Below, piece by piece: positions 1-32,246 of a stretch of DNA of 32,246 nt. Below the pieces are notes generated by a model. The model saw nothing but the letters and a program-made list of their open reading frames with translations, ran no database searches and was not told where the DNA came from. The DNA is from an uncultured Bacilli bacterium (GTDB taxonomy: Bacteria > Bacillota_I > Bacilli_A > RF39 > UBA660): NCBI GenBank assembly GCA_944363675.1, contig CALVUT010000070.1, positions 1 to 32,246 of the forward strand, written 5' to 3'. Position 1 is the stretch's first letter. The number at the start of each line of letters is the position of its first letter. Made by a program: the position numbers and the translations under genes.

Positions 1-666
1 AAAAAAAGAAGAACCAGAGAAGAATCTCTGATTCGGGTTCATCGGACTTATAAGGATTACTTAGCTTACTTAGAAGCCCATAAAGACGAAGATATATCTA
101 TTGTTCAAATGGATACTGTTGAAGGTACCAAAGGTGGTAAAGTTCTTTTAACTTTACTCCTAGTTCAATACAATCTCATGTTAACATTTATCATGGACTC
201 CCAAACCACTGCTTGTGTTAACAAGGTTTTTGATTGGATTCGATCTACCATTGGAATGAACAATTTTAAAAAATTTTTTCAAGTTGTCCTTACAGATAAC
301 GGTCATGAATTCTTTGAGCCACTTTCCATTGAACTGGATCCTATCACTAAAGAACAAGTCTCCCATGTGTTCTATTGTGATCCTTCTGCTTCTTATCAAA
401 AAGGGGCCATCGAAAAAAATCATGAATACATCCGTTATGTTTTACCTAAAGGTTCTTCTTTTGACTCTCTTACTCAAGAAGATTGTAACCTTCTTATGAG
501 TCATATTAACTCTGTACCTAGACAATCGCTTCGTAACAATACTCCTTATTTAGAAGTTCAACATTTTATTGATGAAGAATTACTAAACAAGTTAGGGGTC
601 TTTCTTATTCTTCCTGATGAAGTATCCTTGTCTCCTGAATTACTTAAGAAAAAAGACAAACAATAA
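1..666 (+). CDS. IS30-family transposase, 5' end beyond the window
   Basis: The reading frame is open from base 1 to a TAA at 664-666, so only the C-terminal ~221 residues are present. They carry the DDE integrase core of IS30-type transposases: the first Asp in IVQMDTVEG (bases ~100-123), the second in LTDNGHEFF (~288-315), and the Glu in the QKGAIEKNHEYIR helix (~399-432). This enzyme would cut and join the ends of its own insertion sequence. The frame looks intact where visible. The internal ATG at 109 is not the start, because conserved sequence (K-D-E-D-I-S-I-V-Q) precedes it without a break. The gene points toward the 3' end of the aldehyde dehydrogenase gene. Seen: frame and DDE motifs; known: IS30 family layout; inferred: a full element extending to the left. 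Confidence 0.9.
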   Translation, partial: KKRRTREESLIRVHRTYKDYLAYLEAHKDEDISIVQMDTVEGTKGGKVLLTLLLVQYNLMLTFIMDSQTTACVNKVFDWIRSTIGMNNFKKFFQVVLTDNGHEFFEPLSIELDPITKEQVSHVFYCDPSASYQKGAIEKNHEYIRYVLPKGSSFDSLTQEDCNLLMSHINSVPRQSLRNNTPYLEVQHFIDEELLNKLGVFLILPDEVSLSPELLKKKDKQ

Positions 667-919
667 GTCTTTCTTCTACGGCATAGAAGCCGACTCATTT
701 TTATCTTATCATGACGAGTGTTTACTTTTGAAATTTTTAAAAATTTCTTTCATTCGTCACTTTTTGACGTGGAATAAAATAAGTAATTTCTCGTTCATGT
801 TTTCTAATTTACTCTATTTTGACCATTTTTACAACAAAAAATTATCGATTTGTCTTTATTTTCTCGATAATTTCATATTGATTCTCACTTACGAGCGTTT
901 ACTTTTTAATTCAACCTTC
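667..919. mobile_element. Tail of the IS30-like element and junction with the aldehyde dehydrogenase operon
   Basis: This non-coding stretch lies between the transposase stop and the aldehyde dehydrogenase stop. It holds two near-identical direct repeats, ACGAGTGTTTACTTTT at 714-729 and ACGAGCGTTTACTTTT at 891-906, and a perfect 18-bp palindrome (GAAATTTTTAAAAATTTC, 730-747). One of the two repeats may be the right terminal inverted repeat, but the left end lies outside the window, so the exact boundary cannot be set. Confidence 0.45.
834..873 (-). terminator. Possible terminator of the fucO-FIST-aldehyde dehydrogenase operon
   Basis: On the minus strand, 9-bp arms AATTATCGA (872-864) and TCGATAATT (848-840) enclose a 15-nt loop and are followed by a T-run. 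The stem is AT-rich, so it is weak. It lies ~47 nt beyond the aldehyde dehydrogenase stop. If it belongs to this operon, the IS boundary must lie further left. Confidence 0.45.
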
Positions 920-2356
920 TTATAAAATATTTTTTAAAATAATTGTCTTTGTTCTAGACATTTCATGAAGTGTCGACATAACGCCTTCATTACCTATGCC
1001 AGAGTGTTTCCAACCACCGAATGGCATTTCAAAGCTTCGAAAGAAGGATGCCCCATTGATGATGACTCCACCACATTCTAGTTTATTTGCTACATATTGA
1101 CAAGTTTTTTGACTTTCAGAAACAATGCATCCACATAATCCATAACTTGATTGGTTAGCTATGGCAATGGCTTCGTCGATATCTTCGTATTCGATAATCG
1201 GAATGACTGGTCCAAAGATTTCCATATCTTTAGCAACTTCCATGTTTTTTGTTACATCTACTAAAATGGTAGGTTCATAGAAAGCGCCTTTGCGGCGACC
1301 ACCAAAAATAACTTTAGCGCCTTCACTGACGGTTAAATTTACTTGTTCTTCGACTTTTTTGGCAGCGTCTTCACTAATTAGACAACCAATGTGTGCTTCA
1401 GGATTACTTGGCATACGAACAGGAATGCCTTTTAACGTTTCTGTTAATTTGGTTACAAATGCTTCTTTTACATCTTTGTGCACTAAGAATCTTTTGGAAG
1501 CGCAGCATACTTGGCCAGTATTATAAAGACGTCCCCAAACTGTTTCTTTAATAGCTAAATCAACATCTCCGTCTTTATGGAGGATAAAGGCATCGTTGCC
1601 ACCTAATTCTAAGGTTACATGAGTAATGTTTTTGGCACATTTAGCCATAGTTTCAGCACCAGCTATCGTTGATCCTGTTAAGGTAACCAGATTTACATCG
1701 GGATTTTCGGCCATTGCTTGAACGGCGAAACCACCACTACCATTAATTAGGTTAATTACACCACCAGGAATACCTGCTTCTAAAAGAAGTTCAACATATT
1801 TAGTTAAGGTTAATGGGTTATGAGCTGATGGTTTTAAAATAACGGCATTGCCCATTAATAAAGCTGCGGGAACTTTTTGGCAAAATAAGTCGCTTGGAAA
1901 GTTAAAAGGAATAACGGCAACGACAACTCCTAATGGAGCTTGAATGGTATATTGAATCGTTTTTTCGTTTCCTTTTTCTTGGCCGGCAGGAATGACACTT
2001 CCATACTCATGTTTTGCTCTTTCACAGAATGATGGAACTCCAATAGACACATTGGCTACTTCTGTAATGGCTTCAGTTATTGGTTTTCCTGTTTCATCGG
2101 ATAGTAATTTTGCTAACGTATCTTTATCTCGTTCAACTAAAGATACAAACTTCATTAGTTTGGCAGCACGTTCATGAATTGGTACGTTAGCCCAATCTTT
2201 TTGAGCGATTTTTGCCGCTTCAACTGCGCGGTCACAATCTAATTTGGTAGATTCTGGAACCGTATCTATAAATTCGTTATTGGCTGGATTTGTTATGGTT
2301 ATAATTTTGCCATCTGAGGCATCACACCAGCTTGACCCAATTAAATTCTTTGCCAT
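920..2356 (-). CDS. NAD(P)-dependent aldehyde dehydrogenase
   Basis: A 478-residue cytoplasmic member of the aldehyde dehydrogenase superfamily, full length for the family. It oxidises an aldehyde to the acid using NAD(P)+. Visible active-site elements are Asn152 in IPFNFPSD, the general base Glu250 in TLELGGND, and the nucleophile Cys284 in NTGQVCCASKR; the late motif EIFGPVIPI is also present. The substrate cannot be read from sequence. The neighbour fucO suggests lactaldehyde, glycolaldehyde or a similar short aldehyde. The ATG lies 3 nt after the FIST gene stop, with GGAGAG inside that gene's end as its ribosome binding site, so the two are translationally linked. It is the last gene of the operon. 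The closest alternative is a succinate-semialdehyde dehydrogenase-type enzyme. Confidence 0.9.
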   Translation of the reverse strand: MAKNLIGSSWCDASDGKIITITNPANNEFIDTVPESTKLDCDRAVEAAKIAQKDWANVPIHERAAKLMKFVSLVERDKDTLAKLLSDETGKPITEAITEVANVSIGVPSFCERAKHEYGSVIPAGQEKGNEKTIQYTIQAPLGVVVAVIPFNFPSDLFCQKVPAALLMGNAVILKPSAHNPLTLTKYVELLLEAGIPGGVINLINGSGGFAVQAMAENPDVNLVTLTGSTIAGAETMAKCAKNITHVTLELGGNDAFILHKDGDVDLAIKETVWGRLYNTGQVCCASKRFLVHKDVKEAFVTKLTETLKGIPVRMPSNPEAHIGCLISEDAAKKVEEQVNLTVSEGAKVIFGGRRKGAFYEPTILVDVTKNMEVAKDMEIFGPVIPIIEYEDIDEAIAIANQSSYGLCGCIVSESQKTCQYVANKLECGGVIINGASFFRSFEMPFGGWKHSGIGNEGVMSTLHEMSRTKTIILKNIL

Positions 2357-2359
2357 ACA

Positions 2360-3532
2360 TTACTCTCCAAATCCTGTATATGATAGAGATAAACCACCTA
2401 CGGTATTTGAGGAATGATCACCTGTACCATATTCACCAAAGGTAAAGACCATTAAGAATTCTTTATCTGGAATTGCCTTTTTTACTTCTGGATAGATTTG
2501 ATCTTCAATCTTAGATAAGGCAAGTCCTAAACGACGACCACCACAGTGTACTAAGAAATAACTATTTGGTTGTGTTACCATTAATTGATTTAATTTGGTA
2601 ATCGTTTCTTCATTGGCTTTTAATATACCTTCTGGTGTATTCGTAAGTTGGATTATAGCTGTATTTACCGCTAAGTCAGCACCAATATTCATGGATAAAT
2701 CTTCATTACCAAACATTGGATGACGAACAGCAGTTACTTTACCAATTGGATCTTTGACCCCTAATGGTGCACAAATGGTCTCTGTTAACAAATTGTTGCC
2801 CATCAAACTTTCTAGTGGTTTGCCTGTCCATTCGGCATATTTTTTTAGGGCTGGTTCATGGTCAATTTCGACAAGGGTACGATCCCCATTAATTTTCGTA
2901 ATAATGCCGGCATTGTTCGTTTCATGATAAGCACCAGTATAAAGGTTTTTCATTTCGCCATCGGTATAGAAAATGGCAATAGCACAGCCATCTGAGAAAG
3001 CTTCACCATCATTTAAAATACTCCATTTTCCTTCAACGGTATTATCGGCAGCACTGCCACCAAAAACTGGAATATTGCCAATCACATCTTGAATGCCTTT
3101 TAAATATTCTTCTTCGTTAGCAGGGCTTGCTGTCATAAAGAAGAAATCTGGTTCTTTATCGGTACCTTTTCTTTTGCTTATTGCTTCTTTGGCAATACGG
3201 CGACCTATGTCACGAGCACTTTCTTCGGTTTTTCTTGATCCAGCCGTGACGACTTCGACATCGCCACCAAATAGCATCATTCCGGAATAACCTGTTTCCT
3301 TATTTAAGTATCCATCTTGGGTACATAAAGCCGCAGATGAGGTACAACCAATAATTGGCGTATTACCTAGAACGCTTTTAGCTCCTTTCATAAGTTCTTG
3401 TTGATCTTGAACACAACTTGTGAAGAACAATCCCACTTGCGGATTTTCAATCACGTTTGCCATTTTAGCTGTTTCTGCACCTGATGTGTAGGCATCAACA
3501 GCTTCACTATAACCTACTTTTGTTTTTAACAT
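2360..3532 (-). CDS. FIST-domain protein (FIST_N plus FIST_C)
   Basis: A 390-residue soluble protein with no signal peptide or membrane segment. The N-terminal half has FIST_N features (an IGCTSSAALC-type strand near residues 60-70 and FGGSAADNT near 160). The C-terminal half fits FIST_C (NSYFLVHCGGRR, MVFTFGEYGTG near the end). FIST domains are predicted sensors of small ligands, possibly amino acids, and are usually attached to signalling domains; here the protein stands alone. It sits between fucO (14 nt upstream) and the aldehyde dehydrogenase (3 nt downstream), with ribosome binding site GAAGGAGAG before its ATG, so all three should be made together. Its role in an aldehyde/alcohol redox operon is unknown; sensing or sequestering a pathway intermediate is an inference only. 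Confidence 0.85.
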   Translation of the reverse strand: MLKTKVGYSEAVDAYTSGAETAKMANVIENPQVGLFFTSCVQDQQELMKGAKSVLGNTPIIGCTSSAALCTQDGYLNKETGYSGMMLFGGDVEVVTAGSRKTEESARDIGRRIAKEAISKRKGTDKEPDFFFMTASPANEEEYLKGIQDVIGNIPVFGGSAADNTVEGKWSILNDGEAFSDGCAIAIFYTDGEMKNLYTGAYHETNNAGIITKINGDRTLVEIDHEPALKKYAEWTGKPLESLMGNNLLTETICAPLGVKDPIGKVTAVRHPMFGNEDLSMNIGADLAVNTAIIQLTNTPEGILKANEETITKLNQLMVTQPNSYFLVHCGGRRLGLALSKIEDQIYPEVKKAIPDKEFLMVFTFGEYGTGDHSSNTVGGLSLSYTGFGE

Positions 3533-3546
3533 TTTCTACTCTCCTT

Positions 3547-4695
3547 CTAATATGCTTTTTCGAATAAAGCAATAATATCTTCTTTGGTAACATTTCTTGG
3601 GTTACCGCCAGTACATGGATCTTGTAAGGCTTTCTCGGCTAAAAGATCAAAGTCTTCCTTTTTTACCTTTAATTCTTTTAAATGCATCGGAACACCCAAT
3701 CTTGTTTCTAATTCTCTAACTGCTTTGACAACAAGATCTACACATTCTTCGTCTTCACGATCTTTCACCTTTAATCCGAAAGCTTCAGCCATTTTCCGGA
3801 ATCTTTCAGGACAAACCTCGCCATTCCACTCTAAAACATATGGTAAGAACAAGGCACATGCAATTCCGTGTGCAACATCATAAGTAGCTCCTAATTGATG
3901 AGCCATGGAATGAACAATTCCTAAACCTACATTAGAGAATCCCATTCCGGCAATATATTGACTTAGTCCCATTTTATCCATTGCCTCTTTGTCTTTAGCA
4001 ACGGATGCTTCTAAATTATGGTAAGTAAGCTCCATACTTTTTAAATGGAACATATCCGTCATTTCCCAATGGGCTTTGGTGATATATCCTTCCATAGCGT
4101 GTGTTAAAGCATCTAGGCCTGTTGCCGCAGCCGTCATCGGTGGCATACCACTCATTAGTTCGGTATCAATGATTGAAAGAATTGGAATATCGTTAGGATC
4201 AACACATACTCTTTTAACGATGTTTTCTTCATCTGTGATGACGTAGTTGATCGTTACTTCTGCTGCTGTTCCAGCCGTCGTTGGTAAAGCAATGATCGGT
4301 AAAGAACGATTTTTCGTATTTGCTGTTCCTTCTAGAGAATTGATGTCATAAAATTCTGGATTTTCCACAACTATTCCGATACATTTGGCGGTATCTATGA
4401 CACTTCCTCCACCTACCGCGACAATTACGTCAGCTTTATAATTTTGACAAACCTCAATGCCATCATGGCAGTTTTTGATTGTTGGATTTGGCTTTACTTT
4501 ATCAAAGATCTGATAGTTTATTTGCGAAGCCGTTAAACAATCTATGACTTTTTTGGTGACACCACAAGACATTAGATTTTCGTCTGTTACGATAAGAACA
4601 CGTTCAAATTTTCTTCTTTTTATTTCAGGAACAAGATTTTCTCTTGCGTTCCACCCAAAATAAGAAGTTTCATTTAACACTATTCTATTTGCCAT
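3547..4695 (-). CDS. fucO: Lactaldehyde reductase, iron-dependent alcohol dehydrogenase (FucO type)
   Basis: A 382-residue group III iron-dependent alcohol dehydrogenase that closely resembles E. coli FucO, the enzyme interconverting lactaldehyde and 1,2-propanediol with NAD(H). The NAD-binding GGGSVIDTAK is at residues 95-104, and ALPTTAGTAAEVTINYVITDEE is shared with FucO. The four metal ligands are conserved: Asp195 and His199 (GLDALTHAMEGY), His262 (VHSMAH) and His276 (VAHG). The start is set at 4695: GGAGGAAG lies just before this ATG, and the protein then begins MANR as in FucO. An upstream in-frame ATG at 4707 overlaps that ribosome binding site and is unlikely. It is the first gene of the operon with the FIST protein and aldehyde dehydrogenase, suggesting disproportionation or detoxification of an aldehyde from deoxysugar or diol metabolism. 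Confidence 0.9.
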   Translation of the reverse strand: MANRIVLNETSYFGWNARENLVPEIKRRKFERVLIVTDENLMSCGVTKKVIDCLTASQINYQIFDKVKPNPTIKNCHDGIEVCQNYKADVIVAVGGGSVIDTAKCIGIVVENPEFYDINSLEGTANTKNRSLPIIALPTTAGTAAEVTINYVITDEENIVKRVCVDPNDIPILSIIDTELMSGMPPMTAAATGLDALTHAMEGYITKAHWEMTDMFHLKSMELTYHNLEASVAKDKEAMDKMGLSQYIAGMGFSNVGLGIVHSMAHQLGATYDVAHGIACALFLPYVLEWNGEVCPERFRKMAEAFGLKVKDREDEECVDLVVKAVRELETRLGVPMHLKELKVKKEDFDLLAEKALQDPCTGGNPRNVTKEDIIALFEKAY

Positions 4696-4772
4696 ATCTT
4701 CCTCCATTCTATTTTTATTGTACCATTTTTGAAAAAAAGAAGAAAGAAAAAGGATGATGCACTGTCAACTAT

Positions 4773-4801
4773 TTGTCTGTTTTCAAAAATTGTGTTAGGA
4801 T
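4773..4801 (+). promoter_or_regulatory. Candidate sigma-A promoter of the fic gene
   Basis: TTGTCT (4773-4778) and TAGGAT (4796-4801) are 17 bp apart, each matching 4 of 6 consensus bases. The transcript would begin near 4807, just ahead of the ribosome binding site AGGTGA (4808-4813), giving a very short leader. Confidence 0.35.
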
Positions 4802-4818
4802 ATGCACAGGTGATTATT

Positions 4819-5952
4819 ATGGAGAAAAAAGACAAAACTATTTTACCTTTAGATATTGATCAAACGAGTTTTTTTTATCGTTTTAGGGATTTGCATGCTT
4901 TGCAAGAGGAAATCAATGTATTTTTAGAGGATCGAAATTTTATGAAAACACGAGACTTTGCTCATAAAGTTATGTTTAGTCAAGAAATTAAATCTAACAA
5001 TAACATTGAAGGATATTTGGATGATATCAATTTAGTCAAAAATATTATTCGTCATCCATCTAATGTTTTAAATGAAGAACAAAAAAGACGCATTTTAAAC
5101 CTATATCAAGGATATCAATATATTGCCCATCACAAAGATGTTAATCCGGATACATTAAAAGAATTGTATACCCTACTATCTTTTCATTTACTTAACGATT
5201 ATGAACAAACTACTATGGGCGAGTACTACCGTCAAAATCCAGTGTATATTTATTTTTCTGATCGGATGGATGTTGAGCCTGAACAAGGAATTGAAGCAGC
5301 AAAAATTCCAGAAAAAATGCAACAGTACTTTGATTTTTATCATCAACCTCTTGCTTCACAAGACCAAGCTTCTATTTATATTCATTCTCAAATTTTACAC
5401 TTTTTCTTCTGCGCTGTTCATCCTTATTACGATATTAATGGGCGAACAAGTAGAACCATGAGTATGTGGTATTTGCTCAATCATGAGGCTTATCCTTTTA
5501 TTATTTTTAATCGAGCTATTCAACTCGATAAAAGCCGTTATTATAAAGTGATTCGAGAAGGAAAGAAATATCATAATATTACCTATTTTCTTAAATATAT
5601 GCTTCAAAATGGGTTAGTCGAGTTAGAAAAAGAATATGCTATGCAAGAGATTGCAGCCAACTCTTCGCATCGCCTTAGTGCGGCAGATTATCAAACTATG
5701 TATTACATTTTATCCATGAAAGGAAACTGGACTTTAGCTGATTTCGCGACCTTTTATAATCGTCTTAATGATAAGAAAAGTTTCAAGCAAATCTATGATT
5801 CTATGCTTGTGTCCCTATTTGATAAAGGAATTTTAATTCCCAGTAAAAAAACTAATCGTTTTATCAACGAAACACAAAACCAGTTCTTTACTTTTGCCCC
5901 AAATAAAATCGAGCAAGATAAGGAACTCCCTCATCTATGTTTAAAAAAATAA
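4819..5952 (+). CDS. Fic family protein (predicted AMP transferase)
   Basis: A 377-residue Fic protein. Fic enzymes usually transfer AMP from ATP to a hydroxyl side chain of a target protein. The signature loop is at residues 201-212, HPYYDINGRTSR: the catalytic His201, Asp205, Asn207, Gly208, Arg209 and Arg212 are present, but the first glycine of the usual HPFx[D/E]GNGRxxR is Ile206. An N-terminal segment NNNIEG (60-65) resembles the class II inhibitory motif (S/T)xxxE(G/N), with Asn in place of Ser/Thr, so the enzyme may restrain itself. The C-terminal ~110 residues look like a winged-helix region, common in this class. The ATG at 4819 follows AGGTGA; a TTG at 4729 would add a poorly conserved 30-residue extension. 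It is divergent from fucO and probably a solitary gene. The target is unknown. Confidence 0.85.
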   Translation: MEKKDKTILPLDIDQTSFFYRFRDLHALQEEINVFLEDRNFMKTRDFAHKVMFSQEIKSNNNIEGYLDDINLVKNIIRHPSNVLNEEQKRRILNLYQGYQYIAHHKDVNPDTLKELYTLLSFHLLNDYEQTTMGEYYRQNPVYIYFSDRMDVEPEQGIEAAKIPEKMQQYFDFYHQPLASQDQASIYIHSQILHFFFCAVHPYYDINGRTSRTMSMWYLLNHEAYPFIIFNRAIQLDKSRYYKVIREGKKYHNITYFLKYMLQNGLVELEKEYAMQEIAANSSHRLSAADYQTMYYILSMKGNWTLADFATFYNRLNDKKSFKQIYDSMLVSLFDKGILIPSKKTNRFINETQNQFFTFAPNKIEQDKELPHLCLKK

Positions 5953-6003
5953 AAGAGACTGAAGAAAAATTATTTATTTCATTTTTCAACAGTCCCTTTT
6001 TTT
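5951..6003. terminator. Bidirectional terminator between fic and hicB
   Basis: Arms GACTG and CAGTC, then GAAAAAT and ATTTTTC, form a two-part stem (about 5957-5994) flanked by A-rich sequence on the left and a T-run on the right. It can end transcription from both sides. Confidence 0.75.
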
Positions 6004-6028
6004 GAAAAAATAACAGTTGTTTATATTA

Positions 6029-6418
6029 TTATAATAAATTTAATTCGTTTTTAATACTATCTTGTAAAAGTTTAGAAAAATTAATTCCTTTTGTATCTGC
6101 TAAATTTTTTAACCATTCTGGCATAGTTACAGTTGTTTTTACTGTTTTTGAAGATATTTTTTTCTCATGCTCTACAGGATCTAATTCAACCATAGTAATA
6201 AATTCATTTGGATTAACTTTTATTTTCATGTAATCAAATGTAGGTTGCGGAAGCTTATCTTTATATTCTGGTAACATAGCGTACAAAGCATCCTGAGCCA
6301 TATAATATGCATCATCAAAGCTATCACCAAAAGTAAAAATATTTTCAAAATCTAAAAATTTCACATTATACGAATTTCCTTCTTTTGAAAAAATTGCAGG
6401 ATAAAAATATCTTTTCAT
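6029..6418 (-). CDS. hicB: HicB-family antitoxin
   Basis: A 129-residue antitoxin partner of HicA. Residues ~1-55 fit the partly degraded RNase H-like HicB fold (YPAIFSKEGNSYNVKFLDFE, then GDSFDDAYYMAQDAL). The C-terminal ~38 residues (KTVKTTVTMPEWLKNLADTK onward) fit a ribbon-helix-helix DNA-binding domain. HicB typically binds and blocks HicA and represses the operon through its DNA-binding domain. It follows hicA by 48 nt on the same strand. Only a weak AGGG lies directly before its ATG, so it may rely partly on its own upstream signals. The gene is intact, unlike its partner's start. Confidence 0.85.
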   Translation of the reverse strand: MKRYFYPAIFSKEGNSYNVKFLDFENIFTFGDSFDDAYYMAQDALYAMLPEYKDKLPQPTFDYMKIKVNPNEFITMVELDPVEHEKKISSKTVKTTVTMPEWLKNLADTKGINFSKLLQDSIKNELNLL

Positions 6419-6466
6419 ACCCTATCGCTTAAAAATGACAGCTATCCTTGCTAGTTATCACAGGAA

Positions 6467-6661
6467 TTAAAACTTAATCCCTGTGATTTTCACAATATTT
6501 GATAACGTACCCTTGGGAATATCCCCTTTATGAATAGGTACAGGTTTTTTTCCATTCTTTTGGTATATGGCATGTGAGCCTTTTTGTCTTATCAAAACCC
6601 AGCCATCTTTTTCAAGTGCTTTTAGCACTACCCTAGAACTGTCATTTTTCCTCCTTTCCAC
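6467..6661 (-). pseudogene. hicA: HicA-family mRNA interferase toxin with an apparently frameshifted start
   Basis: The body is a clear HicA toxin (a small double-stranded RNA-binding-like fold that cleaves mRNA). VLKALEKDGWVLIRQKGSHAIYQ contains the catalytic His (residue 30 from the GTG at 6661), and DIPKGTLSNIVKITGI ends it. The start is broken. A near-ideal Shine-Dalgarno AAAGGAGG (6657-6650) sits 4 nt before an ATG (6645-6643), but that ATG is in another frame and reads only M-T-V-L-G before TAG. One extra base just after ATG-ACA would give M-T-S-S-R-V-V-L-K, the usual HicA beginning. The only in-frame starts are the GTG at 6661, which lies at or before the likely transcription start, and an internal GTG at 6628. 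So the toxin is probably silent or poorly made, unless this is a sequencing error. Confidence 0.7.
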
Positions 6662-6665
6662 TTTA

Positions 6666-6694
6666 ATTATAGCGCCATTATAGACACGTGTCAG
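6666..6694 (-). promoter_or_regulatory. hicAB promoter with palindromic candidate operator
   Basis: On the minus strand CTGACA (6694-6689) and TATAAT (6671-6666) are 17 bp apart, close to the sigma-A consensus. A perfect 10-bp palindrome GACACGTGTC (6683-6692) overlaps the -35 box and spacer, where a HicB ribbon-helix-helix dimer could repress. The predicted transcript start (~6659) is almost at the hicA ribosome binding site. Confidence 0.65.
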
Positions 6695-6747
6695 TACATG
6701 TTTTATTATATGTTCTTTTTCTTTTTTATGCTTTATTATATTTTACT

Positions 6748-6780
6748 TTAAAAAAGAAAAGAACCTATAATTTGGCTCTT
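6748..6780 (-). terminator. Terminator of the gltX-murF operon
   Basis: On the minus strand AAGAGCC (6780-6774) pairs with GGTTCTT (6765-6759), with one G-U pair, and is followed by a T-rich run. It lies just past the murF stop. Confidence 0.7.
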
Positions 6781-6784
6781 AAAG

Positions 6785-8161
6785 TTATTTATTTTCTTTT
6801 AGTTTTTCTTCCAGTTCATCAGCTAATTCTTTAAAATGCATGGCTTTACTGGCCTTCATTAGAATTGTATCGTTAGGTTGTAAAGTGTTATAAATAAAGG
6901 TTTTTAATTCTTCTAAAGTGTCAAAATGCATTACGCCTTCTTGATGAGCTAATTCTTCTTTTATGTATTTTGAATTTTCTCCAAATAGCAAAACAAAATC
7001 AAATTGTTTCATCAATGGTAATTTGCCAACTTTACGATGAATTTCTTCGGCATATTCATCCATTTCTAACATGTCCCCAATCACAGCGATTTTTCTTTGA
7101 CCCGGATATTCAGCAAGTATGGTTAAAGCATTTTCTAAAGCTTCGAAGTTCGAATTATATGTATCGTTAATTAAAGTTATGTGATCTTTTAAAGGAACAA
7201 TTTCCATTCTATTTTCACTAATGGATACGGACTCTAGTCCTTTTTTTATTTCGTTTAAAGACAGATTAAATTGTTTTCCAACGGCAACAGCAAGTAAAGC
7301 ATTAGAGACAAAGACTTTACCCATCATTGGTAAGGTTATGGTTTCTTGTTCTTTGCCAATTTTGATATCAAAGAATGTTTTGTTGATTGCTATTTTCACA
7401 TTCGTTGCTTGATAGGTACTTGGAGAAGTGATGCCACATGTAATAAGAGGATGATTTTCTAAGTTTAAAGTACTCAACAAGTCATTATCTTTATTTATAA
7501 TTACGGGAGTACCCTCTTTCATGCCATCTAATATCTCTAGTTTAGCTTTTAAAATGTTTTCTCTTGACCCTAGTATACCAATATGCGCGGTTCCAATATT
7601 GGTAATGACAGCAATATCTGGACGAGCAATCTTGGTTAAAGCTTCAATCATGCCAAAACCATTCATCCCCATCTCTAAGACCATCATTTCTTCGTCTTTG
7701 ACACTTAGAATATTTAGGGGTAAGCCTATCTGACCATTTAAATTTCCTGGTGTTTTGTAGATGTTGTATTTTTCACTAAGGACGCTGGCAATCATATCTT
7801 TGGTACTTGTTTTACCAGCACTACCAGTGACAGCAATGACAGGAATAGAAAGATGGGCTCTTACATAACTTGCTAAGTCTTGAATGGCTTTAATTGTATC
7901 TTCGACAATGATAATAGGAAAGGAATCTTCATCGTCTAAAGATCCTTGAAAAACATCTAGTATAGCTGCGCTGGCACCTTTTTTCTTTGCTTCTTCCCAG
8001 TATTTATTCCCATCAAAATTCTCCCCTTTAATGCCTACATAGCAATCCTTTGGTTTGAGCGTTCTGGTATCTTTGGAATAAGACTCGATGATTGTCTTTT
8101 CATCCCCACAAAGTAGGCTACCATCAGTAATGTCTAAAATCTGCTTTATGGTTAATTTCAT
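6785..8161 (-). CDS. murF: UDP-N-acetylmuramoyl-tripeptide--D-alanyl-D-alanine ligase
   Basis: A 458-residue Mur ligase, full length. MurF adds D-Ala-D-Ala to the UDP-MurNAc-tripeptide in the cytoplasm, the last soluble step of peptidoglycan precursor synthesis, using ATP. The domains are an N-terminal UDP-substrate domain (1-~100) with SKDTRTLKPKDCYVGIKG, a central ATPase domain with the P-loop TGSAGKTS (112-119), TPGNLNGQIGLPL and NIGTAHIG, and a C-terminal domain with NDTYNSNFEALENAL and GDMLEMDEYAEEIH. The ATG follows AAAGGAAGTG. It lies 31 nt after gltX on the same strand with no terminator between, so it probably falls under the same T-box control. The family assignment is firm; the link between glutamyl-tRNA shortage and murF expression is an inference from layout. 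Confidence 0.95.
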   Translation of the reverse strand: MKLTIKQILDITDGSLLCGDEKTIIESYSKDTRTLKPKDCYVGIKGENFDGNKYWEEAKKKGASAAILDVFQGSLDDEDSFPIIIVEDTIKAIQDLASYVRAHLSIPVIAVTGSAGKTSTKDMIASVLSEKYNIYKTPGNLNGQIGLPLNILSVKDEEMMVLEMGMNGFGMIEALTKIARPDIAVITNIGTAHIGILGSRENILKAKLEILDGMKEGTPVIINKDNDLLSTLNLENHPLITCGITSPSTYQATNVKIAINKTFFDIKIGKEQETITLPMMGKVFVSNALLAVAVGKQFNLSLNEIKKGLESVSISENRMEIVPLKDHITLINDTYNSNFEALENALTILAEYPGQRKIAVIGDMLEMDEYAEEIHRKVGKLPLMKQFDFVLLFGENSKYIKEELAHQEGVMHFDTLEELKTFIYNTLQPNDTILMKASKAMHFKELADELEEKLKENK

Positions 8162-8192
8162 ACAAAGTCACTTCCTTTCTTTTAGTTTATGT

Positions 8193-9839
8193 TTAATTTT
8201 TTAAAAGGGCAATACGCCTAGTTATTTCTTCTTGGCCAATAATTTTCATAATGTCATACAAATTTGGGGTTCTTGATCTGCCTGTTAAAGCTACTCTTAA
8301 CACTGTTGAAACATCGGCAACGTTGCCTTTATAATTGTCCGGATTCTTTTTATACTCTTTCATATTGGAAGCATACCCTAATTTATCACACATTTCTTTC
8401 ATTTTGTTAAACCAAACTTCTTCGGTATCCGAAGAGTCATAGTAATTTTCAATGTAAGTTGTTAAAATTTCTACGATTTCTTTTTTATCCGTAATTCTTT
8501 GCCATTCATATTCCGGATTTTCAAAGTGATACATGTATTTTATATTGGATTCGATTTCACTATACATTCCATAATCTTTACGTGGTTTGGCTACATTTCT
8601 TTCAATGTTTAGGGTTGCAATAATTATGTCTTTATATGTCTTTAAATCTTCTATAAAGTCTTTTGAATAGGTTTCTGCCCATTGTAATATTTGATTATAA
8701 AATTCTTCAGCGCTAATACGGCTTAAGTAATTACGAGAAATATTAAGGAGTTTTTCCATATCAAATAGGGCTCCACTAGTGCTCATATTTTCAAAATGAA
8801 GTTCAAATTCATCCATATCTGAATCCGGATTGGCTAAGAACCACTCTTCAAAGTTAGAATTGGCTAAAGTCATTAAATAGATTTTTACCGCTTCAACAGG
8901 AATTCCTTTTTCACTGTAAAATCTCACATTAGCTTCTGGATCTTTACGCTTACTGATTTTTCTTTTCTTGCCGTCTTCTTCTTTTTGAATCGTTGCTAAA
9001 TGGGCATATTTTGGCGGTTCAAAACCTAGGGCATGGAATAGTTCGATATGCAAAGGCAAGCTACTTACCCATTCATCGCCACGAGTGACGTGTGTTGTCC
9101 CCATTAAGGTATCATCAACCGCATGCGCAAAATGATACGTTGGGATGCCATCGCTTTTTAATAAAACATGATCCATATCATTTTCTGGAAACTCAATTTT
9201 TCCTTTGATGCAATCTTCGATGACGATTTTGTTATCAAAAGATCCTTTGCTTTTCAAGCGAATAACATAAGGAATACCAGCCTCTACTTTTTCTTTTACT
9301 TCCTCCATGGTTAAGGCTCTTTCTTTACTTGCCCAAATACCATAGTAACCTATTCTCTGTTTTCTTTTTTGCTGTTTTTCAGTCATTTCTTTTTTTTCTT
9401 CTTCCGTTAAGAAAGAGGGATAAGCTAAATCTTTGATGATTAAGTCTTTGGCAAAGGCTTGATAAATATCGGCTCTTTTGCTCTGAATATATGGACCGTA
9501 TGCTCCGACTTCGCGCTCCATATCTATTGGGTATTCATCAAACGGTATTTGATAAGCTTTCACAGCTTCAAGTATTTGTTCAATACCATTTTCTACAAGA
9601 CGTTTTTGATCGGTATCTTCAATTCTTAAGAAACATACCCCTCCAGATTGTTTGGCTAATTTATTGGCTACGATTGCTTGATAAAGGGTCCCAATATGGA
9701 CAAATCCAGTTGGACTTGGAGCAATTCTAGTCACCATAGCGCCTGGTTTTAAATTTCTTTTTTGGTATTTTTCTTCATAGTACTTTCTGTCATGTAATAC
9801 ATTTGGTAACAGCATATTTGCATATTCTTCTCTTGTCAT
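8193..9839 (-). CDS. gltX: Glutamyl-tRNA synthetase
   Basis: A class I aminoacyl-tRNA synthetase of 548 residues that charges tRNA-Glu (and possibly tRNA-Gln in organisms that use GatCAB). The HIGH motif is PSPTGFVHIG (residues 41-50) and the KMSKS equivalent is KISKRKDP (KRKISKRKDPEANV). At ~548 residues it is longer than the ~480 of Bacillus GltX and resembles the longer type found in many clostridia and gut Firmicutes, with an enlarged C-terminal anticodon-binding region. The start is set at the ATG at 9839, preceded by AAGAAGGAA; an in-frame TTG 21 nt upstream would overlap that site. A T-box leader precedes it, and murF follows. Confidence 0.95.
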   Translation of the reverse strand: MTREEYANMLLPNVLHDRKYYEEKYQKRNLKPGAMVTRIAPSPTGFVHIGTLYQAIVANKLAKQSGGVCFLRIEDTDQKRLVENGIEQILEAVKAYQIPFDEYPIDMEREVGAYGPYIQSKRADIYQAFAKDLIIKDLAYPSFLTEEEKKEMTEKQQKRKQRIGYYGIWASKERALTMEEVKEKVEAGIPYVIRLKSKGSFDNKIVIEDCIKGKIEFPENDMDHVLLKSDGIPTYHFAHAVDDTLMGTTHVTRGDEWVSSLPLHIELFHALGFEPPKYAHLATIQKEEDGKKRKISKRKDPEANVRFYSEKGIPVEAVKIYLMTLANSNFEEWFLANPDSDMDEFELHFENMSTSGALFDMEKLLNISRNYLSRISAEEFYNQILQWAETYSKDFIEDLKTYKDIIIATLNIERNVAKPRKDYGMYSEIESNIKYMYHFENPEYEWQRITDKKEIVEILTTYIENYYDSSDTEEVWFNKMKEMCDKLGYASNMKEYKKNPDNYKGNVADVSTVLRVALTGRSRTPNLYDIMKIIGQEEITRRIALLKN

Positions 9840-9861
9840 AAATATTCCTTCTTTCCACAAA

Positions 9862-10066
9862 AAAAGTGGTCACGAGCAAGGGCGAATTCTTGGAATCGCG
9901 GTACCACCTTTATTTTTTCTCTTTTTGATAACGGGCATGCCCGGATTACCTTAATTACAGTAATCACTCCAAAGCTTCTTTCAAAATACTTCTTTATCTA
10001 TTTCCACCAACCATAGACTCTCTTTGAAAAGCAGGTATTTTTACTCTTCTTTTTCTTCGTTTTCTG
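9862..10066 (-). promoter_or_regulatory. T-box riboswitch leader of gltX-murF
   Basis: The leader contains the conserved T-box core GGTGGTACCGCG (minus strand, 9908-9897) that binds the free CCA end of uncharged tRNA. Stem I features are also visible, including the distal segment GGTTGGTGGAAATAG (~10012-9998). GTGGT (start of the T-box core, ~9907-9903) can pair with ACCAC (9870-9866), which is followed by a T-run (to ~9860), giving a terminator that competes with the antiterminator. GAA at 9982-9980, following GTATTTT, is a candidate Glu specifier codon, but stem I was not folded, so this is tentative. The expected effect is that uncharged tRNA-Glu lets transcription continue into gltX. Confidence 0.9.
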
Positions 10067-10071
10067 CCTTT

Positions 10072-10100
10072 ATTTTAGGCTATATTTGAGGTAAAGTCAA
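10072..10100 (-). promoter_or_regulatory. Promoter of the T-box-gltX-murF operon
   Basis: TTGACT (10100-10095) and TAAAAT (10077-10072) are 17 bp apart on the minus strand, close to the sigma-A consensus. Transcription would start near 10066, at the beginning of the T-box leader. Confidence 0.75.
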
Positions 10101-10239
10101 TCTTTTCTTTCAAAGCACTTGAAACTCTTAATTTTCAAAGTATAGTATAACAAATTGGGATTAACTTCATGTTGTCCATACTTTGGTGTCTATATTTCTA
10201 CACTAACGTCATTTTTCCAATCATTAAAATCATATAAAG

Positions 10240-10261
10240 TTTTTTCATTTGAATGAAAAAA
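10240..10261. repeat. AT-rich inverted repeat downstream of the TGA-split gene
   Basis: TTTTTTCATT and AATGAAAAAA form a 10-bp perfect stem with a 2-nt centre. It lies 24 nt past the end of the interrupted gene and may act as a weak terminator or RNA 3' end, but it lacks G-C pairs. Confidence 0.35.
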
Positions 10262-10284
10262 TAACGCTTTTTTATATATTATTT

Positions 10285-10962
10285 TCATTTCAAAAAAACA
10301 AATTTTTGATATTTACAATGTTCTAAAAAAGACAAAAACTGAGCAAAAAAGTAGGTTGTTGCCCCATTGTACTCTGCTTGCAATAACGCAGAGTTCGAAT
10401 ACAAGCTTGCTTTTAAATGCGTGTTCGTTTGGGCATTTTCTTCTTGAGTCGTAGATGATGCATTTTCCTCTTCTTCCTCAGTTTTTTCTTCTGTCACAAA
10501 ATCTTTGGGAATCGTAATTTCAATATAACCTAAGGCGCTTTGTTCTACGACCAACACTAAATGATGAAGGCCTGACTCTAAACCTATTTCTTTAAGATTT
10601 TTTTCTAAACCTTCAATATAAAGGGTATCTCCATCACTCATAACAGGGAAAACGCCAACATATTTAGGTGTACTATACACATAGACTGCTATACTATCCC
10701 CATTAGAAATAGACTCATTTGAAGTAAAGCTAATCCTATTTAAAGTGACTTGAACATTCTCTAGTTTTTCATAAGAAGCAACTAACTTGTCCGTATTGCT
10801 TGGTCATTCTTCACCTACAACCGGCAACATTTCTTGTTCCTTTTCATTCGAATCTGACACTTGTTCTTCCTGTGAATTTCCAGACACGATTAAGAAAATT
10901 ACTAGGCCTACAATAAGTAATATGCCTCCTGTAGCTAAAGCAATTTGAGCTGATTTAGGCAT
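10285..10962 (-). pseudogene. Membrane-anchored protein gene interrupted by an in-frame TGA
   Basis: I do not recognise the family. One frame runs from the ATG at 10962 (ribosome binding site AAGGAAG) to a TGA at 10287-10285, except for an internal TGA at 10806-10804. The first part is 52 residues: a short start, one membrane helix (residues ~6-28, ALATGGILLIVGLVIFLIV), then an acidic linker. The second part, 172 codons after the internal TGA, reads as a beta-rich outer domain (VTLNRISFTSNESISNGDSI ... YVGVFPVMSDGDTLYIEGL) with an acidic Glu/Thr-rich insert and a hydrophobic C-terminus. The two parts form one sensible secreted-domain protein. TGA is an ordinary stop elsewhere here and also ends this gene, so a nonsense mutation is most likely. 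Readthrough or selenocysteine cannot be excluded. A downstream GTG at 10680 could start only a truncated form. Confidence 0.65.
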
Positions 10963-11141
10963 TGCTTCCTTCTCTTTTTCCATATAAAGCACAAAAATGA
11001 ATTATAAAATTATTTGGTTTGACCAGTTTAGTGTACAAAACTATTTTTCAAGTTGATTTAAATGGAGAAAATGCAAATGAATCTTGAAAAAACAGGTATC
11101 TTATGACACTATGAATATGTCAAGGAAACTTGAATAAAATA

Positions 11142-11222
11142 AAAAAGGAACACTTAATTTTCGCATGTTGAGTGTTGCCAAAAAATTGGTTCTACCTAAA
11201 TCATTGCCGAGTTAGGTGGTTT
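11142..11222 (-). ncRNA. Two-hairpin element, copy A (possible small RNA or attenuator)
   Basis: On the minus strand hairpin 1 is ACCTAA...TTAGGT, followed by the linker AATTTTTTGG, then hairpin 2 AACACT...AGTGTT, CC and a run of six T. The last hairpin has the form of an intrinsic terminator. A similar element with different but compensating stem bases occurs at 20909-20984, plus strand. A possible promoter lies directly upstream (TTGTTA, 16 bp, TATAAC, ~11252-11225). Its function is unknown; a small RNA or the remains of a leader are both possible. Confidence 0.4.
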
Positions 11223-11269
11223 TCTGTTATATTAGTACTATAAATAGTAACAATAATAAAAGGAAGATA

Positions 11270-11347
11270 ATGAGATTTCAAGAGAAGATTAACAAATCTT
11301 TTTTTCTCATAATTTGCCTCCCTCTTAGGAAGTTTGGCTTCACCTAA
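11270..11347 (+). CDS. Possible 25-residue peptide
   Basis: An ATG at 11270 follows AAAAGGAAG with good spacing and opens a 25-codon frame ending in TAA. The peptide has a basic start (MRFQEKINKS), a hydrophobic core (FFLIICLPL) and a basic tail (RKFGFT). This shape is seen in some type I toxin peptides but also arises by chance. It is divergent from the two-hairpin element at 11142-11222. Confidence 0.2.
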   Translation: MRFQEKINKSFFLIICLPLRKFGFT

Positions 11348-11439
11348 CTTATTAAGTATTTCTTAAAACATTATGGCAAACTTTGTTTTGCAATCAATAA
11401 ATAATTATAAATTCGAGAAACTTACTTTTAAATAATCGT

Positions 11440-11471
11440 TAAAAAAAGCTACTCAGTTCCATCCTGAGTAG
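11440..11471 (-). terminator. Terminator of the cyclophilin gene
   Basis: The perfect 8-bp stem CTACTCAG (11471-11464 on the minus strand) with CTGAGTAG (11456-11449) is followed by a run of seven T. It lies 17 nt past the stop. Confidence 0.85.
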
Positions 11472-11488
11472 ACTTTTTGAAATTTTTT

Positions 11489-12124
11489 TTATTCTTGTTT
11501 GGTTACATTGACAAAGCGTACTGTTTCCATTTTTTGTGTTGTGGTTGGTTTATTATTGCCATCGGTTTGAACATTTGAAATTTCTTCTACAGCATCATAA
11601 CCAGCAATAACACGTCCGAAAGCTGCATAAGAACCGTCTAAGTATTCTAAGTTATCGCTGACACAGATGAAGAACTGACTTGATGCTGAGTCATAGTCAC
11701 TACTTCTAGCCATGGACACAATACCTTTTTCATGCTTTAGTGTATTTTCGATCCCATTTAAAGAAAATTCGCCTTGAATTTTTTTATCACTTCCGCCAGC
11801 TCCAGTTGCGGTTGGATCACCCGTTTGAATCATAAAATTAGCAATGACACGATGGAAAGTTAAATTATCATAGAAATGTTCACTGACTAACTTTTGAAAG
11901 TTTTCTACTGTAATCTGGGCAATTTCCGGATATAATTCTATTAAAATCACTTTATCTTTATTGGTCACGATTTTCACATAATTTGTTATTTCTTCTGTTT
12001 CTTCATAGTGATATCCTTCGATATCTCCTGATGTAAAATCTTTTTCACAGCCAGTTGTAAAACAAACGATCATGGCTATAAGAAATAATCCTAGACAAAT
12101 CCACTTTTTATGTTTTTCTTCCAC
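11489..12124 (-). CDS. Cyclophilin-type peptidyl-prolyl isomerase lipoprotein
   Basis: A 211-residue protein that speeds cis-trans isomerisation of Xaa-Pro bonds, here predicted outside the membrane. The N-terminus has a basic start, a hydrophobic stretch (~8-22) and a lipobox ending FTTGC at Cys26, the expected lipid attachment site. The cyclophilin domain follows from ~45: FHRVIANFMIQTGDP holds the catalytic Arg and nearby core residues, then GEFSLNGIENTLKHEKGIVSMAR and SQFFICVSDNLEYLDGSYAAFGRV. Many Gram-positive bacteria carry such a lipoprotein to fold exported proteins. The start is a GTG; the ribosome binding site is weak (GGGATAAGA). The gene has its own terminator and appears to be transcribed alone. 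Confidence 0.88.
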   Translation of the reverse strand: MEEKHKKWICLGLFLIAMIVCFTTGCEKDFTSGDIEGYHYEETEEITNYVKIVTNKDKVILIELYPEIAQITVENFQKLVSEHFYDNLTFHRVIANFMIQTGDPTATGAGGSDKKIQGEFSLNGIENTLKHEKGIVSMARSSDYDSASSQFFICVSDNLEYLDGSYAAFGRVIAGYDAVEEISNVQTDGNNKPTTTQKMETVRFVNVTKQE

Positions 12125-12213
12125 TCTTATCCCGCTTTCTATTGTAAAGTCTTTTTCATTGTACCACTTTTTTTCCCTTACGCCAAGAAAAGTTTTTCAA
12201 GTTGACAAATTTC

Positions 12214-12924
12214 TTATTTGTGCCGAAGTTGTTTTAAAGCGTCTTTGTCTTCTTTCGGTACTCGATAGGAATCACAAATTTTACTGATGGTTTTATTTTG
12301 GACAAATTTACTTAGGTGATTTTGCTCTAAAAAGGGTAAGGTTAGTTCTTTTTCCTTAATATAACATTCTGCTAAAAGCCAAGATGAAGCCATATTGATG
12401 TAATACTCTTCACGATTTAATTTATCTACTAAAGATAATATTTTAGGAATATACTCTTTTTCAACATAAAAATTTAAAAGTAAAACTAGGCCTACTCTCA
12501 CTGTATATTCGTAAGGACTATTTAGAAATTCTTCAATTTTACTTAAAAATTTTTCCTTATATTTAGCTATACATTTGGCTGTGTTGCAAAAACCATCACA
12601 AATCGCCCAGTTATCTATTTTGGGAAGAAAGCTTGGAAGATACTTTGTAAAGTCTTTTTCTTGGAGACTTGCAATGACAAAGCCTTCGATCATTACTTCT
12701 TCATAATAATTACTTTGGCAATTACTTAGAAATGAGGCAACATTTCCTTTTTGGATTTCTTTGGCTATTTTTCTTTGAATAGGCATTTTTATACCTAGTA
12801 TTTCATATTTTGTTGTCACCGTTTTGGCCATAAAAAGTTTATTTTTCTCGTCTTTTAAACTTTTTAAATATTTTATATAGTCTTGGTAGTCTTTTTTTGA
12901 CCAGGTTTCTTTTTGTAAGTTCAT
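12214..12924 (-). CDS. DNA alkylation repair protein, AlkD-like
   Basis: A 236-residue all-helical protein of the DNA_alkylation (HEAT-repeat) family, whose members such as AlkD excise bulky cationic alkylated bases. Recognisable parts are GIKMPIQRKIAKEI (~48-61), DNWAICDGFCNTAK (~108-121), with the Trp-Asp typical of the active surface, MASSWLLAECY (~180-190), and ISKICDSYRVPKEDK near the end. The start is set at the ATG at 12924, which overlaps the TGA of the preceding 537-residue gene (ATGA), so translation is coupled. No promoter is visible, so the two form an operon. Substrate range cannot be deduced; this family also includes members with no known glycosylase activity. Confidence 0.85.
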   Translation of the reverse strand: MNLQKETWSKKDYQDYIKYLKSLKDEKNKLFMAKTVTTKYEILGIKMPIQRKIAKEIQKGNVASFLSNCQSNYYEEVMIEGFVIASLQEKDFTKYLPSFLPKIDNWAICDGFCNTAKCIAKYKEKFLSKIEEFLNSPYEYTVRVGLVLLLNFYVEKEYIPKILSLVDKLNREEYYINMASSWLLAECYIKEKELTLPFLEQNHLSKFVQNKTISKICDSYRVPKEDKDALKQLRHK

Positions 12925-14531
12925 TCTACTTGCCCTTTCCAATTTTTTCTTTTTAATACTCTTTTCTGTCCTTTTAGATAAAGCATACCTAGTTTTTCTT
13001 CTTTTTTTCGTAGCTTTTTATCCTTTTTATATAGGTTTAGTTTTAGACGATTTATTTGTTTTATAAATTCTTCATCTTCTACGAGTTCAGGATATTTTTG
13101 AAGTATTTCTTGTTCTAAATACAACAATTGATTTATATTTTCTTCATTTTTAAAAATGGCATATTCTAAAGCTTCTTTGCCTGTTTTTATCTCTTCTAAA
13201 TTTATAGGTTGATATTCTTTGAACTGATGGCTCAAAAGACTTTGAATAAAATTTAAATGTTTAGAAACAATGACGCCTAAACCAAAAGACAAGAAAAATT
13301 TATTTCGAATAAAGGGAAGTCCAACTAAGAAAGGAAATTCTACGATCCGTGAAGCTTTTTTTAAACGTTCTTTCATCAGATTTTTTTCGATTGTTTTTAC
13401 TTCGGAAGATGTTTTTTGAGGAAGTTGATTTAGTATTTCTTTAAACTCTAGTTGTTCTTCTAAATGCTTTTGTTGTAAAAAGGCTTGAAAGTTTTCTTTT
13501 TCTTCTTTGAGAACTGGACTTTCTAAGGCTTCTTTGTCCTCATCTATCACTTTTGGTTTTTCCTCTTCTTGAAGCGGCTTTTTTTCTTTTGGAACTTCTT
13601 TGTTCTTTTCTTCTGTTTTTACTTTTTCTTGCTTAACTTCTTCTTTTTCTGTCCAAACTTCTATTTCTTTTTGAACAGGAGGTAAAGTTTTTTCCTCTGA
13701 TGGTTTTTCTAACATTTTTTCTTCTAAGGCTTCTTTAAATGGCATGACTTCTTGAGTTAACGCAGATTTTTTTGGTGCAGGAGGTTGCATCATGGATATC
13801 GAAGAAAGAATTGCTACTTCTTCAATTGGAGTAAAAAGTTCTTGGACAGGTTCTTTTTCTATTTTTTTATCTATTTTCACTAGCTCTTTCTCGTCTGTTT
13901 TTGGTATGGGAAGCGTTTCTTGTTTCACTTGAGGAGATGAAATCAAGATATTTTTTTCCGATTTTTCTTTTTCTAACGGTTTTATTTCTTGTCGAAATTG
14001 GGATTTTTCTTGAAATGAGTGCGGTTCTTTTTGAAGATCAGGCTTCTTTTTTTCTTCTTTGATTGGCGGATTGGATTGAAGATTCTTCTCTTTTGAAGCA
14101 AGTTTCTTTTGAATCTGTTCTTCCATTTTTTTGGGAACTTTGTCCTTTTTTATTTCTTTTTTTTCGATTTGTTCTTTTATTTCTTTGATTACTTTTTCTT
14201 TTATGGGATCCGTATCTTTTTTGCGTAATTTCAATTTGGCAACACATTCATCAAATACTTCTTCCAACTGTTCTTCTAAGGTTTTTTCTTTTGTATAATC
14301 TTGATAATGATTATGACTGGTAGGATTAACCGGATAGAAATTTTCTTCATTTTTAGGAAGTTTTGGATTTACCTTTTCTTCTTTTTTTATTTCTTTTTTC
14401 GAAGAGGTTTTGGACGGCTGATCATGTGATGTATTACTTTTAGAGTTTGGCCAAAACAAAGCCGCTAAGTTGGCTAGAAAAACAACTATTAATTTAAAAA
14501 TATAAAAAATGCGCTCACTTATTTTTTTCAT
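12921..14531 (-). CDS. Large Lys/Glu-rich membrane-anchored protein of unknown function
   Basis: I do not recognise this 536-residue protein. The start at 14531 is set by AAAGGGA seven nt before the ATG; an ATG 18 nt upstream lacks such a site. Visible parts are one N-terminal membrane helix (~10-28, FKLIVVFLANLAALFW), then ~340 residues of low-complexity Lys/Glu/Pro/Gln sequence with repeated KEEK-, KEPV- and EEKP-type units and coiled-coil character. A C-terminal folded region (~395-536) follows, with a hydrophobic pair of segments (FPFLVGLPFIR and FFLSFGLGVIVSK) and a charged helical end. The AlkD-like gene follows with an ATGA overlap, and dinB diverges upstream. The C-terminal region is the part most likely to carry conserved function. 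A structural or envelope role is possible but unproven. Confidence 0.7.
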   Translation of the reverse strand: MKKISERIFYIFKLIVVFLANLAALFWPNSKSNTSHDQPSKTSSKKEIKKEEKVNPKLPKNEENFYPVNPTSHNHYQDYTKEKTLEEQLEEVFDECVAKLKLRKKDTDPIKEKVIKEIKEQIEKKEIKKDKVPKKMEEQIQKKLASKEKNLQSNPPIKEEKKKPDLQKEPHSFQEKSQFRQEIKPLEKEKSEKNILISSPQVKQETLPIPKTDEKELVKIDKKIEKEPVQELFTPIEEVAILSSISMMQPPAPKKSALTQEVMPFKEALEEKMLEKPSEEKTLPPVQKEIEVWTEKEEVKQEKVKTEEKNKEVPKEKKPLQEEEKPKVIDEDKEALESPVLKEEKENFQAFLQQKHLEEQLEFKEILNQLPQKTSSEVKTIEKNLMKERLKKASRIVEFPFLVGLPFIRNKFFLSFGLGVIVSKHLNFIQSLLSHQFKEYQPINLEEIKTGKEALEYAIFKNEENINQLLYLEQEILQKYPELVEDEEFIKQINRLKLNLYKKDKKLRKKEEKLGMLYLKGQKRVLKRKNWKGQVE

Positions 14532-14582
14532 ATTAAATCCCTTTCGCATTCTTATTCTACCAAAATTTCCAGTTATTAACAA

Positions 14583-14611
14583 TTGCTTAGACTTTGTTTC
14601 TTTGGTATAAT
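14583..14611 (+). promoter_or_regulatory. Sigma-A promoter of dinB-yolD
   Basis: TTGCTT (14583-14588) and a perfect TATAAT (14606-14611) are 17 bp apart. Transcription should start near 14618, inside the LexA box. Confidence 0.8.
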
Positions 14612-14616
14612 TTTAC

Positions 14617-14630
14617 CGAACAAACGTTTC
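14617..14630 (+). promoter_or_regulatory. LexA (DinR) SOS box
   Basis: CGAACAAACGTTTC fits the Bacillus LexA consensus CGAACRNRYGTTYC at every position. It covers the predicted transcript start, where bound LexA would block the promoter, so dinB and yolD should be induced by DNA damage. Confidence 0.9.
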
Positions 14631-14644
14631 CTGGAGGTGCGTTT

Positions 14645-15904
14645 ATGGAAAGAATACAACGACACATTTTATGTATTGATCTAAAAAGCTTTTTTGCTTC
14701 AGTTGAGTGCGTGGATCGCGGCTTAAATCCTTTTACTACACCCTTAGTGGTAGCAAATAAAAAACAGGGCAATGGAGCCATTACTCTGGCTGTGAGTCCT
14801 TATTTAAAAAAGCAAGGTATTGCTGGTCGAACTCGGTTATATGAAATTCCTAAAAATATAACGTATCAAATTGTCGAACCACGAATGAAAAGGTATATTG
14901 AAAAATCAAAAGAAGTCGTCAATATTTATTTGGATTTTGTCAGTTCGGAAGATCTCCATGTTTATTCTATTGATGAATGTTTTTTAGATCTTACCAATTA
15001 TCTTCATTATTACAAAAAAAGTGATGAGGAAATTGCCGAGATGATTCTAAAGACAATTGAAAAGAAAACGGGACTTACAGCTACTTGCGGAATTGGCCCC
15101 AACCTTCTTTTAGCTAAGATTGCTATGGACTTAGACGCTAAAAAATATAAAAATGGGATTGCTCATTGGACTTATGAGGATATTCCAACAAAACTATGGC
15201 CTGTCAGTCCTTTATCACGTATTTGGGGAATCGGCAAAAGAATGGAAAAAAGACTTAATATGCTTGGAATTTATACGATTGGCGATTTGGCACATTTTGA
15301 TTCAAATAAACTCAAGCAAAAATTTGGCATTTTGGGTACCGAACTTTGGGAACATGCAAATGGCATTGATAATACCGTTATTGCTGATTTTAAGCATCAA
15401 CCTAAAGAAAAATCTTTTAGTCACAGTCAAGTATTTATGCGAGATTACTATGGAGATGAGATTTTTTTGATTATCCGTGAAATGCTCGACGTGTTGACAC
15501 GCAGACTTCGAAGCGAACATTTGGAATGTACTTCTATTTCCTTTGAAGTTCGTTATTCTAAGAGCTATGGTGGAGGATTTTATCACTCCGTCAAGCTTAC
15601 GAATGCAACTGATTTAACGCATGATTTATATCCTATTTGCGAAATGATTTTTGAACGCTTTTATGAAGAAGGTATGCCGATTCGAAAGATTTCTATTGCT
15701 TTAGGAAAATTAAGGCCAAAGTTAGGAACGCAGCTTAATCTTTTTGCCTCGTTTGAAAGTCAGCAAAAAGAAGATGAGCTTTTAAAAGCGGTAGATGATG
15801 TTCATCTTAAATATGGGAAAAACAGTTTATTAAAGGCAAGTAGCTTGCTTGCACATTCCACTATACGAGATCGCAATGAAAAGATTGGTGGTCATCATGA
15901 GTAA
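14645..15904 (+). CDS. Y-family DNA polymerase (UmuC/DinB-like)
   Basis: A 419-residue error-prone polymerase that copies past DNA lesions, of the Firmicute UvrX/YqjW type. The palm motif IDLKSFFASVE carries catalytic Asp12 and Glu21; the second acidic pair is Asp110-Glu111 in SIDECFLD. A helix-hairpin-helix region (SPLSRIWGIGKRMEKRLNMLGIYTIGDLA) follows, then the little-finger domain. QLNLFASFE near the C-terminus is a likely clamp-binding motif (QLNLF), which would tether the enzyme to the sliding clamp. The start is the ATG at 14645, preceded by GGAGGTG. A LexA box and promoter lie upstream. yolD overlaps its end by 8 nt, the arrangement seen for SOS polymerases and YolD in Bacillus. Confidence 0.92.
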   Translation: MERIQRHILCIDLKSFFASVECVDRGLNPFTTPLVVANKKQGNGAITLAVSPYLKKQGIAGRTRLYEIPKNITYQIVEPRMKRYIEKSKEVVNIYLDFVSSEDLHVYSIDECFLDLTNYLHYYKKSDEEIAEMILKTIEKKTGLTATCGIGPNLLLAKIAMDLDAKKYKNGIAHWTYEDIPTKLWPVSPLSRIWGIGKRMEKRLNMLGIYTIGDLAHFDSNKLKQKFGILGTELWEHANGIDNTVIADFKHQPKEKSFSHSQVFMRDYYGDEIFLIIREMLDVLTRRLRSEHLECTSISFEVRYSKSYGGGFYHSVKLTNATDLTHDLYPICEMIFERFYEEGMPIRKISIALGKLRPKLGTQLNLFASFESQQKEDELLKAVDDVHLKYGKNSLLKASSLLAHSTIRDRNEKIGGHHE

Positions 15905-16208
15905 TCGTGGAGAAATTAAATGGGCACCTTTCGAATCTTTATTTCGGGTTCAAGATGTTTTAAGCGAATTAGAAACAAACCGCAAGAAAGCTATCAAACC
16001 TGTTTTAAGCGAAGATGAATTGCAAGCAATTGAAGCTACTTTGCTAGAAGCTTTCCATACAAAATCTTGTGTTCTTATTCATTATTATTATGAGGGACTT
16101 TCTTATCAAAAAAAAGGGATTGTCGAAAATATTTTTCAAAAAAGGATTTTTTTTCAAGATCACTCATCTTTATATTTTGAACAGATCATTCATGTTTCTA
16201 TCATTTAA
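15897..16208 (+). CDS. yolD: YolD-like protein
   Basis: A 103-residue YolD-like protein. The start at 15897 (MSNRGEIKWAPFESL) overlaps the end of the polymerase gene by 8 nt; conserved RG-I-W-APF near the N-terminus and KGIVENI-type sequence in the second half fit the family. YolD proteins commonly accompany Y-family polymerases in Firmicutes and are proposed to be their functional counterparts of UmuD-like accessory subunits; the exact role is not settled. It is co-transcribed with the polymerase under the LexA box. Confidence 0.85.
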   Translation: MSNRGEIKWAPFESLFRVQDVLSELETNRKKAIKPVLSEDELQAIEATLLEAFHTKSCVLIHYYYEGLSYQKKGIVENIFQKRIFFQDHSSLYFEQIIHVSII

Positions 16209-16243
16209 AAAGAGAAGATTAAGGCTTTTCAATCTTCTCTTTT
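16207..16243. terminator. Bidirectional terminator between yolD and the lemA operon
   Basis: A 13-bp perfect stem (16208-16220 with 16231-16243) has a 10-nt loop, with A/T runs on both sides. Its minus-strand 5' arm is built from the last codons of the convergent gene, whose stop lies at the loop edge. Confidence 0.9.
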
Positions 16244-17226
16244 ACTTTGTTTCTATTTTCTTTTGTATAGCCAATCAAGGCATTTGGACTATTTTTGACA
16301 ATTGTTTCTAAGATTTCATCAAACATTTCTTTGGCTTTTTTCGTTAACCCAGTCAAATTGGCGACAACATGAGTTTTACCATCCTTTGTCATTACACGGA
16401 TATTTTGTTGGGTTTTAAAACCATTTTGACGATATTCGTATTTATATACCCAGATGACATTTTGATACGGAATTGCTGTGAAGGTACCATTGAAATTGAT
16501 AATATAATTCTTGGTCAAGTACGTTCTAGCATTTTTGTAATAAAAAGCATCTTTGTCTTCCATTTCCGATTCAATTTTCTTAAATTCATCTTCGGTTAAA
16601 TTTTTAATGTTTTTTTGAAATCTATGCGTATTTATGCCACCAGCAATGATAAAAATCAAACCAATAATTCCGCCAATCACCGAAAAGATAATGATGATTT
16701 CAGATGTGCTCATAGCGGTTTTTTCTAAATCAAGATAAACAGTTCCAAAGTAATTATCAAAATCATTGATTGTGAAGGTATCCGTTTCATTTATTTCATT
16801 TAAGGCGTCAATTGCAAGTTGTTTGATATCACTTGGAACAGTTACAGTTGTTCCAGTAATACGTATTGGATTTTCTTCTGTTGCAGAGACTAATTTTTCA
16901 TAGTTTTCATCCGACATTTTTACAACGAACAAGTAACTTTCTTCTGCCTCTGCATTCCATTCATAAACGAGATAAAATTCATCATCATCTCCTTCATAGT
17001 AAGCAAAGTTTACTGGTTCTGTTGCGACATCAATGTAAGCTTTTTCACCACTGACATCACCACTCATATTCATTTCTAAAAGACTTACTGCATCTTTTTT
17101 TTCATCTTTTAAGGCTGCATATACAATAAAAATAATTGCTAAGACTACTATAAATAAGCCAATATAAAGTATATTTTTGGTTTTATTATATTCTTTTGTC
17201 ACATTTTCATTTTTAAATTTTTTCAT
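16219..17226 (-). CDS. Two-TM membrane protein of the lemA operon, unknown function
   Basis: A 335-residue protein that I cannot assign to a characterised family. It has an N-terminal membrane helix (~18-39, ILYIGLFIVVLAIIFIVYAAL), an outer domain of ~130 residues with acidic patches (YYEGDDDEFYLVYEWNAEAE), a second membrane helix (~177-198, EIIIIFSVIGGIIGLIFIIAGG), and a C-terminal cytoplasmic domain. The C-terminal domain (YLTKNYIINFNGTFTAIPYQNVIWVY, then DGKTHVVANL) looks like a PH-like beta fold by pattern, which is an inference. It lies 21 nt after the TPM gene in one operon with lemA, so a role in the same envelope function is likely. Confidence 0.7.
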   Translation of the reverse strand: MKKFKNENVTKEYNKTKNILYIGLFIVVLAIIFIVYAALKDEKKDAVSLLEMNMSGDVSGEKAYIDVATEPVNFAYYEGDDDEFYLVYEWNAEAEESYLFVVKMSDENYEKLVSATEENPIRITGTTVTVPSDIKQLAIDALNEINETDTFTINDFDNYFGTVYLDLEKTAMSTSEIIIIFSVIGGIIGLIFIIAGGINTHRFQKNIKNLTEDEFKKIESEMEDKDAFYYKNARTYLTKNYIINFNGTFTAIPYQNVIWVYKYEYRQNGFKTQQNIRVMTKDGKTHVVANLTGLTKKAKEMFDEILETIVKNSPNALIGYTKENRNKVKEKIEKP

Positions 17227-17247
17227 AAACTCAATCCTCTTTTCTTT

Positions 17248-17982
17248 TTAAAATCCTCGTGATGCTCCACCGCCACCGCTGGAACCGCCACCACCAGAGA
17301 AACCTCCACTGCTTCCAAAGTTTCCGCCAGAAAATCCTCCTCCACCATAGAAGACAAAGGGGAAATGTCCTTTAAAACATAACATAAAAATCACAAACAT
17401 AAGGACAATATAAAAAACTATACTCATGATGCTTTCTTGATTCTCATAAGGAGTAGCTTCTACATTGTCAATTTGAATGTTGTATTCTTCGCAAAGAACT
17501 TCAATAATTTTGTTAAAGCCATTTTGAATGCCTTCATTCCAATTTTCTTCTTTTAGATAGGGAATCATATATTCGTCCTCGATGCGACCAACTTTGCCAT
17601 CAGGTAGAGCTCCTTCTAGCCCGTACCCTACTTCAATGCGAAGTTGTCTTTCTTCTTTGGCTACCAGAATTAACACTCCATTATTTTTTTCTTTATCCCC
17701 TATGCCAAAAGATCTAAATAGGTCTGTCGCATATTCTTCTAAGCTTTGGTTTTCAAGATTTTCTACAGTTACCACGACAACTTGGGCATCTGTTTGAGAT
17801 TCTAGTTGTTTATTTACATTTATAATGCTTTTTTCTACCTCGTCACTTAATAGATTTGCGTAGTCATTTACGTAAAATTCTGTAGTGGGACTAACTAAGG
17901 CATTGGACGTTGATATACATAGACTACTTACCATTAAAGTAAATACAATAATTTTAAATCTTTTTTTAATCGAAGTTAACAT
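17248..17982 (-). CDS. TPM-domain protein (YgcG-like), secreted and membrane-anchored
   Basis: A 244-residue protein with a signal sequence or anchor (~1-28), a TPM domain (~30-150: YVNDYANLLSDEVEKSI, DAQVVVVTVENLENQSLEEYA, FGIGDKEKNNGVLILVAKEE, RIEVGYGLEGALPDGKVGRI), a second membrane helix (~187-207) and a Gly/Ser-rich tail rich in GGG, ending SRGF. TPM domains occur in proteins linked to membrane-protein maturation and photosystem repair, and in LemA-associated operons. The start at 17982 overlaps the lemA stop by 17 nt and has AGGATG before it. The glycine-rich tail is typical for this group and is likely flexible. Confidence 0.85.
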   Translation of the reverse strand: MLTSIKKRFKIIVFTLMVSSLCISTSNALVSPTTEFYVNDYANLLSDEVEKSIINVNKQLESQTDAQVVVVTVENLENQSLEEYATDLFRSFGIGDKEKNNGVLILVAKEERQLRIEVGYGLEGALPDGKVGRIEDEYMIPYLKEENWNEGIQNGFNKIIEVLCEEYNIQIDNVEATPYENQESIMSIVFYIVLMFVIFMLCFKGHFPFVFYGGGGFSGGNFGSSGGFSGGGGSSGGGGASRGF

Positions 17983-18532
17983 CTGGCACATCCTGACTGG
18001 ATTCATCTGCTTCAAAATAGTCTACTGTTTCAAAACCAAAGATACCAGCTAAAATATTATTGGGAAATCTTTTTATTTTCAAATTGTATTCTTGAACTGC
18101 ATGGTTGTAATCTCTTCTTGCCGTTGAAATACGATTTTCCGTACCAGCAAGTTCGTCAGATAATTGAATAAAGTTTTCACTTGCTTTTAAATCTGGATAG
18201 TTTTCGACAACAACCATCAAAGCATCAATAGCACTGCTAAGTTCATTGTTAGCATCTTGTTTTTCTTCTAAAGTGCTTGCATTCAGCAAATTTTCACGAG
18301 CTTCGGTAATTTTGTCTATTACTGCAGTTTCATGTGATGTGTACCCTTTAACCGTGTTTACAAGATTAGGAATCAAATCTGCTCTTCTTTGAAGCATTAC
18401 ATCTAGATTACTTAACTCGGTGTCCACATTTTCTCTTTTCGTTACCATTCCATTATAGCTGCCAATTAAGGCAAGAACTAAAACTACTAAAACGGCAACT
18501 ACGCCAATAATTACCATTGTTGATTTCTTCAT
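17966..18532 (-). CDS. lemA: LemA family protein
   Basis: A 188-residue protein with an N-terminal membrane helix (~5-25, MVIIGVVAVLVVLVLALIG) and a long antiparallel helical bundle. Conserved LemA sequence is visible: YNGMVTKRENVDTELSNLDVMLQRRADLIPNLVNTVKGYTSHE, then ENYPDLKASENF and ENRISTARRDYNHAVQEYN, ending in the typical FPNNILAGIFGF. LemA proteins are membrane proteins of unknown biochemical function that are usually encoded next to TPM-domain proteins, as here. The start at 18532 has GAAGGAGAG upstream; it is the first gene of the three-gene operon. No convincing promoter box was found. Confidence 0.93.
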   Translation of the reverse strand: MKKSTMVIIGVVAVLVVLVLALIGSYNGMVTKRENVDTELSNLDVMLQRRADLIPNLVNTVKGYTSHETAVIDKITEARENLLNASTLEEKQDANNELSSAIDALMVVVENYPDLKASENFIQLSDELAGTENRISTARRDYNHAVQEYNLKIKRFPNNILAGIFGFETVDYFEADESSQDVPDVNFD

Positions 18533-18999
18533 ATTATTCTCTCCTTCCATTGCCATTATCATATCATAATCTTATTAAAAAAGGGGAAAAATATCTATCG
18601 AAAATACAAAATATTATTACACTTTTTTTCTAGTTGAATTTTTATCGATTCTTCTTTATTTCTAGAAATAAATTATAACTGTTGCGAAGGATGTTAGAGC
18701 CCATGATTTTATTGACTTTTTCTTCTAATATATTGTCTTACCAAAATTTGTTAGAACAATATTTTCATTTCGGAACCGGTAGCTCTTCTGAAATATAGAT
18801 AATATCATTATTTAAATATGAATGGGTTAAATAAATGTTACAGTGAACTTCTTCATAACCTCTTTCGTTTAAAGCTTGGACAAATACTTTTGGAAAATGA
18901 CCAAACCAATAAAATGGTCTATCTAAAGCAAATTATCTCACTTCAACTTGTTTCTACATAATTAACAATAATAAGCCAAATTAAAAGCATATACTTTTC
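18533..18999. other. Stretch between lemA and the 19000-19557 gene
   Basis: This ~470-nt stretch holds the lemA ribosome binding site and upstream region at its left end and a gene remnant (18765-18932). The rest is AT-rich with no supported gene or RNA. Confidence 0.5.
18765..18932 (-). pseudogene. C-terminal remnant of an unrecognised protein gene
   Basis: A 55-codon open stretch without a start codon at its head; TAA precedes it in frame at 18935-18933, and it ends in TGA. The translation looks like real protein (FALDRPFYWFGHFPKVFVQ, then NIYLTHSYLNNDIIYISEEL). It reads as the end of a gene that has lost its front. The family is unknown. Confidence 0.4.
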
Positions 19000-19557
19000 T
19001 TATTTCCAATTTCGTTCGCCATTAAATACTAAATTTTTCCTACGTATTAATTGCATTGCTTCTTCCTCTTCTTTAGCCGGTATTACCATATAATCTCTAT
19101 ATTTTTTTTTAAATTCGGCTATTTGTGTTTCATCATATGGCTCATAATATAAAAATTCAATTATTTTATCTGATTCAATAAATCTTCTAGGCAATCTGTA
19201 TTCTATTCTATAATCATCATAGTTTCCAATACCAACATATTGATTCAAAATAAAATCATCAATATCACACACCATTATATAATTCTTTTTCTTAGTGTTA
19301 TTACAAAATTCCATAGCAGTTTTTAAATATCGAGCCAAAAAAACATATTGTTGTTTATATACATCTTCAGCAATATATTTTTTAAACTCTTCTATTGGAG
19401 CACTATATAATTCTTTAGGAACATAATCAAAAGTATTTTTTCTAGAAGCACAAGCTTTCGTATATGGGATTTTATCATAAATTACAAAATCTTCGTTTTC
19501 AAATTTTTTTACTTGTTCAATTGTTAAGCCACCATTAAAAACAATCATATGAATCAT
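19000..19557 (-). CDS. Hypothetical protein, ~185 residues
   Basis: I do not recognise this protein. It is soluble by composition, with no membrane helix or signal sequence. Features include KNYIMVCDIDDFILNQYVGIGNYDDYRIEYRLP (~91-125), rich in Asp and Tyr, and an acidic KEEEEAMQLIRRKN helix near the C-terminus. The ATG at 19557 follows AGGTG; a GTG one codon upstream is also possible, with GAAGG at a similar distance. It has no obvious operon partner; TatD lies 110 nt upstream on the same strand, and degraded sequence lies downstream. Accessory or stand-alone function; no role is proposed. Confidence 0.6.
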   Translation of the reverse strand: MIHMIVFNGGLTIEQVKKFENEDFVIYDKIPYTKACASRKNTFDYVPKELYSAPIEEFKKYIAEDVYKQQYVFLARYLKTAMEFCNNTKKKNYIMVCDIDDFILNQYVGIGNYDDYRIEYRLPRRFIESDKIIEFLYYEPYDETQIAEFKKKYRDYMVIPAKEEEEAMQLIRRKNLVFNGERNWK

Positions 19558-19666
19558 CACCTATACCTTCGCTATTTTTATAAGAATTTGCATAGCAATC
19601 TAAATGTTTGTTGCTAAGATTATAGCATAAAATTATATATGACCATAATAAAAAATAAAACAAGTT

Positions 19667-20440
19667 TCATTGTATCTTTTTAAATAGTCTTCTAGTATTT
19701 TCTGTTGTTATCTGTTCAATATCTTCATAACTTACTTTCTTAATTTCAGCTAATTTACTAATTATATATTGAATATTTGAAGAACTGTTGATTTCGTCGC
19801 GATGTGGTTCTGGAGAAATATAAGGACTGTCCGTTTCTACTAAAAATAAATCATTTGGAACCATCTTGGCCACTTCAATTGATTTTTTAGCATTCTTATA
19901 AGTTATCCTTCCAGCAAAAGAAATGTAATAACCATTTCTTATTAAATATTTTAAAACTTCTATTTCTGGTTGAAAGCAATGAAAAACACAACCATACTCA
20001 GGTTTAGCATATTTTTCAAATATTTCTATTATCAATTTATTTGAATTGTTAGAATGTATGATAACTGGTAAATGAAGCTTATTGGCAATGATAATTTGCC
20101 TAATTAAATACTTTTTTTGTTCCTGAAAATTGGCTTTGGCATTATCCAATCCGATTTCGCCAATAGCTACTACTTTGTCATTATCGGCTAGTTTATATAA
20201 GCAATGTATATCTTGTGAATCGATGTATAGTGGATGAATGCCAACAGCAGAATAAAACTTCGAATTTTTTTCTGAAATTAAAATGGATTCTTCGGAAGTT
20301 GCAACATTAAGACCAACATTTATTACATTTCTTATGCTATGATTTTTATTTATGTCTTCAATATATTTTGGCATATTTTCTAAGACACTAGTATTCATAT
20401 GCATATGAGAATCTATTGCCATATAATCAACTACTTTCAT
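19667..20440 (-). CDS. TatD family metal-dependent hydrolase
   Basis: A 257-residue TIM-barrel metal hydrolase of the TatD family, whose members act as deoxyribonucleases in DNA repair or degradation. Metal and catalytic motifs are visible: DSHMHM (His12 and His14), GEIGLDN (~93-99), the metal His in LPVIIHSNN (~128-136), CVFHCFQ (~153-159) and LVETDSPYISPEPHR (~200-214). It is full length for the family. The ATG at 20440 has only AGGT directly before it, a weak ribosome binding site; an ATG six codons downstream has no better signal. The usual TatD neighbours (metG, rnmV, ksgA) are absent, so it may be an additional paralogue. Confidence 0.88.
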   Translation of the reverse strand: MKVVDYMAIDSHMHMNTSVLENMPKYIEDINKNHSIRNVINVGLNVATSEESILISEKNSKFYSAVGIHPLYIDSQDIHCLYKLADNDKVVAIGEIGLDNAKANFQEQKKYLIRQIIIANKLHLPVIIHSNNSNKLIIEIFEKYAKPEYGCVFHCFQPEIEVLKYLIRNGYYISFAGRITYKNAKKSIEVAKMVPNDLFLVETDSPYISPEPHRDEINSSSNIQYIISKLAEIKKVSYEDIEQITTENTRRLFKKIQ

Positions 20441-20539
20441 ACCTAAAATATGTATCTAAATTGATAAAGTTTAGTTATTTTCATTGTACTATATTAGATC
20501 CTTTAATACAATCTTTACAGAAAAAATTAGTACTTAATG

Positions 20540-20583
20540 ATAAGATAAAAGCACTCGATCTATTTTCAGTATATTAAGTGCTT
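20540..20583 (-). terminator. Terminator of the frameshifted small gene
   Basis: The 7-bp stem AAGCACT (20583-20577) with AGTGCTT (20555-20549) has a 21-nt loop and is followed by TTTATCTT on the minus strand. The poor T-run makes it a moderate candidate. Confidence 0.5.
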
Positions 20584-20597
20584 ACACAACAAAGATG

Positions 20598-20815
20598 TCA
20601 AACTTTTTCACTCCAATTTTCATAGGGATCATAGCCGTTTTCTTTTTCCGATTCAATGTGGCTATCTCTTGCGTTTTTCACTGATTCACACCCGTTATTA
20701 GACGTTGTACTAGCTCCATCAGTTACGAAAAAAACAGTAAATCATATTTTTTGGCTAGGGCTTTCACTTCTAAGCAAAATTTTCTAGCTTTATTTTGTTT
20801 ACTATTATTTTTCAT
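20598..20815 (-). pseudogene. Small cytoplasmic protein gene with a one-base frameshift
   Basis: From the ATG at 20815 (ribosome binding site GGAAAGGAAA) the frame reads MKNNSKQNKARKFCLEVKAL and on to LLFFS, then stops at TAA. Adding one base to the run of seven T at 20734-20728 continues smoothly as VTDGASTTSNNGCESVKNAR, then EKENGYDPYENWSEKV, to a TGA at 20600-20598. The joined product would be 72 residues. The pattern of a short VTDGAS motif and a DPYENW end recalls a small hypothetical protein family of Firmicutes that I cannot name. The homopolymer position makes either a true frameshift, phase-variation or a sequencing error possible. Confidence 0.6.
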
Positions 20816-20908
20816 AAATTTTTCCTTTCCAATTTATTTACTTCTTTATATATATCTATACATAATAATTAATACGAATGTGTAATAGCAATAAAAATAT
20901 GACACTCT

Positions 20909-20984
20909 CTCATCTCTGATTGAGTGTCAACACTAATTTTTTAGAGACGACATTCACTTACAAAATTGAATGTTCCTCTTTTTT
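20909..20984 (+). ncRNA. Two-hairpin element, copy B (possible small RNA or attenuator)
   Basis: On the plus strand hairpin 1 is GACACT...AGTGTC, the linker contains CTAATTTTTTAG, and hairpin 2 ACATTCA...TGAATGT is followed by TTCCTCTTTTTT, an intrinsic terminator form. Layout, linker and loop sequences match copy A at 11142-11222, while stem bases differ in a compensating way. It starts ~90 nt upstream of the frameshifted small gene but on the opposite strand. No upstream plus-strand gene needs a terminator here. Confidence 0.4.
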
Positions 20985-21032
20985 ATGCAAGTTTGTGTAT
21001 ATAAAGCTCATAAATTCGAGCAGATTTCTCAC

Positions 21033-21106
21033 TGGTGCCGATTGGCAGAATTGAACTGCCCTCTGATGCTTACCATGCATCTGTACTACCACTGTACTAA
21101 ATCGGC
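21033..21106 (-). tRNA. tRNA-Thr (anticodon GGT), CCA encoded
   Basis: The 74-nt cloverleaf is complete: acceptor arms GCCGATT and AATCGGC, D-arm GTAC-AGTGGTA-GTAC, anticodon arm GATGC-ATGGTAA-GCATC with anticodon GGT (reads ACC/ACU), a 4-nt variable loop, T-arm GGCAG-TTCAATT-CTGCC, then A and CCA. It lies 63 nt past feoB on the same strand, after a terminator. Confidence 0.95.
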
Positions 21107-21143
21107 TTAAATTCATTCTAACATAAAATGAGATTAATGCAAA

Positions 21144-21171
21144 GAAAAAAATGAAAAGATTGTTCTTTTCA
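21144..21171 (-). terminator. Terminator of feoAB
   Basis: The perfect 8-bp stem TGAAAAGA and TCTTTTCA, with a 4-nt loop, is followed by ATTTTTTTC. The first three bases of the stem are the feoB stop codon TGA. Confidence 0.8.
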
Positions 21172-23118
21172 AAAAATTAATGTTATTAGGAAACATAATC
21201 CTATACCAATTAAAGTTGGAATTAAGAAAGCCAGTATGGTATAGAACGTACTTTGAGTTTCTTTTTTTATCGTTAGTAAAGTTGTGGCACACGGAAAATG
21301 ACATAGACTTAGTAATAAGAAGTTTATGGCCGTTAAAGTTGTCCACCCATTAGCAATTAAAATTTGTCTTAAGCTGTCAATGGATTCGTATTCCACTAAA
21401 CTGCCACTGTTGGTATAACAAAGTAACAATATGGGGATTACAATTTCATTGGCAGGTATTCCTAGCAAGAAACTTAAAAGAATTATGCCATCTACACCTA
21501 TGAGTAGTCCGAAAGGATTAAGCAAGTGATAAAGTCCTTCTAAAATGGTTATTTCTCCTATATGTATGTTTGCAACAAAATAAATAAGAATTCCGGCCGG
21601 AAAGGATACGGACATGGCTCTTTTTAAAACGGGTATAGCTCTTTCTTTCCAAGAATGTAGTACTGTTCCAATAATTTTAGGTTTACGGAAAGATGGTAAT
21701 TCTAAAATAAACATTGATTTTTCTTCTTTTAAGAGAAAATGATTTAATATTTTGGTTACTATCCAGGTCAAGAAGATGCCTAATAAAATTATACCTAGTA
21801 AAATCAGAGATGATGTCATACTTCCTAAGAGACTATGGTCTGTCACGAAAAACATGTTAATTACACAGATCATAGCTGGAAAACGTCCGTTACATGGCAT
21901 GAAAACATTTGTTAATATGGATAAAATGCGCATTTTTTTGCTTTCCATTATCCGTGTACTAGTGACCCCTACAGCATTGCAACCTAAACCCATACACATC
22001 GTTAGACTTTGCTTGCCACATGAACCACATTTAGCAAAGGGTTTGTCTAGGTTAAAAGCAATACGTGGAAATAAGCCATAATCTTCTAATAAAGCAAATA
22101 AGGGAAAGAAAATCATCATTGGAGGTAACATTACTGAAACAACCCAATAAAGAGTGCGATATCCACCCAATAATAATGGATTCAAGATAAAATTTGGGAG
22201 AAAAGATAGCATCTTGTATAAGAGTGACTCTAGATGTTCAAAGAAACTAAATAACCAAGATGAAGGTATATTCGAAAGATATATGGTAAGCCATAGAATA
22301 ATAAAAAGCATAAGAATCATTGTTATAAAACCACTGATAGGATTCGTTAAAAGTGTATTCCAGAAGTGATCTTCTTTTTTTTCTTTTTCTTGGGTACGAT
22401 CAATGACATCATTTAAAAGCTCGGTACCAAATTCATGATAGCTTTCTAATAAATCAATGCGTGTCAGAGATTTTCGATAAAAGTTTAATTTGGCATTTGT
22501 TTCTTTTTCTTTTAATTCTTTCTTGTTTGTCAAATACGTTAAGGGTTTTTCTATATATTTTCTTGCCCATTGCAAATAGTTTTCTATTTTGGGATTATGT
22601 TTGGGTATTGTTGGATAATGAGGATGTTCTATAAATTTATTCATTGTTTCACATAGTTCTTCGATACCTTTTTTTTCTTTAGCATTTGTGGTAATAATTG
22701 GCAAATTTAGTTTTTCTTCTAGTTTAGCAATATCAATAATGATATTTCTTTTTTTTGCTTCATCACAAAGATTTAAACACGCGATTACATTTGTTTTTAT
22801 GTCTAATACTTCTAACAGAATTTCGATACTTCTTTCTAAGTTTGTTGCATCTAAAACAACGACAGCTATATCATAGTCTTCTTCTTGGACAAATTGACTG
22901 GCTATTTTTTCTTCTTTGCTTTCACCAATTAAAGAATAAGTTCCAGGCAAATCGATTACTTCCCATAATATATTTTTATAACTAAATTCTCCAAATTCAT
23001 TTTCTACGGTCTTTCCTGTCCAATTTCCAGTATGTTGAGTTTTATTGGTAAGAATATTAAATATTGTTGACTTTCCAACATTTGGATTGCCAATGAAACA
23101 CGCTTTTTTTCTTTTCAT
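21169..23118 (-). CDS. feoB: Ferrous iron transport protein B
   Basis: A 649-residue GTP-gated ferrous iron transporter in the cell membrane. The cytoplasmic G domain has G1 GNPNVGKST (10-18), the G2 Thr in the HTGNWTGKTVE region (~29-39), G3 DLPGTYS (56-62) and G4 NLCD (116-119). The membrane half has typical FeoB gate segments, including MCMGLGCNAVGVTSTRIM and the later VLKRAMSVSFPAGILIYFVAN repeat. The length is shorter than E. coli FeoB (773) but usual for Firmicutes. The ATG overlaps the feoA stop (ATGA), so translation is coupled. Signal loss or truncation is not evident. It is likely iron-regulated, but no clear Fur box was found. Confidence 0.95.
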   Translation of the reverse strand: MKRKKACFIGNPNVGKSTIFNILTNKTQHTGNWTGKTVENEFGEFSYKNILWEVIDLPGTYSLIGESKEEKIASQFVQEEDYDIAVVVLDATNLERSIEILLEVLDIKTNVIACLNLCDEAKKRNIIIDIAKLEEKLNLPIITTNAKEKKGIEELCETMNKFIEHPHYPTIPKHNPKIENYLQWARKYIEKPLTYLTNKKELKEKETNAKLNFYRKSLTRIDLLESYHEFGTELLNDVIDRTQEKEKKEDHFWNTLLTNPISGFITMILMLFIILWLTIYLSNIPSSWLFSFFEHLESLLYKMLSFLPNFILNPLLLGGYRTLYWVVSVMLPPMMIFFPLFALLEDYGLFPRIAFNLDKPFAKCGSCGKQSLTMCMGLGCNAVGVTSTRIMESKKMRILSILTNVFMPCNGRFPAMICVINMFFVTDHSLLGSMTSSLILLGIILLGIFLTWIVTKILNHFLLKEEKSMFILELPSFRKPKIIGTVLHSWKERAIPVLKRAMSVSFPAGILIYFVANIHIGEITILEGLYHLLNPFGLLIGVDGIILLSFLLGIPANEIVIPILLLCYTNSGSLVEYESIDSLRQILIANGWTTLTAINFLLLSLCHFPCATTLLTIKKETQSTFYTILAFLIPTLIGIGLCFLITLIF

Positions 23119-23342
23119 ATTTCCACCATTATTTTACTTGCATCTTCGCTTCTTAAAGCAAATGTACAACCTTTTATTTGATATGCAATTGGATCTTGCA
23201 AAGGACTTTTAAAGACACATTTAATGCGAGCATTTTTCATTAATCCAAGATGCATTACTTTAAAATATTTTATTTCTTCTAAAGCAATACTTTTAATGAT
23301 CCCTTCTTCATTCCTATTTAGTTTACTAAGCATTTTTTGCAT
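23115..23342 (-). CDS. feoA: Ferrous iron transport protein A
   Basis: A 75-residue SH3-like cytoplasmic protein needed for FeoB activity. Visible sequence fits FeoA: LNRNEEGIIKSIALEE..., HLGLMKNARIKCVFKSPLQDPIAYQIKGCTFALRSEDASKI. The stop overlaps the feoB start. AAAGG lies 9 nt before the ATG. The upstream 110 nt include a TATACT that could be a -10 box, but no matching -35 element or recognised operator was identified. Confidence 0.9.
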   Translation of the reverse strand: MQKMLSKLNRNEEGIIKSIALEEIKYFKVMHLGLMKNARIKCVFKSPLQDPIAYQIKGCTFALRSEDASKIMVEI

Positions 23343-23436
23343 ATCATCAAACCTTTCTAAGGTAGTATATGATTGGTCTAAAATTAGGTCCCTATACCAT
23401 ATTTTTATTTAAGAAAAAATTTTACTTTTTTCACTA

Positions 23437-23465
23437 TAAAAAAAAGAAACCCTTTAGTTTCTTTT
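23437..23465 (-). terminator. Terminator of the dnaB-dnaI operon
   Basis: AAAGAAAC and GTTTCTTT enclose a 6-nt loop that begins with the dnaI stop TAA, and eight T follow. The 5' arm is the last codons of dnaI. Confidence 0.85.
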
Positions 23466-24326
23466 GTTTTCGCTAATCAATTCCATATCTATTGTTAGCT
23501 GTTTTATTCTTTCCATAATACGACGAGATTTTATTTTTTCTTCGCTACTATCGTTTAATAAAAAGTGGCTTTCTAATTCATTTAATGTTAAATTGGAAGT
23601 AAAAAAGGTTGTTAAGTTTGCATTCATTCGTGATTGTAAAATCGTACCTAGAACTTCATCTCTACCCCACTCGCTTACTTTTTCGGCCCCGATATCATCG
23701 ATACATAAAATATCTATAGTTTGGTATCTTTTAATTCGCATGTCATAAAGTTCCCAATCTGATTTTAAGGTTCTTAATATTTCTGGAAAATAGATAATTT
23801 CTACTGAAGCATTTTTCTTTTCTTCCAGTTCATGCAAAAGAGCACTGATCAAAAAAGTTTTACCACAGCCAAAATTACCATGTAAATATAAACCTTTCAT
23901 TTTTTTTGAGAAGTCAAATTCTTCATAGAAATGATCTAACCAACGAATGACATTAGCGCGATTTTTGTCCTTGACATCAATGTCTTTCATTCTAGCTCGT
24001 TCATTGATTTTCTCTTCACTCATTTTCTTGCTTTTTAATTCTGCTTCTTTTTTCTTATATTTACACGGAACATAGGTAAAGTAGGTTTCGCCTTCCTTTT
24101 TTTCCAACATAGAAACATGTCCTCGATAAGCATTTTGGCATTCATACAATCCTTTGCATTTTTGACAATGATCTAATTCTGTTAAAATGTCTTTTAGCTT
24201 TGTTGTCTTTTTCATTGCTTCTTCATCCGTTAAATCAAAACGTTGAATTAATTTTTTTAATCTTGGATCTTGTAATGCTTCTTGATAGTTTTTCTTTAAG
24301 CTTTCATAGTCTTTTTTAAAATACAT
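23454..24326 (-). CDS. dnaI: Primosomal protein DnaI (helicase loader)
   Basis: A 290-residue AAA+ ATPase that loads the replicative helicase with DnaB and DnaD at the origin and at restart sites. The N-terminal zinc-binding cluster is visible as Cys54, Cys57, Cys63 (CQKCKGLYEC) and Cys88 (VPCKY). The ATPase core has Walker A GNFGCGKT (150-157) and Walker B LCIDDIG (207-213), with later RRIMERI. The start at 24326 follows AAGGAAG; a longer frame starting 42 codons upstream would overlap the preceding gene and lacks conservation. It follows the unrecognised 24329-24919 gene by 2 nt, in the operon with dnaB. Confidence 0.93.
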   Translation of the reverse strand: MYFKKDYESLKKNYQEALQDPRLKKLIQRFDLTDEEAMKKTTKLKDILTELDHCQKCKGLYECQNAYRGHVSMLEKKEGETYFTYVPCKYKKKEAELKSKKMSEEKINERARMKDIDVKDKNRANVIRWLDHFYEEFDFSKKMKGLYLHGNFGCGKTFLISALLHELEEKKNASVEIIYFPEILRTLKSDWELYDMRIKRYQTIDILCIDDIGAEKVSEWGRDEVLGTILQSRMNANLTTFFTSNLTLNELESHFLLNDSSEEKIKSRRIMERIKQLTIDMELISENKRN

Positions 24327-24328
24327 TT

Positions 24329-24919
24329 TTACACTTCCTTTTTTCTTACTCTTGTTTTTTCCTGAAAATACATATTGTGCGTCCATACATAATAATTGTT
24401 TTCGAAAATGAAGTGAGTTGTTCCTGCAACCTGATTTTTTAAAAATGCCCAAGAGTTATCTTTTAAGCGATCATTTTCAAACCGAATTATTTTGATGGGA
24501 AGATGCTTATCTCGCAACAAAACAGCGACTTCATTATTTTCAGCACAATTAAGCAGATGATTACGTTCTATAACAAACTGATTAAAGCTTTCGGGATCTT
24601 TAATATCTTCCACATTTAAATGCATTTTCCGAAAGCGTACTTGATTAGGGTTTTGTAAAGCAACATTTGTCCAACAATGAAATTGGCGACCATAATCATC
24701 TAGAAATACCATAACTAAAATACCTTCGACTAATTCTTTAGGAAAATGATCATGATCCCCTTTATTCAACATTATTTTTTTGGCTTTTAAAAGATTTGCT
24801 TTGTTTTTTAGAAGAAGGGCTTCTTTTTGCGTTACTAAGTATTCTCTTTCTTTGATATATAGTTCAATATCCAAATAACTATAAAGATCTCTTTCATCTA
24901 TGGTTATTTTATTCTCCAT
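24329..24919 (-). CDS. Unrecognised protein encoded between dnaB and dnaI
   Basis: A 196-residue soluble protein that I cannot assign. It has a helical, charged N-terminus (residues 1-~55), then a mixed domain (ELVEGILVMVFLDDYGRQFHCWTNVALQNPNQVRFRKMHLN; EVAVLLRDKHLPIKIIRF; TTHFIFENNYYVWTHNMYF) and a basic tail (RVRKKE). No nucleotide-binding loop, helix-turn-helix or membrane segment is obvious. Its ATG lies inside the dnaB end (11-nt overlap) and its stop is 2 nt before dnaI, so the three are translationally linked. In Bacillus dnaI follows dnaB directly. Position suggests a helicase-loading or replication accessory role, an inference from context alone. Confidence 0.65.
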   Translation of the reverse strand: MENKITIDERDLYSYLDIELYIKEREYLVTQKEALLLKNKANLLKAKKIMLNKGDHDHFPKELVEGILVMVFLDDYGRQFHCWTNVALQNPNQVRFRKMHLNVEDIKDPESFNQFVIERNHLLNCAENNEVAVLLRDKHLPIKIIRFENDRLKDNSWAFLKNQVAGTTHFIFENNYYVWTHNMYFQEKTRVRKKEV

Positions 24920-26192
24920 ATTTTTCTAACATACTTTCTAGTTCTTTTTCTTCTTCTTCAGTCATTTTTTCTTTGCTAATCTTTTCATCAAACCAAACTG
25001 GGACATCTTTTGATACAGGTTTTGAGGATACTTTAGTTAATTTATTGGTATATTTTTTATGCTCTTTTTCAGCTACTTCCATAGCATCTTTAGCAGTTTC
25101 AATACCTAACCGTTTCCATTGACCAGCGATGGTTTCAATAAAGGCATTGTTCAGTTTGTTGTTATTTTTCTTTAAAACATAATCAATTAAAACATTTACG
25201 ACAGCTGGTTTAAGTTCAATATCTACCAAGAGATATTCTAAAAGCTTTAAATCTCTTTGTGTTGGTACACCAGTTTTGTACTTTGAGGCTAAAAAATCAT
25301 AAGGGGTCGTGTTTTCAAAAACTTCAATAATGCGTCCTTTCTTGGAGGTGTCTCCTGCCGGTGTTTTTAGATATTCCGGTTGAGTTCTGTAAATAAGAGT
25401 AGGAAGTTTCCCATGATTGTTATATTGATAATATTTTCGGGTTTGAATTCTTAAGTTTTCTTTATCAATACTGCCCTTTTCATTAATAGACATACGGATA
25501 ATTTCGCACATCTTCAAAGTATCTAAATTATAGGCAAAAGCTAAGTTGTTAATTAACTCTTTTGTTCTTTTGGTTAAAGTTTTCTCATTTATTAAACCTT
25601 TTGGCAAACTGGATACCAAGAGATCAAAATCTATTTGATCTTGCATATTTAAAGGAAGAACTTCTCGACCAACAGCCTCAAAGGAAACGTTCTCACTACT
25701 CGTTTTAAAAATTTCATCAAAATGACTTGTTATTTCTTCATAATTTTTTAAGTTAAACGAAACGATTCCATATTCTTTTTTTAGAAGATCATATTCATAG
25801 GCCCCAATATTGTTATATAAAACTACATTAAAGATAGGATTAGCAAAGAATTCTTTTGGCGTCATTGGTGAGTATAATTCATACACATAGTTGTTGGGTT
25901 CGCCGCCTTCAAAATAGGTTCGAAGCAATCCCATCGCTTCAAGCGTTTTACGAGCAAGTTTAATATTTTCTAGGTTAGACTTTAAAAGTGTCATTAAATG
26001 ATGATGTGTATAGTCTACGCTGACAAACGAATAACGGTCTAAATCTCGCCATAAAGTAAGATAGAGGCTGACAGCAAAAGCGCCTATAATAGGTTCATAA
26101 AAACTTACTAAATATTTACGATCTTGCTCTGTGAGAATGGTTTTATTAATGACAATATACTTGTCTGCTGGCAATAAAGAAATCATTGACAT
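24909..26192 (-). CDS. dnaB: Replication initiation and membrane attachment protein DnaB
   Basis: A 427-residue DnaB of the Bacillus type (not the E. coli helicase), a co-loader of the replicative helicase with DnaD and DnaI. The N-terminal region fits DnaB/DnaD N-domain sequence (SLLPADKYIVINKTILTEQDRKYLVSFYEPIIGAFAVSLYLTL). The C-terminal half has the DnaB_2 region (PYDFLASKYKTGVPTQRDLKLLEYLLVD, then KPAVVNVLIDYVLKKNNNKLNNAFIETIAGQW). The start at 26192 follows AAGGTGG; a second ATG two codons on is possible. It begins the dnaB-X-dnaI operon. Family assignment rests on pattern and on the dnaI partner. Confidence 0.88.
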   Translation of the reverse strand: MSMISLLPADKYIVINKTILTEQDRKYLVSFYEPIIGAFAVSLYLTLWRDLDRYSFVSVDYTHHHLMTLLKSNLENIKLARKTLEAMGLLRTYFEGGEPNNYVYELYSPMTPKEFFANPIFNVVLYNNIGAYEYDLLKKEYGIVSFNLKNYEEITSHFDEIFKTSSENVSFEAVGREVLPLNMQDQIDFDLLVSSLPKGLINEKTLTKRTKELINNLAFAYNLDTLKMCEIIRMSINEKGSIDKENLRIQTRKYYQYNNHGKLPTLIYRTQPEYLKTPAGDTSKKGRIIEVFENTTPYDFLASKYKTGVPTQRDLKLLEYLLVDIELKPAVVNVLIDYVLKKNNNKLNNAFIETIAGQWKRLGIETAKDAMEVAEKEHKKYTNKLTKVSSKPVSKDVPVWFDEKISKEKMTEEEEKELESMLEKYGE

Positions 26193-26243
26193 AAACCCCA
26201 CCTTCTTGTATTCATTATAACGAATTCTATAGATTAGGACAAG

Positions 26244-26277
26244 TTAAAAAAGAAAATCTTTACTCAAGATTTTCTTT
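26244..26277 (-). terminator. Terminator of csoR-thioredoxin-like operon
   Basis: The perfect 12-bp stem AAAGAAAATCTT and AAGATTTTCTTT with a 5-nt loop is followed by a T-run. The 5' arm comprises the last codons (K-E-N-L) of the thioredoxin-like gene, and its stop spans the loop edge. Confidence 0.9.
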
Positions 26278-26934
26278 AGCCGTTTCTTTTTTTGATGTTT
26301 TATTTTGTTTATGGGTTAATTTTTCTTCAAGTTCATCAATCCGAACTAGTAACTTTTTGTTTTCAAAATGTGTTACTAAAGTAATTATAATAGTCGCGAC
26401 AAGTACAAAGAATAGGTTCCATAAAATCACGGTGCCATTGGAAATGGATGTATCCCCTTTAGCCATCTCTTCGAAAACATCATAACGATCTTCGCTGTTA
26501 TATAGGTTAGTGATCGCGCTTAAAATTTGTTCATCCCAACTACTAGAATATCCTGTAAAAACTTGATCTCCGATGATAATAAATGGAACACCATTAGATG
26601 ATTCACCAAGGAAGTCTGCAACTTCATCCATTAATTTTGCATTTTCCGTATTATACCAAACTTCATAGCCGACAACTTTAAAATATTTGCCGTATTCATC
26701 AATATTATCATTTAAGAAATTCAAGAATTTTTTACAATACGTACATCCACGACCATGGAATAAGTAAATGGTAATTTGATCATCGGTTTCTTCATAATTA
26801 CTGAAATCATGTTCTATTCCTTCTTCAGTTAGAATTTCATCTAAATTTTGGGTAACATAATTACCTTCTGCATATACATGAACTGGTAATATCATCAAAC
26901 ATAATAAAATTAAAACGGTTAACTTTTTTATCAT
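26260..26934 (-). CDS. Thioredoxin-like membrane protein
   Basis: A 224-residue extracytoplasmic protein with a thioredoxin fold. It has a signal sequence (~1-22, ending VYA), the fold with active-site HGRGCTYCKKF (Cys64 and Cys67) and a likely cis-Pro in NGVPFIIIGDQ (~110-120), then a membrane helix (~168-187, ILWNLFFVLVATIIITLVTHF) and a Lys/Glu-rich cytoplasmic tail. So the fold faces outward and the tail is inside. It could be a disulphide reductase or oxidase, or hold a metal. It lies 15 nt after the csoR-like gene, in one operon, so it is presumably regulated by that repressor. Confidence 0.8.
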   Translation of the reverse strand: MIKKLTVLILLCLMILPVHVYAEGNYVTQNLDEILTEEGIEHDFSNYEETDDQITIYLFHGRGCTYCKKFLNFLNDNIDEYGKYFKVVGYEVWYNTENAKLMDEVADFLGESSNGVPFIIIGDQVFTGYSSSWDEQILSAITNLYNSEDRYDVFEEMAKGDTSISNGTVILWNLFFVLVATIIITLVTHFENKKLLVRIDELEEKLTHKQNKTSKKETAKENLE

Positions 26935-26949
26935 TTTTACTCCTACTTT

Positions 26950-27246
26950 CTATTTTATTCTTTCGAACATGCTTACTACATCTTCGACAACATTTAAGTT
27001 TCCTTTTTCTAAGTCTTCTTTCACACAAGTTCTTAAATGTCCTTTAATAATTTCTTTCCCTATACTTTCTAAGGATTTCTCAGCCGCGGCAATTTGAATC
27101 AATATTTCATCACAATAACGATCCTCTTCAACCATTTCGATAATCCCTCTTATTTGTCCTTCAGCAATTTTTAAACGACGACTCAAATTTTTCTTTTCTT
27201 CTACAGTACGGTGTTTTTTTCTAGTATTTTTTACATTACTGTTCAT
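26950..27246 (-). CDS. CsoR-family metal- or persulphide-sensing repressor
   Basis: A 98-residue all-helical repressor of the CsoR/RcnR family. The family signature RLKIAEGQIRGIIEMVEEDRYCDEIL is intact. The Cu(I) ligands of CsoR are all present: Cys45, His70 (KGHL) and Cys74 (RTCV). This set favours a copper sensor, although persulphide sensors (CstR) share the two Cys, so the signal is not settled. The operator at 27269-27285 lies in its own promoter, indicating self-repression. GGTGGTG precedes the ATG. No copper ATPase or chaperone lies within the window; the co-transcribed partner is the thioredoxin-like protein. Confidence 0.88.
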   Translation of the reverse strand: MNSNVKNTRKKHRTVEEKKNLSRRLKIAEGQIRGIIEMVEEDRYCDEILIQIAAAEKSLESIGKEIIKGHLRTCVKEDLEKGNLNVVEDVVSMFERIK

Positions 27247-27263
27247 TTTTCACCACCGGTTTT

Positions 27264-27293
27264 ATTATATACCTTATCGGGGTATTTTGGCAA
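27264..27293 (-). promoter_or_regulatory. csoR promoter with CsoR-type operator in the spacer
   Basis: TTGCCA (27293-27288) and TATAAT (27269-27264) are 18 bp apart on the minus strand. Within the spacer, ATACCCCGATAAGGTAT (27285-27269) is an imperfect palindrome with the ATACC/GGTAT ends typical of CsoR operators. Repressor bound here would cover both promoter boxes. Confidence 0.75.
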
Positions 27294-27301
27294 CCTTTTT
27301 T

Positions 27302-27328
27302 ACATAATAAAAAGAGCTTTCGCTCTTT
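27302..27328 (-). terminator. Terminator of hup
   Basis: AAAGAGC and GCTCTTT enclose the tetraloop GAAA, followed by TTATTATG. It is a clear intrinsic terminator just past the HU stop. Confidence 0.85.
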
Positions 27329-27336
27329 AGGTTTTA

Positions 27337-27609
27337 TTATTGAACTGAGTCTTTTAATTTTTTACCTACTTTGAAAGACACAACATTTTTAGCAGGAATT
27401 TGAATTTTTTCTTTTGTTGATGGATTAATTCCTTCTCTAGCTTCACGAGTTTTTACTGAGAATTTACCAAATCCAACAAATGTAACTTCTTTGTCTTCTT
27501 TAAGTCCTTTTTCAATTCCTTTTAAAACTGAATCTAAAACACGACCAGCTTCAGCTTTACTAACTTCTGCATCTTCTGCTACAAAGTCGATTAAATCTTG
27601 TTTTGACAT
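27337..27609 (-). CDS. hup: HU DNA-binding protein
   Basis: A 90-residue HU homologue, a small abundant protein that binds and bends DNA and compacts the nucleoid. The family signature GFGKFSVKTREAREGINPSTKEKIQIPAKNVVSFKVGKKLKD covers the beta arms and C-terminal helix; the N-terminal helices are SKQDLIDFVAEDAEVSKAEAGRVLDS. It is full length. The ATG follows GGGAGG. It has its own terminator and probably its own promoter, so it is monocistronic. Confidence 0.96.
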   Translation of the reverse strand: MSKQDLIDFVAEDAEVSKAEAGRVLDSVLKGIEKGLKEDKEVTFVGFGKFSVKTREAREGINPSTKEKIQIPAKNVVSFKVGKKLKDSVQ

Positions 27610-27655
27610 AATACTATCCTCCCTTTCGTATATAAGGTTTTATCCTTACACATTA

Positions 27656-27684
27656 AAATTATCAAAAAAATCCTATAAATGCAA
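27656..27684 (-). promoter_or_regulatory. Candidate hup promoter
   Basis: TTGCAT (27684-27679) and TAATTT (27661-27656) are 17 bp apart on the minus strand, about 50 nt before the HU start. The -10 box matches only moderately. Confidence 0.4.
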
Positions 27685-27711
27685 GAAAAAAAGCTATATT
27701 TTAGCTTTTTT
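27684..27711 (-). terminator. Terminator of spoIVA
   Basis: AAAAAAGCTA and TAGCTTTTTT enclose a 5-nt loop on the minus strand, 6 nt past the spoIVA stop, with the T-run forming part of the 3' arm. Confidence 0.75.
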
Positions 27712-27716
27712 AACGA

Positions 27717-29195
27717 TTATATGACAAAAGCAATTAAGTTACTTGACCCTTTGTTGACAATTTTTGTCACTGTTTGACTTAGTTTATACCTGGTATTTTC
27801 CGGCATTATAGACAGCTTTGCTTGAATTCCTTCTTTCACAATCACATCTAAACTACGCCCAAAAATCTCACTTTTCCAGATACTTGAAGGATCCGTTTGA
27901 TAATCTTTCATCAGGTAATTGATCAATTCTTTACTTTGTAATTCAGAGCCAATGATTGGTTCAAAAGTACTTTCTACATCTACTTTCATCATATGAATAC
28001 TGCTGGCTACAGCATGAAGTTTTACGCCATAACGATTACCTTGTTTAATAATTTCTGGAGTATTTAGTTTCATATCTTTTAAAGTAGGATAGACAATGCC
28101 ATAACCTGTTGTTTTTGTTTGTTTTAAAGCTTCTTTAATACTTTCCAATTCTTCTTTGCCTTCTGCATAAGTTGTAAATACTTTTAAAAGTCCTGCTTTA
28201 CTTGTCGCGGCATCTCCTACTAAACTTCTCAATATTTCTTGATAAAGTGCATCGCTACTTTCGAGACGAATGTGAACGATTCCATTAGAAGTATCTAAAT
28301 TGCTTATATAGGCTTTGCTAATAATTTCAGAATCTGTAAAGTGGTTTATAATATCTTCAACATCTCTTACTTTAGAGACATTCGTCACACTTTCCTTGAT
28401 CTTTTCAAGATAATGTTTTTTTACTTCGTGATTATTTGGTAAAACATGAACCCATTCGGGAATATCTACCGCAATATCCATGACTGGAAATTCATATAAG
28501 GCTTCTTTTAAAATATTTAGTATTTCCTTTTCTTCCATGGATTCAACATTAATTGGTAAAACTGGAACATTATAAGTGCTGGCTAAGTTATCTTTTATTT
28601 CCCTAGTACTTGTATCTTCGGGATGACTACTATTTAAAACGATAATAAAAGGTTTCCCAATAGCGAGTAGTTCACTAATCACTTTTTCTTCAGCTTCTAA
28701 GTAGTCTTCTCTTTTTAATTCACCGAATGAACCGTCTGTGGTTACGACAATGCCTATAGTGGAATGGTCACGAATTACTTTTTCGGTGCCAATTTCTGCT
28801 GCTTCAACAAAAGGAACTGAATCCGAAAACCAAGGAGTTTTAATCATGCGGGGATTTCCTTCTTCATCCTCATATCCTAAAGCGTTTGGTATAACAAAAC
28901 CAACACAGTCTACAAGTTTGATATCTGCTTCAAAGTCATCGACTTTTAATTTAGCTCCACTAGAAGGAACAAATTTTGGCTCGGTGGTCATAATTGTTCT
29001 TCCTTTAGCACTTTGAGGAATTTCATCTAAGCATTTTTTTCGTTCATATTCATCGGTAATATTTGGCACAACTAAGTTTTCTATAAATCTTTTAATAAAA
29101 GTACTTTTGCCGGTTCGAACAGCACCAACAACACCTAAGTAAATTTCCCCATTTCCACGTTTTGCAATGGATTCAAGCAATTCTTTCTTATTCAT
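27717..29195 (-). CDS. spoIVA: Stage IV sporulation protein A (spore coat basement ATPase)
   Basis: A 492-residue protein of the same length as B. subtilis SpoIVA. SpoIVA hydrolyses ATP to polymerise on the forespore surface and forms the base of the coat. Walker A is GAVRTGKST (24-32); DCVGFVIPNALGYEDEEG and NSSHPEDTSTREIKDNL are characteristic of the family, and the C-terminal region ends in a short hydrophobic segment, as in SpoIVA. This is the strongest evidence that the organism makes endospores. The start follows AGGTGA, and a sigma-E-like promoter lies upstream, which matches mother-cell expression in Bacillus. It has its own terminator. Confidence 0.96.
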   Translation of the reverse strand: MNKKELLESIAKRGNGEIYLGVVGAVRTGKSTFIKRFIENLVVPNITDEYERKKCLDEIPQSAKGRTIMTTEPKFVPSSGAKLKVDDFEADIKLVDCVGFVIPNALGYEDEEGNPRMIKTPWFSDSVPFVEAAEIGTEKVIRDHSTIGIVVTTDGSFGELKREDYLEAEEKVISELLAIGKPFIIVLNSSHPEDTSTREIKDNLASTYNVPVLPINVESMEEKEILNILKEALYEFPVMDIAVDIPEWVHVLPNNHEVKKHYLEKIKESVTNVSKVRDVEDIINHFTDSEIISKAYISNLDTSNGIVHIRLESSDALYQEILRSLVGDAATSKAGLLKVFTTYAEGKEELESIKEALKQTKTTGYGIVYPTLKDMKLNTPEIIKQGNRYGVKLHAVASSIHMMKVDVESTFEPIIGSELQSKELINYLMKDYQTDPSSIWKSEIFGRSLDVIVKEGIQAKLSIMPENTRYKLSQTVTKIVNKGSSNLIAFVI

Positions 29196-29210
29196 AATAT
29201 CACCTATGAC

Positions 29211-29240
29211 ACTATATGTAAAAAAAGATTACCTTATGAC
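29211..29240 (-). promoter_or_regulatory. Sigma-E-type promoter of spoIVA
   Basis: On the minus strand GTCATAAG (29240-29233) and CATATAGT (29218-29211), 14 bp apart, fit the Bacillus sigma-E pattern (-35 near KMATATT, -10 CATACANT) with one mismatch in the -10. The start would lie ~8 nt before AGGTGA. Gene and promoter type agree. Confidence 0.65.
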
Positions 29241-29500
29241 TCCGTATATTAACTTTTTTGTTTTATCAAATACTAAATATTGTTTTCCTGGAATTTGATG
29301 ACTACAGCCTATTTTTCTAAACGATCGTAGTATGGTTATTGAATTACGATATAAAACGTACAGAATAAAATAAACGCTTTGACAGACCCTAAAGGCAAAA
29401 AGAGTTATTCAAGGAGGAATGCCAATCCTGAATCAAAGAGTACTAGAAATGTCTAAAAAAGCATTAAATAATTTAATTTATAAGCAAAGCAATTTATTGT
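29241..29500. other. Stretch between spoIVA promoter and MutS-like gene
   Basis: Mostly AT-rich sequence. A plus-strand frame with AAGGAGG directly before an ATG (29419) runs into the antisense of the MutS-like gene and is not convincing. An AT-only palindrome, ATTAAATAATTTAAT (29463-29477), lies past the end of the MutS-like gene and may end its transcript weakly. No other gene is supported. Confidence 0.4.
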
Positions 29501-29890
29501 CTACAACGTTTTCTCACCATGTAATTTTTTTTGGATTTGTTCTAGAGTATTTAAAGCTTCCATTGGAGTCATTTTATATATTTTTAAATGTTTTAAGGTT
29601 TCGATAACTTCTTTTTCATAATTTTTCTCGTGTGTTTCTTCTTTTTCTTCGATTACTTCAACGGATAGGTGGTAATTTTCAAATTGATTTCTATATTTTT
29701 CTAAACTGTTTTTAGGAAAGCCGCATTTTTCTACTCCTTTAGCAAATGGAGTTCTTTTCCAAGCAAAAATCTCACTCATTTTTACGGCGTCGGCTTCTAA
29801 AAAAATATAAAAGTTGCCACAGGCGAACAAATAGAATTTATTTTTATCCTCCATTTTTAATTTTAAATATTTTTCATAGAGTTTACGCAT
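29501..29890 (-). CDS. Small protein with MutS domain I and a MutS-like C-terminal motif
   Basis: A 129-residue protein resembling only the mismatch-recognition domain of MutS: YEKYLKLKMEDKNKFYLFACGNFYIFLEADAVKMSE (~5-40) corresponds to the MutS beginning, and KGVEKCGFPKNSLEKYRNQF (51-70) to its PMCGVP region. The Phe-x-Glu wedge motif of MutS (GDFYE) reads GNFYI here, so Glu is missing. The last part (residues 107-123, MTPMEALNTLEQIQKKL) resembles the extreme C-terminus of full MutS. The ATPase and clamp domains are absent. AAAGGA precedes the ATG by 10 nt. It could be a regulatory or phage-derived relative or an internally deleted mutS; the intact frame favours a real gene. Confidence 0.7.
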   Translation of the reverse strand: MRKLYEKYLKLKMEDKNKFYLFACGNFYIFLEADAVKMSEIFAWKRTPFAKGVEKCGFPKNSLEKYRNQFENYHLSVEVIEEKEETHEKNYEKEVIETLKHLKIYKMTPMEALNTLEQIQKKLHGEKTL

Positions 29891-29918
29891 ATAAAATTAA
29901 TCCTTTCTATAAAGAATA

Positions 29919-29942
29919 ACAAAAACCGCTTTTTTCAAGCGG
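29919..29942 (-). terminator. Terminator of the Tad-like locus
   Basis: CCGCTT and AAGCGG enclose a 5-nt loop, followed by TTTTTG, on the minus strand 38 nt past the TadZ-like gene. It separates that operon from the MutS-like gene. Confidence 0.85.
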
Positions 29943-29980
29943 ATACTACAATTTTTACTGCGTTTAAACTACATTCATTA

Positions 29981-31003
29981 CTATTTAAAAATACTAAATA
30001 ATTTTCCACCTTTTTCACTATTGTTTGTATCTAATCTTGTGAACCCCATTTTGATTAATAAATCTTCTAGAACACGATGTTCGTCTAATTTATCATCTAG
30101 GTATGGAATATTGTAATAAACTTTACTTCGTGATTCGTATTCAAAATCAGCAACATCACTATTATTTAAGACACTTCGATTTAAAATGATTTTTTCTCCT
30201 TTTAATTTTTCAAAGGCTTGATGATCCTTACGAATTAATTTATTCAATTTGATTAACCCAGGTTCAATTAAATATAACACCTCTGTACAGTTTTTTACTG
30301 ATCCTTGACGATTTAGATCAACTAAGATAACATCGGCTTCACGATGTGTAGCGATAAAACTTGGTAATTCCGTATTATTGGTATGTTTTAACGTTTTATC
30401 ATTTAAATACATAAAATCGTTTTCATCTACTTCAACAGCAACCACTTTGTATTTCTTTTCTAATTGCTTTTTTAGTAAGTACGTTAATGTGGTACTACCG
30501 GCATGATCTGTCACATTTTTAATTCCAATTACTCTTAATTCAGGACGACTCATTAAAGGAGCACTTGCCATTGACGATTCGCTACTGTCGGTATTTACTG
30601 GAGTTTGATAACTCATCATGTTATTTAGTTGATGATATTGAGCCACATCTTTGTAACTATTTGGATTATCAATTAGAAATTTAATGGCATCAACATTTCT
30701 TGTAAAATTGTAAATTCCCATGGATACTAATTGGGATAAATATCGTGGACTATTTACGGTTTCTGAATCATCTAATAAAAGAATAACTTTACTCATATCC
30801 ATGTTTACAGACAATTCTTGGATTTTGGTAATATCTTGATAATCTTTTATTGCGGTGATATCTAGAATCATTTTATTATAAAAGAAATTATTAAATTGCA
30901 TGATAATTTCTTCAGGTGTGAAAACTCCCTCCACACTTTTAATAAAATCGATGTCTAAATTAGCTAAAAGAGCTGAATATTTATTGGTAATTTTGACATT
31001 CAT
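29981..31003 (-). CDS. TadZ/CpaE-like protein (receiver-like domain plus degenerate ATPase)
   Basis: A 340-residue protein with a receiver-like N-terminal half (~1-120; KVILLLDDSE, then YLSQLVSMGIYNFTRNVDAIKFLID, typical of TadZ/CpaE receiver domains lacking phosphorylation residues), a Ser-rich linker (~135-150), and a MinD/ParA-like half. Its P-loop position reads KNVTDHAGSTT (162-172), which lacks the Lys of KGGxGK[ST], so ATP binding may be lost or altered; ADVILVDLNRQGS lies at the Walker B-like position. TadZ proteins place the Tad pilus machine at a cell pole. AAAAGGGG precedes the ATG by 8 nt. It follows two TadE-like genes, and the terminator follows it, making it the last gene of the visible operon. 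Confidence 0.65.
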   Translation of the reverse strand: MNVKITNKYSALLANLDIDFIKSVEGVFTPEEIIMQFNNFFYNKMILDITAIKDYQDITKIQELSVNMDMSKVILLLDDSETVNSPRYLSQLVSMGIYNFTRNVDAIKFLIDNPNSYKDVAQYHQLNNMMSYQTPVNTDSSESSMASAPLMSRPELRVIGIKNVTDHAGSTTLTYLLKKQLEKKYKVVAVEVDENDFMYLNDKTLKHTNNTELPSFIATHREADVILVDLNRQGSVKNCTEVLYLIEPGLIKLNKLIRKDHQAFEKLKGEKIILNRSVLNNSDVADFEYESRSKVYYNIPYLDDKLDEHRVLEDLLIKMGFTRLDTNNSEKGGKLFSIFK

Positions 31004-31019
31004 TCTTTATACCCCTTTT

Positions 31020-31502
31020 CTATGTATTTTGTATATCATATAAAGCATGAGAAAGATCAATTGTTGTACCCTCTACTGAGAAAGTAAATAAATCACCGAT
31101 TACTGGTAAACTAAAGTGGAAAAAAATGCGTATTCGATATCTCGCACGATCCGGCATAGCTGCGGTTGCAGTACTTTCTTTGCGCACACAGTAATAATAC
31201 TTTTTGTTATTTGTTGCTGGCTCTAAAGCGATACTTGTTAAACTCGTTGCACCATATTCATCTTCTTCACATTTTCCTTGTACAGAATAATTGTTATAAG
31301 TTAAATAATTGTTTATTATTGTCACGGCACCAGTTTCTTCACCTAAACCTATTCCCTCATACTTTTCAATCATACTTACTAATTCATTTTTTGTTTTAAA
31401 AGCTCGCGTATAATTAATTGTTAATGAGATAAATGCCACAAAAATTAAAGTAAAAATAATGACTAATTGCATTATCCATGTACTACCTATTGACTGTCTC
31501 AT
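31020..31502 (-). CDS. TadE-like membrane-anchored protein, paralogue 2
   Basis: A 160-residue protein with an N-terminal membrane helix (~10-30, WIMQLVIIFTLIFVAFISLTIN) followed by an outer domain with Cys79 and Cys104 (KCEEDEY, YYYCVRK), which might form a disulphide, and a hydrophobic C-terminal segment (RIRIFFHFSLPVIGDLFTFSVEG). The arrangement and the ending match its upstream neighbour. The type fits small TadE/pseudopilin-like proteins, by layout rather than by a confirmed motif. ATG overlaps the neighbour's TGA (ATGA), so the pair is translationally coupled. Confidence 0.5.
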   Translation of the reverse strand: MRQSIGSTWIMQLVIIFTLIFVAFISLTINYTRAFKTKNELVSMIEKYEGIGLGEETGAVTIINNYLTYNNYSVQGKCEEDEYGATSLTSIALEPATNNKKYYYCVRKESTATAAMPDRARYRIRIFFHFSLPVIGDLFTFSVEGTTIDLSHALYDIQNT

Positions 31503-31996
31503 AATACATCACCATATAATATTTTTGTATCGCCCACTACTTTAAAATTAAAAAGTTCATGGAATACTGGAAGATCTAATTGATAAAATACAACTACATG
31601 ATAGTAATACATATCTGGCAGTTCATTATAAGATGATGAACTTTCTGCATCTTGAACAGCATTTACCCTTGCTATACAGAAGACAGGGTTTGACGATACT
31701 TGTTTTCCATCGCGGGAATAGCATACATAGTTATCGTGATCGTTAGGAACTTCGCCTGTTGTACGGTAGGAGTTCGCTGTGATGTAACTTACTATATCGG
31801 CAAGAGGTCCTATGTCGCCATCTTCATAATTTTGATTCAAATTCATACCATTGTAACTTTGAATCGTTTGAATAATTTGATTTTTTACATTGAATGCTTT
31901 GGAACGATTAATAGACAAACACATAAAACCGGTAAATAATAGAATAAAGATTATTACAATTTGGAACAACCAGGTTCCACCTATAGCTTCTCTCAT
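31499..31996 (-). CDS. TadE-like membrane-anchored protein, paralogue 1
   Basis: A 165-residue protein with an N-terminal membrane helix (~9-29, LFQIVIIFILLFTGFMCLSIN), a conserved N-terminal motif shared with its paralogue (MR-x-x-IG-x-TW; N-x-x-x-AF-x-x-KN), Cys101 and Cys117 in the outer domain, and a matching C-terminal part (YYHVVVFYQLDLPVFHELFNFKVVG). It is a clear duplicate of the following gene. It lies 4 nt after the pilin-like gene. Function is inferred from the operon: surface or pilus component. Confidence 0.5.
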   Translation of the reverse strand: MREAIGGTWLFQIVIIFILLFTGFMCLSINRSKAFNVKNQIIQTIQSYNGMNLNQNYEDGDIGPLADIVSYITANSYRTTGEVPNDHDNYVCYSRDGKQVSSNPVFCIARVNAVQDAESSSSYNELPDMYYYHVVVFYQLDLPVFHELFNFKVVGDTKILYGDVL

Positions 31997-32000
31997 TTAA

Positions 32001-32243
32001 TTACCCCTTCCATGCGCATGTAAATGTATCTGATTTTTGACCATCTTCATAAATATAACACTCGACGGTTCGACCATCAGCACTTCTATTTTCAATTGGA
32101 CAAATTGCTTTGTTACATGCAGTTGTAGCATTCATGTTATTGTTAATGGTTGGCCAGATAGTGAAATAGAAAAAAGCCACCAGCAGTGCCACGATAATTA
32201 CAACAATAACAGTAGCATTTAATTCACCAGTCGCTTCTTTCAT
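32001..32243 (-). CDS. Small pilin-like membrane protein
   Basis: An 80-residue protein with a short N-terminal segment, one long membrane helix (~11-31, TVIVVIIVALLVAFFYFTIW) and an outer part with four Cys (Cys43, Cys48, Cys61, Cys76), possibly two disulphides. Size and layout resemble Flp pilins or small pseudopilins, although the classic prepilin cleavage site is not clear. The ATG at 32243 is 3 nt from the window edge, so its ribosome binding site and any operon start lie outside. Confidence 0.45.
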   Translation of the reverse strand: MKEATGELNATVIVVIIVALLVAFFYFTIWPTINNNMNATTACNKAICPIENRSADGRTVECYIYEDGQKSDTFTCAWKG

Positions 32244-32246
32244 ATT

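What the first reader, a model, noticed from the sequence alone, without database searches (positions are those of the whole stretch)
29981..32243. Compact Tad/Flp-like surface locus with a degenerate TadZ-like protein
A pilin-like protein, two duplicated TadE-like proteins and a receiver/ParA-like protein whose P-loop lacks the usual Lys form a tight operon that continues beyond the right edge. The TadE-like pair and cysteine patterns differ from well-studied Tad systems. This may be a divergent pilus or secretion apparatus in a spore-former.
Basis: partly seen in the sequence, partly recalled or inferred. Interest (0 to 1): 0.5.

Follow-up and report, generated by a model that had tools for sequence, protein, structure and literature searches.

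The report
Pilus-linked secretion machine in gut Bacilli
The four genes are one end of a chromosomal gene set, shared by a family of uncultured gut bacteria, that joins a Tad-type pilus assembly unit to a conjugation-type secretion channel; such a pairing has hardly been described in Gram-positive bacteria.

Summary
Window 29981-32243 (minus strand) encodes a pilin-like protein, two paralogous TadE-like proteins (31% identical) and a TadZ/ParA-like protein without the P-loop lysine, in a tight operon cut by the contig end. In relatives it continues upstream with TadC, TadB, a CpaF/VirB11-type ATPase, CpaB/RcpC, DUF5411 and a large Cys-rich secreted protein: the ATPase is upstream on the same contig in 21 of 28 loci; the other seven contigs end first. 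The unexpected part lies downstream. In 20 of 24 family genomes with both genes on one contig, a type IV secretion VirB4 follows TadZ by 3-9 kb on the same strand, and loci read out further add VirB2-like, VirB6, VirB3, wall-hydrolase and VirD4 genes. In the window's genome these parts lie on other contigs, and the motor genes are not assembled. I found no relaxase in the gene set (not every ORF or relaxase family was tested), chromosomal genes flank it, it is under purifying selection, and its distances track SpoIVA. Best reading: a domesticated Tad-plus-type-IV-secretion machine, distantly related to conjugation systems of Bacillus plasmids, for contact-dependent transfer. Substrate unknown. 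New variant of a known kind.

The parts
32001..32243 (-). pilin-like protein, 80 aa: leader MKEATGE, one hydrophobic helix, Cys-containing outer part; first complete gene before the contig end
   Evidence: dN/dS 0.065 against L030; no significant Pfam or NCBIfam match
31499..31996 (-). TadE-like protein 1, 165 aa
   Evidence: dN/dS 0.039; no Pfam or NCBIfam match
31020..31502 (-). TadE-like protein 2, 160 aa, paralogue of the first (31% identity)
   Evidence: dN/dS 0.049; no Pfam or NCBIfam match
29981..31003 (-). TadZ-like protein, 340 aa: N-terminal domain plus ParA/MinD-fold domain with a P-loop that lacks the lysine
   Evidence: dN/dS 0.038

Best explanation
The window holds the 3' part of a Tad-type module that belongs to a chromosomally fixed type IV secretion system. 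Shown: gene content, order, conservation and relatedness, mostly in relatives. Inferred: the mechanism. The CpaF/VirB11-type ATPase with the TadB/TadC platform assembles a filament of MKEATGE pilins and TadE/DUF5411 pseudopilins. CpaB/RcpC proteins and the large Cys-rich secreted protein form its outer, contact-making part. The TadZ-like protein, which has lost the P-loop lysine, is a positioning scaffold rather than a motor. VirB4, VirB3, VirB6 and the VirB2-like proteins form the membrane channel, a wall hydrolase opens the peptidoglycan, and VirD4 recruits substrates. With no relaxase found in the gene set and fixed chromosomal inheritance, the likeliest task is contact-dependent transfer of proteins (less likely DNA) to neighbouring cells.
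For: Upstream motor and platform in relatives. VirB4 3.4-8.9 kb downstream of TadZ on the same strand in 20 of 24 genomes with both on one contig. Complete sets in 5 of 10 genomes read out. Both genes in 41 of 54 family genomes and in none of 341 others of the class (Fisher p = 0.003 within the family). T4SS parts in the window's own genome on C82 and C3. VirB4 and VirD4 over their Pfam cut-offs. TadB has the T2SSF fold (seven rows Z 7.5-10.1, next row 4.8). The ATPase has an intact Walker A. Purifying selection; distances of TadZ, VirB4, VirD4 and SpoIVA correlate, rho 0.74-0.86. No relaxase among nine unassigned ORFs.
Against: In the window's own genus the two halves are apart. In 8 of 54 family genomes only one half was found: TadZ alone 3, VirB4 alone 5. 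Four genomes have both on one contig but 33-49 kb apart. The motor genes are not in the window's own assembly. VirB2, VirB3 and VirB6 assignments are below Pfam cut-offs. TadE and pilins have no family match. No substrate was found or searched for. Stops were flagged in 4 of 44 TadZ and 4 of 29 VirD4 matches. Drafts are incomplete, and Fisher's test ignores relatedness.
Confidence: 0.6

Rival explanations
1. The conjugation machinery of an integrated element, or a remnant of one, that still moves DNA, perhaps in trans for other elements.
For: Related modules sit on predicted conjugative plasmids. VirD4 and VirB4 are kept. PF03432 relaxases occur in 16 of 58 family genomes, 11 over the cut-off.
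Against: No relaxase among nine unassigned ORFs of the gene sets (three further ORFs of G124 not tested). G131 has the full set and no PF03432 match; the window genome's only match is on C40, in an element with its own VirB4 and VirD4. Chromosomal neighbours, slow VirB4 evolution and distances that track SpoIVA. Other relaxase families were not searched genome-wide.
Confidence: 0.18
2. An ordinary, if divergent, Tad/Flp adhesion pilus; the secretion genes nearby are an unrelated neighbour.
For: TadZ, TadB, ATPase and RcpC-type proteins are present. Three genomes have TadZ without the VirB4.
Against: Same-strand adjacency in 20 of 24 genomes, with either half of the T4SS set next to TadZ in different lineages. 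Pilins lack the usual prepilin site. A canonical Tad locus already exists in the genome. The ATPase family scores plasmid ATPases above the genome's own Tad ATPase.
Confidence: 0.13
3. A DNA-uptake (competence) machine built from Tad and T4SS parts.
For: A Flp pilus serves transformation in an actinobacterium (PMC4322843, title and abstract start; that it is Micrococcus luteus is recalled). H. pylori ComB is a T4SS (PMC12857230 passage).
Against: VirD4 is present, whereas the review says ComB lacks it. comEC and other competence genes were not searched here.
Confidence: 0.06
4. A sporulation-linked channel: spoIVA lies near the window operon and genes read as ylbJ, sepM and sigG lie near the VirB part.
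For: Neighbours in the window and in 5 of 8 genus loci with long flanks (the three names are recalled).
Against: Other genera and other species of the genus have other neighbours.
Confidence: 0.03

Closest known systems
Tad-like module on the Priestia koreensis FS-1 plasmid (NZ_CP061869.1) and, more distantly, conjugation operons of Bacillus natto / pLS20-type and Virgibacillus plasmids
   Same: Order adhesin, DUF5411, SAF/CpaB, CpaF/VirB11, T2SSF (TadB), TadC-like; HHalign 96% TadB, 97% TadC, 90% DUF5411 for Priestia, 86% VirB6 (78 columns) for natto. Natto and Virgibacillus plasmids carry VirD4, VirB6-type and DUF5592 genes next to it.
   Different: Plasmid-borne, with relaxases typed. No TadZ-like match in the stretches compared. 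TadB of natto and Virgibacillus is only weakly related (E 0.0035 and 0.0004). The VirB4 there was not compared directly with the natto one.
Tad/Flp pilus
   Same: CpaF-type ATPase, T2SSF platform, RcpC/CpaB, TadZ with atypical Walker A
   Different: Pilins without the prepilin site, no peptidase in the locus, T4SS genes in the same operon
T4SS of Patescibacteria (Southlakia epibionticum)
   Same: Chromosomal monoderm T4SS with several divergent VirB2-like proteins, VirB1/3/4/6 and VirD4 (PMC12857230 section 22); small genomes
   Different: There the T4P is a separate cluster as far as the review tells, and VirB8 is listed; here no VirB8 was identified. Homology of the VirB2-like proteins is only suggested by sub-threshold PF18895 scores.
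IncI (R64) plasmids and the PapI-1 island
   Same: A type IV pilus works together with a T4SS, or with VirB4 and VirD4 (PMC12857230 section 21 part 1)
   Different: Gram-negative mobile elements with another pilus type

Membership tests
Tad/Flp pilus | CpaF/TadA ATPase in the locus | tested here: met
   In relatives only: 21 of 28 loci; T2SSE 96 bits (cut-off 24.9), Walker A intact. Scores alike against VirB11 and CpaF structures. Not assembled in the window genome.
Tad/Flp pilus | TadB/TadC platform (T2SSF fold) | tested here: met
   TadB by fold: OutF Z 10.1 (rmsd 2.7, 107 residues), PilC Z 10.1, next unrelated row 4.8. TadC itself only by place and HHalign to a plasmid TadC-like protein. 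No Pfam match for either.
Tad/Flp pilus | Prepilin cleavage site, Gly followed by Glu at +5 | tested here: not met
   None of 61 pilin and 67 TadE ORFs with a readable leader has Glu at +5; 3 of 64 and 4 of 71 had no readable leader. The genome's canonical Tad pilin has it (sequence).
Tad/Flp pilus | Prepilin peptidase | tested here: inconclusive
   One A24 peptidase in the genome, on C84, not in this locus.
Tad/Flp pilus | TadZ-type protein with atypical Walker A | tested here: met
   ParA/MinD fold, no P-loop lysine; atypical Walker A described for TadZ (PMC6668835 passage).
Tad/Flp pilus | RcpC/CpaB | tested here: met
   L030 copy: PF16976 32.7 bits, cut-off 28.8. L055 copy just below, 28.1.
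Type IV secretion system | VirB4 ATPase | tested here: met
   Window genome C82: PF19044 48.8 bits, cut-off 25.8. Best NCBIfam model NF045975 338.7 bits, below its cut-off of 590.
Type IV secretion system | VirD4 coupling protein | tested here: met
   Window genome C3: PF02534 186.7 bits, cut-off 20.1.
Type IV secretion system | VirB3, VirB6 and VirB2-type membrane proteins | tested here: inconclusive
   L055: PrgI E = 0.079, TrbL_4 E = 4e-4, T4SS_pilin E = 1.5e-5, all below cut-offs; VirB6 of the window genome without a Pfam match.
Type IV secretion system | VirB1-like wall hydrolase | tested here: met
   M23 and phage lysozyme in L031, SpoIID in G262. Not identified in the window genome; the 960-aa ORF in this place in G124 was not tested.
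Conjugative element (pLS20-type) | Relaxase in the same gene set | tested here: not met
   None among nine unassigned ORFs of G262, G131, G296, G423 and the window genome; PF03432 absent from G131. Other families were covered only in those nine ORFs.
Conjugative element (pLS20-type) | Carried on a mobile element | tested here: not met
   Flanked by chromosomal genes in ten genomes; distances track SpoIVA.
Patescibacteria-type T4SS | Array of divergent VirB2-like pilins | tested here: inconclusive
   Four VirB2-like ORFs in the window genome by BLAST (29-38% class identities); PF18895 22.2 bits against a cut-off of 26.6.
Patescibacteria-type T4SS | Essential for a host-dependent life | not testable with these tools
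   Needs culture and genetics.

The most novel reading that the evidence does not exclude
A whole family of small-genome gut Bacilli carries, as a fixed chromosomal organelle, a Gram-positive type IV secretion machine that has its own CpaF/VirB11-type motor and Tad platform, builds a contact filament without classical prepilins, and transfers proteins rather than plasmids into other cells, much as Patescibacteria are thought to use theirs.
Probability: 0.35. Interest if true: 0.85.

Novelty: new variant of a known kind. Interest (0 to 1): 0.6.

Why it matters
[quoted passage not shown] passages; section 22; section 21 part 1). Here a CpaF/VirB11-type ATPase and Tad platform share an operon with VirB4 and VirD4, and TadZ and VirB4 occur together in 41 of 54 family genomes examined. 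Plasmid records show CpaF/VirB11-type ATPases and related platform genes on Gram-positive conjugative plasmids too, so the general statements look too strong already on public sequence. If the parts work together, a family-wide, non-mobile Gram-positive T4SS with a pilus motor becomes testable.

Tried and rejected
Simple Tad pilus: considered first; set aside when VirB4 and VirD4 appeared downstream in relatives.

Linking the window to the Tad genes on C98: rejected, because that locus has its own pilin, TadE pair, canonical TadZ and ATPase, and relatives show a second motor beside the window's genes.

A VirB8 between hydrolase and VirD4: the ORFs there are too variable (17-37% identity to the first of seven) and the copies tested have no Pfam match that reaches its cut-off; no claim made.

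TadB against the genome's own Tad1 TadB by HHalign: no match above 30% probability. The fold comparison settled it; Foldseek alone gave E = 1.6 for EpsF.

TadZ profile against PDB sequences: only a chance match (E = 0.41). TadZ fold rows cover residues 153-324 only, so the N-terminal half was not tested apart.

Sporulation role: treated as coincidence of place, see the rival.

Relaxases: only PF03432 was searched genome-wide.

Papers: ten searches used, partly capped lists; none listed a paper that I recognised as describing a Tad module inside a Gram-positive T4SS. Passages only were seen of PMC8092201, PMC8014075 and PMC6668835; of PMC12857230 passages, section 22 and section 21 part 1. PMC5313138 and PMC10873654 had no hit for my terms. 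PMC8035907 is held only in part and its Ventrenecus entry was not seen, so the order RF39 for this genus is recalled.

Full report
The window is the whole contig C70 of a 1.34-Mb draft genome in 102 contigs, 92% complete. Records of the same genus are titled Candidatus Ventrenecus or uncultured Bacilli, from chicken, rabbit and ruminant samples (titles). On the minus strand at 29981-32243 lie four tightly packed ORFs: an 80-aa pilin-like protein, two TadE-like paralogues (31% identity), and a 340-aa protein whose residues 153-324 model as a ParA/MinD fold. The P-loop lysine is missing in 37 of 38 relatives by pattern, and in the 38th by its alignment row. Pfam and NCBIfam have no significant match for any of the four.

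What lies beyond the edge. The window genome has only two T2SSE-type ATPase genes, on C14 and C98. C98 is a separate, canonical Tad locus with its own pilin, TadE pair, TadZ with GKGGVGKT, ATPase, TadB and TadC. In a sister genome whose TadZ is 95% identical (L030), the window's genes follow a large Cys-rich secreted protein, a DUF5411 protein, two CpaB-like proteins, an ATPase, TadB, TadC and a further pilin. Of 28 related loci, 21 have the ATPase upstream on the same contig; the other seven contigs end 1.3-6.1 kb upstream of TadZ without showing it. In some loci large ORFs stand between TadC and the pilins, and in one (L053) a minus-strand ORF stands at the contig end. So the motor of the window's operon is inferred from relatives, not seen in its own assembly, although the T2SSE search would have found it: the L030 copy scores 96 bits.

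What lies downstream. In more distant relatives the TadZ gene is followed by genes of a type IV secretion system: VirB2-like proteins, VirB6, VirB3, VirB4 in two pieces, a wall hydrolase and VirD4, on one strand. Five of ten genomes read out carry the set (G262, G131, G124, G296, G423). In G124 a 960-aa ORF in the hydrolase place was not tested; in G262 and G131 no pilin was recognised between TadC and TadE. The other five (G165, G289, G152, G364, G323) show the Tad part followed by other chromosomal genes, four of them with one or two VirB2-like genes before or among these. In the window's genus the hydrolase and VirD4 follow TadZ in 6 of the 28 loci, while the VirB2-VirB4 part stands elsewhere, in 5 of 8 loci with long flanks beside genes that I read as ylbJ, sepM or sigG (names recalled). 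In the window the downstream neighbours are a stand-alone MutS domain I ORF and spoIVA, and the T4SS parts of its genome are on C82 (VirB2-like x4, VirB6, VirB3, VirB4) and C3 (VirD4).

How often. The TadZ profile hits 44 of 395 class genomes, all among the 54 of the window's family. The matching VirB4 (over 900 bits) hits 46 of the same 395, again all in the family; the next best match is 355 bits. Both are in 41 genomes, TadZ alone in 3, VirB4 alone in 5, neither in 5 (Fisher p = 0.003; relatedness not corrected for). Of the 41, 24 have both on one contig, and in 20 of these VirB4 lies 3.4-8.9 kb downstream on the same strand; in the other four they are 33-49 kb apart. In the window's genus TadZ is in 26 of 35 genomes, a VirB4 of this type in 33 and VirD4 in 29, all drafts. 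Stops were flagged in 4 of 44 TadZ and 4 of 29 VirD4 matches.

Fixed, not mobile. Pairwise distances of TadZ, VirB4, VirD4 and SpoIVA correlate across 19-22 genus genomes (rho 0.74-0.86, none of 500 permutations as high), and VirB4 is more conserved than SpoIVA (mean distance 0.085 against 0.151). dN/dS against the sister genome is 0.02-0.07, with SpoIVA at 0.017 as the yardstick. No relaxase was found among nine unassigned ORFs. PF03432 relaxases are in 16 of 58 family genomes, not in G131, which has the full set. The window genome's one hit is on C40, in an element with its own VirB4 and VirD4. Other relaxase families were not searched genome-wide.

What the parts are. The ATPase scores alike against VirB11 and CpaF structures and has an intact Walker A. 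Its family profile scores Gram-positive plasmid ATPases at 170-206 bits and the genome's own Tad ATPase at 108. TadB has the T2SSF fold by model comparison. VirB4 and VirD4 of the window genome exceed their Pfam cut-offs; VirB2, VirB3 and VirB6 are sub-threshold calls supported by place. Pilins, TadE proteins and most DUF5411 proteins share a leader beginning M[KR][EQD], and the pilins lack the glutamate at +5 of the usual prepilin site. The locus should therefore not be filed as a Tad pilus proper, though its motor and platform look like one.

Relation to known systems. A Priestia koreensis plasmid carries adhesin, DUF5411, SAF, CpaF/VirB11, T2SSF and TadC-like genes in the same order, with HHalign probabilities of 90-97% for DUF5411, TadB and TadC. 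A Bacillus natto and a Virgibacillus plasmid carry a more distant version next to VirD4 and VirB6-type genes. The TadB-like protein of the natto type is on 141 plasmid records, 94 predicted conjugative, NC_015148.1 of Bacillus subtilis among them (that this record is pLS20 is recalled). Coupling of a Tad-like module with conjugation genes is thus not unique to this family. New here are the chromosomal, family-wide, apparently relaxase-free version, the TadZ-like protein, and the VirB2-like array. [quoted passage not shown] my ten paper searches listed none that I recognised as describing this arrangement.

How it may work. Shown: composition, order, conservation. Inferred: the ATPase and TadB/TadC build a filament that brings the cell into contact with a partner; TadZ places the machine; VirB proteins, hydrolase and VirD4 move a substrate. 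Without a relaxase in the gene set a protein substrate is the likeliest, but no effector was searched for or found. The joint gene set is well supported as a genetic unit in the family; its function is open.

Noticed in passing
window 29501-29890 (-): A stand-alone MutS domain I ORF of 129 aa (PF01624, E = 1.5e-12), also in L030, between the operon and spoIVA.
   Followed up: no
L108 (G000:C82), L112, L113, L117: VirB2-like C-terminal domains joined to large, variable N-terminal parts, several per genome; one carries a weak Peptidase_C39_2 match.
   Followed up: partly
L004 (G000:C98): A second, canonical Tad locus in the same genome, cut at its 3' end by the contig end.
   Followed up: partly
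L122 (G000:C40:1-20000): A separate element-like stretch with its own VirB4, hydrolase, PF03432 relaxase and VirD4.
   Followed up: partly
window 9875-10066 (-): T-box leader (120.4 bits) just upstream of the 555-aa ORF at 8193-9860, which I read as a class I lysyl-tRNA synthetase (recalled).
   Followed up: no
L117 2004-2606; L121: T4SS genes scattered among housekeeping genes: an EngB-like GTPase inside a VirB2 array; VirB2-like genes beside a pyruvate kinase and near a YqgF-like gene (gene names recalled).
   Followed up: no
L156 5867-8182: The wall-hydrolase place in the gene set holds unrelated enzymes in different genera: SpoIID domain here, lysozyme plus M23 in L031.
   Followed up: partly
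window 1-666 (+): Left contig end holds an integrase-core-like transposase fragment (my reading of the sequence; no family search).
   Followed up: no
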